64,000 bases of DNA from Sphingorhabdus lacus. GTDB taxonomy: Bacteria > Pseudomonadota > Alphaproteobacteria > Sphingomonadales > Sphingomonadaceae. The position numbers and the translations under genes are program-made. The stretch lies in NCBI RefSeq assembly GCF_009768975.1, contig NZ_CP035733.1:806001-870000 (forward strand), in the 5' to 3' direction. Shown here piece by piece: positions 1 to 64,000 of the stretch. How positions within the stretch are numbered: the stretch's first letter is position 1; each line of letters begins with the position of its first letter. The notes under the pieces are model-generated. The model ran no database searches and had not been told where the DNA came from. It saw only the letters and a list, made by a program, of their open reading frames with translations.

Positions 1-222
1 GAAGCTTAACGCAATCCCTGCCAAAGCCGCAGCCACAAGGTCTGCCGTTATCCCGCTTGATGCAACTTCGACACCACCTTTTAGGCCGATGGCTGCCATA
101 AGATATATCGACATCGCCTTTGCAAAGGCTTCCGGAATGGAAAGGTCCGATTTTGCAAGCGCGGCCAGAAAGCCCAAAACGAAGAACAAAATCACGGGAG
201 ATGTTAGTGTATCGATGATCAT
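1..222 (-). CDS. Sodium-dependent bicarbonate transporter family (SbtA-like), N-terminal part
   Basis: Partial gene running off the left edge; the ATG is at 220-222 on the minus strand and 74 codons are visible. The translation begins [18 protein letters not shown] and continues with [17 protein letters not shown] and an IGLKGGVE segment, the N-terminal signature I know from the SbtA/DUF897 family of inner-membrane sodium:bicarbonate symporters (a helix, then a conserved IPE, then a GLKGG turn). It is divergent from lipA. Substrate is inferred from the family only; heterotrophic homologues are uncharacterised, and the rest of the protein is outside the window. Confidence 0.72.
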
Positions 223-306
223 ACCGTCTCCCGATTGCAAAAACATGCCTCCGATAGCAGCGAAGTTGCAGTTGGCAAGTGGGTGTTGCGCCGCTATCTG
301 GACCCC

Positions 307-1233
307 ATGAATGCACCCGTTTTACCGCCAGAACGCGCGCCGCGCGAACGCAAACCCGACTGGATCCGCGTAAAGGCACCGACAAGTGCCGGTTTTAACG
401 AAACCCGCCGCCTGATGCGCGATCTAAATCTGAACACGGTGTGTGAAGAGGCTGCATGTCCGAATATCGGGGAATGCTGGACCAAAAAGCACGCAACTGT
501 GATGATTTTGGGTGATGTGTGCACCAGAGCATGCGCCTTTTGTAACGTAAAAACGGGGATGCCAAAGGCGGTCGATCCGCTGGAGCCTGAACATGTCGCG
601 ATTGCAGCGGCCAAAATGGGACTGGAGCATATCGTCATCACATCCGTTGACCGTGATGATTTGCCGGATGGCGGCGCTAGCCAGTTTGTGAAGGTTATTG
701 AAGCGTTGCGGCGTAACACGCCCAACACGACGATTGAAATCCTGACTCCAGATTTCCGGAACAAGGCAGACGCTGCCGTCGAAGCGATTGTGACGGCGCG
801 GCCCGATGTGTATAACCATAACCTTGAGACCGTGCCGCGCCTGTACCCCACGATACGCCCCGGTGCACGCTACTACGCGTCGCTCCGCCTGCTTGAATCG
901 GTCAAGAAGCATGACCCATCTATTTTTACAAAATCAGGGGTGATGCTGGGATTGGGCGAGCAGCGTCTTGAAGTTCATCAGGTCATGGATGACATGCGCA
1001 GCGCCGATATCGATTTTCTGACAATGGGTCAGTATCTGCAACCCACACCTAAACATACCAAGGTGATGGACTTTGTAACGCCGCAGGCATTCGACGCCTA
1101 TGCGGCTATTGCACGCGCCAAAGGTTTCCTTTTGGTCGCATCGAGTCCGCTTACACGCTCAAGCTACCACGCGGGGGAAGATTTCGCGAAAATGCGTGAC
1201 GCGCGTGCGGCGCAGTTGGCCAAGGCTGGGTAA
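307..1233 (+). CDS. lipA: Lipoyl synthase
   Basis: Radical-SAM enzyme that inserts two sulfurs into protein-bound octanoate to make lipoate for 2-oxoacid dehydrogenases such as the PDH E2 at 27557-28837. 308 residues from this ATG. The auxiliary 4Fe-4S motif is C46-x4-C51-x5-C57 and the SAM-cluster motif is C72-x3-C76-x2-C79; the C-terminal RSSYHA holds the family's conserved serines. An in-frame TTG at 235 would add 24 residues unlike the family, so the ATG beginning [10 protein letters not shown] is preferred, although no strong ribosome-binding site precedes it. A Coq10-like gene follows after 17 bp. Confidence 0.96.
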
Positions 1234-1250
1234 CGAAGAGGGGCAGGGGC

Positions 1251-1709
1251 ATGCCGCATCATCACGAACAGCGTATTTTGCCACACAGCGCAGCGCAGAT
1301 GTTTGATCTGGTCGCGGATGTTAAAAGCTATCCTGAGTTTTTGCCTTGGGTAAGTGCCATCCGCATCCGCAAAAATGACGAACAGGAAATGCTGGCCGAC
1401 ATGGTCGTTGGTTTTAAATCGTTGCGCGAAACCTTCAGCAGCCGGGTTGTTAAAACTCCCAAGTCGTCAATTGTCGTAGATTATCTCGACGGCCCGATGA
1501 AGCATTTGCACAATGCTTGGCAGTTTGCGGACCTCCCGGAAGGGGGATCTTCAGTGGATTTCACGGTCGATTTCTCATTTCGAAACCGAGTGTTCGAAGC
1601 GCTTGCAGGCCAGTTTTTTGACTCCGCCTTAAGAAAGATGACGTCCGCCTTTATCGAACGCGCTGATAATCTTTATGGTGCGGGTGGGAGCAGCAACCCA
1701 AGCGCGTGA
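1251..1709 (+). CDS. Coq10/RatA-like START-domain (SRPBCC) protein
   Basis: 152-residue protein of the polyketide-cyclase/START fold related to mitochondrial Coq10 and bacterial RatA/YfjG. The N-terminus (SAAQMFDLVADVKSYPEFLPW) is the family's most conserved stretch; it ends in a helix with SALRKMTSAFIERAD. Coq10-type members bind ubiquinone and help respiration, which is the likely role in an alphaproteobacterium; RatA toxin activity is a weaker alternative. AGGGGC precedes the ATG, giving probable co-transcription with lipA. The last 37 bp overlap the convergent cinA gene. Confidence 0.85.
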   Translation: MPHHHEQRILPHSAAQMFDLVADVKSYPEFLPWVSAIRIRKNDEQEMLADMVVGFKSLRETFSSRVVKTPKSSIVVDYLDGPMKHLHNAWQFADLPEGGSSVDFTVDFSFRNRVFEALAGQFFDSALRKMTSAFIERADNLYGAGGSSNPSA

Positions 1710-2185
1710 AGCGTTGCATAGGCGCGGATATCGGCACGGCTTTTGTCCGATCCGAACTGGATTTTATCGCCGACCATATCTTCGGCATCCTTGCCCTTCT
1801 CCGCGACTGCAAAAACCACAGTCCCGACAGGCTTCTTCTCGGTACCACCATCCGGACCGGCGATGCCGCTGATGGCTACGGCAATATCGGCCCCGCTCTT
1901 CTTAAGCGCGCCTTGCGCCATTGCCCATGCGACGGCAACCGATACGGCCCCAAAGGTATCGAGAATGTCTGAGTTGACATCGAGCATCTTCATCTTGGCT
2001 TCGTTCGAATAGGTTACAAAGCCACTTCCCAATACAGCGCTGCTGCCTGGAACCTCGGTAATCGCCGCAGCAACCAAGCCTCCGGTGCAGCTCTCTGCGG
2101 TCGCGATAACGCGGCCTGCAGCCTTGTTTTCTGCTACAACTTGTTCCGCTAGTTTGGCAATTTTCTGGGGTAGGACGGATTTCAT
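1673..2185 (-). CDS. pncC: CinA-family nicotinamide-nucleotide amidohydrolase
   Basis: 170 residues, the length of the stand-alone CinA C-terminal domain (PncC/YgaD), which deamidates NMN to nicotinate mononucleotide in pyridine-nucleotide salvage. Visible family motifs are ESCTGGLVAA at residues 31-40, GSGFVTYSNEAK at 53-64 and SGIAGPDGGT at 106-115. The N-terminal MoCF-like domain of full CinA is absent. The start codon overlaps the ispDF stop by 4 bp (ATGA, 2182-2185), so the two are probably translationally coupled. Convergent with the Coq10-like gene. Confidence 0.9.
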   Translation of the reverse strand: MKSVLPQKIAKLAEQVVAENKAAGRVIATAESCTGGLVAAAITEVPGSSAVLGSGFVTYSNEAKMKMLDVNSDILDTFGAVSVAVAWAMAQGALKKSGADIAVAISGIAGPDGGTEKKPVGTVVFAVAEKGKDAEDMVGDKIQFGSDKSRADIRAYATLHALGLLLPPAP

Positions 2186-3333
2186 CGGTTGGTTTTCTCG
2201 AAAGTGACAATTGCTTGGGCGGCTATACCTTCTCCACGACCGGTAAAGCCAAGCAATTCGGTGGTTGTGGCTTTGACGGAGATACGTGACACTTCAGTGT
2301 CCATGATTTCCGAAAGCCGAGAGCGCATTGCCTGACGGTGTGGCCCGATCTTTGGAGCTTCGCAAATGATTGTGATATCCGCATTTGCCAGACTGTAGCC
2401 CTCTTGTGCGGCGAGCGTCAGCGCGTGCACCAGAAACCGATCCGAAGATGCCCCTTTCCATTGGGGATCCGAAGGCGGGAAATGATCGCCGATATCGCCA
2501 AATGCCAATGCACCCAATATGGCATCGGTCAGGGCGTGCATCGCAACATCGGCGTCACTATGGCCGGCGAGACCCTTGTCATGCGGAATACGGATACCGC
2601 ATAGCCACAACTCTTCACCTGCGACGAGGCGATGGACGTCAAAGCCTGAGCCGCTGCGTATAGAGGGGGTCATATCATTTCCTGCAAAATCGGACGAAAA
2701 CGTAAATTTTGATAAGCGTTCCGAACCCGGTACGATCCGGACGTCTCCACCTTTCGCCATCAGCATCCGCGCATCGTCGGTTGGTTCTTCGCCCGACCAA
2801 GACCTGTGTGCGTCCAGAATAGCGTCATAATGGAAAGCCTGCGGTGTCTGAACCCGCCAAAGCTGAGAACGATCCACGGTTTCGGTCAAAATGTCGGCTC
2901 CGCGCGAAAGACTGTCGACAACCGGCAATGCCGGAACTGCGCCGGGCGATGTTTGCAATGCGTCTATCAGACCGTCGATCACCGATTCAGGAAGAAAAGG
3001 CCGTGCCGCATCATGGATCAGAACAATATCCGCTCCACCCTGCAGGGCTATCGCCTCCAGCCCTTGATGAACACTTTCCCGTCGGGTTGCGCCGCCCGGC
3101 ACCAAAACAGGAGCAGCTAGGCCTGCTAGGGCATCGGACGCCAAACTCTCTTGTCCGTCGCCCACAGCAACGAACACCGTGCGGATGTCGGCATGATCCA
3201 CGAGGGAAGAATAGCTATGGGCGAGCATCGGACGCCCCTCAACCAACCGGAACTGCTTGGGGATATCGCCTCCGACGCGGCTGCCAGAACCTGCGGCTAC
3301 AATGAGGGCAACAATATGCGGACGTGAGGCCAT
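2182..3333 (-). CDS. ispDF: Bifunctional IspD/IspF (MEP cytidylyltransferase / MECDP synthase)
   Basis: 383-residue fusion catalysing two non-consecutive steps of the non-mevalonate isoprenoid pathway. The IspD half starts with the nucleotide-binding loop VAAGSGSRVGGDIPKQF (residues 12-28) and has HDAARPF further on. The IspF half begins near residue 225 with GSGFDVHRL, followed by GHSDADVAMHALTDAILGA carrying metal-ligand histidines and aspartate. The fused form is known from many alphaproteobacteria. IspE, the step between, is not in the window. The 83-bp gap to the divergent dusB should hold both promoters. Confidence 0.96.
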   Translation of the reverse strand: MASRPHIVALIVAAGSGSRVGGDIPKQFRLVEGRPMLAHSYSSLVDHADIRTVFVAVGDGQESLASDALAGLAAPVLVPGGATRRESVHQGLEAIALQGGADIVLIHDAARPFLPESVIDGLIDALQTSPGAVPALPVVDSLSRGADILTETVDRSQLWRVQTPQAFHYDAILDAHRSWSGEEPTDDARMLMAKGGDVRIVPGSERLSKFTFSSDFAGNDMTPSIRSGSGFDVHRLVAGEELWLCGIRIPHDKGLAGHSDADVAMHALTDAILGALAFGDIGDHFPPSDPQWKGASSDRFLVHALTLAAQEGYSLANADITIICEAPKIGPHRQAMRSRLSEIMDTEVSRISVKATTTELLGFTGRGEGIAAQAIVTFEKTNR

Positions 3334-3416
3334 AGCCGCGCCTTAGCCATCCCACTGTTGCACGCCAAGCCGAAACCGAGTAACGGCCTGCCTAAATTTT
3401 AGGCAATGTTGGCACA

Positions 3417-4412
3417 ATGAAACTCGCACCCATAAATATTGGCAATATAGAGATTGCATGCCCCGTCATATTGGCACCGATGACGGGCGTAACCGATATG
3501 CCGTTTCGCAAAATAGTCCGGAGTTTCGGGTCTGGCCTGAATGTTACCGAAATGATCGCAAGTCAGGCCATGATTCGCGAAACACGTCAGTCTCTGCAGA
3601 AATGCGAATGGGATGCCATTGAAGAGCCTGTTTCCATGCAGTTGGCAGGGTGCACCCCTTATGAAATGGGTGAAGCGGCGAAGCTGAATGAAGACCGGGG
3701 CGCGGCAATCATCGACATCAACATGGGCTGCCCCGTCAAAAAGGTGGTGAACGGGGATGCAGGCTCCGCTTTGATGCGCGATCTGCCCCTTGCTGCGAGC
3801 CTGATTGAAGCAACAGTCGAAGCCGTTTCGGTCCCGGTTACGGTCAAAATGCGGATGGGTTGGGATCATGCGAGCCTGAATGCCCCTGAACTTGCGCACA
3901 TAGCGGAAGATCTAGGGGCCAAATTGGTCACTGTGCATGGCCGCACGCGTAATCAAATGTACAAGGGATCCGCCGATTGGGGCTTTGTTCGAAAAGTCAA
4001 AGATGCCGTTTCAATTCCCGTGATCGTAAACGGAGATATTTGCACGATTGCCGACGCGGAAACAGCGTTGCAACGGAGCGGAGCAGACGGCGTCATGGTG
4101 GGGCGGGGCGCCTATGGCAAACCGTGGCTCTTGGGACAGATGATGCATTGGTTCCGCACAGGCGCCAACTTGCCTGACCCGAGCATCGACGCGCAATATG
4201 AACTCATCATCGAGCATTACCGGGCGATGCTTGATCACTATGGAAGTGACGTCGGCCTGCGTTGTGCACGCAAACATATCGGCTGGTACACAAAAGGTCT
4301 TACAGGGTCGGCTGAGTTCCGTAACTTCGTCAACCGAATTGACGATGCGGAAGTTGTGATCGACGAGTTGACGCGCTTCTACGAACCTTTCCTGACACGT
4401 ACGGCAGCCTGA
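3417..4412 (+). CDS. dusB: tRNA-dihydrouridine synthase DusB
   Basis: 331-residue flavin enzyme reducing uridine to dihydrouridine in the tRNA D-loop. The TIM-barrel N-terminus contains [22 protein letters not shown] carries the catalytic Cys105; [12 protein letters not shown] lies near the C-terminus. It is first in the alphaproteobacterial dusB-ntrBC-ntrYX cluster; its TGA overlaps the ntrB ATG by one base (TGATG at 4410-4414). An out-of-frame ATG a few bases upstream is followed by a stop at this start and is not used. Confidence 0.95.
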
Positions 4413-5506
4413 TGGTCAATTCGGAGGGGAATAGACCGGATAACGGCCATGTGTTGGCCAATATCCCCATTCCCGTCCTCTTGATCGGTCCGGATAACAG
4501 CATTGCCTATGCAAATGATGCAAGTGAGGCGTTTTTCGGGCGGAGCCGCAAGCGTTTGGAAGGGCAGCCGACCGCCGCCGTCCTCCGCTTCGAAAGCGAG
4601 CGCATGAACTTTGCGCTCATATCGTCGGAAAACGATATTTCGGCGCAGGACATGGAACTGAAGTCGGCCCATGGCAGCATTACTGTCGACATCAATATCT
4701 CCCTTCTTCCAGGCGAAACCGATTGGCGGATCGCGATCATTTCCCCAAGACATGGCGGACGTGAACATATTGGAGAGCAAAAGGATAGCGGCCAACAGCA
4801 AGCGATGGGTGCGCCGGCGATATTGGGGCATGAAATCAAAAATCCGCTCGCGGGGATAAAAGGTGCGGCCCAACTTCTCGCCCGCCATGTCGATGAGAAA
4901 AACCAGCCTCTGACCGAGTTGATTGTAAACGAGGTCGACCGGATTGCCCGATTGTTAGACCAGATGCAGAAACTCAGCCGGTCGGAAGAGCCGGAGCTCG
5001 CGCCCGCCAACGTCCATTTGTTGATCGAAAGAGCGATCCGTTCGTTGCGCGCCGCAAACCGCGCGATGCCCGAACTTTCGATCAATTATGATCCATCCTT
5101 ACCCGAGGTTTTGATTGATGCGGACGGGATGGTCCAGATTTTGATCAACCTGCTTCAAAATGCGGTCGATGCGCTCAAAGGTCGATTGGATGGAGTCATC
5201 GGAATATCGACGCGTTTCGTCATGAGCGGCGCACTCCGTGAGGCAGATATGGAACGGCGTACGGTCAAGCTACCTGTCGAAATAGCTATATCCGACAACG
5301 GGCCTGGAGTGCCGCAACATATCGAGGACGAGCTGTTTTCACCGTTCGTCACGACCAAACGAGATGGGCAGGGCCTCGGTCTCGCGATCGTGCGCAACCT
5401 TGTGCAGCAAATGAACAGCCGCATCGTGTTCGAGCGCGACGTGCAAAAGCAACGGACTGTGTTCAGGCTGTTTCTGCCGGTGGCACCAAAGAAGGGTGAA
5501 TCATGA
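4412..5506 (+). CDS. ntrB: Nitrogen regulation sensor kinase/phosphatase NtrB
   Basis: 364 residues, soluble, no membrane segment. A PAS domain (about 18-115) precedes the HisKA H-box GHEIKNPLAG with the phospho-accepting His140, then an HATPase domain with NLLQNAVDAL (N box), SDNGPGVP (G1) and GQGLGLAIV (G2). In the known system PII protein GlnB switches NtrB between kinase and phosphatase toward NtrC, so nitrogen status sets NtrC~P. The 4-bp overlap with ntrC (ATGA at 5503-5506) indicates coupled translation. Confidence 0.95.
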   Translation: MVNSEGNRPDNGHVLANIPIPVLLIGPDNSIAYANDASEAFFGRSRKRLEGQPTAAVLRFESERMNFALISSENDISAQDMELKSAHGSITVDINISLLPGETDWRIAIISPRHGGREHIGEQKDSGQQQAMGAPAILGHEIKNPLAGIKGAAQLLARHVDEKNQPLTELIVNEVDRIARLLDQMQKLSRSEEPELAPANVHLLIERAIRSLRAANRAMPELSINYDPSLPEVLIDADGMVQILINLLQNAVDALKGRLDGVIGISTRFVMSGALREADMERRTVKLPVEIAISDNGPGVPQHIEDELFSPFVTTKRDGQGLGLAIVRNLVQQMNSRIVFERDVQKQRTVFRLFLPVAPKKGES

Positions 5507-6924
5507 CTGTTCCCAAAGTCCTTATTGTAGAGGACGATGCATCGATCGGTTTGGTTGTCAGCGCCGCGCTGACCGCCGAAAATATCGAGACCCAGATTTG
5601 TGATTCCGTCAGCGCACGGGACGCGGCTCTCGCCAACGGCCATTTCGATTTGATGCTGACGGACGTAGTCCTGAAAGACAGTGATGGCTTGGCTACGCTG
5701 AAAGAGGTTATGGCGACGACACCGGATATGCCGGTGATCATTATGTCCGCCCAAAATACCTTGGAGACAGCGGTACGGGCGAGTGAAATTAATGCGTTTG
5801 AATATTTTCCCAAACCCTTTGATCTCAACGATCTGGTTCTGGCGGTAAAACAGGGAATCGACAAGCGCCGCTCCGCTCCGGACAGCGTGACCGATACGTT
5901 GTCAGAGGCCAATCTACCAATGATCGGCCGAAGTGTTGCGATGCAGGATGTGTACCGCATGGTCGCGCGGCTTTTGCGTAACGACCTTTCCGTTCTGATT
6001 TCCGGCGAAAGCGGAACCGGTAAGGAGTTGGTGGCGGAAGCTATTCACAGTCTGGGGCACCGCAAAACAGGGCCGTTTGTTGCGGTAAACATGGCCGCGA
6101 TCCCGAGCGAGCTTATCGAGGCTGAATTATTCGGTCATGAAAAAGGCTCTTTTACCGGCGCAGTGGGGCAGGCCATTGGTCGGTTCGAGCAGGCGCAAGG
6201 TGGCACGCTCTTTCTCGATGAAATAGGCGACATGCCCAAGCACGCACAAACCCGCTTGTTGCGCGCGCTGCAAAGCGGCGTGATTAGCAGGATCGGCGGT
6301 AAGGCGAGCATTCGCCTTGATGTCCGCATCGTTGCGGCAACCAACCAAAAGCTGGAGGAATTGATCGCCAGCGGCAAGTTCCGCGAGGACCTTTTCTACC
6401 GGCTGAATGTGGTTCCAATCCATATGCCACCATTGCGCGACAGGACAGACGATATCGGGCTCCTAGCGCAACACTTCTTGTTATTGGCCGCGAAAGACGG
6501 GTTACCCTTACGAAAGATCGACGACAGCGCCATTGCAGCACTGATGACGATGCCTTGGCGGGGGAATATCCGGGAATTACGTAACCTAATCTATCGCTTG
6601 GCCTTGGTGTGTCGCGAAGACACGATAACGGAAGCTACAATTGTCCAGAATGTCGAAAGCGCTCCGGAATCAGATGCACCTATTCAGGGAGCCAGTTTTG
6701 AAGCTGCTGTGGTGCAATTCCTGCGAGACCACAAATTGCGGGGCACATCGCGCGATAAACTCTATCCAAAGGCCCTAGCGCAGTTCGAGACGCCGTTGCT
6801 CCAACATGTCATGCGGCAGGTGAAAGGCAATCAGCTCAAGGCAGCTGCGCTACTCGGGATAAATCGGAACACCCTTCGCAAGAAACTGACCGACTACGGA
6901 ATTGGCACCGGCAACGGGGGGTGA
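5503..6924 (+). CDS. ntrC: Nitrogen regulation response regulator NtrC
   Basis: 473-residue sigma-54 activator. The receiver domain has the acidic pair ED11-D12 and phospho-acceptor Asp54 (TDVVLKDSDG). The AAA+ domain has Walker A GESGTGKE, the sigma-54 contact loop as GSFTGA rather than the usual GAFTGA, and Walker B GGTLFLDEIGD. A Fis-type HTH closes the protein (AAALLGINRNTLRKKL). All parts needed for sigma-54 activation are present, so it is judged functional; GSFTGA occurs in some active family members. Confidence 0.95.
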   Translation: MTVPKVLIVEDDASIGLVVSAALTAENIETQICDSVSARDAALANGHFDLMLTDVVLKDSDGLATLKEVMATTPDMPVIIMSAQNTLETAVRASEINAFEYFPKPFDLNDLVLAVKQGIDKRRSAPDSVTDTLSEANLPMIGRSVAMQDVYRMVARLLRNDLSVLISGESGTGKELVAEAIHSLGHRKTGPFVAVNMAAIPSELIEAELFGHEKGSFTGAVGQAIGRFEQAQGGTLFLDEIGDMPKHAQTRLLRALQSGVISRIGGKASIRLDVRIVAATNQKLEELIASGKFREDLFYRLNVVPIHMPPLRDRTDDIGLLAQHFLLLAAKDGLPLRKIDDSAIAALMTMPWRGNIRELRNLIYRLALVCREDTITEATIVQNVESAPESDAPIQGASFEAAVVQFLRDHKLRGTSRDKLYPKALAQFETPLLQHVMRQVKGNQLKAAALLGINRNTLRKKLTDYGIGTGNGG

Positions 6925-6945
6925 AGCGACCCGCCTGCACGATAA

Positions 6946-6963
6946 TGTGATTTTTCAGTCACA
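6946..6963. promoter_or_regulatory. Inverted repeat TGTGA-N8-TCACA upstream of ntrY
   Basis: TGTGA at 6946-6950 and TCACA at 6959-6963 form a perfect 5-bp inverted repeat with an 8-base spacer in the ntrC-ntrY gap. The half-sites resemble CRP/FNR-type sites, but those have 6 (CRP) or 4 (FNR) spacer bases, so the identity of any binding protein is open. Confidence 0.3.
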
Positions 6964-6992
6964 ATTTTGTGCTTTTCAGGCAACGCTTACAA

Positions 6993-7005
6993 TGCCACAG
7001 TGGCA
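6993..7005. promoter_or_regulatory. 13-bp inverted repeat just before the preferred ntrY ATG
   Basis: TGCCACAGTGGCA is a perfect 6-bp inverted repeat around a single central base, ending two bases before the ATG at 7008. If translation starts at the upstream GTG (6969) this lies inside the coding sequence. It could be an operator or a small mRNA hairpin that limits initiation. Confidence 0.3.
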
Positions 7006-7007
7006 AT

Positions 7008-9272
7008 ATGGCAACAACCCCGATGATTGATGAAGGACAAGGGCAGTCGCTTGCCAAACGGTTCTTCCAATTCATCGTACATGCCCTTGGAAATAGCCAG
7101 TCGATCAAGTTCCTCGAGATAGCCAGCGCGATATTGCTGCTGTTGATCACCGGCGCCACGGCCTACATTTTGCTGGATCAGGGACCGCAATCGGAACCGC
7201 TATCTCCTGCAGCCTCTGCAACGATGCTTGTAGCAAATCTTTTGCCTGCGACGTTGCTCTTGGTACTTTTTGGCCGACGCATCGCTTTACGTCGCGCGGT
7301 TGGCAGCAATATCGATAGCCAACAGTTGCTGCATGTACGGTTAGTTGCCATTTTCTCGGCGATCACCGCTGTTCCCACGCTGCTTCTGGTCGTCTTTGCT
7401 TCGTTGCTTTTCCAAAGCGGCGTACAATTCTGGTTTTCAGGTTCTGCACGCGGCATGCTGGAAAATGCGGGCGAACTGGCCAAGGGATATTATGAGGTAA
7501 ATGCGCGCGACGTAGGTGACGAAACGCTGACCATGGCGGGCGATTTTCGCAACGCATTGAGCCAGACCCGTCCTGATGACCCTGCGTTTTTAAGTTACTA
7601 TTTCGAACAGGTATTCCGTCGTCGTTTGAGCGAATCTGCGATCGTCTCTGTTGGCGCAGACGGAATTCAACGCACCGAAGCCGTGGCCACGGAAAACCAA
7701 AATCGTACACAAGATTGGATTGCACCCGATATTCTAAGCAAACTTCAGGCGGGCGAGGGCACTATAGTTACTAACCGCACTGACCGCATTGAGGTTGTGA
7801 CAGTGCTGTTTGATTCACCACGCAGCTATCTTTTTGCCAGCCGTGCTTTGTCGGTACCGTCTTTTCAGTTGGGCGAGAAGGCGCAGTCCGTGCTCCAGGA
7901 TTACGACAAGATGGTCGCGCGATCCCGGGCATTGCAATTACAGTTTAACATCGCCCTCTATGTTGTTTCGCTCCTGATTATCGGCATTACACTCTGGATT
8001 GCGTTGCGTGTTGCTGACCGCCTGGTCCGCCCGGTGAACAATCTCGTTGATGCAGCGCAGAGGATTGCCGATGGCGACCTTTCCGCACGGGTTAGTGAAG
8101 ACCAGTATCGGGCCGATGAGGTTGGCTTCCTCTCCAAGTCTTTCAACCGTATGACGGAACGTCTTGAACGGCAAACCGGGGCGCTATTGGCGACTAATCA
8201 CCAATTGGGTGAGCGAAGGGTGTTTATCGAAACCGTCCTTGAATCCGTTTCGGCAGGGGTCGTGTCGGTCAATGAAAGTGGCGAGATCGAACTTGCAAAC
8301 TCGACCGCCGAAAAGATGCTTCGGGGGAAAGAGCAGACGATTGTCGGACTTAATTTCAAAACAGTAGCACCCGCACTTGCTGAGTTAACCGAGGACAGGT
8401 CTCGCGGCGTCGTTCAACTTGGTGACGGTCCCGAACCCCTGACCGTGGCGGTGAAAGCCACGCAGCGTGAAAGGGGGATTGTTGTCACCTTCGAAGATAT
8501 AAGCCAGCAGCTCGCAGATCAAAGACGTGCTGCCTGGTCTGACGTTGCACGTCGCATTGCGCATGAAATCAAAAACCCCCTGACACCAATCCAACTGGCG
8601 GCGGAGCGTTTGCAGCGACGTTTTGGGAAGCAAGTTGAACAGGATAGCGGTATCTTCGAACAACTCACCAGCACGATCGTTCGTCAGGTAGGTGATTTGC
8701 GAAATATCGTTGATGAATTCTCGTCTTTCGCCCGTATGCCAAAACCTGTTTTCCGAAATGAAAACTTACAGGATATCGTTGGGCACGCCGTGTTTATGTT
8801 TGAAGTGGCACATCCTGATATTCAGTTCGGATTCCACCAGCCCAAAAAAGCCCCCATGCTTATATCTGATCGCCGCCAACTTGGGCAGGCGGTCACCAAC
8901 ATCCTTAAGAATGCTGTGGAATCGATTCAGGAGCGGAAAAAGAACGACCCCGGCGAAGGTGCCATCACTGTGGAAATCGTGGAATCGGACGGGCGCATCA
9001 CAGTTGAAATTGGCGATAACGGTATCGGCCTACCCGAAGATCGCGACCGCATCATGGAGCCATATATCACAAACCGTGCGACAGGCTCCGGTTTAGGCTT
9101 AGCAATCGTCAAAAAGATCGTTGAGGAGCATTTCGGCGAAATTTCCTTGCGGGATGCGCCTGGGGGAGGGGCAATCGTTACACTCAAATTTGCACCGCTT
9201 TTGGTGGAAGAAAAAGTTGGCACCGACTTAAAAACAGGTGGCCCGGATAAATTGGCAGAGGACTTAGCTTAG
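7008..9272 (+). CDS. ntrY: Membrane sensor histidine kinase NtrY
   Basis: 754 residues from this ATG. Several N-terminal hydrophobic segments and a large extracytoplasmic loop precede a further helix (IALYVVSLLIIGITLWIAL), then HAMP, PAS, HisKA with the H-box RRIAHEIKNPLTP (His519) and HATPase (GSGLGLAIVKKI). NtrY partners NtrX and in relatives responds to nitrate or redox cues. Start uncertain: an in-frame GTG at 6969 would add 13 residues and an ATG at 7023 would remove 5; none has a clear ribosome-binding site. ntrX follows after 2 bp. Confidence 0.93.
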   Translation: MATTPMIDEGQGQSLAKRFFQFIVHALGNSQSIKFLEIASAILLLLITGATAYILLDQGPQSEPLSPAASATMLVANLLPATLLLVLFGRRIALRRAVGSNIDSQQLLHVRLVAIFSAITAVPTLLLVVFASLLFQSGVQFWFSGSARGMLENAGELAKGYYEVNARDVGDETLTMAGDFRNALSQTRPDDPAFLSYYFEQVFRRRLSESAIVSVGADGIQRTEAVATENQNRTQDWIAPDILSKLQAGEGTIVTNRTDRIEVVTVLFDSPRSYLFASRALSVPSFQLGEKAQSVLQDYDKMVARSRALQLQFNIALYVVSLLIIGITLWIALRVADRLVRPVNNLVDAAQRIADGDLSARVSEDQYRADEVGFLSKSFNRMTERLERQTGALLATNHQLGERRVFIETVLESVSAGVVSVNESGEIELANSTAEKMLRGKEQTIVGLNFKTVAPALAELTEDRSRGVVQLGDGPEPLTVAVKATQRERGIVVTFEDISQQLADQRRAAWSDVARRIAHEIKNPLTPIQLAAERLQRRFGKQVEQDSGIFEQLTSTIVRQVGDLRNIVDEFSSFARMPKPVFRNENLQDIVGHAVFMFEVAHPDIQFGFHQPKKAPMLISDRRQLGQAVTNILKNAVESIQERKKNDPGEGAITVEIVESDGRITVEIGDNGIGLPEDRDRIMEPYITNRATGSGLGLAIVKKIVEEHFGEISLRDAPGGGAIVTLKFAPLLVEEKVGTDLKTGGPDKLAEDLA

Positions 9273-9274
9273 AC

Positions 9275-10672
9275 ATGGCTCTGGATATTTTAATTGTAGA
9301 CGACGAGCAGGACATCCGGGATCTAGTTTCCGGCGTGCTGGACGATGACGGATATGGGACGCGCACAGCGGCCACAGCCGACGAAGCACTCGCCGCTCTG
9401 GATGAACGCCTCCCGTCTTTGATATTGCTCGATGTATGGCTGCGCGGCTCTTCAATGGACGGCATCGAGCTTTTAAAGGCCATCAAAAGCCGAGATCCTC
9501 AAATACCCGTGATCGTCTTTTCCGGACATGGGAATATCGACACGGCCGTTGCCGCAATCTCGCAGGGTGCCGTCGACTTTATTGAAAAGCCATTTGAAGC
9601 CGGCAAGCTATTACATCTGGTTGCTAAAGCGACCGAAACGGAACGGCTTAGGGCTGAAAATGCATCGCTACGTGCAAGGGTAGGGCACGCTGAAGAACTG
9701 AACGGCTCGTCGGGGGCGATTAACACCGTACGGGCAACGCTGAAAAAAGTGTCTGGTACGGGAAGCCGGATGCTGATTACCGGTCCTGCAGGTGTCGGGA
9801 AAGAAGTTGCCGCGCGTCTTTTGCACAGTTGGAGCCCACGCGCCGAGTCTGCATTCGTTTCCGTGAGTGCGGCACGATTGTCACCTGAACGCTTTGATGA
9901 GGAACTGTTCGGTATCGAACAGGACGGTCGTCTGGTTCAAGCTGGGATGCTTGAAAAGGCCCATGGTGGAACGCTGTTCCTCGACGAAGTCGCCGACATG
10001 CCTTGGACGACGCAGGGCAAGATTCTGCGCGTTCTTACCGATCAAAGTTTCATGCGCGTAGGCGGCGACCGTCAAATCAGGGTCGATGTACGGTTTGTTT
10101 CTGCAACCGCACGCGATCTGGCTACAGAGATTGCGGAAGGGCGATTCCGGGAGGATTTATTCTATCGACTGAACGTTGTCCCCGTCGAGATTCCACCCCT
10201 TGCAAGCCGCCGTGAAGATATTCCGGATCTTGCCAATCATTATGCGGCGCGGTTTGCGTCCGAGCATCGGATTGCCCCGCCGGTCATTTCCGATGACGCA
10301 ATGGCCGCACTTCAAGCATGTGAGTGGCCCGGCAACGTCAGACAGCTAAGAAACATCATCGAGCGCACGATTATACTGGCGCCGTCAAACCGCATACACC
10401 GGATCGAGGCAGATATGCTCCCTTCGGAAATCATCAACAGCTATGAAGGTTCGGAACATAATGTAACCTCGTTGATGGGAGCCCCGCTGCGTGAAGCACG
10501 TGAAGCGTTTGAGCGCGAATATCTGCGGGTTCAAATCAAACGCTTTTCCGGCAACATTTCCAAGACGGCGGCATTTGTGGGAATGGAACGATCGGCATTA
10601 CACCGTAAGCTTAAACTTCTCGGGATATCGGTGCGCAAAAATGGTGATGAAGGCGGGGATGAGGAGGATTGA
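9275..10672 (+). CDS. ntrX: Response regulator NtrX
   Basis: 465 residues: receiver with acidic D9-D10 and acceptor Asp53, AAA+ domain with Walker A GPAGVGKE and Walker B GGTLFLDEVADMP, and a C-terminal Fis-like HTH (TAAFVGMERSALHRKLKLL). Where NtrC has its GSFTGA loop, this protein reads FGIEQDGRLVQAGMLEKA, so the sigma-54 contact loop is gone. It should therefore regulate without remodelling sigma-54, as reported for other alphaproteobacterial NtrX proteins. It is the cognate partner of NtrY directly upstream. The very acidic tail is GDEGGDEED. Confidence 0.93.
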   Translation: MALDILIVDDEQDIRDLVSGVLDDDGYGTRTAATADEALAALDERLPSLILLDVWLRGSSMDGIELLKAIKSRDPQIPVIVFSGHGNIDTAVAAISQGAVDFIEKPFEAGKLLHLVAKATETERLRAENASLRARVGHAEELNGSSGAINTVRATLKKVSGTGSRMLITGPAGVGKEVAARLLHSWSPRAESAFVSVSAARLSPERFDEELFGIEQDGRLVQAGMLEKAHGGTLFLDEVADMPWTTQGKILRVLTDQSFMRVGGDRQIRVDVRFVSATARDLATEIAEGRFREDLFYRLNVVPVEIPPLASRREDIPDLANHYAARFASEHRIAPPVISDDAMAALQACEWPGNVRQLRNIIERTIILAPSNRIHRIEADMLPSEIINSYEGSEHNVTSLMGAPLREAREAFEREYLRVQIKRFSGNISKTAAFVGMERSALHRKLKLLGISVRKNGDEGGDEED

Positions 10673-10694
10673 ATCCTACAATTGCGAAAACAGT

Positions 10695-10735
10695 GCCGAT
10701 GATGTAAGTAAGTTACACCGAGTACGTGCATCGGC
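10695..10735 (+). promoter_or_regulatory. Inverted repeat in the ntrX-hfq gap
   Basis: GCCGATG at 10695-10701 is complementary to CATCGGC at 10729-10735 (27-base loop) in the 115-bp space between ntrX and hfq. The space is long for this tight cluster and probably contains a separate hfq promoter and leader. No T-tract follows, so it is not a canonical terminator. Confidence 0.25.
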
Positions 10736-10787
10736 GTCTTCTTCGAAGTGCAGGTGCATATTCGCAAAAACATAAAATAATCGGATA

Positions 10788-11291
10788 ATGACAATGACTG
10801 AAAAGAATAACGGTCTTCAGGACCTCTTTCTAAACTCCCTGCGAAAGTCAAAAACACCTGTCACAATGTTCCTTGTAAAAGGGGTTAAACTACAGGGCGT
10901 TGTTACGTGGTTTGACAATTTCTCCGTTTTACTGCGACGGGATGGAATGTCCCAGCTTGTATACAAGCACTCCATTTCAACGATCATGCCTTCGACCTCG
11001 CCTGACCGTTCATTATTTGAAGAATTAATGTCGCGGACCAGCCACAGGGCAGGGATGCTGCAAGACGTTTTTCTGCACGCCATGTGTGACAAACGCGAAT
11101 CGGTCACCACATTCCTGGTGAATGGAGTGATGTTGCAGGGCGCGATTGCTGCCTATGATTTGTTCTCTTTGTTGCTTGAGCGCGATGGAACAACGCAACT
11201 TGTCTATAAACATGCTGTCTCGACTGTGCAGCCCGCTCATCCGGTCAATTTGGCAGAGTATAATCAGGGCTTAGACGAGGGCGATGTTTGA
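10788..11291 (+). CDS. hfq: Double-domain RNA chaperone Hfq (tandem Sm folds)
   Basis: 167 residues, about twice the usual Hfq length, with two complete Sm-like domains. Domain 1 (about 9-69) has [25 protein letters not shown] and YKHSIS (59-64); domain 2 (about 90-151) has [25 protein letters not shown] and YKHAVS (140-145). Both keep the proximal-face Q-D and Y-K-H residues. The basic rim patch is kept in domain 1 (RKSK) but altered in domain 2 (CDKR). Such a chain could form a trimer mimicking a hexamer. Alternative start at the ATG of 10794. It overlaps hflX by 4 bp (TTGA). Confidence 0.94.
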
Positions 11292-12628
11292 GCGTTTTTG
11301 ACAGGAGCGACGCCGACGAGTTCGCCCGTGGCGACCGCGCTCTCATAATTTATCCCGAACTTCCGGGTAAGGCATCGGTTGGCCCTGCTGCGCGGCTTGC
11401 AGAAGCTGAAGGCCTTGCCTTGGCTATCGGTTTGGATGTTGTGCAAAAAACCCACTACCGCGTGCGGAATCCGCGTGCATCCACGCTCTTGGGTGGTGGA
11501 CAGGTCGAGGACATAGCGGCGACCGGGCAAGCGCTCGAAGTCGATTTGCTTGTAGTCGATGCGACACTGACCGCCATTCAGCAGCGAAACCTCGAAGAAA
11601 AAACGGGTCTCAAGACAATTGATCGTACGGGTTTGATCCTCGAAATTTTCGGCGAGCGTGCTGCTACGGCCGAGGGACGTTTGCAGGTGGAACTTGCGCA
11701 TCTCGACTACCAAGCAGGACGGTTGGTACGCAGTTGGACCCATTTGGAACGTCAACGTGGTGGCTTCGGTTTTCTGGGCGGGCCAGGCGAAACCCAAATT
11801 GAAGCCGACCGCCGGATGATCCGCGACCGGATGGCGCGATTGCGGCGGGAACTGGAAGAGGTCAAACGGACCCGTTCGCTTCACCGTGCACGTCGCAAGC
11901 GAGCTCCATGGCCCGTTATCGCGTTAGTCGGCTATACGAATGCCGGAAAATCGACGCTATTCAATCGCTTAACGAGTGCAACGGTGCTCGCGGAAGACAT
12001 GCTTTTTGCAACTCTTGACCCCACGATGCGGGAAATCTCATTGCCGGGTGTCGAAAAGGCCATTTTCTCGGATACTGTGGGTTTCGTATCTGATTTGCCC
12101 ACCCAATTGGTCGCGGCGTTTCGTGCGACCTTGGAAGAAGTTATCTCCGCGGACATCATCGTTCATGTGCGGGATATTGCGCATGAAGAAACAGACGCGC
12201 AGCGCAACGATGTCCTCTCGATTTTGCGCGATTTGGGAATCGGGAACGATGTGGAGGGAAGTGTCCAACCGGAGATGGTCGAGATTTGGAACAAGATCGA
12301 CCTCCTCGATGAGGATAAATTATCTGAAATGCGCGGCATAGCCCAGCGTAATTCGGATATATTGTTACTGTCTGCCGTCACAGGTGAGGGGATTGAAGAT
12401 TTCAAAAACCTTCTGTCCGATCTGATTGCGAAAAAGAACGTCACGCGCGCGATAACATTGCCCTCAAGTGATGGTGCGGCTTTCGCTTGGCTGCATGCAC
12501 GAGGGAAGGTTGATGTGAAGCGCGAAACAAAGGAACTGCTGCATCTGGATGTCTCGCTGAGCCGTCAGTTTTGGGGGCAGTTTGAGAAGAAGTTCAAATT
12601 TGAGGAAAAAGGTGCGCTAGGCGTCTAA
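11288..12628 (+). CDS. hflX: Ribosome-associated GTPase HflX
   Basis: 446-residue GTPase of the Obg-HflX superfamily that splits or rescues stalled ribosomes under stress. The N-terminal HflX domain contains the [15 protein letters not shown] region; a basic linker (HRARRKR) leads to the G domain with G1 GYTNAGKST and G3 [10 protein letters not shown]; the G4 motif is NKID. It starts with TTG within the hfq stop (TTGA, 11288-11291), a typical coupled start, and the hfq-hflX pairing is widespread. The convergent mazG stop overlaps its stop by a few bases. Confidence 0.95.
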
Positions 12629-13401
12629 ACTTTCTTGATTTCTTGCTCTTTTGCACGGCTCCACAGCGCTTCTTTCTCGTCGAGCGATAGAGCAGGGAAG
12701 TTTGTACCGGCCATATCTTCCATGGCACGAAACCGGCGGTCGAATTTTGCCGTTGCGTTTTTCAGGGCATTTTCTGCATCTACATCATAAAAACGGGCCA
12801 AGTTGACAGCGGCGAACAGTAAATCGCCGACTTCATCCGCTCGCTCGTCTTGTGTATTTGCAGATGAGATCTCATCCAGCTCTTCGAATATTTTTGATTT
12901 GGCACCATCCACATCAGGCCAATCAAAACCCGTCCGGGCGGCACGCTTTTGAATTTTTTGCGCGCGGAGCAGGGCGGGCAGAGCCTTCGCTACACCTGCC
13001 AATGCGCTGCCATCGGAATGTGTGCTACGCTCCTGAGCTTTGATTGTTTCCCAATTTTGGGTCACTTGCGCCGCTTCTTTGGCATCGACGTCACCAAATA
13101 TGTGCGGATGACGACGGGTCATTTTGTCACAGATGCCGGCAATAACATCTTGTAGATTAAAACTTCCGGCTTCCGCAGCCATCTGGCTATGAAACACTAC
13201 TTGAAGCAGTAGATCGCCAAGTTCGTCCTTAAGATCGTCCATATCGTTACGTTCGATAGCGTCGGCAACTTCATAGGCTTCTTCGATCGTATAGGGTGCG
13301 ATTGTCTGAAATGTTTGCGTGACGTCCCACGGGCAGCCGTCATCCGGATCGCGTAAACGAGCCATGATTTCGGTGAGAGGGGTTATGTCGGTCGGTTTCA
13401 C
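12625..13401 (-). CDS. mazG: Nucleoside triphosphate pyrophosphohydrolase MazG
   Basis: 258 residues, the standard two-domain all-alpha NTP-PPase that hydrolyses dNTPs/NTPs to monophosphates and helps lower ppGpp or damaged nucleotides. The N-terminal domain carries EEAYEVADAIERNDMDDLKDELGD, split here as the EEAYE and KDELGD metal motifs; the C-terminal repeat has FEELDEI and DEVGD. Its AT-rich upstream gap (13402-13454) may hold a promoter, but it could also be the last gene of the long minus-strand run from mltB. Confidence 0.94.
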   Translation of the reverse strand: MKPTDITPLTEIMARLRDPDDGCPWDVTQTFQTIAPYTIEEAYEVADAIERNDMDDLKDELGDLLLQVVFHSQMAAEAGSFNLQDVIAGICDKMTRRHPHIFGDVDAKEAAQVTQNWETIKAQERSTHSDGSALAGVAKALPALLRAQKIQKRAARTGFDWPDVDGAKSKIFEELDEISSANTQDERADEVGDLLFAAVNLARFYDVDAENALKNATAKFDRRFRAMEDMAGTNFPALSLDEKEALWSRAKEQEIKKV

Positions 13402-13454
13402 ATTTGGCCTAAAATAAGTTCGATAATATATATTATGTTAAGTAATATCTGTTA

Positions 13455-14057
13455 TCAAGGTTGCAACGTCATCACATTGCCCTCGACCTTCCAGCTCTGC
13501 ATCGAATCCAGAAAGTTCATACCAAGGACATTTGTTTCCCCGAAATTCTCCGACACAACGACATGATGGTCGGAAATCTTATGCGGTCCAATCTGTAACG
13601 TCTTTATCGAACCGCGTTTTGCTGTGACGCGACCGTTTGCCGTATCTAGAATCACTGGAAAACCGCTGCTATCGACATCTACATCGGTCGCTGCGGCCGT
13701 GTTTGCGTTCACCGCCGTCGTCGTGGCGCCGCTGTCGATCATGAACCGCACGTCGTTGCCGTTGACGAGCACCTGCAGCCAATAATGTCCATCATCCTGG
13801 CGACGTAGCGTGATAGCTTCACCCGATACATTCTGACCTGCCGTGCCGCTGAAATCCGCCTTAACGCGCTCCCAAATGGACTGGAATTCGAACCGAAAGC
13901 TAAACACCGCAAAAAGCGCAGCAAAAATGGCGACCCAAGCCAAACTCATTTTGGCCACTTGTCCCAAAGGCAAACGGCGCGCAGCCAACGACGCAATGAG
14001 CAAAACCAAACATGTTACGCCCCAGATAATGGACGGTCCGTCTTCCATCACGTTCAT
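13455..14057 (-). CDS. Membrane-anchored retropepsin-like aspartic protease (TIGR02281 type)
   Basis: 200 residues. Two N-terminal hydrophobic segments (about 10-25 and 36-53) are followed by a clan AA protease domain with the single catalytic motif FMIDSGATTT and the family's NVLGMNFLDSM near the C-terminus. Retropepsin-like proteins have one DSG/DTG motif per chain and act as homodimers. The substrate is unknown; the catalytic domain should face the periplasm. The start overlaps the tatD stop by 4 bp (ATGA). Confidence 0.85.
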   Translation of the reverse strand: MNVMEDGPSIIWGVTCLVLLIASLAARRLPLGQVAKMSLAWVAIFAALFAVFSFRFEFQSIWERVKADFSGTAGQNVSGEAITLRRQDDGHYWLQVLVNGNDVRFMIDSGATTTAVNANTAAATDVDVDSSGFPVILDTANGRVTAKRGSIKTLQIGPHKISDHHVVVSENFGETNVLGMNFLDSMQSWKVEGNVMTLQP

Positions 14058-14830
14058 GGCTTGGCCTTTTTGAAGAGCCGGTAGAAGTTCTCCGTGGTTT
14101 GATGGGCGAGGGACTCCTCCCCTACCCCACGCAAATTTGCCACGAATTTACCTGTATCGGCAACAAAAGCGGGTTCGCCCGTCTTGCCGCGGTGAGGCAC
14201 GGGGGCCAGGAACGGTGAATCTGTTTCCAGCAACAGCCGATCTTCTGGAAGCCACCGGGCAACCTCCTGTAAATCCTTCGCATTTTTAAAAGTTACAATG
14301 CCCGAAAGCGAAATGTAAAGGCCAAGATCCAATGCTATCCGGGCGAAATCCGCACTGGCGGTGAAACAATGGATAACGCCGGGAAAGGCACCAGCCCGCA
14401 TTTCCGCGGTCAAGATGGCTGCGGTGTCCTCTTCGGCATCGCGGGTGTGGACGATCAGGGGGAGTCCCGTTTCGCGTGCAGCAACGATATGTTCGGAGAA
14501 TGAAGCACGTTGTTGGGCGCGGTCGCTGTGGTCGTAATAATAATCGAGCCCCGTTTCGCCGATTCCGATAACCCGGGGATGTTCCGCTCTGGCAATTAAT
14601 TTCGCGCTGTCGACACCGGTATGGCTGTCTGCTTCGTGGGGATGGATACCTACGGTTGCCCAGACGTCCGGTTCCTGTTCGGCGAGGTGCAGAACGTCGT
14701 CCCACTCGCTTTCCCGGGTTGCGATGTTCAGCATTTTGTTAACTCCGCTGAACCTTGCGCGGCTTAGGACGTCGGCTTGTTGTTCGACCAGGCCCTTATA
14801 GTTGAGGTGGCAGTGGGAATCGATGTACAT
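14054..14830 (-). CDS. tatD: TatD-family metal-dependent deoxyribonuclease
   Basis: 258 residues from this ATG, a TIM-barrel metallohydrolase. The N-terminal DSHCHLNY motif gives the first two metal histidines; GIGETGLDYYYD, IVHTRDA, GVIHCFTA and LLETDSPFLAP are the other family blocks. E. coli TatD is a 3'-5' exonuclease and D-tyrosyl homologues are related, so the nuclease role is inferred from the family. An in-frame TTG three bases upstream overlaps the metG stop (TTGA); the ATG is the better start. Operon metG-tatD-protease. Confidence 0.93.
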   Translation of the reverse strand: MYIDSHCHLNYKGLVEQQADVLSRARFSGVNKMLNIATRESEWDDVLHLAEQEPDVWATVGIHPHEADSHTGVDSAKLIARAEHPRVIGIGETGLDYYYDHSDRAQQRASFSEHIVAARETGLPLIVHTRDAEEDTAAILTAEMRAGAFPGVIHCFTASADFARIALDLGLYISLSGIVTFKNAKDLQEVARWLPEDRLLLETDSPFLAPVPHRGKTGEPAFVADTGKFVANLRGVGEESLAHQTTENFYRLFKKAKP

Positions 14831-16398
14831 CAAGGATTTCCGCCACTTTCGAGGTCCAATTCGAGCCTCGGGAACAGGCCTTTTGGCTGTTCTATACGGA
14901 AATCGCTCTCGGCCAGGGGCGAGTACCAGTGCGAGCCGATTTGCGCGAAGTTACGGACCGATTCTGGCACGCCCATTTGATCGAGCAGCTTCGTTGCTGC
15001 CTCCGGAATGATGGGCAGGGCCGCCATTGCGAGCTGCGCGATGCAGATGAACAGCGTCGCCAACACCGTTTCCATCCGCTCGGGATCGGTCTTTTTGAGC
15101 GCCCAGGGCGCCTGCGCGTCGATATAGGCGTTGCAGGCAAAAACGGCCTTCATCCAGCTTTCCAGCGCCTGCGACATCGCCAGATTTTCGAAATGCGCCG
15201 GAATTTCGGTCGCCACAACCGAGCCCACCAGTTGAAATAAGGCGGCATCTTCGTCGGCATGGCCCCGAATGGCCGGTAAATAGGCATCGCAATTTTTGAA
15301 GATCAACGACAAGGTACGCTGTGCCAGATTGCCGAAACTGTTGGCCAAGTCGGCATTGACGCGGGTGACAATTGCTTCGGCGCTATAGCTGCCATCCTGC
15401 CCGAAGCTGACCTCACGCAGGAAGAAATAGCGCAGCGCATCAACGCCGAACAGGTCCGCCAGCTCCATGGGATCAACTACATTGCCCAGCGACTTCGACA
15501 TTTTTTCGCCTCGCGACAGCAGGAAACCATGCCCGAACACCCGCTTGGGCAAAGGAAGACCGGCGGACATCAGGAAGGCCGGCCAATAGACGGCGTGGAA
15601 GCGCACAATGTCTTTGCCGATGATATGCACATCCGCAGGCCAGAAGCGCGCAAAGTCGCCGCTCGTGTCAGGATAGCCAATTCCCGACATATAGGTCGTC
15701 AGGGCGTCTACCCAGACATACATCACATGATCCGGCGATCCCGGAACCTTAACGCCCCAGTCGAAACTGGTCCGCGACACGCTTAAATCGCGCAGTCCGC
15801 CTTCGACAAAGCGAAGGACCTCATTCCGGCGGCTTTCGGGCTGAATGAATTCGGGATTTTGTGCGTACAGTTCAAGCAACGCATCCTGATAGCGCGACAG
15901 GCGGAAAAACCATGTTTCTTCGACCGTCCATTCAACAGGCGTGCCTTGGGGAGACAATTTGACGCCCCCTTCCCCTTCGACCAACTCGCTTTCGTCGTAA
16001 AAGGCTTCGTCCCGGACAGAATACCAGCCTTCATAGCGATCAAGATACAGGTCCCCCCGCTCCTGCATGGCGGTCCACAGCGCCTGGCTCGCCTGATGGT
16101 GGCGTTCCTCGCTGGTGCGCATGAAGGCTGTATATGAAATATTCAGTTTGTCGCACATATCCCTGAAATAAGACGACATTTCATCAGCGAACTCCAGCGT
16201 CTCGCGTCCTGCGGCGCGCGCTGTCTGCACCATTTTCAGTCCATGCTCGTCTGTCCCGGTGACAAAGCGCACATCGCGCCCCTGCAACCGCTGAAACCGC
16301 GCAATTGCATCGGTCGCGATGGCCTCATAGGCGTGGCCGATATGGGGCTTGCCATTTGGATAGGCGATGGCCGTGGTAATATAGAAGGGCTCAGACAT
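14830..16398 (-). CDS. metG: Methionyl-tRNA synthetase (short form)
   Basis: 522 residues, class I synthetase. The HIGH-type motif is PNGKPHIGHAYEA near the N-terminus and the KMSKS motif is EKMSKSLGN. The C-terminal dimerisation/tRNA-binding domain of long MetRS is missing, which is normal in alphaproteobacteria. No riboswitch or T-box is seen upstream; holB ends 22 bp before it, so it is an internal operon gene. Confidence 0.95.
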   Translation of the reverse strand: MSEPFYITTAIAYPNGKPHIGHAYEAIATDAIARFQRLQGRDVRFVTGTDEHGLKMVQTARAAGRETLEFADEMSSYFRDMCDKLNISYTAFMRTSEERHHQASQALWTAMQERGDLYLDRYEGWYSVRDEAFYDESELVEGEGGVKLSPQGTPVEWTVEETWFFRLSRYQDALLELYAQNPEFIQPESRRNEVLRFVEGGLRDLSVSRTSFDWGVKVPGSPDHVMYVWVDALTTYMSGIGYPDTSGDFARFWPADVHIIGKDIVRFHAVYWPAFLMSAGLPLPKRVFGHGFLLSRGEKMSKSLGNVVDPMELADLFGVDALRYFFLREVSFGQDGSYSAEAIVTRVNADLANSFGNLAQRTLSLIFKNCDAYLPAIRGHADEDAALFQLVGSVVATEIPAHFENLAMSQALESWMKAVFACNAYIDAQAPWALKKTDPERMETVLATLFICIAQLAMAALPIIPEAATKLLDQMGVPESVRNFAQIGSHWYSPLAESDFRIEQPKGLFPRLELDLESGGNP

Positions 16399-16420
16399 GG
16401 ATACTCTTAATGTTTGGGGC

Positions 16421-17383
16421 TCAAGAGGCCCTATGGGTTTGAAGCGAAGCCAGCAAGCTTCCCATTTGAAAAATGACGCTCTGCTTATCGAGACTGAGCG
16501 CTATCGCCCGGTTAGCAAGGGCAGAGGCCGCGGTCCAGACTTCGGTCGCGGCGAGAACATGTGCCGCATCCATCCGGCGTGCCCGTTCGGCGATGAGCGC
16601 AGGGGCAAGACGCAAAAAGGCTTCATATCGTTGCTGCGCTGCTTTCAGCGATAACTGTTCGGCAAGCGCAACGCGCAGATCATTGCCCGGATCACCTGAC
16701 TGGATAATTGCGTGCATGGCGTGATCCAGCTTACCCAGATCCAACCCCATAAAATCGATGGCCTGCCCGGGTGACCCCTTCCCTGCGCGGATCAGGGCAT
16801 CCAGATCTGCTGGGTCTATTTCCGGCGCAGCATCCGACAGCGCTGCGGTCATTTGATCATGATTGAGCGGTTCAAAGCGGAGCATCTGGCACCGCGATCT
16901 TATTGTCGGCAATAACCGGTCGCTCGCATGGCTGATCAGCAGGAAATAGGTGTCCGCAGGCGGTTCTTCCAACGATTTGAGAAGCGCGTTCGCCCCGCCG
17001 CGTTCCAGATCATCAGCGGAATCGATGATGATAACCCGCTTGTCGGCCAAGCCAGGCCGCGTCGTCAGGCTCGCTTGCAAATTGCGGATCTGTTCGATGG
17101 TAATGCTACGTTTTAGTTCGGCATTTGTATCGGGTTCGTCATCATCCTTTGCGGCTTCCTTGGGGAGGCGCTTGATTGTCAGGATATCGGGATGCGTGCC
17201 GCGTGCTATCAAATTGGAGTAGCGGTCTTCGGCATCCACAAGTGACGCGGCCGCCCGCAAGGCAAAGCTGGCCTTCCCCAAGCCACGCGGGCCGGCCAAT
17301 ATCCAGCCGTGATGCAGTTTGCCCGACTCCAGTGCGGACGTGAAATGGCGCCAAACCGCATCATGTCCGATCAAATGGGTCAT
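16421..17383 (-). CDS. holB: DNA polymerase III delta' subunit
   Basis: 320 residues of the AAA+ clamp-loader family. The P-loop-like GPRGLGKASFA is degenerate, as expected for delta', which does not hydrolyse ATP; ADDLERGGANALLKSLEEPP and SDRLLPTIRSRC (sensor 1 region) are typical. The start overlaps the tmk stop by 4 bp (ATGA, 17380-17383); the tmk-holB pairing is conserved across bacteria and couples dTTP supply with replication genes. Confidence 0.93.
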   Translation of the reverse strand: MTHLIGHDAVWRHFTSALESGKLHHGWILAGPRGLGKASFALRAAASLVDAEDRYSNLIARGTHPDILTIKRLPKEAAKDDDEPDTNAELKRSITIEQIRNLQASLTTRPGLADKRVIIIDSADDLERGGANALLKSLEEPPADTYFLLISHASDRLLPTIRSRCQMLRFEPLNHDQMTAALSDAAPEIDPADLDALIRAGKGSPGQAIDFMGLDLGKLDHAMHAIIQSGDPGNDLRVALAEQLSLKAAQQRYEAFLRLAPALIAERARRMDAAHVLAATEVWTAASALANRAIALSLDKQSVIFQMGSLLASLQTHRAS

Positions 17384-18018
17384 GGGCGAACAAGCAAATC
17401 GTCGATTTCGGCCAGCAAACGCGCGGTCACCGTAGCGGCATCGCCCGAGGCGTCGACTAGTCTTACCCGTGCGTCATTCTCCGCAAAACCGACAAAGGCA
17501 ATGTCGACTTCGGCATGGAAAGACGGATCGCGGCTTTGGATGCGGTCGGCTTGTCCTTGATCCCGTAAATCTGCCCGTCGACCTGCTTCGATCGGGTCAA
17601 GGCGCAGGACCAATGTGCGGTCGGGTAAAAGCCCGCGGCTGCCGATGGCATGAAGCGCCATGATATCGGCGTCGGAGAGACCCGATCCGGTTCCCTGATA
17701 CGCGCGGCTGCTGTCGATGAAGCGGTCCGATATCACCCATTTGCCTTTTTCAAGCGCCGGCTCAATCAGGCGTTCGACATGATCGCTGCGCGCGGCTGCG
17801 AACAACAGGGCTTCAGCGCGGGGCAGCCAACGCTCGTCGCTTCCACCCAACAGTAGCTGGCGTATGGTTTCCGCTCCCGGCGTACCTCCTGGCTCGCGGG
17901 TGATGATGACTTCAAACCCGGCATTCCGGATCGCATCGGCAAGGGCGATAATCTGGGTCGTCTTTCCAACGCCCTCGCCGCCCTCAACCGATATAAAGCG
18001 TCCCCGCGTCATCCGCAT
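17380..18018 (-). CDS. tmk: Thymidylate kinase
   Basis: 212 residues; phosphorylates dTMP to dTDP. P-loop EGGEGVGKTTQ at residues 12-22, DR-type motif SDRFIDSSRAYQG and the lid region with DLRDQGQADR. A second ATG at 18012 would remove two residues and overlaps a short upstream frame by ATGA; either start is possible, with AGGCG just upstream. The gap of 256 bp to rlpA upstream is discussed separately. Confidence 0.94.
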   Translation of the reverse strand: MRMTRGRFISVEGGEGVGKTTQIIALADAIRNAGFEVIITREPGGTPGAETIRQLLLGGSDERWLPRAEALLFAAARSDHVERLIEPALEKGKWVISDRFIDSSRAYQGTGSGLSDADIMALHAIGSRGLLPDRTLVLRLDPIEAGRRADLRDQGQADRIQSRDPSFHAEVDIAFVGFAENDARVRLVDASGDAATVTARLLAEIDDLLVRP

Positions 18019-18115
18019 ATCGCCTGTCTGTTCAGGGATGTATCGGTGGCGGACGGCGCATATCCACTCGCCCGATTTCTAAGTTTTGCAACACGCTCGG
18101 CCAATCGACGTCCCT

Positions 18116-18244
18116 TTATGCCTGATATTTTGCCAGCTTCGCTTTATCGTCGTGTTCACGTATAACGTCACACGTTGCACGGGCGATTACCAGTGCTTCA
18201 TGGAACAGAACAGCAGCGATTAAAGTGACGCCAGAGCCCCTCAT
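18116..18244 (-). CDS. Possible 42-residue ORF between rlpA and tmk
   Basis: The 256-bp gap between rlpA and tmk contains one short minus-strand frame, ATG to TAA, beginning MRGSGVTLIAAVLFHEALVIA and ending KAKLAKYQA: a hydrophobic half followed by a charged half. No ribosome-binding site is visible and I recognise no family, so it may be chance. The rest of the gap holds only a short TTG-started frame running into the tmk start. Confidence 0.2.
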   Translation of the reverse strand: MRGSGVTLIAAVLFHEALVIARATCDVIREHDDKAKLAKYQA

Positions 18245-18274
18245 AGAGCGCGAGACATAGGGTCGGCTAGTAAA

Positions 18275-19252
18275 TTATTCGCGATAAATCCGCGCAGTAG
18301 GGTGGCCATTCTTCTGGACCGCAGCCAGTTTCTGGTCTGCTTCGGCCTTGGTCGGTAATGGCCCAATCCGCACACGAAACAGGCCGGAACTCGATTGAGC
18401 TGAAACGATACCGCCCAGCTTTTGGGCCAACGCATCGGCGCGGGCGCGGGACGAAAAAGCTGCGACCTGAACGAAATAGGATCCTGCAACGGGGGACACC
18501 GGCTTCGGCTTCGCGACTTCGGGCGCCTTCTTGGCAACAGGTGCCGCTTTTACAGCAACCGGTGCCTTGGCTTTTACGTCCTTTGCCTTAACCTCCGGTT
18601 TCGCCACAACCTCCACTGGCTTCGCGGGTTCAGCAATCTCTACAGCCAGTTGCGGCGGTTTGGCGATTTTCGTGCGTAAAACCTTGAGCAACTGCTCCGG
18701 CGTCTCAATACGTTCAGTGGCGCGCGCGCCGATGCGCAACACGGCCTTTTCCTGTTCGGGCGGATTGACGCGGCGCACGCGTACAGCAGTGGTAGCGGTT
18801 CCGGTCAGGCCCAGTTGCTGGGCTGCGCCTTCAGAGATTTGGACCACATTGTCTTTCGGTACCGGACCACGGTCGTTCACGCGCACCAATATCGTGCGTC
18901 CGCTGTCAAGCGCCGTTACTTCGACATAGCTTGGAACAGGCAATGTCCGATGGGCAGCAGAAATGCTGGCCGCGCTATAGATTTCGCCTGTGACAGTGGA
19001 TTTGCCGATGCGATCGGCAACCACGATCCCTGCGTAGCCAACCTCGTCATAAAGCGGGTTGTCTTGCGGGGTATAGGTTACGCCAGACTCGGTATAGGGC
19101 GCACCCAGCACAGCCGGACCATCCACAACGGTTTCGGGTGCCACGGCGGTCGAGCCAATTGCGGACGTTGGACGTTCGCCTCCTCCCGCACCGCAGGCGG
19201 TGAGCAAAGCCAGACTTGCGACTGCGCCAAATGTCTCAGTTGCGAACCTCAT
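18275..19252 (-). CDS. rlpA: Septal-ring lytic transglycosylase RlpA with SPOR domain
   Basis: 325 residues. A lipoprotein signal ends in LLTAC (lipid-anchored Cys20). The double-psi beta-barrel follows (about 65-155, with EVTALDSGRTILVRVNDRGP). A long Ala/Pro/Lys-rich linker precedes a C-terminal SPOR domain (YFVQVAAFSSRARADALAQ) that binds denuded glycan at division sites. RlpA cleaves stem-peptide-free glycan in daughter-cell separation. It overlaps the end of mltB by 17 bp, so both murein hydrolases are made together. Confidence 0.92.
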   Translation of the reverse strand: MRFATETFGAVASLALLTACGAGGGERPTSAIGSTAVAPETVVDGPAVLGAPYTESGVTYTPQDNPLYDEVGYAGIVVADRIGKSTVTGEIYSAASISAAHRTLPVPSYVEVTALDSGRTILVRVNDRGPVPKDNVVQISEGAAQQLGLTGTATTAVRVRRVNPPEQEKAVLRIGARATERIETPEQLLKVLRTKIAKPPQLAVEIAEPAKPVEVVAKPEVKAKDVKAKAPVAVKAAPVAKKAPEVAKPKPVSPVAGSYFVQVAAFSSRARADALAQKLGGIVSAQSSSGLFRVRIGPLPTKAEADQKLAAVQKNGHPTARIYRE

Positions 19253-20300
19253 CAGCTAATAACCCCACGGAAAGCGCGTAAAAATTGGAACAATTATAGT
19301 CCAATATCACGCGGTAGTTGCCACCGAGTAAATATCCGGTCTGCCCCTGCCCGTCGGGCTCGATTAATGTGGCGAGCATAGTGTCTTTTGGCCAGTATCC
19401 GCGCTGCGGCACGACGCCAAGCTGGCGCCATTCCGCGATTGTTTTCCACTGGCTATGGCGGGCAAATACTCTTGGGCAGCGCGGGGCGGTCATGCGGGAT
19501 TGAATCGCACGGCGATCAAGGGCTGCCGGGACATTGACCGCAAACCCCCATTCTTCACCACGACGCCAACCGGCATTGACGAAGTAATTGGCGATGGAGG
19601 TCATCGCATCGACTTCGCTTTTCCAGATATCGGCATAACCGTCCCCATCTCCATCGCGCGCCAACCGGAGGTAGACAGATGGCAAAAACTGGGGCTTGCC
19701 CAACGCCCCCGCCCAGCTTCCGGTGATGGCATATTGGGGAACGCCACGGTCGATCATCTTCAGGACAGCGATCAGTTCTGCTTCGAACAAGGCACGGCGG
19801 CGACCTTCATAGGCGAGCGATGCGAGCGCTTCGGGTGCGTTGTAATTGCCGGTGACGGTGCCGTAATTTGTTTCATGCCCGTAAATGGCAATCATCATTT
19901 CTTCCGGAACGCCGGTTTCGGCCTCGATCTTGCCCAGCAAGGGACGCAACTCGGTATATTTGGCGCGACCCCGTGTTATCCGCGATGTATCGACATGGCG
20001 GGCCTTATAGGGGGCGAAATTGGGGATAGGCGCGTCCGATGGCCCTTCCGGTTGTGCGCGATCGAGCCTAACCACCCGTTCATTATAGCTTATCGAGGGT
20101 AGCACCCTGTCCAGCGTTGCGGCGGTAACACCATCTGCAAGCGCCTTTTGGCGGACTTCGGCAAGATAGGCGCGAAAGCCTGTTTCCATTGCAATCGCAG
20201 GCTGCGACGGCATGATCGTCTCTTGTGCTTCGGAACTTTGCGGCACCTGAAAGGCAATCACGCAGATGCCCAATGAATACAGAATCTTACGCGTGACCAA
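19236..20300 (-). CDS. mltB: MltB-family lytic murein transglycosylase
   Basis: 354 residues with an N-terminal hydrophobic signal (ILYSLGICVIAFQV). The transglycosylase core has IYGHETNYG with the catalytic Glu and GSWAGALGKPQFLPS; RDGDGDGYADIW is the family's EF-hand-like Ca-binding loop. The start is TTG, supported by AGGGG eight bases upstream. It cleaves the MurNAc-GlcNAc bond to give 1,6-anhydroMurNAc ends. It is the first gene of the minus-strand run continuing into rlpA; its promoter should lie at 20301-20503. Confidence 0.92.
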   Translation of the reverse strand: MVTRKILYSLGICVIAFQVPQSSEAQETIMPSQPAIAMETGFRAYLAEVRQKALADGVTAATLDRVLPSISYNERVVRLDRAQPEGPSDAPIPNFAPYKARHVDTSRITRGRAKYTELRPLLGKIEAETGVPEEMMIAIYGHETNYGTVTGNYNAPEALASLAYEGRRRALFEAELIAVLKMIDRGVPQYAITGSWAGALGKPQFLPSVYLRLARDGDGDGYADIWKSEVDAMTSIANYFVNAGWRRGEEWGFAVNVPAALDRRAIQSRMTAPRCPRVFARHSQWKTIAEWRQLGVVPQRGYWPKDTMLATLIEPDGQGQTGYLLGGNYRVILDYNCSNFYALSVGLLADEVRN

Positions 20301-20503
20301 AATCTATCCCCTGTGAGCCGTCTTGACGTCAGTGTGCCATAGTGCGGAGGATATGGGAATTGCTTTGCGTCACAATCCGATACGCTTTGCCGCATTTGGC
20401 AGGCGTTCCGCCACTGGATCCATGAGGAAACCGACCTCGGTACGGAGGAACGCGCGAAGCACTTGCCAGCGCAGGCATTGCTGGCTAGGGGCAATTTCTT
20501 CGC

Positions 20504-20593
20504 GGACAGGTGGCCGAGTGGTTTAAGGCAACGGTCTTGAAAACCGTCGTAGGTGTAAGCTTACCGTGGGTTCGAATCCCACCCTGTCCGCCA
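20504..20593 (+). tRNA. tRNA-Ser (anticodon TGA)
   Basis: 90-nt tRNA. The acceptor arm GGACAGG (20504-20510) pairs with CCTGTCC before the discriminator G and an encoded CCA (20591-20593). The D arm starts TGGCCGAGTGG, the anticodon stem is ACGGT with loop CTTGAAA giving TGA, a long variable arm typical of serine follows, and the T arm contains GGTTCGAATCC. Reads UCN codons. Confidence 0.96.
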
Positions 20594-20641
20594 TATTATT
20601 CCAAAACTTCGGCTCGTCTAAACTGCTCTCAGCATTAAGGG

Positions 20642-21208
20642 TCAACGCGCGCCCCATGTTGCAGAATAATATATTTCCGCATTTTTTGTTGAAGAAGCCG
20701 ATGAAAATGTGAACTGATAAAGATCTGTCTCGGTAATTGGAACCGCGAGGCGACCTTCAGTCTTCCCCGTAATAACCAGTCTATTCTTGGATGGTGCAAA
20801 ACCCGGCCAGGGTTTGATGTCGAGATATACTCTGCTTTCCTTATTCGGGTTTGAATCCAGCTTATAATCGATGAAGGCAACCTGCCCCTTGAATAACGGC
20901 ATGACGCGTGGGCTTGGGGTTTGCAGGGCATAGGTAATCTCACCATGTCCTTTGTTATATGCATAGGTTCCGATATATGGAAATGCTGCCGAGATATAGG
21001 CGAGCAACCATAAAATGATGGGAACCAAAAACCAGCGTGCCCGGAATTTGATCAATGTTGTTCCGGTTTTGGGATCGGTATCTGGCCCCATTTCCAAGCG
21101 TTCACCGGGAACATCGGGGGCAAAGAACTTTGTGCTGATATTCCCTATCGATGCTTCCGACAGGCCATCGTCATATGTATCCCGAAATTTTTCGTACCAA
21201 TCCACCAT
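20642..21208 (-). CDS. Unknown protein with one membrane segment
   Basis: 188 residues from the ATG starting MVDWYEKF; a GTG seven codons upstream is an alternative and neither has a good ribosome-binding site. A hydrophilic N-terminal region (about 1-65) is followed by one strong membrane helix (FLVPIILWLLAYISAAF, about 66-82) and a probably periplasmic domain with beta-rich sequence. No family recognised. It stands alone between the tRNA and the next small gene. Confidence 0.6.
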   Translation of the reverse strand: MVDWYEKFRDTYDDGLSEASIGNISTKFFAPDVPGERLEMGPDTDPKTGTTLIKFRARWFLVPIILWLLAYISAAFPYIGTYAYNKGHGEITYALQTPSPRVMPLFKGQVAFIDYKLDSNPNKESRVYLDIKPWPGFAPSKNRLVITGKTEGRLAVPITETDLYQFTFSSASSTKNAEIYYSATWGAR

Positions 21209-21322
21209 CGGGCGACGAATTAATCGCACGACATTAATTTATCTTTAGCATGGGATCTAAGGGGCCCCGACTGTGACCGGCAAGCATATATGTCTAACCG
21301 GTCATTCGGAGTGAAGCGAAAC

Positions 21323-21342
21323 GGGCGGAATAGCAACCGCCC
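21323..21342 (-). terminator. Possible terminator hairpin downstream of the 21349-21693 gene
   Basis: GGGCGG (21323-21328) and CCGCCC (21337-21342) form a 6-bp GC stem with an 8-base loop, seven bases beyond the stop of the minus-strand gene. On the minus strand it is followed by GTTTCG, a weak T-tract. Confidence 0.4.
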
Positions 21343-21348
21343 CTTCCC

Positions 21349-21693
21349 TTATTTCTCGGGCGTCAGTTTGGCGCCGTTTTCGACATTTTCGTTGAAGCTG
21401 CTGACCACCGAGTCGACGATCATCTGGACTTCCTCGCTCGCGAATTTCTCCGCATCCTTCTGGCTCGATCCATAGGAACGCTCGGACTTGATAAGGATAT
21501 CGCGGTACACCGTACGTTCGGTCATGCACGCCTCATCCGCAGCCTTGGTAAAGCTGCTCGGCGACATTTTCTCGGTGATGCCCTTATTATGCGTTTCGAT
21601 CATGCAATTGTTGAACGCCTTGCGGGCGTTGTCCATCGGATCGGCCTTCATGGCGGCCATGCTCAGCATTGTTGCTGCGACCAAAGTCAACAT
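21349..21693 (-). CDS. Small secreted protein of unknown function
   Basis: 114 residues. The first 17 or so residues form a signal-peptide-like segment (MLTLVAATMLSMAAMKA), followed by a hydrophilic, probably helical domain with two cysteines (NNCMIE and EACMTE) and many Glu/Lys/Ser. GGGGG lies ten bases before the ATG. No family recognised. It follows the amidohydrolase on the same strand after 122 bp. Confidence 0.6.
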   Translation of the reverse strand: MLTLVAATMLSMAAMKADPMDNARKAFNNCMIETHNKGITEKMSPSSFTKAADEACMTERTVYRDILIKSERSYGSSQKDAEKFASEEVQMIVDSVVSSFNENVENGAKLTPEK

Positions 21694-21815
21694 ATTCGTA
21701 ACCCCCAGCTACATTTCCATTGCGGTTCTGTGAACCTTGCCCCGCATGATTACCACAATCGCCGCCCTGCAATCAATGCACTTACATCGCTGCAGGTAAG
21801 CTGAATGTGTGCAAT

Positions 21816-23120
21816 TTAATCGATCAGTTTGCCACTTTTTACAACGGCGTCGACCGACTCAAGTTCGCGCACATTGGTCAAGGGATCGCCATCGACCGCG
21901 ATGATGTCGGCAAAGCGGCCCACCGCAATGGCGCCCACATCCTTTTCCCGGCCAAGCGCCTGCGCGCCGTTGCGGGTCGCGGCCTGGATAGCTTCCAACG
22001 GGGTCATGCCATATTCGACCATGACGCGGAATTGCTTGCCGATCTCGCCATGCGGCATCACGCCGGCGTCGGATCCGAAGACCATCTTGACCCCTGCCTT
22101 GTGCGCTTTGCGGAAATTATCGCGTTGTATTTGAGCAACTTCGCGGTCTTTTCTGAGATTATCTTCGAGCACGCCATTCTTCGCGCCTTCGGACTGGGTA
22201 TATTCCGTGTTGTAGATATCCATCGAGAACCAGACCGGACGGACCCGCGCTGCCGCAAGCTTGATGCCTTCATCATCGACAAGGCTGGCATGCTCGATGG
22301 TATCGATCCCCGCCTTGACAGCCGCTTTAATGCCATCGCCACCATGGGCGTGCGCCGCGACGCGCAGACCCCATTGATGCGCTTCATCGGCAATCACGCG
22401 CAGTTCGCTCTCGGAAAGCTGCTGTTGCCCTGGCTCTGTGTTCCGGGAAAATACGCCGCCCGTCGCACAAACCTTGATGACCTCAGCGCCATATTTGCGT
22501 TGACGCCGAACCTGATAGCGCAGTTCATCCAGGCTGTCGGCAATGCCTTCTTCCTTTTCGGCCTTTTCAAGGCTGGGCGGCAAGAAGGTCGAGTCGCAGT
22601 GGCCACCGGTCGCACCCAGTGCATAGCCCGCCGGAACGATACGTGGCCCGGTTGCATATCCGTTTTCAATCGCCTGCTTCAGACCGATATCATTGCGATT
22701 GCCGGACCCCACATTGCGCACGGTGGTAAAGCCGGCCTTTAACATGGCATTCGCATTGCCCACCGCCGTCATGCCCCAGAAGCTGTCGGTAAACTCCAGT
22801 CCGCGATAGCCGCCAATATCGGCAGGCCCGTCCAGATGGACATGCATGTCGATCAGCCCGGGAAGCAGGGTTTTACCAGACAAGTTGATATGTTTGACAT
22901 CGCTGCCCCACCGCACGGTGCGCGCGTCGGCTATGCTGGTAATACGGCCGTCTTCGCCCACGAAAATGGCTGGAAACTCGACGACCTTGCCGGTCAGCAC
23001 ATCGATCATTTTGTCCGCGGTGATCACTGTGTTTTGCGCATCCGCTGCCGTTGCAAAAAGTGCGGCGCCACAAAGAGCCAAAATGCGCGCGTTTCTCCCG
23101 AAGTTCCCCGTCTTTTTCAT
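21816..23120 (-). CDS. Secreted amidohydrolase (Xaa-Pro dipeptidase/imidazolonepropionase-like)
   Basis: 434 residues from the ATG of MKKTGNFGRN, which starts a clear signal peptide ending near AADAQ. Metallo-dependent hydrolase fold: HxH motif in LIDMHVHLDG, the probable carbamylated lysine in EVIKVCATGG, later metal ligands in AAHAHGGDG and DTIEHAS, and Asp in FGSDAGVMPHG. Relatives include periplasmic prolidases acting on Xaa-Pro dipeptides. A longer in-frame extension upstream overlaps the PAP2 gene and lacks a signal, so it is not used. Confidence 0.88.
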   Translation of the reverse strand: MKKTGNFGRNARILALCGAALFATAADAQNTVITADKMIDVLTGKVVEFPAIFVGEDGRITSIADARTVRWGSDVKHINLSGKTLLPGLIDMHVHLDGPADIGGYRGLEFTDSFWGMTAVGNANAMLKAGFTTVRNVGSGNRNDIGLKQAIENGYATGPRIVPAGYALGATGGHCDSTFLPPSLEKAEKEEGIADSLDELRYQVRRQRKYGAEVIKVCATGGVFSRNTEPGQQQLSESELRVIADEAHQWGLRVAAHAHGGDGIKAAVKAGIDTIEHASLVDDEGIKLAAARVRPVWFSMDIYNTEYTQSEGAKNGVLEDNLRKDREVAQIQRDNFRKAHKAGVKMVFGSDAGVMPHGEIGKQFRVMVEYGMTPLEAIQAATRNGAQALGREKDVGAIAVGRFADIIAVDGDPLTNVRELESVDAVVKSGKLID

Positions 23121-23202
23121 GTTCGATATCCTATAGAATCCCAATTGCTTCACGATGGCAAAAAGCCAGCCTGCTGGACAGAGAAAAACGCGATCCCGCC
23201 GA

Positions 23203-23865
23203 TTAAGGCGAGAGGACCGATGGGAAATGGGCCGTGCGCTGGTGCTGGCGATACGCAATGACCGCAGCGGCCGCCATGGCAAAGGACGCGCCGAGCATCC
23301 AGCCACCCAGCACATCGGTAGGCCAATGGACACCCAGCATGATGCGCGACACACCGGTAAGAACGATCATGATGGCCGCTGCCACCTGCCATAGGGGATG
23401 GCGTGCCTGGGCTACCAGCATGATAAACAGGATGTAGACCACGGCGGCGTTGTTCGAATGACCACTGGGAAAGGCAGGGCTGTGGATGATATCCAATTGC
23501 GGCACCAAATCCGGACGCACGCGACCAAAAAATGCCTTCATGACGTCAGACGTAAAGGCCGAAACCAAGGTTGTAAGCCCCATAGCCAGCGCCGCGCCCC
23601 ATCCCCACCAGCGCCACAGGGCCAAAGTCAGGATCGTCACAATCACATAACGCTGCACCCCGCCGCCGATCCAGCTGACGCCCTGCATGAAAAGGATCAG
23701 CCATTCCGGTGTAACGCCACGCTGCATATTTAGCGCGTGGGAAATGGCGAGATCGAACGAACGGAAATAGCCTACGTTAACTGCGTAGCCGAGGGCAACG
23801 ACCAGAATTGAGAAAGTGCAAGATGTTATCGCCAACCTAAAGGCGATGCTTTTGTCAGCCGGCAT
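23203..23865 (-). CDS. PAP2-family membrane phosphatase
   Basis: 220 residues with about six hydrophobic segments. All three phosphatase signature blocks are present: KAFFGRVRPD, PSGHS, and SRIMLGVHWPTDVLGGW. Members dephosphorylate lipid phosphates such as phosphatidic acid, phosphatidylglycerophosphate or undecaprenyl diphosphate on the outer side of the inner membrane; which of these applies cannot be told. Its start overlaps the preceding gene by 11 bp. Confidence 0.9.
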   Translation of the reverse strand: MPADKSIAFRLAITSCTFSILVVALGYAVNVGYFRSFDLAISHALNMQRGVTPEWLILFMQGVSWIGGGVQRYVIVTILTLALWRWWGWGAALAMGLTTLVSAFTSDVMKAFFGRVRPDLVPQLDIIHSPAFPSGHSNNAAVVYILFIMLVAQARHPLWQVAAAIMIVLTGVSRIMLGVHWPTDVLGGWMLGASFAMAAAAVIAYRQHQRTAHFPSVLSP

Positions 23866-24463
23866 TTTGGTCCAGCTTCATTGAGCCGATGATTATACAG
23901 TCGCTGTCGTCTGGAAAAACAGATGGCAGTTTGGACTTCGAACCCATGTGTACTACCACAGGTTCGCTCACCCATGGCAAGCCACAGTCGGTGTCAAATC
24001 GCAAAACATAGATGCCGTCCGGCAATTTCTTGAATTTGTAATGACCGTAGCGCGACACTTTGGTTCGATATTCTTTGCCTTGAGCATCGGTGGCGGTTAC
24101 CCATCCGTCCGCAAAATAGCCCTCGAACTTGCCGCTGATCGTTCCTCGGGAGCCAGCCGGACTTGCGGCCGCAGGCGCGGCCGCCAGCATAAGTCCCAGC
24201 GATGCACCCATCGCGACGACCATTTTTCCGCTTTTCTTTCCAAATTTTTCCTTGAGCCGGACGCTACCATTGACGTCGACGGCGGCGCGGACGCATACAT
24301 CAGGCTTCACGGTCAAAAGTGTTTCCACGTCGTCAAACGCCATTTGCGATAGGTCGTAAATGATGTTGTCACAACTTGTGCAATGTCGATTGCACCCGCT
24401 TACGGGCATGTCTTCCCATTTCTCGCCGCACGGCTCTGGAAATGATATGCGTAATTCCTTCAT
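23855..24463 (-). CDS. Unknown membrane protein with N-terminal Cys cluster and C-terminal transthyretin-like domain
   Basis: 202 residues. The N-terminus has C12, C24, C28 and C31 in the order EPCGEKWEDM and CNRHCTSCDN followed by a conserved-looking IYDLSQM, which suggests a small metal-binding knuckle. A hydrophobic segment (about 81-100, Ala-rich) follows, then a beta-rich domain with GHYKFKKLPDGIYVLRF, like carboxypeptidase regulatory or transthyretin-like domains. The same CxxxW...C..C N-terminus occurs, as I recall, in many carboxypeptidase-regulatory-like proteins of Bacteroidetes. Function unknown; it sits between the sulfotransferase and PAP2 genes. Confidence 0.65.
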   Translation of the reverse strand: MKELRISFPEPCGEKWEDMPVSGCNRHCTSCDNIIYDLSQMAFDDVETLLTVKPDVCVRAAVDVNGSVRLKEKFGKKSGKMVVAMGASLGLMLAAAPAAASPAGSRGTISGKFEGYFADGWVTATDAQGKEYRTKVSRYGHYKFKKLPDGIYVLRFDTDCGLPWVSEPVVVHMGSKSKLPSVFPDDSDCIIIGSMKLDQNAG

Positions 24464-24476
24464 CCAGCACGCCTTA

Positions 24477-25211
24477 TCAGAAGAATTTCTCGTTTATACA
24501 ATACCGCGTCAGATCATCATAATGCGGGCGGCACTCATCGGCGATTTGCTGTTCGTGCAAGGTCAATTCCGACGGCGCTGTAGGTTTTCCAAAGCCGGTG
24601 CTGTTCCAGACAGCATTATACCAGTGTGACGCCCAGATACCGTCGGAGGGATGCGGCCCCTTTTGCCAACTCAGCATTGCAGGGTCCCAGACGATGCCAA
24701 TCGCCTGACACAAAGCGCGCAACCCGCGCTCGGGGTTGGCAAGCAAGCGGTTGCTGTCAACGACCGGAGCCGGGCGGCCCATCTTTTCGGATACACGACC
24801 ATGATATTCGACCAGACGCTCAAAACCCAACTGCTTGGCATCCCGAAGATCATTCTTCTGCCGGTAACTCGCGACCATCAGGTCGGGGTCGCGTACAAGA
24901 AATACATGGCTATGGTCCGGAAAATCATCAACGCTGATCGGCCCTTCCATATGGTGCGACATATGTTTCTGGTACCAAAGCGTCTTTTCATCGGGAATTG
25001 GTCCGCGCATGGTGGCGGCAACGGATTGCCAGTCGACATCCATATCCGACATGATCTCGGCGGCCATCGCATGCGGTTCGCCCGTGGTCTTCAGATAGGC
25101 ACCATAAAAGGGCTCGTCCGTGACATGGCAGTCACTGCGCGCGGAAAAGCTTCGCATCATCGCGGTGGAAATATTGCGCGGGCCGGACCACATCGCAATA
25201 CGGACACTCAT
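24477..25211 (-). CDS. Sulfotransferase-family protein
   Basis: 244 residues. The N-terminal MWSGPRNISTAMMR is the 5'-phosphosulfate-binding P-loop variant of the sulfotransferase superfamily, and HVFLVRDPDLMVASY is the 3'-phosphate-binding segment with its conserved Arg and Ser. The acceptor is unknown. The start overlaps the aminotransferase stop by 4 bp (ATGA, 25208-25211), suggesting the two act together. Confidence 0.8.
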   Translation of the reverse strand: MSVRIAMWSGPRNISTAMMRSFSARSDCHVTDEPFYGAYLKTTGEPHAMAAEIMSDMDVDWQSVAATMRGPIPDEKTLWYQKHMSHHMEGPISVDDFPDHSHVFLVRDPDLMVASYRQKNDLRDAKQLGFERLVEYHGRVSEKMGRPAPVVDSNRLLANPERGLRALCQAIGIVWDPAMLSWQKGPHPSDGIWASHWYNAVWNSTGFGKPTAPSELTLHEQQIADECRPHYDDLTRYCINEKFF

Positions 25212-26119
25212 CCGGCGATGTCCCGTTCCACCAGCGTTTTATAAAGCGACTGCAGCCGTTCGACCATCGGGCCCCTGCTCTCGCTTATCTTGCGGCCGTC
25301 GATTGTATGTACAGGACAAACCCCGGCAAATGTTCCGGTCACAAAGGCTTCCTCGGCGCTATAGACTTCGGTCAGCGAGAAATTCTTTTCGAACACCGGA
25401 ATGCCCTGCTCTCGGCAGATTTTGATTACGTTGCCGCGCGTAATTCCGCCAAGGCAATAATCACCGGTGGAGGTCCAGACTTCGCCTTTTCGCACGATGA
25501 AGAAATGCGTCGAATTGCAGGTGGCGACAAAACCGTGCGGATCGAGCATCAAGCCTTCATTTGCACCCGCCTCGGTCGCCTGGATACAGGCGGTGATGCA
25601 GTTCAACTTGCTGTGGGAATTCAGCTTCGGGTCCTGAACCGCAGGACCGCCCCGACGAACGTGTACGGTGAACAGGCTGATGCCCTTCTCGATGACTTCG
25701 GCATGGGGTTCTTTATGCTCGGCAATGATGACGATGGTGGCCGGGCTGACCACGACGCGCGGGTCCTGATAGGGTGTGGAACGGACGCCGCGTGTGACCA
25801 TCAGGCGAATATGGCACGCGTCCATGGCATTTGCCGCGACCGTAGCCTCAAGGCGTTGGATCATTTCATCACGGCTGATCCCGATATCCATCGCGATCGC
25901 CTTTGCCCCTTCCCAAAGCCGGTCGAGATGCTCTTTCAGAAATGCCATCCGCCCCTTGTAGACGCGGATACCTTCCCACACGCCATCGCCCAGCATGAAA
26001 CCGCTGTCGAATACCGAGACAACGGCCTGTGCACGCGGGGTAAGCACGCCGTTGACGTTGATCAGAATCCGCTCATTGCGTGGATCGGGCGTGAAATCCT
26101 GCGTGCCCTTGGCCATCAC
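25208..26119 (-). CDS. Class IV aminotransferase (branched-chain or D-amino-acid type)
   Basis: 303 residues, PLP-dependent fold type IV. GDGVWEGIRVYKGR is near the N-terminus, the PLP lysine lies in LNSHSKLNC, EAGANEGLMLD and the cofactor-phosphate segment GGITRGNVIKIC follow. It could be a branched-chain aminotransferase, a D-alanine aminotransferase or a relative; the motifs do not decide it. Start overlaps the lpdA stop (ATGA), so it belongs to the pdhC-lpdA transcript. Confidence 0.85.
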   Translation of the reverse strand: MMAKGTQDFTPDPRNERILINVNGVLTPRAQAVVSVFDSGFMLGDGVWEGIRVYKGRMAFLKEHLDRLWEGAKAIAMDIGISRDEMIQRLEATVAANAMDACHIRLMVTRGVRSTPYQDPRVVVSPATIVIIAEHKEPHAEVIEKGISLFTVHVRRGGPAVQDPKLNSHSKLNCITACIQATEAGANEGLMLDPHGFVATCNSTHFFIVRKGEVWTSTGDYCLGGITRGNVIKICREQGIPVFEKNFSLTEVYSAEEAFVTGTFAGVCPVHTIDGRKISESRGPMVERLQSLYKTLVERDIAG

Positions 26120-27507
26120 ATATGCAACATCTTGCCATAGGCCCCCAGCACGCTTTCGTGCATCATCTCGCTCAAAGTCGGATGGGGGAAGACGGTGTGC
26201 ATGAAGTCGGCTTCGACCAGTTCAGCTGTTTTGCCGATGGTATAGCCCTGGATCAGCTCGGTCACTTCCGCGCCGACCATATGGGCCCCCAGCAATTCGC
26301 CGGTCTTGGCGTCGAAAACGGTCTTGATGAAGCCCTCTGCTTCACCCAGCGCGATGGCTTTGCCATTGCCGATGAAGGGGAAGTTGCCGACCTTCACGTC
26401 ATAGCCGGCTTCCTTGGCCTTGGCTTCGGTCAAGCCAACGCTGGCAATCTGCGGGTGGCAATAGGTGCAGCCCGGGATGTTTTTCGGGTCCATGGCATGC
26501 GGATGCCCTCCGGCAATGGCTTCGACGGCGATAACGCCTTCATGGCTGGCCTTATGCGCCAACCAAGGCGGCGCGGTCACATCGCCGATCGCCCAGACGC
26601 CGGGAACATTGGTGCGGCACATGGGATCGGTATCGATATGCCCCTTGGTGGTTGTGATGCCCAGCGTTTCGAGACCAATATTCTCGGTATTGGGGACAAT
26701 GCCGATGGCGACGATACAATGTGAGTATTCGCCATTCACGATCGCGCCGTCCTTGCCCTTGATCGCGGCAGACACGCCGGTAGCCGTCGCCTTCAGGCTT
26801 TCGACACCTGCACCGGTCATGATCGTCATTCCCTGCTTTTTCAGAGACTTTTCAAGGAAAGTTGAGACATCGGCGTCTTCAACGGGAACAATGCGGTCCA
26901 TCATTTCGACAACGGTCACCTCGGCGCCCATGTCATTATAGAAGCTCGCAAATTCGATGCCGATGGCGCCGGAACCTATAACCAGCAGCTTCTTCGGCAT
27001 TGCCGGCGGCACCATAGCATGGCGATAGGTCCAGATGCGCTTTCCGTCGGCAGGCGCAAAGGGCAAGTCGCGTGCGCGTGCACCGGTGGCGATGATGATA
27101 TTCTTGGCGGTGAGTTCTTCCACCTTGCCGTCTTTGGTCACGCTCAGCTTACCCGGCGCGGTCAGTTTGCCGTCGCCCATATGTACGGAAATCTTGTTCT
27201 TTTTCATCAGATGCGTGACGCCCTGATTGAGTTGCTTGGCTACACCGCGCGAACGCTTCACAACCGCATCGATATCCGCGCTGATATTCGCCGCCGTCAG
27301 GCCATAATCACCCGCATGCTGCATATAATGGTAGATTTCCGCCGACCGCAGCAATGCCTTGGTGGGAATGCATCCCCAATTGAGACAAATCCCGCCCAGA
27401 TTTTCACGCTCGACAATCGCTGTCTTCAGACCAAGCTGTGCGGCACGGATAGCGGCCACATAGCCGCCGGGGCCGGAACCGAGGACGATAAGGTCGTAAT
27501 TGCTCAC
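26116..27507 (-). CDS. lpdA: Dihydrolipoamide dehydrogenase (E3)
   Basis: 463 residues, flavoprotein disulfide oxidoreductase. FAD-binding GSGPGGYVAAIRAAQLG, redox-active C41 and C46 (GGICLNWGCIP), NAD-binding GSGAIGIEFASFY and a C-terminal HPTLSEMMHE with the catalytic His-Glu pair. It reoxidises E2-bound dihydrolipoamide, passing electrons to NAD. Lies 49 bp downstream of pdhC, so it is probably the E3 of pyruvate dehydrogenase. Confidence 0.95.
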   Translation of the reverse strand: MSNYDLIVLGSGPGGYVAAIRAAQLGLKTAIVERENLGGICLNWGCIPTKALLRSAEIYHYMQHAGDYGLTAANISADIDAVVKRSRGVAKQLNQGVTHLMKKNKISVHMGDGKLTAPGKLSVTKDGKVEELTAKNIIIATGARARDLPFAPADGKRIWTYRHAMVPPAMPKKLLVIGSGAIGIEFASFYNDMGAEVTVVEMMDRIVPVEDADVSTFLEKSLKKQGMTIMTGAGVESLKATATGVSAAIKGKDGAIVNGEYSHCIVAIGIVPNTENIGLETLGITTTKGHIDTDPMCRTNVPGVWAIGDVTAPPWLAHKASHEGVIAVEAIAGGHPHAMDPKNIPGCTYCHPQIASVGLTEAKAKEAGYDVKVGNFPFIGNGKAIALGEAEGFIKTVFDAKTGELLGAHMVGAEVTELIQGYTIGKTAELVEADFMHTVFPHPTLSEMMHESVLGAYGKMLHM

Positions 27508-27556
27508 AGATTTACTCCAGATTTCGAACGAATTCCGTCGCTATTCGACGGTACGA

Positions 27557-28837
27557 TCAGGCAACTAGCCCCAATGGCTTCTCTACCAATTCCTTGAACA
27601 CCTTCATCAATTCAGCCCCATCCGCACCGTCGATAGCGCGGTGGTCGAACGAGCCGGTTGCGCTCATGACCGTAGCGATCGCGAGGGCGTCATCGACGAT
27701 ATAGGGGCGCTTTTCACCTGCCCCAATGGCTAGGATCATGCCCTGCGGCGGGTTGATGACGGCTTCGAATTGCTTGATGCCCATCATGCCCATGTTGGAG
27801 ATGGAGGCCGTGCCGCCCTGATATTCATGGGGCTGAAGCTTGCCTTCCTTTGCCCTGCCCGCCAACTCGCCAATTTCGGTCGAAATGGCCGACAAAGTCT
27901 TGCCATCTGCGCCCTTCACGATGGGCGTGATCAGGCCTGTGGGCACCGATACGGCGACGCTGATATCGGCGCGGCTATATTGCAGCATGGTGTCGCCGGC
28001 GAAGCTGACATTGCATTTGGGAACCTGAATCAGCGACAGGGCCAGTGCCTTGACCAGCATATCGTTGACCGAAAGCTTCACACCGCGGCTTTCAAGGCTG
28101 GCATTCAGTTCGGAACGCAGCTTCAGCAAGGCGTCGAGCCGGACATCGACCGTCAGGTAGATGTGCGGAACCTGCTGTTTGCTCTCGGTCAGGCGACGCG
28201 CAATGGTCTTGCGCATATTGCTGAGTTTGACGACCTCGTGCGGGATATCGGTTTCAATTGCCGCGACAGGAGCCGGTTTAGGCGCAGCTGCCGCTTGTGG
28301 AGCTGCCGAAGCGGTTGCGGGCGCAGCCGGTGCGCCACCCATGGCGGCCTCGACATCATATTTGACGATACGGCCATTGGGGCCGGTGCCGGAAAGCTGT
28401 GACAGGTCAACCGACCTTTCGGCGGCGATGCGGCGGGCGAGCGGGCTGGCCTTGACGCGTTCGTCGCTCGATGACGCCACCGGTGCAGGTGCTGCTATTA
28501 CCGGAACGGCTGCTGGAGGCGGAGGAGGCGGTGGTGCGGCGGCTTCGACCTTTGGCGCGGCGGGCGCTGCCTTGGGCGCGGGGGCCGCGTCGTCATCATC
28601 GCCGGCGATCATGGCGATCACCGTGCCCACTTTTACGCCATCCGTACCCTCGGCAACGAGCAATTTGGTGATAACCCCTTCATCCACGGCTTCAAATTCC
28701 ATGGTGGCCTTGTCGGTCTCGATCTCGGCGAGTAAATCGCCGGAAGACACGCTATCCCCCTCCTTCACCAGCCACTTTGCGAGCGTGCCCTCCTCCATGG
28801 TCGGGGACAACGCGGGCATTTTGAGTTCGATGGGCAT
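27557..28837 (-). CDS. pdhC: Pyruvate dehydrogenase E2, dihydrolipoamide acetyltransferase
   Basis: 426 residues from the ATG of [17 protein letters not shown]; an upstream in-frame start would add 12 residues with no homology sense. One lipoyl domain with acceptor Lys43 (ETDKATME), an Ala/Pro-rich hinge, the peripheral-subunit-binding domain ([17 protein letters not shown]), a second Ala-rich hinge, and the catalytic core with His399 in DHRAIDG. The E1 genes pdhA/pdhB, often adjacent, are not in the window. LipA at 307-1233 would supply its cofactor. Confidence 0.94.
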
Positions 28838-28990
28838 CCTAAAGGCCTTTTCTGGGACAAGATTTCCGTTCATCGAATAGCCAAGCTTTCCCCAGCGTCA
28901 AGCGCGATAAGGTTGCCAAGGCTGCAAATATCGCGCAGGCTATACGAATTCATAATGGCCGGACCATAAGAGACCGGTCTGGGGGAGCAC

Positions 28991-29446
28991 ATGCGGACTT
29001 ATCTGGTTGTTATAGACGAAACGGAAGAAGCCAGGCTGGCCTTACGTTTTGCTTCGCGCCGTGCGGCAAAGACCGACGGCGCCGTGCACATATTGGCATT
29101 GGTCGAACAGGCCGATTTCGTCGCCTGGGGCGGCGTTCAAGCTACAATGGAAGAAGAAGCCCGGGTTCGGGCCGAAGAGTTGGTGACGGGCGCTGCGGGA
29201 TCTATTTTCGAAGAAATGGGCGTTCGGCCTGCCATTACCGTTAAATCAGGCGATGCGATTGAAGTCGTCAAAGTGATGTTGGCGGAACAGCCTGAAATCG
29301 CCGCGCTGGTACTTGGCGCAGCTGCGCAGGGTGCGCCGGGACCGCTGATTGCGCACTTTACCGGGATAAATGCGGGGACGCTTCCCTGCCCCGTCATGGT
29401 GATTCCGGGGTCCTTGAGCGATGAGGCGCTCGACGAATTGAGCTGA
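28991..29446 (+). CDS. Universal stress protein family (UspA)
   Basis: 151 residues with the single Usp fold: MRTYLVVIDETEEARLALRFA at the N-terminus, a Glu-rich helix, and a C-terminal PCPVMVIPG strand. The ATP-binding loop GxxGxxG is degenerate (GAAAQGAPGPLI). GGGGGAG is well placed before the ATG. Divergent from pdhC and convergent with rnr, so probably transcribed alone. Confidence 0.85.
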   Translation: MRTYLVVIDETEEARLALRFASRRAAKTDGAVHILALVEQADFVAWGGVQATMEEEARVRAEELVTGAAGSIFEEMGVRPAITVKSGDAIEVVKVMLAEQPEIAALVLGAAAQGAPGPLIAHFTGINAGTLPCPVMVIPGSLSDEALDELS

Positions 29447-29457
29447 GGTCGGCCTAT

Positions 29458-31719
29458 TTAGCGTCGTTTTCCCTGATGCCGGATATTTTTCGGTCGCCCG
29501 CGCTTGCCGACGTCAAACTTGCCCGCCTTATGCTTATGCTTTGGCCGGTCTGATGGATATGTTGCGCCATCGGGTAATTCGAAGCGCAACGACCCCGACA
29601 CGGGATTGGCCTCTGCCAACCTGAGTTCGAGCCGCATACCAGGCCGGAATTCCTGCCGCGTCTTTTCGCCGATCAGCGTCTGGCTTGCTTCGTCATAATG
29701 GAAATAGTCTTTCCCGAGAGTTGACACAGGCACCAAGCCATCGCCGCCAACCCCTTCAACTGTAGCGAAAAATCCGAAATTCTGCACGCCAGTAATGCGC
29801 GCTTGCACGATTTCTCCGACATGCGCCGACAGATAGACGGCGATGTAGCGGTCGGTCGTCTCGCGCTCCGCTTCCATGGCGCGGCGTTCGGTGCGGCTGA
29901 TTGCTTCGGCCGTGGCGGCGAGCTTTGCGACAGCAACCTCGGTCAGGCCAGTCATCGGCTCCACATCATTCAGCTTCGGCTTCGGCATTTCCAGGCCATA
30001 GGCGCTGACAAGTGCGCGGTGGACGATCAGGTCGGCATAGCGACGAATGGGCGAGGTAAAGTGGGCGTAACTGCCCAGCGATAGTCCGAAATGGCCGACA
30101 TTTGTGGGGCCATAATAAGCCTGGGTCTGGCTCCTAAGCACAGCTTCCATGATTTGCGGACGGATTTCTTCGTCAATGACCTTGCTCAGGATCGTATTGA
30201 ATGTCTCGGGCTTGATGACTTGGCCCAACGCGAAATCAATGTCGAAGGTCTGCAGATATTCCTTCAGAGCGACCAGCTTTTCTCGGCTCGGTGGTTCGTG
30301 CGCGCGGTAGATGAGCGGCGATTTCTTTGCCTCCAGGGCTTTTGCAGCCGCGACATTTGCGGCAATCATGAAATCCTCGACCAGCCGGTGTGCTTCCAGT
30401 TGTTCACGCTCCGCAACGCCCGTGACACGCCCCTGCTCGTCCAATGTGATCCGCTTTTCTGGCAAGTTCAGTTCCAGCGGCGCGCGCTTGCTCCTTGCCC
30501 GCGCCAGCAACCGCCAGCACGCCCAAAGCGGCTTGAGCGCGGTCTCCAGCAGGGGACTTTCCATCTTTCCGTCAATCGCAGCCTGCGCGTCGGGATAGGG
30601 AATATTGGCGGAAATCCGGGCCACAGCGCGGGCGAAACGCCATGACGTCACTTGTCCGGACTTGCCGATCGCCAGATGGCAGGCAATGACCGCCCGATCC
30701 TCGCCAGCGCGCAAAGAGCATTTGTCGGAGGACAAGGCGTGGGGGAGCATCGGGACCACGAGGTCCGGGAAGTAAACACTATTGCCGCGCTTCACGGCTT
30801 CGCGGTCGAGCGCGCTGCCAGGGCGGACATAATAGCTGACATCGGCAATGGCGACGATCGCATCAAAGCCACCCGTCTCCGCATTGGGCGCTGCCCAAAT
30901 GGCATCATCGAAATCACGGGCATCGCGTGGGTCGATCGCAATGATCGGCAAATGCCGCAAATCTTCGCGATGGTCGGCAGTGACCGGCAAGCGGCTGACC
31001 AAAGCGGCCTCCACTTCCGCATTTTCCGGCATTTCAAAAGGAATGCCATATTTGTGGATCGCAATCAGGCTGAAGCTTTTCGGCGCAAAAGGATCACCGA
31101 GCACTTGGGTCACCCGCGCCGACTTGCGTTGTGCGTTGCCGGTTAGTTCCGCCAAGACCAGATCGCCTGCCTTTGCGTCGCCTACGTCACCAATGGGCGT
31201 GTCGAAACGCGCCTTCTTGTCGACGGATTTCAGCCAGAAGCGTCCATTGTCGCCGCCTTCGACCACGCCCAATATCTGCTCGCTTCCCTTGGCGAGCTTT
31301 TTCATGACATGCGCCGTCCAGCCATTGCCGCGCTCTTCGGTGCGGGCCAGGATACGGTCGCCTATTCCAAGCGCCCCGCGCTTTCCCTTGGCCTCTACAA
31401 CACGGATTTTGGGGATCGGGATGCCTTCCGCTTCCCAATGTTCGGGAACAGCAACAGGCTGGTTGCCATCAATGCCGACGATTTTGAGAACCGTAACCTT
31501 GGGAACGCCGCCCATCTTATGAAATGCGCGACCGGGAGCCATGTCGATCAGCCCCTCATCGGTCATATCTTTCAGCAGTGCCTTGAGCGCTATCTTCTCA
31601 TTCCCACGCAACCCGAATTCACGCGCAATTTCGCGCTTTCCGGCGGGTTCATTGGACGTCTGGATAAACTGGAGAATTTGTTCGCGGTTAGGGAGACCAA
31701 CAGGGTGTTTTTTTGTCAT
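29458..31719 (-). CDS. rnr: Ribonuclease R
   Basis: 753 residues from MTKKHPVGLP. N-terminal helical/cold-shock regions, the RNB catalytic domain with DPRDARDFDDAIW (metal-binding aspartates), and a C-terminal S1 domain (VGEIVQARITGVQNFGFFATVE) with a basic KHKHKAG...KRR tail. Processive 3'-5' exoribonuclease able to degrade structured RNA. Its ATG overlaps the stop of the GxxExxY gene by 4 bp (31716-31719), so that gene lies in the leader of rnr. Confidence 0.95.
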   Translation of the reverse strand: MTKKHPVGLPNREQILQFIQTSNEPAGKREIAREFGLRGNEKIALKALLKDMTDEGLIDMAPGRAFHKMGGVPKVTVLKIVGIDGNQPVAVPEHWEAEGIPIPKIRVVEAKGKRGALGIGDRILARTEERGNGWTAHVMKKLAKGSEQILGVVEGGDNGRFWLKSVDKKARFDTPIGDVGDAKAGDLVLAELTGNAQRKSARVTQVLGDPFAPKSFSLIAIHKYGIPFEMPENAEVEAALVSRLPVTADHREDLRHLPIIAIDPRDARDFDDAIWAAPNAETGGFDAIVAIADVSYYVRPGSALDREAVKRGNSVYFPDLVVPMLPHALSSDKCSLRAGEDRAVIACHLAIGKSGQVTSWRFARAVARISANIPYPDAQAAIDGKMESPLLETALKPLWACWRLLARARSKRAPLELNLPEKRITLDEQGRVTGVAEREQLEAHRLVEDFMIAANVAAAKALEAKKSPLIYRAHEPPSREKLVALKEYLQTFDIDFALGQVIKPETFNTILSKVIDEEIRPQIMEAVLRSQTQAYYGPTNVGHFGLSLGSYAHFTSPIRRYADLIVHRALVSAYGLEMPKPKLNDVEPMTGLTEVAVAKLAATAEAISRTERRAMEAERETTDRYIAVYLSAHVGEIVQARITGVQNFGFFATVEGVGGDGLVPVSTLGKDYFHYDEASQTLIGEKTRQEFRPGMRLELRLAEANPVSGSLRFELPDGATYPSDRPKHKHKAGKFDVGKRGRPKNIRHQGKRR

Positions 31720-32147
31720 GTCGCGCCGAGACAATTTTGGTTCGCACGAAGACACGAAGACACAGAAGACGGGCGGTCATTTAACAAGCGTTTTATTCCA
31801 TCCTTGAACAGTGATGTGCCAAAATTGAGGACAAACCCGTGGGTCAAATTGGTGAGGCGTAGATAGGTTATGACTTGCTTCGCATGGACCGGTAGCGTCT
31901 TCCCGACCGATTTGATTTCAAGGATGATACGTTTTTCAACAAGTAAATCTACCCGGAATGCCGAAGGTAGTCGAATAGCATCATATTCAATATCGATCGG
32001 CACTTGCCGATCCACTGTAAGCCCTTTGCTTTGCAACTTGGCTGCCAAGATCACCTCATAGGCACTTTCAAGCAACCCCGATCCGATATCTTTGTGAATC
32101 TTGAAGGCCGCATCCACGATGATAGAGCAGATATGTTCAATCTCCAT
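31716..32147 (-). CDS. GxxExxY family protein (PD-(D/E)XK nuclease-like)
   Basis: 143 residues from the ATG of MEIEHICSII; a longer frame upstream reads through the flanking repeat and is not used. The signature GLLESAY (G24-Y30) defines the family. D67 in FRVDLL and E77-I-K79 in ILEIKSV match the PD-(D/E)XK nuclease core. The family's function is unknown to me. The last 25 or so codons are encoded partly by the left inverted-repeat arm, which makes the C-terminal tail (PSSVSSCLRANQ) a by-product of the repeat. It lies between proS and rnr. Confidence 0.85.
   Translation of the reverse strand: MEIEHICSIIVDAAFKIHKDIGSGLLESAYEVILAAKLQSKGLTVDRQVPIDIEYDAIRLPSAFRVDLLVEKRIILEIKSVGKTLPVHAKQVITYLRLTNLTHGFVLNFGTSLFKDGIKRLLNDRPSSVSSCLRANQNCLGAT
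31739..31769 (+). repeat. Left arm of the GxxExxY inverted repeat
   Basis: Begins GGTTCGCACGAAGACACGAA. Pairs with the reverse complement of 32154-32184 at 27 of 31 positions by hand alignment. It has an internal period of about 8 (AAGACACG, AAGACACA), giving a microsatellite-like look, and lies inside the 3' end of the GxxExxY gene. Confidence 0.85.
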
Positions 32148-32153
32148 TCTACC

Positions 32154-32184
32154 CTCTTTGTGCCTTTGTGTCTTTGTGCGAACC
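32154..32184 (-). repeat. Right arm of the GxxExxY inverted repeat
   Basis: Reads GGTTCGCACAAAGACACAAA on the minus strand. Differs from the left arm at four positions, three of them G/A changes within the AAG-CAC units. It lies just upstream of the GxxExxY start and directly after proS. Confidence 0.85.
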
Positions 32185-32185
32185 C

Positions 32186-33715
32186 CTAATAAGTCCGCCC
32201 GATCAATATCCGCTCGACCGCAGGCTCTCCGGTAAAGAAACAAGCTCCATCCACGGCAGCGGCTTCAAGCGGACTGTTGCGCATGGTCAGTTTCAGGGCC
32301 TTCAACTGCTCGACAATCTTATCGAGAGCAGCACCCGTAGGACGTGCCCATTGCACTTCGACCCAGCCTGCAAAGCCTGCTTCGTCACCCGCAAAATGGG
32401 TCGCAAGGTCCGTCACATCGCGGCGGATATTCGCGTCCATGCGGGCCTTCGCTTCTGCATAAAGTGTCGCCTGGATATCTTCGATCATTGCAACAGCGCC
32501 GCTGACGAATTCGGCTCGTGGCGTGAAGGCTGTGGCGAGCTTGCCATCGTCCTTGTACAAACGGTCACGCCGTAAAACGGCAGCTTTCCCTTCGGAAACA
32601 TCCCGGGGGCCGACTTCGACAATGATCGGTGCACCCTTTTTGACCCAGGACCAGCGTTTGTTAGACGCCTTTGTCGCTTTGGTGTCGAGCAATACACGAA
32701 GAGGCTCACCGAACGCCGAAAGCGCCAGCAATTCGGTACGCAGGGTGCGGCAATATTCTAAAACCACCTCGTCATCGTCATTGTCGCGCAGCATCGGAAT
32801 GATGATAATTTGGTGCGGTGCAATCTGGGGCGGGCAGCGCAAGCCGTCATCGTCGCCATGGGTCATGATGACCCCGCCAATCAAACGCGTCGATACGCCC
32901 CAGCTGGTGGTGTGTGCGTATTGCTGACTGCCCTCTTTGTCCTGATACCGGATCCCAGAAGACTCCGCAAAACCGGTGCCGAGATAATGCGACGTTCCAG
33001 CTTGCAGGGCTTTGCCGTCCTGCATCATCGCTTCGATGGAATAGGTCGCTACAGCACCCGGGAAACGTTCATTTTCCGGCTTTTCACCGGCAACGACCGG
33101 CATCGCGAGCGGACCTTCCGCAAAAGCACGGTACATTTCGAGTGCGCGCATGGTTTCCTTGAGCGCATCTTCCCTGTCGACATGGGCCGTGTGCCCTTCC
33201 TGCCACAGGAACTCGCTCGTACGCAAAAACATGCGCGTACGCATTTCCCAGCGCACCACGTTGGCCCATTGGTTGACCATCAAAGGCAAATCGCGCCAGC
33301 TTTGAACCCAACGGCTCATGGCGGCACCGATTACCGTTTCCGATGTCGGGCGCACGACCAACGGCTCTTCCAGCTTGGATTCAGGATCCGGGATCAGCTT
33401 CCCCTTGCCGTCACCCACTAGCCGATGATGGGTAACAACCGCCATTTCCTTGGCAAAGCCGTCCACATGGTCGGCTTCTTTTTCAAAGAAAGACAAGGGA
33501 ATAAACAACGGGAAATAGCAGTTATCGACGCCTGCAGCCTTGATTTCGGCATCCATCAGTTTCTGGATGCGCTCCCAAATGCCGTAACCCCAAGGACGTA
33601 TGACCATGCATCCGCGGACACCTGATTCCTCGGCGAGATCGCCTTCGGAAATAACCTCCTGGTACCAGCCCGCAAAATTCTGGGTCCGGGTGACATTTAA
33701 TGCATGCTTTATCAA
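32186..33715 (-). CDS. proS: Prolyl-tRNA synthetase, archaeal/eukaryotic type
   Basis: 509 residues. Class II motifs: motif 1 region RGCMVIRPWGYGIWERIQ, motif 2 with RPTSETVI and NQWANVVRWEMRTRMFLRTSEFLWQEGHTAH read in separate stretches, and a C-terminal zinc-binding-like domain ending FFTGEPAVERILIGRTY. The lack of the bacterial editing insertion and this C-terminal ending mark the archaeal-type (ProS type 3) rather than the bacterial form. The AT-rich 35-bp gap upstream (33716-33750) could contain its promoter. Confidence 0.93.
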   Translation of the reverse strand: MIKHALNVTRTQNFAGWYQEVISEGDLAEESGVRGCMVIRPWGYGIWERIQKLMDAEIKAAGVDNCYFPLFIPLSFFEKEADHVDGFAKEMAVVTHHRLVGDGKGKLIPDPESKLEEPLVVRPTSETVIGAAMSRWVQSWRDLPLMVNQWANVVRWEMRTRMFLRTSEFLWQEGHTAHVDREDALKETMRALEMYRAFAEGPLAMPVVAGEKPENERFPGAVATYSIEAMMQDGKALQAGTSHYLGTGFAESSGIRYQDKEGSQQYAHTTSWGVSTRLIGGVIMTHGDDDGLRCPPQIAPHQIIIIPMLRDNDDDEVVLEYCRTLRTELLALSAFGEPLRVLLDTKATKASNKRWSWVKKGAPIIVEVGPRDVSEGKAAVLRRDRLYKDDGKLATAFTPRAEFVSGAVAMIEDIQATLYAEAKARMDANIRRDVTDLATHFAGDEAGFAGWVEVQWARPTGAALDKIVEQLKALKLTMRNSPLEAAAVDGACFFTGEPAVERILIGRTY

Positions 33716-33750
33716 GTTCTTATCCGCGATATATGTTATAGATTATAATA

Positions 33751-34299
33751 TTAGTCAGCCGACAGTTTGTCGATCTTTGCCTGAAGGTCGGCCATCTGCT
33801 TTTTCAGATCATCAATGCTTTCCGCCTTTTCCGGTTTTTTACCGGCGAGGTTAGGCATCAACGCCTCCCGCGCAGACCGCATGAATTCGATATTCTGCTT
33901 TGCGATATGCCCAAACGGGCCCGACGTGATGGCGGTTTCGATGACTTCCTGAACCTGTTTCTGGTTCTTGCGGAAATTGTCCATCGAGCTTTCGAGGAAC
34001 TGGGGGACCATCCCCTGCATCGAATCCCCATACATTGCGATCAACTGCCGAAGGAAGCCGACCGGCAACATTTGCTGGCCACTATTCTCTTCCTCCATGA
34101 TGATCTGGGTCAGAACGCCATGGGTGATATCTTCATTAGTCTTCGCGTCCAGAACCTTGAAATCGATTTCTTTTCGCGTCAGATCGGCCAGGAAATCCAA
34201 CGTAATATATTTGGATGACTGCGTATTATAAAGCCGCCGGTTGGCATATTTTTTGATGATGACCGGGCCGTCACCATTTTTGCTGGCTGCGCGTGCCAT
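33751..34299 (-). CDS. phaR: Polyhydroxyalkanoate synthesis repressor PhaR
   Basis: 182 residues. The N-terminal PHB/PHA accumulation regulator DNA-binding domain contains IIKKYANRRLYNTQSSKYI; a PHB-binding segment follows (about 65-120) and the C-terminus is a coiled coil (SIDDLKKQMADLQAKIDKL). PhaR represses phasin and its own gene and is released when it binds nascent PHA granules. No PHA synthase or phasin gene is in the window. Confidence 0.93.
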   Translation of the reverse strand: MARAASKNGDGPVIIKKYANRRLYNTQSSKYITLDFLADLTRKEIDFKVLDAKTNEDITHGVLTQIIMEEENSGQQMLPVGFLRQLIAMYGDSMQGMVPQFLESSMDNFRKNQKQVQEVIETAITSGPFGHIAKQNIEFMRSAREALMPNLAGKKPEKAESIDDLKKQMADLQAKIDKLSAD

Positions 34300-34397
34300 G
34301 AACTGTGTTCCTTTCGGGATAGTCTTTGACCCCGTAGCACTAGTTTATCCTGCACTGCAACATTTCGCACATTGCAGGTCGGACGAAGCGCGAATCA

Positions 34398-34413
34398 CTT
34401 CGATCGATCGAAG
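34398..34413. promoter_or_regulatory. 16-bp perfect palindrome upstream of phaR
   Basis: CTTCGATCGATCGAAG is its own reverse complement. It lies about 100 bp upstream of the phaR start in the divergent gap, a reasonable place for an operator of phaR or of the receptor, but no known consensus is matched. Confidence 0.4.
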
Positions 34414-34627
34414 CGCTATTCACGTGCAAAAGCGCTGCTCCCGCCCCTCGAAACAGTGTGGTTTACCAATCACAGCTTCTAAAATTGTATAAAATCGACA
34501 ACGGCTGGATTACGCCGTTAGTGGAACTTAAGCGACAAATTACTCAGGAAGAGTGCAACTATATTACATTGAACTGCAATATTTGGCTTAATAATTGCGT
34601 ATATCGAATGCTGGCGCTTCTGTGACA

Positions 34628-34647
34628 TTGTTGCAATGCGGCAACAA
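34628..34647. promoter_or_regulatory. Inverted repeat upstream of the first TonB receptor
   Basis: TTGTTGC and GCAACAA form perfect 7-bp arms around AATGCG, about 108 bp before the receptor ATG. It could be an operator or a leader hairpin; it is not followed by a T-tract. Confidence 0.35.
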
Positions 34648-34755
34648 AATTCCAAAAATGCAAAATATGCTTCCTTACCTCTTGCGCATCTAAAGTCCGT
34701 GCGCTTAACCGGCGCATTAATTCTAAATGAACAAACTAGCTGGGGAGCTATATAT

Positions 34756-37700
34756 ATGAAGAAGTCACGCCTGATGATTGCGGGTTCGGCAATCAGCCTT
34801 GCGTTGTTCGCGGCCATGCCGTCGTTCGCGCAGGATTCGCAAAGCGATGAAGCTGCAGCAGAAAGTGAAGACGAAGCCGAAGAAGAAGGCCCGTCGCAAC
34901 CTATTCTGGTTACCGGTTCGCGTATTGCGCGCCCTACCCTGCAGTCCGCCGTTCCGCTGACTTCGGTTACCGTTGAAGATCTGACCGGCACCGGCGAAGT
35001 TTCGCTGGGTGACGCGTTGAACGATCTTCCTTCGCTGCGTTCAACCTTCAGCTCGGGTAACTCGAGCCGCTTCATCGGCACCGCCGGTCTTAGCCTTCTC
35101 GACCTTCGCGGTCTGGGTACGGACCGTACGCTGGTTCTCGTAAACGGTCGTCGTCACGTCACCTCGACACCAGGCGACAACGGCTTCGACGTCAACACGA
35201 TCCCAACCGATCTGGTTGACCGTATCGACATCGTCACCGGCGGTAACTCGGCTATTTACGGTTCCGACGCTGTGGCCGGTGTTGTCAACTTCATCATGAA
35301 GCGCGACTATGACGGTATCGTTGCCCGTGCACAGGGCGGCATTTCGTCGCGCGGTGACCGTGGTACCTATTTCGCCAGCATTCTCGCCGGTGAAAATTTC
35401 GCTGATGGCCGTGGTAACGTTGCCGTTTCCGCAGAATATACCCGTCAGCAACCTCTGTACTTCCGCGATCGTGACGCCCTGACCGGTGCCGCAAGCGGCC
35501 GTTGCCAGTTCCAGCTTACCGACGCACAGGGTGCAGCAGGCGGCGAAGTCGGCTTCAGCGCAACCGACGGTATTCCCGACAACTCGTTCCTGTGCGGCAT
35601 CCGCAACAGCACGATTTCCGACGCCGGTACGATCGGTGGCCTTAGCGGCGGACGCTTCCTGCGTTTCGACGACGCCGGCAACCTCTTCATCGACACCCCG
35701 ACGCAGAACTTCGCGAGCGTAGGTTCGGGCAACAGCCAGGGCGGCTTCGGTTCGACCCTGCGTAACACCGGCAGCTTGCTTGCTGCTGTTGACCGTTATG
35801 CGTTCAACGTTCTGGCACATTATGACGTGTCCGACGCATTCAAGCCGTTCATCGAAGCCAAATATGTCCGCACCGACGTATCGGGCGAAGGCCAGCCAAG
35901 CTTCTTCACCAGCGTTCCCGGAACTCTGGGCGGCGAACCTTTCCGCTGCAATAACGGCTTCTTGACGGCCGCAAACCTTGCAACCTTGCAAAGCGTTGGC
36001 CTGTGCGCAACGCCTGCGACCGGAACATTCCCGCTGGCACGTTTCAACATCGACTTCGGCGGTCGTCGTTTCGAAGGTACACGTGAAACCTACCGCGTTG
36101 TTGGCGGCATTGAAGGTAACTTCAATGAAGATTGGAAATATGAACTGGCCATCAACTACGGCCGTTTCAAAGCCAAGGGCTTCAACACCAACAACCTGAT
36201 CCTGTTCACAGAAGACGGCAGCGATTATGACGGCTTCAACCAAGCTGTTCAGGCAGTTATTGCTCCTGCGTCGTTCACCGGCACAAACTTTGTTTTGAAC
36301 AGCGCTGGTCAGCGCGTTATCTGCGCCATGAACGCAGTAACGAACGTCAACCAGGCTTGCGTTCCGATCAACGTATTTGGTCAGGGTAATGCTGATCCGC
36401 GCGCTCTGGACTTCATCAACACCGAAGGCCGGACCGACGAATTCGCAAGCCAGTTTGTCGCATCCGCATTTGTCGGCGGCGACCTGTCGCAGATCTTTGA
36501 ACTGCCCGGCGGTCCAATCGCATTCGCTATCGGCGCTGAATACCGCAAGGAAAAGGCTTCGATCGATTATGACGATCTGACATCGAGCGGCGCGACCTTC
36601 TTGAACGCACTTCAGGATTTCCGTCCGCCCGCATTGACCGTCAAGGAACTGTACGGCGAACTTCAGATCCCGCTGCTTAAGGATATGCCTTTCGCCAAGG
36701 AACTGTCGGTCAACCTCGCAGGTCGTGTATCCGACTATAACAATTCGACGGGTACCGTTTACGCCTACAACATCCAGGGCGTTTACGCACCGATCGAAGA
36801 CATCCGTTTCCGTGCAGCCTATGCAACTTCGGTACGTGCACCGACACAGGGCGACCTGTTCTCGACCGCGTCGGAAAACTTTGCCTTCATCGCTGACCCT
36901 TGCGATTTGCCGGCACCCGGAAGCACAGCAGCCACAAACTGCGTTGCTGCCGGCGTTCCAACGACCGCTAACGCGGCATTGGTTGCTGCATGCGCAAGCA
37001 CGGCCTTCCCTGTCGCTTTGGGCGCACCGTTCATCAACTGTACGGCACGTACCGCTTCGACCGGCTTCCTTTCGGGCGGTAACCCCACCCTGATCGAAGA
37101 AAAGGGCAAGAGCTTGACCTTGGGCGTTGTTGTTGAGCCAAGCTTCGTTCCTGGCCTCAGCCTGACGGTCGACTTCTACCGCATCAAGGTGGAAGACCTG
37201 ATCGCCGCATTGGGCGCGCAGCAGATCATCAACCTCTGCTACACCAACGCTGGCGGCATCAACAACCCGTTCTGCGCCACTGTATCGCGTGACCCTGCAA
37301 CCGGCCTGTTTGCTGAACCTGCCGTTATCTCGGGCGGCGTGAACTTCGCAGCACAGAAGACCAAGGGTATCGACTTCGACCTCGCCTATCGGAAGACCTT
37401 CGACAATGGCGATCGTCTGGCCGCACGCTTGATCGCTACCAAGGTATTGTCGCTGAATAACTTCACCGACCCGACCAACCCTGCGAACCCGAACCGTCAG
37501 TTGAGCGAACTGGGCGACCCTGCATGGTCGGCTAGCTTCTCGCTGAGCTACGACTTTGGTGACTTCGACATCCTGTATGCCGCACGTTACATCGGCAAGC
37601 AGACCATCGGTGCTTATGAAGCGCAGAACAACTACTTCGGTCAGTGCCCATTGGCGGGTACTTTCCGTGGACAGACCGGTCTGAATGGCGGAACCTGCGA

Positions 37701-37950
37701 TCCAGTTCTGGGCAACATCGTCCAGTTGGCACCTCAGAACGCCGACCAGTTCCCTCAAAAGAACTATCCTGATGTTCTGTACCACGACATCCGTCTGGGC
37801 TTCGACGTAGGTAATGACTTCCGCTTCTACGCAGGCGTCAACAACCTCCTCGACAAGCAACCGCCACTCGGCCTGCTTGGTACCGCCGGTGGTGATCCGT
37901 TCGACAGCTTTGGCCGTAACTTCTTCTTCGGTCTTGAAGCCAACTTCTAA
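34756..37950 (+). CDS. TonB-dependent outer-membrane receptor, copy 1
   Basis: 1064 residues from the ATG after GGGGAG; signal peptide MKKSRLMIAGSAISLALF with cleavage near Ala25 (SFA-Q), then an acidic segment and ILVTGSRIARP, a TonB-box-like start. The plug domain includes GLGTDRTLVLVNGRRH and a GSDAVAGVVNFIMKRD block; the beta-barrel ends with the outer-membrane signature ..NFFFGLEANF (terminal Phe). Codon use is strongly biased (Phe almost always TTC), pointing to high expression. Substrate unknown; relatives include peptide, saccharide and siderophore importers. Its paralogue follows 199 bp downstream. Confidence 0.93.
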   Translation: MKKSRLMIAGSAISLALFAAMPSFAQDSQSDEAAAESEDEAEEEGPSQPILVTGSRIARPTLQSAVPLTSVTVEDLTGTGEVSLGDALNDLPSLRSTFSSGNSSRFIGTAGLSLLDLRGLGTDRTLVLVNGRRHVTSTPGDNGFDVNTIPTDLVDRIDIVTGGNSAIYGSDAVAGVVNFIMKRDYDGIVARAQGGISSRGDRGTYFASILAGENFADGRGNVAVSAEYTRQQPLYFRDRDALTGAASGRCQFQLTDAQGAAGGEVGFSATDGIPDNSFLCGIRNSTISDAGTIGGLSGGRFLRFDDAGNLFIDTPTQNFASVGSGNSQGGFGSTLRNTGSLLAAVDRYAFNVLAHYDVSDAFKPFIEAKYVRTDVSGEGQPSFFTSVPGTLGGEPFRCNNGFLTAANLATLQSVGLCATPATGTFPLARFNIDFGGRRFEGTRETYRVVGGIEGNFNEDWKYELAINYGRFKAKGFNTNNLILFTEDGSDYDGFNQAVQAVIAPASFTGTNFVLNSAGQRVICAMNAVTNVNQACVPINVFGQGNADPRALDFINTEGRTDEFASQFVASAFVGGDLSQIFELPGGPIAFAIGAEYRKEKASIDYDDLTSSGATFLNALQDFRPPALTVKELYGELQIPLLKDMPFAKELSVNLAGRVSDYNNSTGTVYAYNIQGVYAPIEDIRFRAAYATSVRAPTQGDLFSTASENFAFIADPCDLPAPGSTAATNCVAAGVPTTANAALVAACASTAFPVALGAPFINCTARTASTGFLSGGNPTLIEEKGKSLTLGVVVEPSFVPGLSLTVDFYRIKVEDLIAALGAQQIINLCYTNAGGINNPFCATVSRDPATGLFAEPAVISGGVNFAAQKTKGIDFDLAYRKTFDNGDRLAARLIATKVLSLNNFTDPTNPANPNRQLSELGDPAWSASFSLSYDFGDFDILYAARYIGKQTIGAYEAQNNYFGQCPLAGTFRGQTGLNGGTCDPVLGNIVQLAPQNADQFPQKNYPDVLYHDIRLGFDVGNDFRFYAGVNNLLDKQPPLGLLGTAGGDPFDSFGRNFFFGLEANF

Positions 37951-37997
37951 GCGTAGCAGAAACTGCAAACGGAAAGGGCGCCTCTCGGGGCGCCCTT
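37816..37997 (+). repeat. Duplicated 3' segment of the TonB receptors, copy 1
   Basis: 182 bp covering the last 45 codons of copy 1 and its terminator hairpin. It aligns without gaps to 41312-41493 with 13 differences by hand count, far closer than the rest of the two genes. Confidence 0.85.
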
Positions 37998-38000
37998 TTT
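37973..38000 (+). terminator. Intrinsic terminator after TonB receptor 1
   Basis: AAA plus GGGCGCC (37976-37982), a loop, then GGCGCCC (37989-37995) and TTTTT: a GC-rich stem followed by a T-tract, 25 bp after the stop codon. Confidence 0.93.
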
Positions 38001-38149
38001 GATTCTGGATGTGGCGTTTGGGCTCCCTTGCTTCCTAGAAAGCTGAATCAATAGGCTTTCGTTTGGCAAAATATCTCTTGCACTTCCTCAAACTATAACT
38101 TTAGATATATCCAACGATATAGTCTAATGTCGGTCAGGGAGCATAAGAA

Positions 38150-41100
38150 ATGAAAAAGTCACGCCTATTTGTTACAGGGTCCGCGCTCAGTTTTACGCTT
38201 TTCGGCGCCCTACCCTCTTTTGCACAAGAGGTTGATCAACCGGAAAGTGCAGAAGTTTCAACGCAAAGTGAAACGGAAGCGGGTGCGGAAGAAACCACAG
38301 ACGAGCCCATTTTGGTTACAGGAACACGTATTGCGCGTCCTACACTGCAATCGGCTGTTCCCTTAACTTCGGTTACGGTAGAGGATCTCACAGGCACGGG
38401 CGAAGTTTCACTTGGCGATGCGCTGAATGACCTGCCTTCGCTCCGTTCCACCTTTAGTTCGGGAAATTCGAGCCGCTTCATTGGGACCGCAGGACTTAGC
38501 CTACTCGACTTGCGCGGATTGGGAACCGACCGTACACTCGTATTGGTCAATGGTCGTCGCCACGTAACTTCCACGCCGGGCGACAATGGGTTTGACGTCA
38601 ACACCGTTCCAACTGACCTGGTAGATCGTATCGACATCGTTACCGGCGGTAATTCTGCAGTCTATGGCTCCGATGCGGTCGCAGGTGTCGTCAATTTTAT
38701 CATGAAGCGCGATTATGAGGGGATTGCGCTGCGTGCCCAGGGTGGCATCTCTTCGCGTGGTGATCGTGGAAACTATTTCGCAAGCATACTCGCCGGGCAA
38801 AATTTCAGCGATGGTCGCGGTAACTTTGCGATATCCGCCGAGTATTCACGGCAAGAGCCACTTCTTTTGCGTGACCGTGACAGCTTGACCGGCGCGGCAA
38901 GCGGCCGGTGCCAGTTCCAGTTGACTGACATCCAAGGCGCTGCAGGCGGTGAAGTCGGGTTTAGCGCGACAGACGGTATTCCTGATAACAGTTTCCTGTG
39001 CGGAATCCGTAACGCGGCTATATCGGATGCTGGCACGGTGGGTGCATTGACCGGAGGGCGGTTCCTTCGGTTCAATGACGCGGGCGACTTGGTTGTGGAT
39101 ACACCAACCCAAAACTTCGCAGCCTTTGGCTCAGGAAATGTGCAAGGCGGACTTGGTTCTACGTTGCGGAATACCGGCAGCCTGCTCTCTTCCGTTAATC
39201 GTTACGCGTTCAATGTTCTCGCTCATTATGACTTTTCTGAAGCTTTTAAGCCCTTCTTTGAAGGGAAATATGTCCGCGTCGATGTTGCGGGCGAAGGGCA
39301 ACCGAGCTTCTTTAACAGCATTCCGTCAACGCTTGGCGGACAAGCACTCCGGTGCAACAACGCCTTTTTGTCAGATCAAAACCGCAATCTTCTTGTCAAC
39401 GGCGACAGCAGCCTGACAAGTGCCGGAACGGCGTGCGCCGCAAAGACACGAAATGCAGCTGGAGCTGCTACTGGATTTGTTCTGGATGCTGCCGGAAACC
39501 GCGTGTTTGACCCGAATGCCGTATTACCGCTGTCGAGGTTCAATATCGATTTAGGAGGCCGGAGTTTTGAGGGGACGCGCGAAACCTTTCGCTTTGTAGG
39601 TGGCGTTGAAGGCAGCTTTAACGACGATTGGAAATATGAGGTTGCGCTTAACTATGGTCGGTTTGAAGCTGTCGGCTTCAATACAAACAATCTGCTTTTG
39701 CTGACCCAAGATGGAAATGACCTTGATGGGTTTAATCAGGCTGTGCAGGCGGTATTGGCCCCCGCTTCATTCACCGGATCAAACTTTGTCCTGAACAGTG
39801 CCGGACAAAAAGTTATCTGCGCCATGAACGCGGTAACAAATGTCAATCAAGCATGTGTTCCCATCAACATTTTCGGCCAAGGCAATGCCGATCCAAGGGC
39901 TTTGGATTTTGTAAACACCGAAGGTCGTACAGACGAATTTGCAAGCCAGTTCGTCGCTTCCGCCTTCATCGGCGGTGATTTGTCCCAGATATTTGAATTG
40001 CCCGGGGGTCCCGTTTCCTTCGCGCTAGGTGCTGAATATCGAAAAGAAAAAGCTGTTGTTGATTTCGACGATGTCACTTCCAGCGGCGCGACCTTCCTGA
40101 ATGCGTTGCAGGATTTTCGCCCCCCTGCGCTGACTGTCAAAGAGGTGTATGGCGAACTACAAATACCGCTGCTGAAAGACGCACCTTTTGCCAAGGAACT
40201 ATCGGTAAATCTTGCTGGCCGTATCTCCGATTATAATACCGCAACAGGGACGGTTTATGCCTATAATATCCAGGGTGTCTATGCACCCATAGACGATATA
40301 CGGCTGCGTGCGGCCTATGCGACCTCGGTGCGTGCGCCGACCCAAGGCGATTTGTTTGCGACGGCATCTGAAAACTTCGCACAGATTGCCGATCCCTGTG
40401 ACCTGCCCGCTCCGGGCAGCATTACAGCCGCCAATTGCGCGGCAGACGGCGTACCGGTGACCGCGAATGCCGCGTTGGTAGCCGCCTGTGCCAGCACCGC
40501 CTTTCCTGTGGCTTTGGGGGCACCGTTCGTGAACTGCACTGCGCGTACGTCTTCCACCGGTTTCCTTTCCGGCGGCAATCCCACCCTAATCGAAGAAAAG
40601 GGCAAGAGCTTGACGTTGGGCGTAGTGGTTGAACCAAGCTTCGTGCCCGGCTTAAGCCTGACAGTCGACTTTTACCGGATCAAGGTGGAAGATCTGATTG
40701 CTGCTCTCGGTGCACAGCAGATCATCAACCTTTGCTACAGCAATGCAACTGGTATCAATAATCCGTTCTGCGCCACGGTCTCGCGCGATCCGGCAACGGG
40801 ATTGTTTGTCGAACCCGCAGTCATTTCGGGCGGGATTAACTTTGCGGCCCAGAAGACAAAGGGGATAGATTTCGATCTGGCTTACCGCAAATCATTCGAT
40901 AATGGGCACCGCATGACTACCCGGCTCATCGCAACCAAGGTTTTGGCGCTTAACAATTTTACGGACCCAACCAACCCTGCTGCGCCTAACCGGCAATTGA
41001 GTGAATTGGGTGACCCTGCCTGGTCGGCCAGCTTTTCATTCAACTATGATTTTGGCGACTTCGATATACTCTATGCCGCGCGATATATCGGGAAGCAGAC

Positions 41101-41446
41101 CATTGGTACTTTTGAGGCACAGAATAATTTCTTGGGTCAATGCCCGCTGGCTGGCGCTTTCCGGGGCCAAACAGGGTTAAACGGAGGCACCTGCGATCCG
41201 GTCGTGGGGAATATCGTTCTCCTAGCTCCCCAAAATGCTGACCAGTTCCCGCAGATATTCTTCCCCGATGTATTGTATCACGATATCCGCGTCGGATTTG
41301 ATATCAATACAGACTTCCGCTTCTACGCAGGCGTCAACAATCTTCTCGACCGTCAGCCACCACTCGGCCTGCTTGGCACCGCCGGCGGTGATCCGTTCGA
41401 CAGCTTCGGCCGTAACTTCTTCTTTGGTCTTGAAGCCAACTTCTAA
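38150..41446 (+). CDS. TonB-dependent outer-membrane receptor, copy 2
   Basis: 1098 residues, GGGAG before the ATG. Same architecture as copy 1: signal peptide MKKSRLFVTGSALSFTLF, ILVTGTRIARP, plug and barrel with terminal Phe. Most of the 34-residue length difference is a longer loop at about DNA 39355-39535 (rich in Asn, Ala and Gly), in the barrel; four more residues lie near the TonB-box region. Codon use is much less biased than in copy 1 (many TTT, GGG and CTT codons), so lower expression is likely. Conserved stretches of tens of residues are nearly identical between copies. Confidence 0.93.
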   Translation: MKKSRLFVTGSALSFTLFGALPSFAQEVDQPESAEVSTQSETEAGAEETTDEPILVTGTRIARPTLQSAVPLTSVTVEDLTGTGEVSLGDALNDLPSLRSTFSSGNSSRFIGTAGLSLLDLRGLGTDRTLVLVNGRRHVTSTPGDNGFDVNTVPTDLVDRIDIVTGGNSAVYGSDAVAGVVNFIMKRDYEGIALRAQGGISSRGDRGNYFASILAGQNFSDGRGNFAISAEYSRQEPLLLRDRDSLTGAASGRCQFQLTDIQGAAGGEVGFSATDGIPDNSFLCGIRNAAISDAGTVGALTGGRFLRFNDAGDLVVDTPTQNFAAFGSGNVQGGLGSTLRNTGSLLSSVNRYAFNVLAHYDFSEAFKPFFEGKYVRVDVAGEGQPSFFNSIPSTLGGQALRCNNAFLSDQNRNLLVNGDSSLTSAGTACAAKTRNAAGAATGFVLDAAGNRVFDPNAVLPLSRFNIDLGGRSFEGTRETFRFVGGVEGSFNDDWKYEVALNYGRFEAVGFNTNNLLLLTQDGNDLDGFNQAVQAVLAPASFTGSNFVLNSAGQKVICAMNAVTNVNQACVPINIFGQGNADPRALDFVNTEGRTDEFASQFVASAFIGGDLSQIFELPGGPVSFALGAEYRKEKAVVDFDDVTSSGATFLNALQDFRPPALTVKEVYGELQIPLLKDAPFAKELSVNLAGRISDYNTATGTVYAYNIQGVYAPIDDIRLRAAYATSVRAPTQGDLFATASENFAQIADPCDLPAPGSITAANCAADGVPVTANAALVAACASTAFPVALGAPFVNCTARTSSTGFLSGGNPTLIEEKGKSLTLGVVVEPSFVPGLSLTVDFYRIKVEDLIAALGAQQIINLCYSNATGINNPFCATVSRDPATGLFVEPAVISGGINFAAQKTKGIDFDLAYRKSFDNGHRMTTRLIATKVLALNNFTDPTNPAAPNRQLSELGDPAWSASFSFNYDFGDFDILYAARYIGKQTIGTFEAQNNFLGQCPLAGAFRGQTGLNGGTCDPVVGNIVLLAPQNADQFPQIFFPDVLYHDIRVGFDINTDFRFYAGVNNLLDRQPPLGLLGTAGGDPFDSFGRNFFFGLEANF

Positions 41447-41493
41447 GCGAAGCAGAAACTGCAAACGAAAAGGGCGCCTCTCGGGGCGCCCTT
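41312..41493 (+). repeat. Duplicated 3' segment of the TonB receptors, copy 2
   Basis: Partner of 37816-37997: end of the barrel, stop codon, the GCAGAAACTGCAAACG leader and the terminator stem, co-linear without insertions or deletions. Confidence 0.85.
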
Positions 41494-41499
41494 CTTTTT
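41468..41499 (+). terminator. Intrinsic terminator after TonB receptor 2
   Basis: AAAA, GGGCGCC, loop, GGCGCCC and CTTCTTTTT. Same hairpin as after copy 1; because alr converges from the other side it may stop transcription from both strands. Confidence 0.92.
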
Positions 41500-41515
41500 A
41501 CACTCGACCCCTAAG

Positions 41516-42556
41516 TCAGACCCACTGCCGCTCAAACCTCTGCCCTAAATTTGTCAGCAACTCATACTGCGACAAACCGGTTAATTCCGCCGTTCGGGAT
41601 AAGTCATAGTCCACATTGATCCAATCGCCCTCGCCCACATCGACAAGCGCCGAGACATCCGCAGTGACCAGATCCATTGATACACGCCCGATGATGGCAA
41701 TGGAAACACCGTCCGCACGCAATTTACCCTTGCCCGCAAAACTCCGCAGATAGCCATCAGCGTAGCCGAGTGAAATCGTAGCGACCTTTGTCGGGGACGT
41801 GCATATATGGGTGGCGTTGTACCCTACCGCATCCCCCGCCATCAAAGTCCGCACCTGCAGCACGCGTGACGATAGCGACACCACCGGCTTTATCGATGAG
41901 GCCATTTCTGTCCGTGGCACGCCCCCATAAAGGGCAAGCCCCGGGCGAGTCAGGTCAAAATGGAAATCCCGCCCCAACATAATTCCGGCGCTATTTGCCA
42001 AACTGAGCCGCTTGGCTTTGACCAGCTTGGCCTGTTGGCGAAACAGATTGAGCTGTGCGCTATTTTGCGGACTGTCTTCATCGGCGGAGGCCAGATGGGA
42101 CAGGAGGATATCGATATCCAGCCCTTCAAACAAAGGCGCTGCGAATTGCTCGGAACCGATACCCAAGCGGTTGATCCCGCTATCAAGCATGACGTGGCAC
42201 CGCCCGCCACCTGCCGCGCGCCACAAGGCGATCTGCTTTGGCGTATTCAGGACGGGAATGGCACCAATCTGTCGAATGTGAGGGATGTCGTCCGCCGTGA
42301 TGCCGTTGAGAACCGATATCCATTCCGGCGTCACCAAGTGTGAAATGGCCGCCGCCTCGCCCCAATGGGCAACGAAAAAGTCGCGGCACCCAGCGTCCCG
42401 CAAGCGGCGCACAACGTCGACCGCACCCAAGCCATAACCGTTTGCCTTTACGGCCGCACCGCAACTCGCCTGTCCCTGCGCTTTCAGATAACGCCAGTTG
42501 GACACCAACGCTTCTCCATCCAGGGTGAGGCGCAACGGGGGCTGAAAATCAGTCAT
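41516..42556 (-). CDS. alr: Alanine racemase
   Basis: 346 residues, PLP fold type III. The PLP lysine is Lys37 in AAVKANGYGLGA; LDSGINRLG, LANSAGIMLG and the GYNATH segment with the second catalytic Tyr are family blocks; GRVSMDLVTADVS is near the C-terminus. Makes D-alanine for peptidoglycan. It follows the MHS transporter gene after 30 bp on the same strand. Confidence 0.94.
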   Translation of the reverse strand: MTDFQPPLRLTLDGEALVSNWRYLKAQGQASCGAAVKANGYGLGAVDVVRRLRDAGCRDFFVAHWGEAAAISHLVTPEWISVLNGITADDIPHIRQIGAIPVLNTPKQIALWRAAGGGRCHVMLDSGINRLGIGSEQFAAPLFEGLDIDILLSHLASADEDSPQNSAQLNLFRQQAKLVKAKRLSLANSAGIMLGRDFHFDLTRPGLALYGGVPRTEMASSIKPVVSLSSRVLQVRTLMAGDAVGYNATHICTSPTKVATISLGYADGYLRSFAGKGKLRADGVSIAIIGRVSMDLVTADVSALVDVGEGDWINVDYDLSRTAELTGLSQYELLTNLGQRFERQWV

Positions 42557-42586
42557 ATCCGCCCATTGCGTGCACCGGCGGTCCTG

Positions 42587-44173
42587 TCAATCCAGCTCGG
42601 TTTTGCCCGACGTTTCCGGCAACCAGATCAGCGCCACGATAAACGCCATCGCAGTTACCGCTACTGTATACCAGAGTCCCGAGAAAGGCTGCCCCGTCTG
42701 CGCTACGATATATTGCGATATATAGGGCAGGAACCCTCCGAAATAACCCGTCCCGATATGATAGGGTATCGACATGGAGGTGTAGCGGATTTTTGCCGGA
42801 AACATCTCGACCATGATGGCGGCGACCTGACCATAGGTCATCCCCGACAAGGCGACCATCAGGAACACCGACAAGATAATCTTCCACGGTTGCCGTTCTG
42901 CCGGATCGGATTTGTCAGGGTAGCCCGCTTTTTCAAGTGTTGCGACATAGGCTTTTTCGTCAAAGCCCTTCAATTCGGTCGACCCGACTTTCAACGCAAC
43001 GCTTTCGCTTTCGACCTTGCTATACGCAATGCCGCGCTTGGTCAGGAAGTTCAGTGCTTTCGCACACTCGCTTTCATGAACGCGGTTGAGCGCGTTAAAA
43101 TCGCATGCGGGAAGCGACAGGGTGACAGGGTTGCTTTTGGTTGCCCGTTCCAGCGCCGGATTGGCTGCATCGGCCATCATCCAGAAAATGGGAAACACGC
43201 CGACAATCGCCAAGGCATACCCCAGCAGCAGCAGACGTTTGCGACCCCATTTGTCGGACAACCATCCGCATGCCACATAAGTCGGCGCCGCCAAAGCTGC
43301 ACCCACCGCCATATATAACAAAGCGTCGGTTTCCGGTACGCGCGCGGTTCCGGTCAGGAAGTAGAGCGTACCGAATTGCGAAGTGTAGTAGATCACCGTC
43401 AATCCGGCTGCGACACCGAACATCGCCACGAAAATCCGTTTGATGTTTCCGGGATATTTGAAGCTGTCGACAAAGGGATTTTTGGACGTTGTGCCCGCTT
43501 CCTTCATCGCCTTGAACACCGGGCTTTCGGATAACTTCAACCGCATATAGAGCGAAATGGCGAGAAGCAGGATTGAGGTGAGGAAAGGAACGCGCCAACC
43601 CCATGCATCAAACGCTTCCGGGCTCATCGACTGGCGCGTTGCCAAAACCACGATAACCGCCAGCAAGAACCCGCCGGCAACCGAAGCCTGGATCCAGCTC
43701 GTATACTGCCCACGCTTGCCGTCAGGCGCATGTTCAGCAACGTAAATCGCTGCCCCGCCATATTCCCCGCCAAGGGCAAGACCTTGCAAACAGCGAAGCA
43801 GTAACAGCATTCCTGCCGCCCACAGACCCGCGGTCTCAAACGTCGGCAATATGCCGATTGCAGCGGTCGCGAGGCCCATCAAGGTGATGGTGACCAGGAA
43901 GGTATATTTGCGGCCGATCTTGTCGCCAAAATAGCCGAACAGGATGGCACCGAAAGGACGGACCCCGAAACCTGCCCCAAAAATTGCAAGTGAAGCCAGT
44001 GTTGCTGCTGTGGGATTGTCTGCCGGAAAGAACAGTTTTCCTATCAGCGCGGCCAATATGCCATAGACGAAGAAATCATACCATTCGAACACAGTCCCCA
44101 AGGACGATGCGGTAATAACGAGCCGATCCCGTTTCGGATCAAGCGCGACTTCGGTTTCAGCGGCATCCGCCAT
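42587..44173 (-). CDS. MFS transporter of the metabolite:H+ symporter (MHS) family with a large loop insert
   Basis: 528 residues from the ATG preceded by GAGGGG. SSLGTVFEWYDFFVYG is the MHS N-terminal signature; GDKIGRKYTFLVTI is the cytoplasmic loop motif; about 12 membrane segments. A hydrophilic insert of about 96 residues (roughly 335-430, with two cysteines in LPACDF and HESECAK) sits in the C-terminal half, after a segment ending FPIFWMMAD. MHS members carry shikimate, proline/betaine, alpha-ketoglutarate or dicarboxylates; the substrate here is unknown. Confidence 0.87.
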   Translation of the reverse strand: MADAAETEVALDPKRDRLVITASSLGTVFEWYDFFVYGILAALIGKLFFPADNPTAATLASLAIFGAGFGVRPFGAILFGYFGDKIGRKYTFLVTITLMGLATAAIGILPTFETAGLWAAGMLLLLRCLQGLALGGEYGGAAIYVAEHAPDGKRGQYTSWIQASVAGGFLLAVIVVLATRQSMSPEAFDAWGWRVPFLTSILLLAISLYMRLKLSESPVFKAMKEAGTTSKNPFVDSFKYPGNIKRIFVAMFGVAAGLTVIYYTSQFGTLYFLTGTARVPETDALLYMAVGAALAAPTYVACGWLSDKWGRKRLLLLGYALAIVGVFPIFWMMADAANPALERATKSNPVTLSLPACDFNALNRVHESECAKALNFLTKRGIAYSKVESESVALKVGSTELKGFDEKAYVATLEKAGYPDKSDPAERQPWKIILSVFLMVALSGMTYGQVAAIMVEMFPAKIRYTSMSIPYHIGTGYFGGFLPYISQYIVAQTGQPFSGLWYTVAVTAMAFIVALIWLPETSGKTELD

Positions 44174-44283
44174 GATTTTCCCCTCTAGCTCTTGGCCCTG
44201 TCTTATCGCGAACGAGGCGCGGTTCAAGCAGCTTGTTGCGTTTATCCACAACCGCCCTTAGCTTTCCGCTTGAGGAGAGACCT

Positions 44284-45057
44284 ATGCCCCGCTTCATTGA
44301 CCTATCCATCCCCATCACCAATGATGTCGTTTCTGACCCGCCCGTCATGCGGCCGCAGATCACCTATATGACCCATGACAACACATGGGAGCAGATCGCG
44401 ATGTTCTTTCCGGGTCTGACGCGAGAGGACTTGCCCGATGGCGAAGGATGGGCCGTCGAAAGCCTGACGTTGAGCACACATAATGGGACGCATATGGATG
44501 CCCCTTGGCATTTTCATTCGACCACAGACAGTGGCGCTACCCCTGCCCCGTCTATCGACGAAGCGCCGCTTGACCTGTTTTTCCGGCCAGGGGTGAAACT
44601 CGACTTTTCACACCTGCCCGCCGGTCATGTCGTTACCGCGCAGGAAGTGGAAAATGAACTTGAGCGTATCGGCTACACGCTGCAGCCGAATGATATCGTA
44701 CTCGTCCAGTCAGGCGCCGTATACGGAACCGACAACTTCACCGACCAGGGTTGTGGCATGGGGGCAGAAGCAACGCTGTATCTTACCCAACATGGCGTAC
44801 AAGTCGTCGGCACCGATGCATGGAGTTGGGACGCACCTTTCAGCCATACCGCCCGTCGCTGGGTGGAAACGCGTGACCCGGATATCATCTGGGAAGGGCA
44901 TAAGGCCGGACGTATCATGCCCTATTACCAGATTGAGAAACTGACCAATCTGGCGTCCCTGCCCGCCTTTGGCTGGACGCTGAGCTGCTTTCCCGTGAAG
45001 ATTGAGCGCGCCAGTGCAGGCTGGATACGCGCCGTTGCGATATTGGACGAAGCCTAG
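44284..45057 (+). CDS. Cyclase-family metal-dependent hydrolase (kynurenine formamidase-like)
   Basis: 257 residues from the ATG preceded by GAGGAGA. The family metal site HxGTHxDxPxHF is present as H66-N-G-T-H70-M-D72-A-P-W-H76-F. Members include arylformamidase and isatin hydrolase. The central domain has [14 protein letters not shown]. No other tryptophan-degradation gene is nearby, so the substrate is open. Its TAG overlaps the convergent MAPEG stop at the palindrome CTAG. Confidence 0.87.
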
Positions 45058-45458
45058 TTGCTGACGGCCAAAAGGCCGATCGTCCATCCGCTTAACAGCG
45101 CCAATGTCAGCCAGGTCAATATTACCCCGATGCTGCGGGGCAAAGGCGGCTTGCCCGGCTCCACTTTGGCGTACAGACCGATGATATGAGCGACGCGCCC
45201 TGCGAGAAACAGCGCGCCTATCGCCATCAACGCCATATGATTGGCCCGGCTCATCTCCAAAAAGGCCAGCAGCAAGATAACGATCGGCGCATGTTCCGCC
45301 AAATTGCCATGGCTGCGGCTTGCGCTGATAATCCCCTGATCCGCATTATCGCCGAAAGCTACCTTCGCTCGCATACGATGCCGCACGGTATCGATGGCGG
45401 TAATCAGCAACATAATCGCGCAAATGGCGGCAACAAAGGCAGTTACAGGTAGCGTCAT
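45054..45458 (-). CDS. MAPEG-family membrane protein
   Basis: 134 residues, four hydrophobic segments. [18 protein letters not shown] is the core MAPEG motif with the conserved Asn and Glu-His. Eukaryotic members are glutathione S-transferases or leukotriene synthases; bacterial roles are mostly unknown. It lies 6 bp downstream of pccA and is probably the last gene of the propionyl-CoA operon. Confidence 0.87.
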
Positions 45459-45464
45459 TGTCGG

Positions 45465-47486
45465 TTACTCCATCTCCAATATAACCGCGTCCACGGCAAG
45501 GCTTTCGCCTGCACTGGCATTTACGCTCTTTACCACACCCGCTTTTTCGGCGCGCAGGATATTTTCCATCTTCATGGCTTCCACGATAGCGAGTGGCTGC
45601 CCCGCTTCAACCTTGTCGCCGACCGATACATGGACCGCAGTGATGAGGCCCGGCATAGGGCAAATCAAATATTTCGAAAGATCAGGTGGGATTTTTTCGA
45701 TCATATGCGATGCGAGATGGGCAATGTGTCCGGGCAGGACGCGGGCACTATGGCTCGCGCCGCGGGTGGTCAGCTTGAATCCAGTGCGGGTTTTGGCGAT
45801 TTTGACCGCCAATTCCTCATCCCCGACTTCGGCTTCAACAAGACGGTCACCCGGGACATATTCCATCGATAACGCGAATTCCTCACCATCCACCAGGATG
45901 GCACCATCATCCATTTCGATGTCGTGCACCGTATCGCCGATTTTGACCTGCCAACGCGATGGCGGTGGGAGTGTACCGCCCAATTGGCCATCCACCTGAC
46001 GGGCGCGGTCGGCTTCAGCAGTTGCGAGAAATCCGGCAATCGCCGCGAGCGATTTAATGAGGCCTGCTTCTGCCGATGCGCCGTGGAAACCATCGGGATA
46101 TTCTTCGGCGATGAAGCCCGTGGTCAATTCGCCCGAACGGAACCGGGGATGCTGCATGATCGCGCTGACGAAATCGATATTGTGGCCAAGACCTTCAATT
46201 TCAAAACGGTCCAAGGCGGCAATTTGCAAGTCCGCAGCGACATCACGGTTCGGTCCCCAGGTGATCAGTTTGGCGATCATCGGGTCATAGAACATGCTCA
46301 CTTCGCCGCCGTCATAAACGCCGTCATCCACCCGAATGCCATCGACGCCACGACGGCCATTTTCGGCGCCGTCATCGGTCCAACCTGCAACAGGCGGGCG
46401 ATAGCGGGTCAAACGACCTGTCGAAGGAAGAAATCCGCGATAGGGGTCTTCGGCATAGACACGGTTCTCGATAGCCCAACCGTCGATCTTGATATCATCC
46501 TGCGTCATGGCCAGCTTTTCGCCATAGGCCACGCGGATCATCTGCTCGACAAGATCGATCCCAGTGATGCATTCGGTCACCGGATGCTCCACCTGCAAAC
46601 GGGTGTTCATTTCGAGGAAGTAGAAGCTTTCTCCGCTGGGGTCAGCGCCCGACACGATAAGCTCTACAGTGCCGGCGGAATAATAACCAACGGCCTTGGA
46701 AAGCGCGACGCACTGCTCACCCATGGCCTTGCGCATCTTCGGCGTGACAAAGGGCGACGGTGCTTCTTCGACGACCTTTTGGTGGCGCCGCTGGATCGAA
46801 CATTCGCGCTCGTTCAGATAGAGAATGTTGCCGTGCTTATCGCCCAATATCTGGATTTCGATATGGCGGGGATTGAGGATGAATTTCTCGATAAAGACGC
46901 GGTCGTCGCCGAAGCTGTTGAGCCCCTCACGCTTGACCGCCTCGAATCCTTCGCGGACATCCTGCTCGCTATAGGCAAGCCGCATGCCCTTACCACCGCC
47001 GCCTGCGGAGGCTTTCATCATCACGGGATAGCCGATTTCTTCTGAAATCCGCACAGCATGCTCTGTGTCGTCAATCTCGCCGACAAAGCCGGGAACGACA
47101 TTGACGCCCGCCTGCATCGCAAGTTTCTTGGACTCGATCTTGTCGCCCATCGCGGCAATCGCGTTTACTGGCGGGCCAATGAAGGCGATGCCCTCTGCCT
47201 CCAAGGCTTCAGCAAAGCTGGTGCGTTCGGACAGGAAACCATAGCCCGGATGCACCGCCTCCGCACCTGTTTGTTTACACGCAGCGATGATCTTGTCCGC
47301 GATCAGATAAGATTGCGCAGCAGGCGAAGGCCCGATATGCACCGCCTCATCGGCCATCTGCACAAAAGGCGCGCGCGCATCGGCGTCGGAATAGACGGCA
47401 ACGGTCGCGATCCCCATCCGGCGCGCGGTCTTAATGATGCGGCAAGCAATTTCGCCACGGTTTGCTATGAGAATTTTATTGAACAA
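45465..47486 (-). CDS. pccA: Propionyl-CoA carboxylase alpha subunit (biotin carboxylase + BCCP)
   Basis: 673 residues starting with TTG ([16 protein letters not shown]). Biotin carboxylase domain with the Gly-rich ATP loop KASAGGGGKGMR, a BT-like middle region, and a C-terminal biotinyl domain with Lys639 in EAMKMEN. It works with PccB (52931-54457) to carboxylate propionyl-CoA to methylmalonyl-CoA. The start lies inside the upstream small ORF and the biotin synthase gene is two genes ahead in the same operon. An acetyl- or methylcrotonyl-CoA carboxylase role is less likely given the mutase and epimerase neighbours. Confidence 0.94.
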   Translation of the reverse strand: MFNKILIANRGEIACRIIKTARRMGIATVAVYSDADARAPFVQMADEAVHIGPSPAAQSYLIADKIIAACKQTGAEAVHPGYGFLSERTSFAEALEAEGIAFIGPPVNAIAAMGDKIESKKLAMQAGVNVVPGFVGEIDDTEHAVRISEEIGYPVMMKASAGGGGKGMRLAYSEQDVREGFEAVKREGLNSFGDDRVFIEKFILNPRHIEIQILGDKHGNILYLNERECSIQRRHQKVVEEAPSPFVTPKMRKAMGEQCVALSKAVGYYSAGTVELIVSGADPSGESFYFLEMNTRLQVEHPVTECITGIDLVEQMIRVAYGEKLAMTQDDIKIDGWAIENRVYAEDPYRGFLPSTGRLTRYRPPVAGWTDDGAENGRRGVDGIRVDDGVYDGGEVSMFYDPMIAKLITWGPNRDVAADLQIAALDRFEIEGLGHNIDFVSAIMQHPRFRSGELTTGFIAEEYPDGFHGASAEAGLIKSLAAIAGFLATAEADRARQVDGQLGGTLPPPSRWQVKIGDTVHDIEMDDGAILVDGEEFALSMEYVPGDRLVEAEVGDEELAVKIAKTRTGFKLTTRGASHSARVLPGHIAHLASHMIEKIPPDLSKYLICPMPGLITAVHVSVGDKVEAGQPLAIVEAMKMENILRAEKAGVVKSVNASAGESLAVDAVILEME

Positions 47487-47595
47487 CGGTGGGTTCCTCC
47501 ACTGGATCGCCGTGCATGAACATGCCGGAATAGAACATTAGGCCGAATAGAATTAGCACCATGAAAAGACAGGCGGCTAGTCCACGCCCACTCAC
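47476..47595 (-). CDS. 39-residue single-span membrane protein between bioB and pccA
   Basis: GTG start at 47595 overlapping the bioB stop by 4 bp (GTGA), TAA at 47476-47478, overlapping the TTG start of pccA by 11 bp. The translation begins [20 protein letters not shown] and has one hydrophobic span (about 6-27) followed by a short acidic tail [12 protein letters not shown]. The perfect fit of both overlaps argues it is a real, translationally coupled gene rather than spacer. No family recognised. Confidence 0.6.
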
Positions 47596-48599
47596 TCCGC
47601 CGCCTCCAACGCCTTGCACGCCCGCAAAGGCTCTTCGGCCTCCATCGGAACCAGCCCCAATTTCGCGAGCATCGCAGCATCCTTGTCATCACCGGCATTG
47701 GCCGCGGTCAGCAGCTTGTCGCCGGTGAAGATGCTATTCGCACCCGCCATAAAGCATAGCGCTTGTGTCGCTTCCGACATGCTCTCGCGTCCCGCACTCA
47801 GGCGCACCATGCTCATCGGCATGGTGATGCGTGCAACCGCAATCGTGCGGACGAATTCAATGTCGTCGATCTTGGCGAGCGGCGTGTCGGCGAGCATATC
47901 GCCCAATACGGTGCCTTTAACCGGAACCAGTGCGTTGACCGGAACGCTCTCAGGATGCTGCTCCAACGTCGCCAAGGTATGGACAAAGCCCACACGATCG
48001 GCGCGGGTTTCACCCATGCCCACAATCCCACCGCTGCATACATTGATGCCGGCCTTGCGCACATGATCCAGCGTTTCGAGACGGTCCTCCATGGTGCGCG
48101 TTGTGATGATTTCGTTATAACGCTCGGGCGAGGTATCGATGTTATGGTTGTAATAATCGAGCCCGGCCTCTGCCAACATTCCGGCTTGCTTTGGCGTCAG
48201 CATGCCCAGGGTCATGCAGGTTTCCATGCCCATGTCCCGCACGCCCTTCACGATTTCAACAATCGCGGGCATGTCGCGGTCTTTGGGGTTACGCCAAGCC
48301 GCACCCATGCAAAAACGGCGAGAGCCCGCATCGGCCGCTTGTGCGGCCTTCTGCAACACAGCCTGGACATCCATCAACTTGGTTGCCTCAACACCGCTGT
48401 CGGCCTTCACCGACTGGCTGCAATAGCCGCAATCTTCGGGACATCCGCCAGTTTTAATGCTGAGCAATGTGCACAGTTGGATTTCCCCAACAGCATGATG
48501 GGCGCGATGAACCGTCGCGGCCTGATAAACCAGCTCGTCAAAGGGCAGGTCGAACAGTGCAGCGATTTGTTCGCGGGTCCAATCAGTGCGGACGGTCAT
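47592..48599 (-). CDS. bioB: Biotin synthase
   Basis: 335 residues from [10 protein letters not shown]; an in-frame extension upstream adds residues unlike BioB. Radical-SAM motif C53-x3-C57-x2-C60 ([10 protein letters not shown]), and later the 2Fe-2S cysteines in FCMGAAWR and METCMTLGM. Converts dethiobiotin to biotin. GAGGGAAG is upstream. It sits within the propionyl-CoA operon, whose carboxylase needs biotin; other bio genes are not in the window. Confidence 0.95.
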
Positions 48600-49129
48600 T
48601 TCTTTTTCTTCCCTCGTAAATTCATGATGGTGGCGGTCATTTGCGTACCACTGGGTGTTTTGGTGCTTGTAAGGAATAGTCGCCATTTATCGCCATTGGT
48701 TTGCGGGACATCCCACATTGTACGGGCACTTTCCGCCTCTTTTCCAAATTTGACCGAAGGTAATTGCAATTTCGACTGCATCGCTGTGGCGAGTGCGTTA
48801 TGCGTGTCGCCTCCTTCGAGAACGACCGTTACCGAGCATTGTGGAGAACCAAAATCCATCGGCAGCCATTGGGTATCGACATAGGTCACGGACATTTTTG
48901 GTGAAGCCCAGGCATCACCAGGTTGCATCGCCTGTGTCGGCGTTTCAGGAAGCTTAGCTAGTTCCAATTCCGGACTATTGATGACATTCATCGCTGCCTT
49001 GGGATCAGGCATAGTTTCAAAGCAAATTTGGCGAAATAGACCGACGCCCTCGTCCAGCGGCACCGGTTGCATTGATGATTTCATTTCGGCCAGTGGTGCC
49101 GCTTGGAGAACGAGAAACAGGGCAATCAC
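48596..49129 (-). CDS. Secreted protein of unknown function in the propionyl-CoA operon (2)
   Basis: 177 residues if started at the GTG that overlaps the mutase stop (GTGA, 49126-49129); a longer frame upstream lies inside the mutase gene. The first 14 residues are a short hydrophobic signal ([14 protein letters not shown]). Two cysteines ([11 protein letters not shown] and [10 protein letters not shown]) could form a disulfide; the end is very basic (RGKKKK). The stop overlaps the bioB ATG by 4 bp. No family recognised. Confidence 0.65.
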
Positions 49130-51249
49130 GCAGCTTCTCCTATAGGCGGCATATTGTGCCCCAGCAGAGTCAGCACATCTACGGCACATTCGACAATATT
49201 GCTGCCGGGACCATAAATGCCCTGAACACCCGCCTCCCGCAGAAAGTCATAATCCTGCGGCGGAATGACGCCGCCTGCGATCACCTTGATGTCTCCGCGA
49301 CCTGCTTCGCGCAGTCCCTTCACCAGTTCGGGAATAAGCGTCTTATGTCCGGCGGCAAGGCTTGATGCACCTACGGCGTCCACGTCATGCTGCAAAGCCA
49401 GAACAACGGTTTCCTGTGGTGTCTGGAAAAGGGGACCACTGATTACTTCAAAGCCCATATCGGTAAAGGCTGAGGCAATGACATTGGCGCCCCGGTCATG
49501 TCCGTCCTGGCCCATTTTGGCGACCAGTAATTTCGGCTTGCGCCCCAAACGCCGCTCGACGGCTTGCACGCCGTCCAGCACTTGCGCCCAGCGAGTGTCG
49601 AATTCATGCGCGCTGCCATAGATTCCCTGAACCGGTACCGGCGTTGTCGCATAGCGGCCGAAAACAGCCTCCATCGCGTCTGAAATTTCACCCAATGTCG
49701 CGCGCGCACGCGCTGCATCGACGGCGAGAGCCAAGAGATTCTCATTCACCTTCGCGCCTTCCGTCAACGCTTTGAGTGCCGCCTGACATCCGCTTTCATC
49801 GCGGGCCGCACGGGTCTTCGCGAGGCGGGCGATCTGGCCCTGCCGAACAAAGTCATTATCGACTTCGAGCGTATCGAGTTGTTCCTCGGTGGCGAGTTTA
49901 TATTTGTTGACCCCGACAATGACATCCTCGCCCTTGTCGACACGCGCCTGACGTGCCGCAGCCGCCTCTTCGATCAGGCGCTTGGGCATGCCGGATGCCA
50001 CGGCTTTGGTCATGCCGCCCAATGCATCTACCTCGCTGATGATTTTCCACGCCTGATCGACCAATTCTGCGGTCAGTGCCTCGACATAATAGGAACCGCC
50101 CAACGGATCGACGACCTTCGTAATTCCGCTTTCTTCCGCCAAAACGATCTGCGTGTTGCGGGCAATCCGCGCCGAAAAGTCAGTCGGCAATGCTATGGCT
50201 TCATCAAGCGCATTGGTGTGCAAGGATTGCGTTCCACCCAAGGTCGCGGCCATCGCTTCGATCGTGGTGCGGATAACATTGTTATAGGGGTCTTGCTCTT
50301 GCAACGACACGCCCGATGTCTGGCAATGGGTGCGCAACATTTTGGAGCGCTCATCTTTGGCACCAAGACCATCCATGACGCGATGCCAGAGCGTACGTGC
50401 GGCACGCAGCTTCGACACTTCCATGAAGAAGTTCATGCCGATGCCGAAGAAGAAGGATAGCCGACCGGCAAAGGCGTCGATATCGAGGCCGCTTGCCATG
50501 GCACGCTGCACATATTCCTTGCCGTCTGCGATGGTGAACGCCAGTTCCTGCACCGCCGTCGCGCCGGCTTCATGCATATGGTAGCCGGAAATCGAAATGC
50601 TGTTAAACTTCGGCATATTCGCGCTGGTATAGGCTATGATGTCCGAAACGATCCGCATCGAAGGTTCGGGCGGATAGATGTAAGTGTTGCGGACCATGAA
50701 CTCTTTCAGAATATCGTTCTGAATGGTCCCGTCCAGTTGCGCTTGTGAAACGCCCTGTTCTTCACCAGCGACGATGAAGAAGGCGAGGATTGGTATAACC
50801 GCGCCGTTCATGGTCATGCTGACCGACATCTGGTCCAAAGGAATACCGTCAAACAGGATTTTCATGTCCTCGACACTGTCGATAGCGACACCCGCTTTGC
50901 CGACATCGCCGACGACACGGGGATGGTCGCTGTCATAACCGCGGTGCGTCGCTAGGTCGAAGGCAACAGACAGACCTTTTTGCCCTGCGGCCAGGTTCCG
51001 GCGGTAAAAGGCGTTGGATTCCTCCGCAGTTGAAAAGCCTGCATATTGGCGAATAGTCCACGGCCGGCCCGCATACATCGACGCCCGAACGCCCCGCGTG
51101 AACGGCGCAAAACCGGGAAGCCCCGGATCGCCTGCGTCATCGGATGTGTAAAGGGGTTTGACAGCGATACCCTCTGGCGTACGCCAGGTCAGGTCCTTGC
51201 CCTTGACCTCTTTATCCGCTGCCTTTTTCCAATCGTCGTAATTTGTCAT
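49126..51249 (-). CDS. scpA: Methylmalonyl-CoA mutase (single-chain, B12-dependent)
   Basis: 707 residues. N-terminal substrate domain with [17 protein letters not shown] (part), a TIM barrel, and a C-terminal cobalamin domain with the base-off His motif [11 protein letters not shown] and GPLFQTPQE. Isomerises (R)-methylmalonyl-CoA to succinyl-CoA using adenosylcobalamin. No separate small subunit and no MeaB chaperone gene is seen here. A hairpin-containing C-rich element lies between it and the enoyl-CoA hydratase gene. Confidence 0.96.
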
Positions 51250-51264
51250 TCGATCTTCCCAATT

Positions 51265-51288
51265 CCCTCTCCCCTAAAGAAGAGAGGG
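51265..51288. repeat. C-rich palindromic element between the hydratase and mutase genes
   Basis: CCCTCTC (51265-51271) and GAGAGGG (51282-51288) form a 7-bp hairpin with a 10-base loop. Similar in composition to the element at 52085-52109 on the other side of the hydratase gene. Confidence 0.5.
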
Positions 51289-51290
51289 GG

Positions 51291-52073
51291 TTATGCTCCC
51301 TTAAACTCTGCTTTGCGTTTCTGAAGGAATGCAATTCCACCTTCTCGTGCATCCGCGCTGGAACCTGCAATACGTTGGCCTTCGGCTTCGGCCTGCAAGG
51401 TGTCGGCGAGACCATGTTCAAGCGAGGTCAAAATGTTCTTGCGCATTGTCGCATAGGCAAGCGTGGGGCCGGTTGCGAGCCGTGTCGCGAGAGCCTTGGT
51501 TTCTTCCAAAAGCGCTTCGTCCGCTACGCATTTATAAATGAGGCCCCAATCTTCGGCCTGCTCACCGAAAATCTTTTCACCCAGCATCATCATCTGTGTA
51601 GCGCGTGCTTTTCCGACAAGCCTCGGCAGCATCCATGTGGAACCACCATCTGGCACCAGACCGATATTGACGAAAGCCTGCAGGAAATATCCGCTCTTGC
51701 CCGCAAGCACGAAATCACCAACCAGACCGATGGAACAGCCCACGCCTGCGGCAGGCCCGTTCACCGCGGTGATTACGGGGATATTGAGCCGCAGCAACTT
51801 GACGATCATCGGATTATATTTCTCGGTCAGTGCGATATAGCTGCCCTGCCCACCGGTGACTGGACGGTCTCTGCGCGCAGCCAGATCAGCGCCGGAACAA
51901 AAGGCACGACCCGCGCCGGTGATGACGAGCACGCGGGCGTCTTCCAATCGGTCCAGCGCATCGGAAATTTCGTCCGCCATATCCAGCGAACAGGCGTTAA
52001 GCCGCTCCGGTCGGTTCAGCGTGATCGTTGCGATCTGGTCCGCGATGTCCAAATTAATCGTAGAATAAGTCAT
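51291..52073 (-). CDS. Enoyl-CoA hydratase/isomerase family (PaaG-like)
   Basis: 260 residues, crotonase fold. CSGADLAAR and VNGPAAGVGCSIGL form the oxyanion hole; FVNIGLVPDGGSTW includes the region of the second catalytic acid (Asp in PaaG-like isomerases). Its role in propionyl-CoA use is not obvious; it could hydrate or isomerise an enoyl-CoA feeding the pathway. It is flanked on both sides by C-rich palindromic spacers, unlike the rest of the tightly packed operon. Confidence 0.9.
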   Translation of the reverse strand: MTYSTINLDIADQIATITLNRPERLNACSLDMADEISDALDRLEDARVLVITGAGRAFCSGADLAARRDRPVTGGQGSYIALTEKYNPMIVKLLRLNIPVITAVNGPAAGVGCSIGLVGDFVLAGKSGYFLQAFVNIGLVPDGGSTWMLPRLVGKARATQMMMLGEKIFGEQAEDWGLIYKCVADEALLEETKALATRLATGPTLAYATMRKNILTSLEHGLADTLQAEAEGQRIAGSSADAREGGIAFLQKRKAEFKGA

Positions 52074-52084
52074 TCCTGCTCCCT

Positions 52085-52109
52085 TCCCTCTCCCGTATAT
52101 GGGACGGGT
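52085..52109. repeat. C-rich palindromic element between the epimerase and hydratase genes
   Basis: Contains CCCTCTCCCGTATATGGGAC with CCCGT/ACGGG and TCCC/GGGA inverted pairs. On the minus strand the same stretch ends in GGGAGAGGGAAGGGAG, which doubles as the ribosome-binding site of the hydratase gene. Confidence 0.45.
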
Positions 52110-52111
52110 CT

Positions 52112-52549
52112 TTAATGGTTTTTCGGTGTTTCCATAATCTCGGTCAGCACACCGCCCATATCCTTGGGGTGTACAAAGAAAATCAGCGTTCCATGCGCAC
52201 CGATACGCGGTTCGCCCAATACGCGTTTGCCCAATGCCTCAAATTCAGACTTGGCGGCGTGGATATCGGGTACTTCATAACAAACATGATGCTGTCCGCC
52301 GGCGGGGTTCTTTTCGAGAAAAGCCGCGATAGACGCGTTACCGGGCAGCGGCTCGATCAATTCTATCTGTGTTCCGTTCAGCGCGCCATCCGATCCCGGC
52401 GTGTCGACAAAGCAGACCTTCACACCCTGTTCGGGCAAATCAAACGGGTCGTGGATTTTCGTCGCGCCCATCACATCGCGATAGAAGACGATGCTATCGG
52501 CGATAGACGGCGTTGCGACACCGATATGGTTAAGACGACCTAGTTTCAT
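52112..52549 (-). CDS. mce: Methylmalonyl-CoA epimerase
   Basis: 145 residues, two-module VOC fold. LGRLNHIGVAT gives the first metal His (His8), GGQHHVCYEV the second, and GGVLTEI the C-terminal Glu. Converts (S)- to (R)-methylmalonyl-CoA between PCC and the mutase. Start overlaps the stop of the upstream small gene by 4 bp (ATGA, 52546-52549). Confidence 0.94.
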   Translation of the reverse strand: MKLGRLNHIGVATPSIADSIVFYRDVMGATKIHDPFDLPEQGVKVCFVDTPGSDGALNGTQIELIEPLPGNASIAAFLEKNPAGGQHHVCYEVPDIHAAKSEFEALGKRVLGEPRIGAHGTLIFFVHPKDMGGVLTEIMETPKNH

Positions 52550-52950
52550 TTCCGCACTTTCTCTTTACTCATCTGGCCTGTCCACTGCCGTTTCGCATGA
52601 GGAAGCATATCCAGCACCAACACCATCGCGTCACGGGGAGCATCGCACAGAGCGATCGAAGAGGTGCGGGCCGACCCATCTTCACCGGTTTTTCGATAAT
52701 AGCTGTAAAAACGGCATTGCGGCGATCCCTTGTCCGGCGCAAACCCGGCGTCCAGCAAGTCCTGCGACACCGCTGCTTCGCCTCCCCTGTTTGCGCCGAT
52801 CCAATTTTCCAGCTTCTGTTTTGCGGTATCGACATCAAGCATGAGCATTTCTTCCACATGGCTACGTGGCTGGCTATGCCCAGCATCAGCGACGGCGAGC
52901 ATTGAAAAGCAGACCGCAAGAGCAGCAGTGCTAGAGCGGAATATTGTCAT
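52546..52950 (-). CDS. Secreted protein of unknown function in the propionyl-CoA operon (1)
   Basis: 134 residues from [20 protein letters not shown], a clear signal peptide ending near ADAGHSQ. The mature part is hydrophilic with cysteines in SPQCRFYSY and IALCDAPRD. Begins 20 bp inside the 3' end of pccB and overlaps mce by 4 bp. It shares the tetrapeptide GSPQC with the second unknown (48596-49129) but I see no wider similarity. No family recognised. Confidence 0.65.
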
Positions 52951-54457
52951 GCTTCTTCCAAGGATTCTCCAGCCCCTTGTTCCGCAGTTTGCGCAAGCCC
53001 AACGCAATGCGCTTGCGTGTGGAATGGGGATAGATCACCTCGTCGATAAAGCCCTTGCTGGCCGCAACGAAAGGATTGGCGAAGCGGTCTTCATATTCCT
53101 TGGTTTTCTCGGCGATTTCTTCAGGCCCCAGCCCACGGAAGATGATTTCCACCGCGCCCTTCGCGCCCATCACCGCGATTTCCGCGGTCGGCCACGCATA
53201 ATTCAAATCACCGCGCAGATGCTTTGACGCCATCACGTCATACGCACCGCCATAGGCTTTGCGTGTGATGACGGTGATCTTCGGCACGGTTGCCTCCGCA
53301 TAGGCGAAGAGCAGTTTGGCACCATGTTTGATAATGCCACCATATTCCTGCGCCGTACCGGGCAAGAAGCCGGGAACATCAACGAAAGTTAAGATCGGAA
53401 TTTCAAAAGCATCGCAGAAACGCACGAAGCGTGCGGCCTTCCGGCTGCTGTTGATGTCAAGTACACCCGCGAGCACCATAGGTTGGTTGGCGACGATACC
53501 GACCGTGCGGCCTTCGATCCGCCCAAATCCGATGATGATGTTCGCCGCATGGGTGGGCTGCACTTCAAAGAAGTCACCTTCATCCACTGTCTTGCGGATG
53601 AGTTCGTGCATATCATAGGGTTGGTTCGCGCTTGGCGGGATGAGCGTGTCCAGGCTTGGCTCCATCCGGTCCCATGGATCTTCCGTTGGTCGCTCCGGCA
53701 CGCCAGTGCGGTTATTTTCCGGCAGATAATCGAAAAAGTCGCGTACCGAGAGCAGTGCTTCAATATCATTCTCGAACGCATTGTCCGCCACACCGGATTT
53801 GGTGGTGTGCGACACGGCTCCGCCAAGCTCCTCCTGCGTCACCACTTCGTTGGTCACTGTCTTGACCACATCGGGGCCGGTCACGAACATATAACTGCTG
53901 TCCTTCACCATGAAGATGAAGTCGGTCATGGCGGGGGAATAAACCGCGCCACCTGCACAGGGGCCCATGATGAGGCTGATCTGCGGCACGACACCGGATG
54001 CGAGCACATTGCGCTGGAACACTTCGGCATAGCCACCAAGGCTTGCCACGCCTTCCTGAATACGCGCGCCGCCGCTGTCGTTAAGACCGATGACCGGCGC
54101 GCCAACCTTCATGGCGTTGTCCATCACCTTGCAGATTTTCATCGCATGCGCTTCGGAAAGCGACCCGCCGAATACGGTAAAATCCTGGCTGTAGACATAG
54201 ACAAGGCGGCCGTTGATCGTGCCGCTACCGGTTACGACGCCGTCGCCCGGAATTTTCTGCTCAGCCATGCCGAAGTCGGTGCAATTATGCTCGACATAGG
54301 CGTCCAGTTCTTCAAACGAACCTTCGTCCAGCAGGATGTCGATCCGCTCGCGCGCTGTCAGGCGACCTTTCGCATGCTGCGCATCGATGCGCTTTTGACC
54401 ACCGCCCATTTTCGAAGCAGCACGTCTTTTTTCAAGTTCAGCAATGTTTGCCGACAT
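52931..54457 (-). CDS. pccB: Propionyl-CoA carboxylase beta subunit (carboxyltransferase)
   Basis: 508 residues from [12 protein letters not shown], with GGGGGA before the ATG. Crotonase-like halves with [14 protein letters not shown] (oxyanion region for carboxybiotin) and [17 protein letters not shown]; ends near [14 protein letters not shown], the usual PccB C-terminus. First gene of the minus-strand operon; its promoter shares the region 54458-54597 with pccR. Confidence 0.95.
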
Positions 54458-54500
54458 GGCAATCCCCCAAAATCCAAGTGGGCTTCTTGCTTCAGTTATA

Positions 54501-54508
54501 GTGCAAAG
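54501..54508. promoter_or_regulatory. Degenerate PccR half-site
   Basis: GTGCAAAG matches six of eight bases of TTTGCAAA and lies 11 bp before the first perfect site, keeping the TGCAAA core in the same orientation, 20 bp start to start. Confidence 0.4.
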
Positions 54509-54519
54509 TCCAATGTGAA

Positions 54520-54527
54520 TTTGCAAA
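54520..54527. promoter_or_regulatory. Putative PccR operator 1 (TTTGCAAA)
   Basis: Perfect palindrome TTTGCAAA, 63 bp upstream of the pccB ATG and 71 bp upstream of the pccR ATG. Followed after one base by a related TTGCGAA. ScfR-family regulators (PccR, RamB, PrpR) are known to bind TTTGCAAA-type sites. Confidence 0.7.
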
Positions 54528-54542
54528 GTTGCGAAGTGTCAT

Positions 54543-54550
54543 TTTGCAAA
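54543..54550. promoter_or_regulatory. Putative PccR operator 2 (TTTGCAAA)
   Basis: Second perfect TTTGCAAA, 23 bp centre-to-centre from the first (about two helical turns), 48 bp before the pccR ATG. Position suits autoregulation as well as control of pccB. Confidence 0.7.
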
Positions 54551-54597
54551 CTATGCTGGGCCTCAGAACTTATGGCTTGAGCAGCATTGGGGACATT

Positions 54598-56004
54598 ATG
54601 GCGAAGCGCCGCGTTTTTGCCGGAACACAATTGCGAAATCTCCGCAACGCGCGGGGTCATAAACAGTCGGAAATGGCGGGTCTGTTGGGGATTTCGGTTT
54701 CCTATCTGTCGCAGCTCGAACATGACGACCGACCGCTTACCCCTGCGCTAATCGAGCTGCTGTCGCGCGATTTCCCGATGGATTGGCAGGATGTCGAGGA
54801 GGACGCGACAACCCGCCGCTTTGCCGCATTGCGCGAGGCGGCAAGCGATCCGCTTTTTCCTGCGCCCTTATCCGTGGACCAATTGACGCGTATCGCCGAA
54901 CAACAGCCCGCTTTGGCGGATCAGTTTGTGGCCCTCCACGCTGCTTACCGCCGGACCGGCGAACGACTGCAGATTGTCGATGAGGCGCTGGCTAGCGAAA
55001 ATGCGGGCGGAAGTCGTTTGCCCTGGGAAGAGGTGCGCGACTGGTTTCATATGGAAGGAAACTATGTCGACCGGCTTGACCGAGCGGCGGAAGAATTGGC
55101 GGAGAAACTGACGAGCAAAACTGTCTCTCCAACGGCCGAAGCGATCGAACGTTATTTGCGCGATGCATTGGCTATCTCGCTTATCTACACTGCGCATTCG
55201 GGCTTACGCCAATATGACAGCGGAGCCGGTGAATTGCAGATCGACCAGAGCCAACCGGCAGAAAGCCAAAGATTCCAACTCGCGCATCAGTTGGTCGCCC
55301 TGGCATTGCAGGATGACATCTCCGCCATCGTCGAAGGTGCAGGTCTTCGTAACCGGTCGTCGCAACAACTGCTCTTCGTCGGCCTCGCCAATTATGCCGC
55401 GGGCGCGCTGTTGATGCCGTACAACCGTTTCCGGCAAGAGGCACGGAACCTACGCCACGATATCGACCGGTTGCGGCAGGTTTTCGGGGTCAGCTTCGAA
55501 CAGGCCTGCCACCGGCTTTCGACCCTGCAACGGTCGGGCGCGCGCGGATTGCCATTCTTTTTCTGCCGCGTCGACATGGCCGGGAATATCACCAAGCGTC
55601 ATAGTGCGACGCGCCTTCAATTCGCGCGTTTTGGGGGTGCCTGCCCGTTATGGATTGTGCATGAGGCAGTCGCCATTCCTGACCGTATTCTGGTCCAGCT
55701 CGCCGAAACACCTGACGGCGTCCGTTATGTTTCGATGGCAAAAGGACTGGTAAAACCCTCGGGAAGCTATGCCCGCGCGCCGCGACGTTATGCTGTGGCA
55801 TTAGGGTGCGAGATCGAACATGCGCGGGATTTCATTTATGCAGATGGCCTCGACCTCGCTTCCCCCCAAGCGGCAACACCGATAGGCGCATCCTGCCGCA
55901 TCTGCCCACGCAGCGATTGCGACCAGCGCGCTTTCCCGCCCAGCGACCGGGCGATTATCGTTGACCCCAATCTGCGCGATGTGGTGCCTTACCGCATTGC
56001 CTGA
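54598..56004 (+). CDS. pccR: Short-chain fatty acyl-CoA regulator, PccR/PrpR type
   Basis: 468 residues from MAKRRVFAGT. N-terminal XRE-type HTH (about 10-62, QSEMAGLLGISVSYLSQLE), a middle region corresponding to the ImmA/IrrE-like domain but without an HExxH motif (GLANYAAGALLMPYNRF), and a C-terminal domain with C433-x2-C436-x4-C441 (SCRICPRSDC). The same three-Cys spacing binds a 4Fe-4S cluster in the mycobacterial PrpR, as I recall. It should sense propionyl- or related acyl-CoA and control the divergent pccB operon. TTTGCAAA sites lie in the shared promoter. Confidence 0.9.
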   Translation: MAKRRVFAGTQLRNLRNARGHKQSEMAGLLGISVSYLSQLEHDDRPLTPALIELLSRDFPMDWQDVEEDATTRRFAALREAASDPLFPAPLSVDQLTRIAEQQPALADQFVALHAAYRRTGERLQIVDEALASENAGGSRLPWEEVRDWFHMEGNYVDRLDRAAEELAEKLTSKTVSPTAEAIERYLRDALAISLIYTAHSGLRQYDSGAGELQIDQSQPAESQRFQLAHQLVALALQDDISAIVEGAGLRNRSSQQLLFVGLANYAAGALLMPYNRFRQEARNLRHDIDRLRQVFGVSFEQACHRLSTLQRSGARGLPFFFCRVDMAGNITKRHSATRLQFARFGGACPLWIVHEAVAIPDRILVQLAETPDGVRYVSMAKGLVKPSGSYARAPRRYAVALGCEIEHARDFIYADGLDLASPQAATPIGASCRICPRSDCDQRAFPPSDRAIIVDPNLRDVVPYRIA

Positions 56005-56031
56005 AAAGGCTAGATTGCCTATAGGCGCGGC

Positions 56032-56970
56032 ATGTCCCAGCCCCATCCCATCAAAGTGGCCGCGCTCTATCGTTTTGCGGCCTTTGACGAGCCTGCCCGG
56101 CTCCAACCGCAGATTGCGGATTTGTGCATTGCGCACGGTATTAAGGGCACGATCCTGATCGCGCATGAAGGCGTTAACGGCACAATTGCGGGCAGTGCGG
56201 AAGGTATCGACTCAGTAGTGGCTTTCCTGAAAACCCTGCCCGGCTGCGCCGATTTGGATGTGAAATACTCCCACGCCAAGGAAATGCCTTTTTACCGGAT
56301 GAAGGTACGCCTGAAAAAGGAGATTGTAACGCTGGGTGTGGACGGGATCGATCCCAAGCGCGAAGTTGGCACTTATGTACAACCGGAGGATTGGAACGCG
56401 CTTATTTCCGATCCCGATACGGTGCTGATCGACACACGGAACGATTATGAGGTGGCGATTGGAACCTTCGAAGGCGCCATTGACCCGCGCACCAAGGCGT
56501 TCCGCGACTTTCCGCAATGGTTCCGTGAAAATAGGGACAGTTTGGCGGAAGGAAAAACCAAATTCGCCATGTTCTGCACGGGCGGGATCCGTTGCGAAAA
56601 ATCGACGGCTTTTCTGAAGGCTGAGGGGATAGACGAGGTCTATCATCTCGAAGGCGGGATATTGAAATATCTCGAAACCGTCCCCGCGGAGGAGAGCAAG
56701 TGGCAGGGCGAATGCTTCGTGTTTGATGACCGTGTTTCGGTCAAACATGGCCTTGAACTTGGAACTAAAGAGCTTTGCCGCGCTTGCCGTCACCCCATTT
56801 CGGACGAGGACAAGCAATCGCCATCCTATCAGGAAGGCGTGTCCTGCCCCGCCTGCTTCAACGAACGCAGCGAAGCCGATCGTCAGCGTTATGCCGAACG
56901 GCAAAAGCAAATCGCGCTCGCGTCGAAGCGGGGTAAACAGCATATCGGCGTCAACCCGCGCGCGCTGTAG
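56032..56970 (+). CDS. trhO: tRNA uridine(34) hydroxylase (rhodanese-related, UPF0176)
   Basis: 312 residues. N-terminal ferredoxin-like domain ([16 protein letters not shown]), rhodanese domain with the active-site Cys182 in [11 protein letters not shown], and a C-terminal part with a Cys pair (CRACRHPI and CPAC). TrhO hydroxylates U34 toward mo5U/cmo5U in tRNA using oxygen. 27 bp downstream of pccR on the same strand, though no functional link is evident. Confidence 0.93.
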
Positions 56971-56973
56971 GCG

Positions 56974-57600
56974 GTGACCACCCCTCCCCTTCTCTATAGT
57001 TTTCGTCGCTGCCCCTATGCAATGCGGGCGCGTATGGCCATCGCCGTCAGCGGGGTAACCGTTGAAATCCGGGAGGTTGTGCTACGCGATAAACCTCCAG
57101 AGATGCTCGAAGTCTCGCCAAAGGCTACCGTACCCGTTTTAGTTCATGGTCAGAGCGTTTTGGAAGAGAGCGTCGACATCATGGGCTGGGCACTGCGGCA
57201 AAATGATCCGCTAAAGTGGCTTCAACATGTTGATGAAGACCTGATCGCCGCGAATGATGGTCCGTTCAAACAGCATTTGGACCGATACAAATATCCGAGC
57301 CGTTACGATTTGGCGGATGGAACGGAACACCGCGACGCGGCATTGCCCCATTTAAGAATATTGAACGATAAGGTTGCCGCCAGCGGCTACCTTGGGACTG
57401 GCCAAGCGGGCTTTACCGATATCGCCCTTTTTCCGTTTGTCCGCCAGTTTGCCGCGACCGATCCAAACTGGTTCGAAGCCTTGCCCTTGAAGCCACTGCA
57501 TCATTGGCTCGACAATCTCGTCACATCTTCGTTGTTCGACGCCATTATGAAGCGATATCCGCAATGGCGTGCGGGCGATGAGCCGACATATTTTCCCTGA
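56974..57600 (+). CDS. Glutathione S-transferase family protein
   Basis: 208 residues from a GTG. A thioredoxin-fold N-terminal domain has CPYAMRAR with Cys13 in the active-site region and VPVLVH-cis-Pro/EES-type glutathione contacts (TVPVLVHGQSVLEESVDI); the C-terminal domain is helical. Cys-type GSTs usually carry out thiol-transfer or reductive reactions rather than conjugation. It starts 3 bp after trhO and abuts gor, which runs in the opposite direction; their stop codons together form TGATCA. Confidence 0.85.
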   Translation: MTTPPLLYSFRRCPYAMRARMAIAVSGVTVEIREVVLRDKPPEMLEVSPKATVPVLVHGQSVLEESVDIMGWALRQNDPLKWLQHVDEDLIAANDGPFKQHLDRYKYPSRYDLADGTEHRDAALPHLRILNDKVAASGYLGTGQAGFTDIALFPFVRQFAATDPNWFEALPLKPLHHWLDNLVTSSLFDAIMKRYPQWRAGDEPTYFP

Positions 57601-58947
57601 TCATTTCATCAGAACAAGTTCTTCCGCCATACTGGGGTGTAGCGCAACCGTGTCGTCAAATGCCTGCTTCGTTAGTCCGGCCTTAACGGCGATTGCGGCA
57701 GCCTGCAGAATTTCGCCACTGTCGGGTCCAATAAGGTGTAGGCCGACAACCTTGTCGGTAGCCCCGTCTACGATCATTTTATAAAGAGCGCGCTCGTTTC
57801 GGCCGGCGAGCACATTCTTCATCGCCCGGAAATCGCTCCGGTAGATTTTGACATCAGCGAGCTTTGCCCGCGCTTCTTCTTCCGTCAGTCCGACCCCTGC
57901 TATCGGGGGGTTGGAGAAAACAGCCGTCGGAATACATCCATAATCAATGGTCTGCGGATTATTGCCGAAGACGGAATCCGCAAAGGCATGACCCTCCCGA
58001 ATGGCGACGGGTGTCAGCTGAACGCGGTTCGTTACGTCGCCCACCGCGTAAATGCTCTCAATATTGGTACGATTATCCGCGCCAACTACAACCGCGCCAG
58101 TCGCGTCAAGACTAACCCCCACCTCTTCTAGGCCCAGATTGGCCGTATTAGGAACCCGCCCGATCGCCCACATCAACAGATCGGTTTCAATCATTCCTGC
58201 GTCGCCACCGTCGATCAAGATAGATCCATCAGCTTGCTTTTGCGCGCCTTTGAACGGGAAGTTCATGCGGATATCGATGCCCTTTTCCCGGCTGATCCCG
58301 ACGAGCTTCTCGACTATCTCCTGATCATAGCTGCGTAACATCTTATCGCCGCGGGTGACCAATGTGACCTCGACGCCGAGTTCGTTGAAGATGCCGGCAA
58401 ATTCATTGGCAATATAACCTGCGCCAGCAATTACCGCCCTTTTTGGCAGTGCCGGCAAATGAAAGACTTCGTTGGATGTGATGCCCAAATCAGCTCCCGG
58501 AATCGGGGGTACGGAGGGCCAGGCACCTGTCGCAACCAAAATGGTGCGCGCGGTAATTTCCTTGCCACTGGCGAGTTTGATGCTCTGCGGGCCGGACAAT
58601 GTCGCCCGCTCATGGAACACTTCGACCTTGTTGTTCGCAAAGGTCTGTCCGTAAAGACCTTCGAGGCGGTCAACTTCGGCAGCGACATTGTCACGCAACG
58701 TTGGCCAGTCGAAAGTTGCGCCTTTCGTATCCCACCCAAAACGGCGGGCATCGGACAAATCTTCGGCAAAATGCGAACCATAAACCAATAGTTTCTTGGG
58801 AACACACCCACGAATGACACAGGTCCCGCCGACGCGATATTCCTCCGCGACGGCTACGCGCGCGCCATGAGAAGCAGCTATTCGCGAAGCGCGGACGCCG
58901 CCGGATCCAGCACCAATAACGAAGAGATCATAGTCAAAGTCGGACAT
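57601..58947 (-). CDS. gor: Glutathione-disulfide reductase
   Basis: 448 residues, FAD/NAD(P) disulfide oxidoreductase. FAD loop IGAGSGGVRASRIAA, redox Cys43 and Cys48 (GGTCVIRGCVPKK), NADPH-binding IAGAGYIANEFAGIF, and a C-terminal ALHPSMAEE with the catalytic His-Glu. Reduces GSSG with NADPH, next to a GST gene. pgi lies 97 bp upstream on the same strand; whether they share a transcript is unclear. Confidence 0.94.
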   Translation of the reverse strand: MSDFDYDLFVIGAGSGGVRASRIAASHGARVAVAEEYRVGGTCVIRGCVPKKLLVYGSHFAEDLSDARRFGWDTKGATFDWPTLRDNVAAEVDRLEGLYGQTFANNKVEVFHERATLSGPQSIKLASGKEITARTILVATGAWPSVPPIPGADLGITSNEVFHLPALPKRAVIAGAGYIANEFAGIFNELGVEVTLVTRGDKMLRSYDQEIVEKLVGISREKGIDIRMNFPFKGAQKQADGSILIDGGDAGMIETDLLMWAIGRVPNTANLGLEEVGVSLDATGAVVVGADNRTNIESIYAVGDVTNRVQLTPVAIREGHAFADSVFGNNPQTIDYGCIPTAVFSNPPIAGVGLTEEEARAKLADVKIYRSDFRAMKNVLAGRNERALYKMIVDGATDKVVGLHLIGPDSGEILQAAAIAVKAGLTKQAFDDTVALHPSMAEELVLMK

Positions 58948-59044
58948 GGGAAATTTCTTTCAGTTTACGAGACCATGTGGGGTGCCGGAAGGATTGTCAC
59001 CAATAGCTTTTGTTCACCACAGTTATCGACACAAGCAATCAAGG

Positions 59045-60547
59045 TTACAACTCGCCCAATGCCGCCTCGATCAGCGCGGTGGTTGACGGATCAAAACCGC
59101 TCGGACCATTTTCGCCGATATCCTTGGCAATTTGCTTGCCAAGCTCGACGCCAAATTGGTCAAATGGATTAATACCGAGCATCACCGCATTTGCAAAAGT
59201 CCGGTGCTCATAAAATGCAATCAGCGCGCCCACCGTGCCCGGCGTCACATCGTCGAGCAACAATGTTGTTGATGGACGATTTCCTTCATAGTTGCGGGCC
59301 AGATCGTCGGAGGAACGACCGGTCATCAACGCCGCCCCTTGCGCGAAGCAATTGACCAGCAAGGCCTCGTGATGAGCTGTATCAAAATCATGCCCGGGTG
59401 TTTTGCTGGCGATAAATTCGACAGGGATGAGATGCGTGCCCTGATGCAAGAGTTGAAACACGGCATGCTGCGCATCCGTACCGACGCCACCCCATGTTAC
59501 GGGTGAACTATGACGACCAAGCCGAGCGCCCTGCGCAGTGACTGATTTGCCGTTCGATTCCATTTCCAATTGCTGGAGATAGTCGGGAAGCAAACGCAGA
59601 CGCTCGTCATAGGCGAATACCGCGCGGGTCTCGCAGCCCCGACATTGGGCGTAATAGAGGTCAGCAAATGCGGCCATTGTGGGCGCATTTTCCAACGTTG
59701 GCGCTGTACGGAAGTGCCGGTCCATCGCCGCCGCGCCCTCCAGCAGTTCTTCATAGGCTCCCCATCCCAGCCCAAGCGCGACGGGAAAGCCGATTGAGCA
59801 CCACAGCGAATAACGTCCACCTACAGCTTCGTTAAAGGGCAAGACACGGCTTTCATCGATGCCCCATTCGATAGCTTTCTCGGGATAGGCCGTAAGCGCG
59901 ACGAACTGGGCATAGGGGTCCGCAACGCCGCCCTTGCGCATCCACTCCATCGCGCTGCTGGCGTTGAGCAATGTTTCCGTGGTTGTGAAGGTCTTTGATG
60001 CCACCGCGACAATGGTTTTGTGCGGATCCATGGTGGCAATGGCTTCGGTCAATGCCGCGCCATCGACGTTGGAGACGACCTTTACATTGTAGCGCGCATC
60101 TTCGCGGCCCAAAGCATCGATTAACAGTTTCGGACCTAGGGCCGAACCGCCGATACCGATATGCAGAACATGCTCAACTTCACCCAGCGCACCCGCATCT
60201 ATCGCGTCGATCAGACTGCGCATCCGGTTGTGTAATTCCCGCGCATGGGCGACGGCATCGGGGTTACCGGTGCCACGTTCCGCCGTATGTTCTGCTGCAC
60301 GGCCTTCGGTCGGATTGACAATAGCCCCGCTAAATAGGGCTTCTTTCGCGGCGCCTAACTGGACATTTTCAGCCATTGCCGAAAATTCCGACAGAAGGGC
60401 ATCATCGAGATGGGTTTTGGACAGATCAAAATATATCCCCGCCAGTTCTACCGTCAGTTTGGCAACACGTTCCGCATCACTTTCAAAGAGAGAAAGAAGA
60501 GCTGGCGCCTTGTGGTTTTCCAGTTGCGCCCAGTTGCTGTCGGTCAT
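59045..60547 (-). CDS. pgi: Glucose-6-phosphate isomerase
   Basis: 500 residues, SIS-domain enzyme interconverting glucose-6-P and fructose-6-P. VLHIGIGGSALGPKLL is the phosphate-binding loop, GGRYSLWCSIGFP the family signature 1, and GINPFDQFGVELGK signature 2 with the catalytic region. Slightly shorter than the E. coli enzyme. Divergent from lepB across 87 bp. Confidence 0.95.
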   Translation of the reverse strand: MTDSNWAQLENHKAPALLSLFESDAERVAKLTVELAGIYFDLSKTHLDDALLSEFSAMAENVQLGAAKEALFSGAIVNPTEGRAAEHTAERGTGNPDAVAHARELHNRMRSLIDAIDAGALGEVEHVLHIGIGGSALGPKLLIDALGREDARYNVKVVSNVDGAALTEAIATMDPHKTIVAVASKTFTTTETLLNASSAMEWMRKGGVADPYAQFVALTAYPEKAIEWGIDESRVLPFNEAVGGRYSLWCSIGFPVALGLGWGAYEELLEGAAAMDRHFRTAPTLENAPTMAAFADLYYAQCRGCETRAVFAYDERLRLLPDYLQQLEMESNGKSVTAQGARLGRHSSPVTWGGVGTDAQHAVFQLLHQGTHLIPVEFIASKTPGHDFDTAHHEALLVNCFAQGAALMTGRSSDDLARNYEGNRPSTTLLLDDVTPGTVGALIAFYEHRTFANAVMLGINPFDQFGVELGKQIAKDIGENGPSGFDPSTTALIEAALGEL

Positions 60548-60634
60548 TTGCGGTCCTAGCTTAAATCATGTTGGAATCTCGGCACTGGCCAATAGCGCGG
60601 CTTGGCATTAGAAGGCCAGTCCTTACGTCCGAAA

Positions 60635-61543
60635 ATGACAGTTAATTTGCGAGTTTATGTGACATCAACGACCGAACAACCCGAAGCTGCTTCTGTTCAG
60701 GGGAATAGTGCCGATATCAGCGGCAAGTCAGCGTCCGAATGGCGCGAATATGGTACGTTTCTTCTGAAACTCGCTCTGTTTGTGTTTATCTTACGCAGTT
60801 TCATTGTCTCGCCTTTCAATATTCCTTCGGAATCCATGCAACCCAGATTGTTAATCGGCGATTATCTGCTGGTGGCCAAATGGCCCTATGGCTATTCCAA
60901 ATACAGCCTTCCATTCTCCCTCCCGCTTATCCCCGACAGAGTCTTCGCATCTGAGCCCAAACGGGGTGATGTGGTGGTGTTCAAAGCGCCGCCATCATTG
61001 AAGGACGACTATATCAAACGTGTTATCGGCCTGCCCGGTGACGTTATCCAGATGCGCGCAGGCGTGCTCGAAATTAACGGCGTGGCTGTGAAGAAAGAAC
61101 GGATTGCCGATCTGGTCATTCCGGTCACGGACAATATGAAAGAGGCCGCGTCGCTCGAAGGAACACAGTTCCCCTGCTGGCGTCAGGATTTTGAAGAGCC
61201 TGCAAAGAATGGCGGCACCCAATGTCGTTATCCACGTTACAAAGAAACGCTTCCCGAGGGTAAATCCTACGAGATATTGGACTTAGATGATGCGTTGCCC
61301 GGCGACGATACCGAAGCCTTTGTTGTTGGTGAGGGCAAACTGTTCCTGATGGGTGACAACCGCGACCGGAGCGCAGACAGCCGCTTTCCTGCCGATGGCA
61401 AGGCAATCGGCATCGTGCCGCAGGAATATCTTGTCGGACGCGCACTTGTGACGGTGTTCTCGACCGATGGCTCTTCGCGTTGGCTGTTGCCATGGACATG
61501 GTTCAGCGCGGCACGGCCGGAACGGATTGGACAGGGATTTTGA
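60635..61543 (+). CDS. lepB: Signal peptidase I
   Basis: 302 residues from MTVNLRVYVT; a TTG at 60602 is an alternative. One N-terminal membrane helix (about 41-58), then IPSESMQP with the nucleophile Ser67 and KRVIGLPGDVI with the general base Lys128; MGDNRDRSADSR is the last family box. Cleaves Sec/Tat signal peptides, including those of the secreted proteins in this window. Its TGA overlaps the rnc TTG start (TTGA). Confidence 0.95.
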   Translation: MTVNLRVYVTSTTEQPEAASVQGNSADISGKSASEWREYGTFLLKLALFVFILRSFIVSPFNIPSESMQPRLLIGDYLLVAKWPYGYSKYSLPFSLPLIPDRVFASEPKRGDVVVFKAPPSLKDDYIKRVIGLPGDVIQMRAGVLEINGVAVKKERIADLVIPVTDNMKEAASLEGTQFPCWRQDFEEPAKNGGTQCRYPRYKETLPEGKSYEILDLDDALPGDDTEAFVVGEGKLFLMGDNRDRSADSRFPADGKAIGIVPQEYLVGRALVTVFSTDGSSRWLLPWTWFSAARPERIGQGF

Positions 61544-62208
61544 CCGAGAAGTCCCAAGCCGACTGGCTGGCTGATTTACTGCCAGAAAAACCAACCGACA
61601 TTGAACTTTACAACCGTGCGCTCACGCATGGAAGCACAGGGCAGCCGGATTACCAGCGCCTTGAGTTTTTGGGGGACCGGATTCTGGGCCTCGTCATTTC
61701 GGAAATGCTGTACCGGCGCTATCCGGATGAGGCCGAGGGCCGTTTATCCCATCGGTTAAACGCACTCGTTGCAGGCAGCACATGCGCCGAAATTGCACGG
61801 CAGATCAATCTCAACACTTATATACGGCTGGGCAAACAGGCACGCGACGATGGCGCGCAGCAGAGCGACAATGTGCTGGGCGATGCCATGGAAGCTATCA
61901 TTGGCGCGCTCTATCTCGATCAAGGTCTGGAGGCAGCACGCGGTTTTATCGAACGGCTTTGGGGCACGATGATCGAAACCGCACAAGGTGCGCCCAAGCA
62001 TCCGAAATCTGCACTACAGGAATGGTGTGCGGCCAATGGTCGTAAAGTACCCGATTACCAAATCACAAAAAAGGAAGGCCCACCCCACGCCATGCGCTTT
62101 GAAATTACTGTTACCGTGAAAGGCTTCGATCCGGTCAGCGCGTCGGCGAACAGCAAACAGGCCGCCGAAACGGCCGCTGCCCTCGCCTTTCTGGAGGCCT
62201 ACGCATGA
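61540..62208 (+). CDS. rnc: Ribonuclease III
   Basis: 222 residues when started at the TTG that overlaps the lepB stop (61540-61543), with AGGG just before; an ATG at 61480 lies inside lepB and would add 20 unlikely residues. Catalytic motif QRLEFLGDRILG with Glu42 and Asp46, second acidic cluster GDAMEAIIGALYLD, and a dsRNA-binding domain at the C-terminus (HPKSALQEWCA). Processes rRNA and sRNA duplexes. lepB-rnc-era is a conserved operon. Confidence 0.95.
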   Translation: MTEKSQADWLADLLPEKPTDIELYNRALTHGSTGQPDYQRLEFLGDRILGLVISEMLYRRYPDEAEGRLSHRLNALVAGSTCAEIARQINLNTYIRLGKQARDDGAQQSDNVLGDAMEAIIGALYLDQGLEAARGFIERLWGTMIETAQGAPKHPKSALQEWCAANGRKVPDYQITKKEGPPHAMRFEITVTVKGFDPVSASANSKQAAETAAALAFLEAYA

Positions 62209-63098
62209 CAAAAAGATGCGGGCATGTCGCCATTATCGGCGCACCAAATGCGGGTAAATCGACGCTCGTAAACGCGTTGGTCGGGCAAAAGGTCGCCATT
62301 GTCAGTCCGAAGGCGCAGACCACCCGAACCCGTATGTTGGGTGTCGCCCTGCAGGGTGACACGCAGATTATATTGGTGGACACACCAGGCATTTTCGCCG
62401 CCCAACGCCGTCTTGACCGCGCGATGGTGGCGGCCGCTTGGGACGGTGCTGGTGATGCCGATCTCATCGCCCTGATCGTTGACGGGCGGGCCGGTGCAGG
62501 GCCAAAGGTCGAAAAAATTCTGCAAGGCCTGAAAGACCGTCCCGAACGCAAATGGCTGGTTCTGAACAAGGTCGATATTGCGGCGAAGGAAAAGCTCCTG
62601 TCGCTGACCTCCAAGATCACCGATATCTGTGCTTTTGAGCAAATCTATTTCATCAGCGCAGCTACCGGCGATGGGCTTGACGAGTTCAAAACCGCTTTGG
62701 CCGATGCCATGCCCGAGGGCGAATGGCATTTTCCGGAGGATCAGGTTTCAGACGCCACCGATCGCTTGATCGCATCGGAAATCACGCGGGAACAACTTTA
62801 TCTGCAACTCCATGAAGAGTTGCCCTATGCAAGCGCAGTTGAAACCGAAAAATATGTCGAGCGGGACGACGGCTCGCTGGAAATCCACCAGCAAATATTG
62901 GTGGCTCGTCCGACCCAACGCGCCATCGTGCTCGGCAAAGGCGGAACCCGCATTAAAGCGATCGGTGAAGCTGCGCGTACCGAACTCGCCAAATTGATGG
63001 GCGTGCGGGTGCATCTTTACCTGCACGTGAAAGTGCATGCCAAATGGGACGAGGACCGCAGCCTGTACCGCGATATCGGACTGGAATGGGTGGAGTAG
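62205..63098 (+). CDS. era: Ribosome-assembly GTPase Era
   Basis: 297 residues. G1 GAPNAGKST (residues 12-20), G3 DTPG, G4 NKVD, then the KH domain with VLGKGGTRIKAIG. Binds the 3' end of 16S rRNA. Starts within the rnc stop (ATGA). Its stop codon lies in a 9-bp hairpin shared with the convergent topA. Confidence 0.95.
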   Translation: MTKRCGHVAIIGAPNAGKSTLVNALVGQKVAIVSPKAQTTRTRMLGVALQGDTQIILVDTPGIFAAQRRLDRAMVAAAWDGAGDADLIALIVDGRAGAGPKVEKILQGLKDRPERKWLVLNKVDIAAKEKLLSLTSKITDICAFEQIYFISAATGDGLDEFKTALADAMPEGEWHFPEDQVSDATDRLIASEITREQLYLQLHEELPYASAVETEKYVERDDGSLEIHQQILVARPTQRAIVLGKGGTRIKAIGEAARTELAKLMGVRVHLYLHVKVHAKWDEDRSLYRDIGLEWVE

Positions 63099-63114
63099 CG
63101 CTTAGGCTACTCCA
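63091..63114. terminator. Hairpin between convergent era and topA
   Basis: TGGAGTAGC (63091-63099, containing the era stop) and GCTACTCCA (63106-63114) form a perfect 9-bp stem with a 6-base loop. Neither side has a strong T-tract, so it may act as a bidirectional pause or RNA 3' end rather than a classical terminator. Confidence 0.5.
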
Positions 63115-63116
63115 AT

Positions 63117-64000
63117 TCACTCCGCCTTGGCCGCAGCTTTCTTTGCTTTTTTGGCCGGTGCCTTTTTCTTCGGCGCGGCTTTCTTTTTAGGCTTGCCCTT
63201 CGACGGCATGGCGGCGCGCGTATCAATGAGTTGCGCGGCTTCTTCCAAAGTTAGGGCATCGGGTGCAATTGATTTGGGCAGTGTCGCGTTGGTCGTTCCG
63301 TCGGTGACATAGGGACCGAAGCGACCTTCCATCAGCTTTATTTCAGCTTCCGTACGCGGGTGCTTGCCCAGTTCCTTCAAGGGAGCCCGCGCTGCACCGC
63401 GACCACGCCCGGGGTTCGCAGCCGCCTCTGCCAATTTGACGACTGCGCTGTTCATGCCTGTCTCGAACACTTCGGCGGTCGACGTTAAACGCGCATATTT
63501 ACCGGCGTGCGCAAGATAGGGGCCATAGCGTCCAATGGACGCCGTAACCGGCTCTCCGCTCTCAGGATGAAGCCCGACTGTGCGTGGAAGCGAAAGCAGT
63601 TTAACGGCCCACTCCAAACCAAAATCTTCTGCAGGCACATCCTTGGGGATCGAAGCGCGTTTGGCCTCTTTTCCTTCTCCAATTTCCACATAAGGGCCAA
63701 AACGACCTGACTTGCGGCTAACTTCCAACTGGGTTTCCGGATGAACACCGAGGACTTCGGGACCGGTATCCTCGCCATTTTCGCCGCCAGGTTGCGCGAA
63801 TTTCCGTGTATATTTGCAATCCGGATAGTTGGAGCACGCCACAAAAGCGCCGAACTTACCGCCGCGCAATGCAAGGCGTCCTTCACCGCACTTTGGACAT
63901 AGGCGTGGATCACTGCCGTCTTCGCGTTCCGGGAAGAGATAGGGGGACAGGAATTTGTCGAGTTCAGCGGTAATATCCGACGGCTTCTGGTCCATCACCT
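63117..64000 (-). CDS. topA: DNA topoisomerase I, C-terminal part
   Basis: Partial gene entering from the right edge; about 294 C-terminal residues are visible. A zinc-finger with LCPKCGEGRL and ACSNYPDC, then repeated TopA C-terminal modules with SGRFGPYVEIG, IGRYGPYLAHAGKYA and EGRFGPYVTDG, and a lysine/alanine-rich tail (KGKPKKKAAPKKKAPAKKAK). The catalytic Toprim and Tyr domains are outside the window. Confidence 0.93.
   Translation of the reverse strand, partial: VMDQKPSDITAELDKFLSPYLFPEREDGSDPRLCPKCGEGRLALRGGKFGAFVACSNYPDCKYTRKFAQPGGENGEDTGPEVLGVHPETQLEVSRKSGRFGPYVEIGEGKEAKRASIPKDVPAEDFGLEWAVKLLSLPRTVGLHPESGEPVTASIGRYGPYLAHAGKYARLTSTAEVFETGMNSAVVKLAEAAANPGRGRGAARAPLKELGKHPRTEAEIKLMEGRFGPYVTDGTTNATLPKSIAPDALTLEEAAQLIDTRAAMPSKGKPKKKAAPKKKAPAKKAKKAAAKAE

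Follow-up and report, generated by a model that had tools for sequence, protein, structure and literature searches.

Organization of the unit between proS and rnr

The window (the whole 64,000-nucleotide stretch of Sphingorhabdus lacus DNA analysed here) contains, between proS (32186–33715, minus strand; TIGR00408) and rnr, which encodes RNase R (29458–31719, minus strand; TIGR02063), a unit of 446 bp (31739–32184, minus strand) that consists of two inverted arms and a single gene in the same sense as both flanking cistrons. The CDS (31716–32147, minus strand) encodes a 143-aa GxxExxY protein with a PD-(D/E)XK nuclease fold, and is matched by TIGR04256 (3.4e-36) and PF13366 (4.8e-36). The upstream (5′) arm (32154–32184, minus strand; GGTTCGCACAAAGACACAAAGGCACAAAGAG in gene sense) is built of three CACAAAG-type octamers, an octamer type also seen at other genomic loci, and its 3′ end passes into a purine-rich AGAGGG ahead of the ATG. 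The downstream (3′) arm (31739–31769, plus strand; GGTTCGCACGAAGACACGAAGACACAGAAGA read inward) codes for the C-terminal tail of the protein and is followed by a spacer up to the rnr ATG (31720–31738, minus strand) that is missing from empty sites. The initial annotation, made from the letters of the window, had described arms in inverse orientation at these positions, with part of the C-terminal tail encoded by the left one, which we confirm; the unit also lies in sense within a housekeeping operon, whose transcript the initial annotation supposed it to use. The same holds for its junctions, as the outer end of the upstream arm lies one base from the proS stop codon (32186–32188), the downstream arm begins 19 bases from the rnr ATG (31719–31717), and the GxxExxY stop overlaps this ATG as ATGA (31716–31719). 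The match of 27 of 31 positions that it gave for the arms is too high, as without a gap only 24/31 positions pair, with a core (31739–31764/32159–32184) matched at 23/26 (88%). The inverted match is nevertheless far above chance, with a score of 18.5 against a maximum of 12 among 389 placements of the same geometry elsewhere in the window. The G+C content of the unit is 47% (window: 55%). Only 38 bp separate the proS stop from the GxxExxY ATG, which leaves little room for a promoter of its own, and the unit is probably expressed as an extra cistron of a host operon. By eye, the genes further out are ordinary, i.e. a PhaR-like polyhydroxyalkanoate regulator (33751–34299, minus strand) and a TonB-dependent receptor-like protein (34636–37950, plus strand).

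The GxxExxY protein has a PD-(D/E)XK fold

The protein scores 124.1 bits against the GxxExxY family profiles (TIGR04256/PF13366 PDDEXK_3), for which the cut-offs are 35 and 22. Across 38 homologues, D67, E77 and K79 are invariant, as are the residues G24, E27 and Y30 of the GxxExxY signature. The AlphaFold2 model (pLDDT 90.8) adopts a PD-(D/E)XK fold, such that both hallmarks of the superfamily, the D…ExK residues and the fold, are found in the window protein. Its structural neighbours are the Cas4-like SSO0001 (4ic1, best Z of 8.6), restriction-enzyme-like proteins and Hjc (Z about 6). The fold and the catalytic D…ExK motif are common to GxxExxY and the archaeal Hjc and Cas4-like nucleases, but the structural Z values are only middling and a sequence search of the PDB for a solved homologue gave no match; Z values of this size show, for a predicted model, the fold of the GxxExxY protein rather than its function. 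The protein is under purifying selection (dN/dS 0.02–0.28). Two further assignments were rejected, namely a known anti-phage defence gene, as the PADLOC models gave no match, and phage or plasmid cargo, as GxxExxY genes are rare there (3 viral loci and 8 plasmid records).

Empty, filled and decayed sites in relatives

At least 14 congeners have no insertion at this junction, with only 3 bp separating the proS stop from the rnr ATG. The junction is empty in most relatives, as the initial annotation had proposed to check, and the absence of arms from these empty junctions excludes that they are conserved proS or rnr sequence. The gene itself is carried by 19 of 45 congeners. A full unit occupies the proS–rnr junction in four genomes, S. 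lacus included, whereas others hold remnants: G016 has a relic with an internally deleted gene, and G009 has a gene-less palindrome of another octamer type. In G027 (L066, from about 3024), one of these four, the full unit is succeeded by a tandem array of three units with an internal deletion; each repeat of this array also contains the final 24 bp of proS along with the initial bases of rnr, which indicates that the array arose together with flanking target sequence. Unrelated open frames lie just after proS in two close relatives (L053 of G022 and L054 of G019), so that the junction, judged from these sequences, looks like a hot spot for insertions.

Comparable differences are found at other positions. 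The second GxxExxY copy of S. lacus is present in G016 and absent from G019 and G022; a lysA-like site is filled in G016 and is an empty stop/start overlap in S. lacus; a further site holds a gene unit in G014 and G042, whereas G008 and G039 have, at this very position, a gene-less palindrome whose octamers are of a different type. The gene-less palindromes J and G are likewise polymorphic between species. No clean target-site duplication was found at sites whose empty counterparts are too diverged to give exact junctions; at one of them, the Shine-Dalgarno/ATG region may be repeated in degenerate form.

The arms accompany GxxExxY genes across bacteria

GxxExxY genes were gathered from the genus, from 398 Pseudomonadota genomes and from 80 loci across >15 phyla. 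In 82% of 130 copies, the flanking inverted repeats are stronger than all 243 displaced-window controls of the same loci, and in 91% they lie above the 95th percentile of this null; when left arms are paired with right arms from other copies, the corresponding figures are only 9% and 20%. The median arm is 30 bp and the median unit 467 bp, and the self-match within arms peaks at lag 8. GxxExxY genes elsewhere thus carry arms of the same type throughout, a comparison that the initial annotation had suggested, and no other gene was found between the arms in the sampled full units. Triple-octamer arms are present in 56 of the 65 genomes with the gene and in 33 of the 333 without it (OR 57, Fisher p 3.6e-35, a value inflated by relatedness). 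The association persists both inside (p 7e-5) and outside (p 7e-10) the most sampled family, with p again inflated by relatedness, as well as within the genus (p 0.003, the gene's own arms being counted in). The strict arm pattern is missing from 8 gene-bearing genomes outside the dominant family (f43) and from 1 inside. One contig labelled Arthrobacter sp. TPD3018 (Actinomycetota; L117) carries the sphingomonad fabG-site unit together with sphingomonad flanks, and this assembly is probably mislabelled or contaminated.

A different arm type is found at TIGR02436 four-helix-bundle genes (L222–L250), which are flanked by inverted arms of tandem 7-mers, e.g. (GGCAGTA)n or (GTGAGTA)n. CRCRRAG occurs in the arms of none of 17 such genes versus 85 of 101 GxxExxY genes, and outside the dominant family the four-helix-bundle genes have no association with the octamer pattern. 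Period-7 arms that lack CRCRRAG imply that arm type is tied to protein family.

Dispersed arms and gene-less palindromes

The arm module is an 8-base tandem composed of C[A/G]C[A/G][A/G]AG (CRCRRAG) and one further base, with 2–4 octamers per arm. Dispersed copies were located by sequence searches, a check that the initial annotation had proposed, and the arms do recur in the genome: the same octamers are present at further loci of S. lacus, mostly as gene-less palindromes or single arms, and only one of these loci (C1:2101687) flanks the second GxxExxY gene. Arms are far more numerous than genes: the genome holds 20 arm matches for 2 GxxExxY genes, and the numbers reach 205 matches versus 2 genes in G222. 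Across 11 congeners, gene-less arms are closer in octamer type to the gene arms of their own genome than to the gene arms of another (0.546 versus 0.327, p 0.0008). A search of Rfam gave no match to a known RNA family.

The palindromes exist in two polarities, a converging one, as around the gene, with 30–250 bp inside, and a diverging one that forms a tight hairpin in which the usual outer ends face each other. Diverging palindromes were seen at L253, L256, L257, L258 and L260, as well as at loci of G045, G042, G032 and G043; with a gap of about 12–30 bp, they resemble a circle junction or two abutting ends. Nested palindromes, in which an octamer-armed unit lies within or overlaps another of a different octamer type, were seen at L307, L308, L309, L311 and L315. 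The 1.8-Mb draft G253 (L296–L298) has 133 triple-octamer matches and no detected GxxExxY gene, and its units enclose another dispersed repeat.

Gene units are inherited vertically and lie in sense with their neighbours

For the 14 shared insertion sites, as defined by flanking genes, the protein tree requires 13 label changes, the minimum for 14 site groups, which points to one insertion per site followed by vertical descent with loss. On the evidence of this tree, gene-bearing units move rarely and are inherited vertically at each site, and a recent burst of gene units is ruled out. From the proposal of the initial annotation of a compact, possibly self- or helper-mobilised cassette, the compact unit bounded by inverted repeats and devoid of a transposase stands, whereas ready mobility of the gene unit does not agree with one clade per site; it is gene-less palindromes that make up the dispersed copies. 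Some sites cross genera, with Sphingopyxis soli having the same proS–rnr site.

At 4 of the 5 sites with at least 5 arm pairs, the left and right arm of a given copy are more similar to each other than to the orthologous arms (172/190, 52/55, 20/21 and 10/10 pairs); the proS site departs from this, with only 2 of 10 pairs. Co-variation of the arms was looked for and not seen at the proS site or at the small sites g2, g5 and s28, and the small sites overall are mixed. Overall, the two arms thus tend to vary jointly, and in many cases every module has switched type at once. Among gene units with clear neighbours, 69 are in sense with both and 3 are antisense to both (p 3e-17), and the left arm begins a median of 7 bp past the upstream stop; gene-less palindromes display neither sense bias nor stop adjacency. 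The simplest reading is that gene units would persist where a host operon transcribes them.

Comparison with known systems

In REPIN/RAYT systems, a mostly vertically inherited enzyme gene lies between inverted repeats, and the genome contains short palindromes with the same repeats, which persist in some genomes without the gene; REPINs have been termed the sole intragenomic sequence population that is stably maintained in prokaryotes (PMC8049555). The GxxExxY units share this layout, i.e. a mostly vertical gene between inverted repeats, dispersed palindromes with the repeats of the enzyme gene, and some genomes with palindromes only. They differ in that a PD-(D/E)XK nuclease takes the place of the Y1 HUH transposase, the repeats consist of tandem octamers whose type varies, and the gene lies in sense inside operons. 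A Y1 transposase (PF01797) is absent from the S. lacus genome and from 41 of 45 congeners; its presence in only 4 of 45 congeners rules out a RAYT/REP origin of the arms for the genus. Insertion sequences and MITEs likewise have terminal inverted repeats, gene-less deletion derivatives and nested insertions, but the GxxExxY units have no transposase gene, have octameric arms, show no clean target-site duplication (against diverged empty sites), and their gene copies do not proliferate.

Similar in dimensions is the 23S intervening sequence (IVS) with an S23p/four-helix-bundle ORF (TIGR02436), at about 440 bp with ∼28-bp terminal inverted repeats, one small ORF and a closing RNA stem. The Coxiella IVS is 444 nt with a 28-bp terminal stem and one small loop ORF, and is cleaved by RNase III (PMC4990558). 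The termini of the window unit are also able to form such a stem, as the RNA of the element folds with the two arms as closing stem (z −3.45). In contrast to the IVS, the GxxExxY unit lies outside rRNA, encodes an unrelated protein and has arms of period 8 rather than 7, and TIGR02436 is absent from the S. lacus genome.

A proposed pairing of a nuclease with its own palindromes

Taken together, these units form an apparently undescribed, bacteria-wide family of compact elements comprising a GxxExxY gene, two inverted octamer arms of ∼30 bp each, and gene-less palindromes. In the open-access literature, to which the search was confined, no description of such units was found, the octamer strings gave nothing relevant, and arms are not mentioned in the papers in which GxxExxY is named. 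The scatter of gene-less arms through gene-carrying genomes suggests that nuclease and repeats are a working pair. The nuclease would recognise the octamer arms of its own unit, either in duplex form, in hairpin or cruciform form, or in both, and would cut them, whereupon host replication and repair would duplicate the palindromes to new sites, much as RAYT does for REPINs. We put the probability of such a REPIN/RAYT-like pairing, in which palindromes are duplicated through the action of a PD-(D/E)XK nuclease on its own arms, at roughly 55%, because arm type tracks both protein family and genome and no other candidate enzyme came to light; the linkage is observed, whereas mobilisation is what we infer from it. 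The 33 genomes with arms and no detected gene count against it, as do the 9 gene-bearing genomes that lack the strict pattern, the arms of the proS site, which fail to match each other better than their orthologues, the lack of a clean target-site duplication among the sites compared, and the absence of a recent burst of gene units from the tree. More tentatively, and at somewhat less than even odds, GxxExxY proteins may be enzymes dedicated to a second class of bacterial palindromic repeats, self-propagating and transposase-free, in which each protein would read its own octamer type, nuclease and arms would shift specificity together, and the protein would spread gene-less palindromes; four-helix-bundle units, with their period-7 arms, would then form a sister class of the same layout. 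A common ‘uncharacterised’ gene thereby gains an anatomy, a probable substrate and a means of testing it. If true, another stably kept intragenomic sequence population would stand beside REPINs by way of an unrelated nuclease, and the parallel between period-8 (nuclease) and period-7 (four-helix-bundle) arms would offer a route into the nature and spread of 23S intervening sequences.

A rival reading is an element acting at the RNA level, in which the arms are the transcript stem that closes the cistron and is cut by RNase III, leaving the flanking cistrons undisturbed, with the concert of the arms reflecting RNA pairing and the nuclease being selfish or useful cargo. The predicted RNA fold, the similarity to the Coxiella IVS in size, stem, loop ORF and cleavage (PMC4990558), the periodic arms that we find at its ORF family, and the position of gene units in sense directly past stop codons all agree with it. 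We nevertheless regard it as unlikely on its own, since it leaves unexplained why gene-less palindromes occur throughout the genome, why they accompany the gene and why their octamer type matches, the gene-less units are neither stop-adjacent nor sense-biased, and pairing alone does not need octamer periodicity; it could hold alongside the pairing of nuclease and palindromes.

It is also improbable that the palindromes belong to a repeat family that host or other machinery disperses, and that GxxExxY is an unrelated gene caught between arms and kept for another role. Such a passenger would account for arms in genomes that lack the gene and for periodic arms around unrelated proteins, and the link between nuclease and arms is one seen in sequence; yet period-8 CRCRRAG arms accompany GxxExxY and not the four-helix-bundle genes, the odds ratio is 57, and gene arms and dispersed arms have their octamer type in common. 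Finally, a host-serving nuclease that processes cruciforms or hairpins, with the arms as its own regulatory or processing sites and no present mobility, would fit the long vertical inheritance at each site, the purifying selection and the weak, middling-Z resemblance to Hjc and Cas4, but is very unlikely given a patchy presence, frequent loss (19/45 congeners with the gene), relics and many gene-less copies, which look selfish rather than essential.
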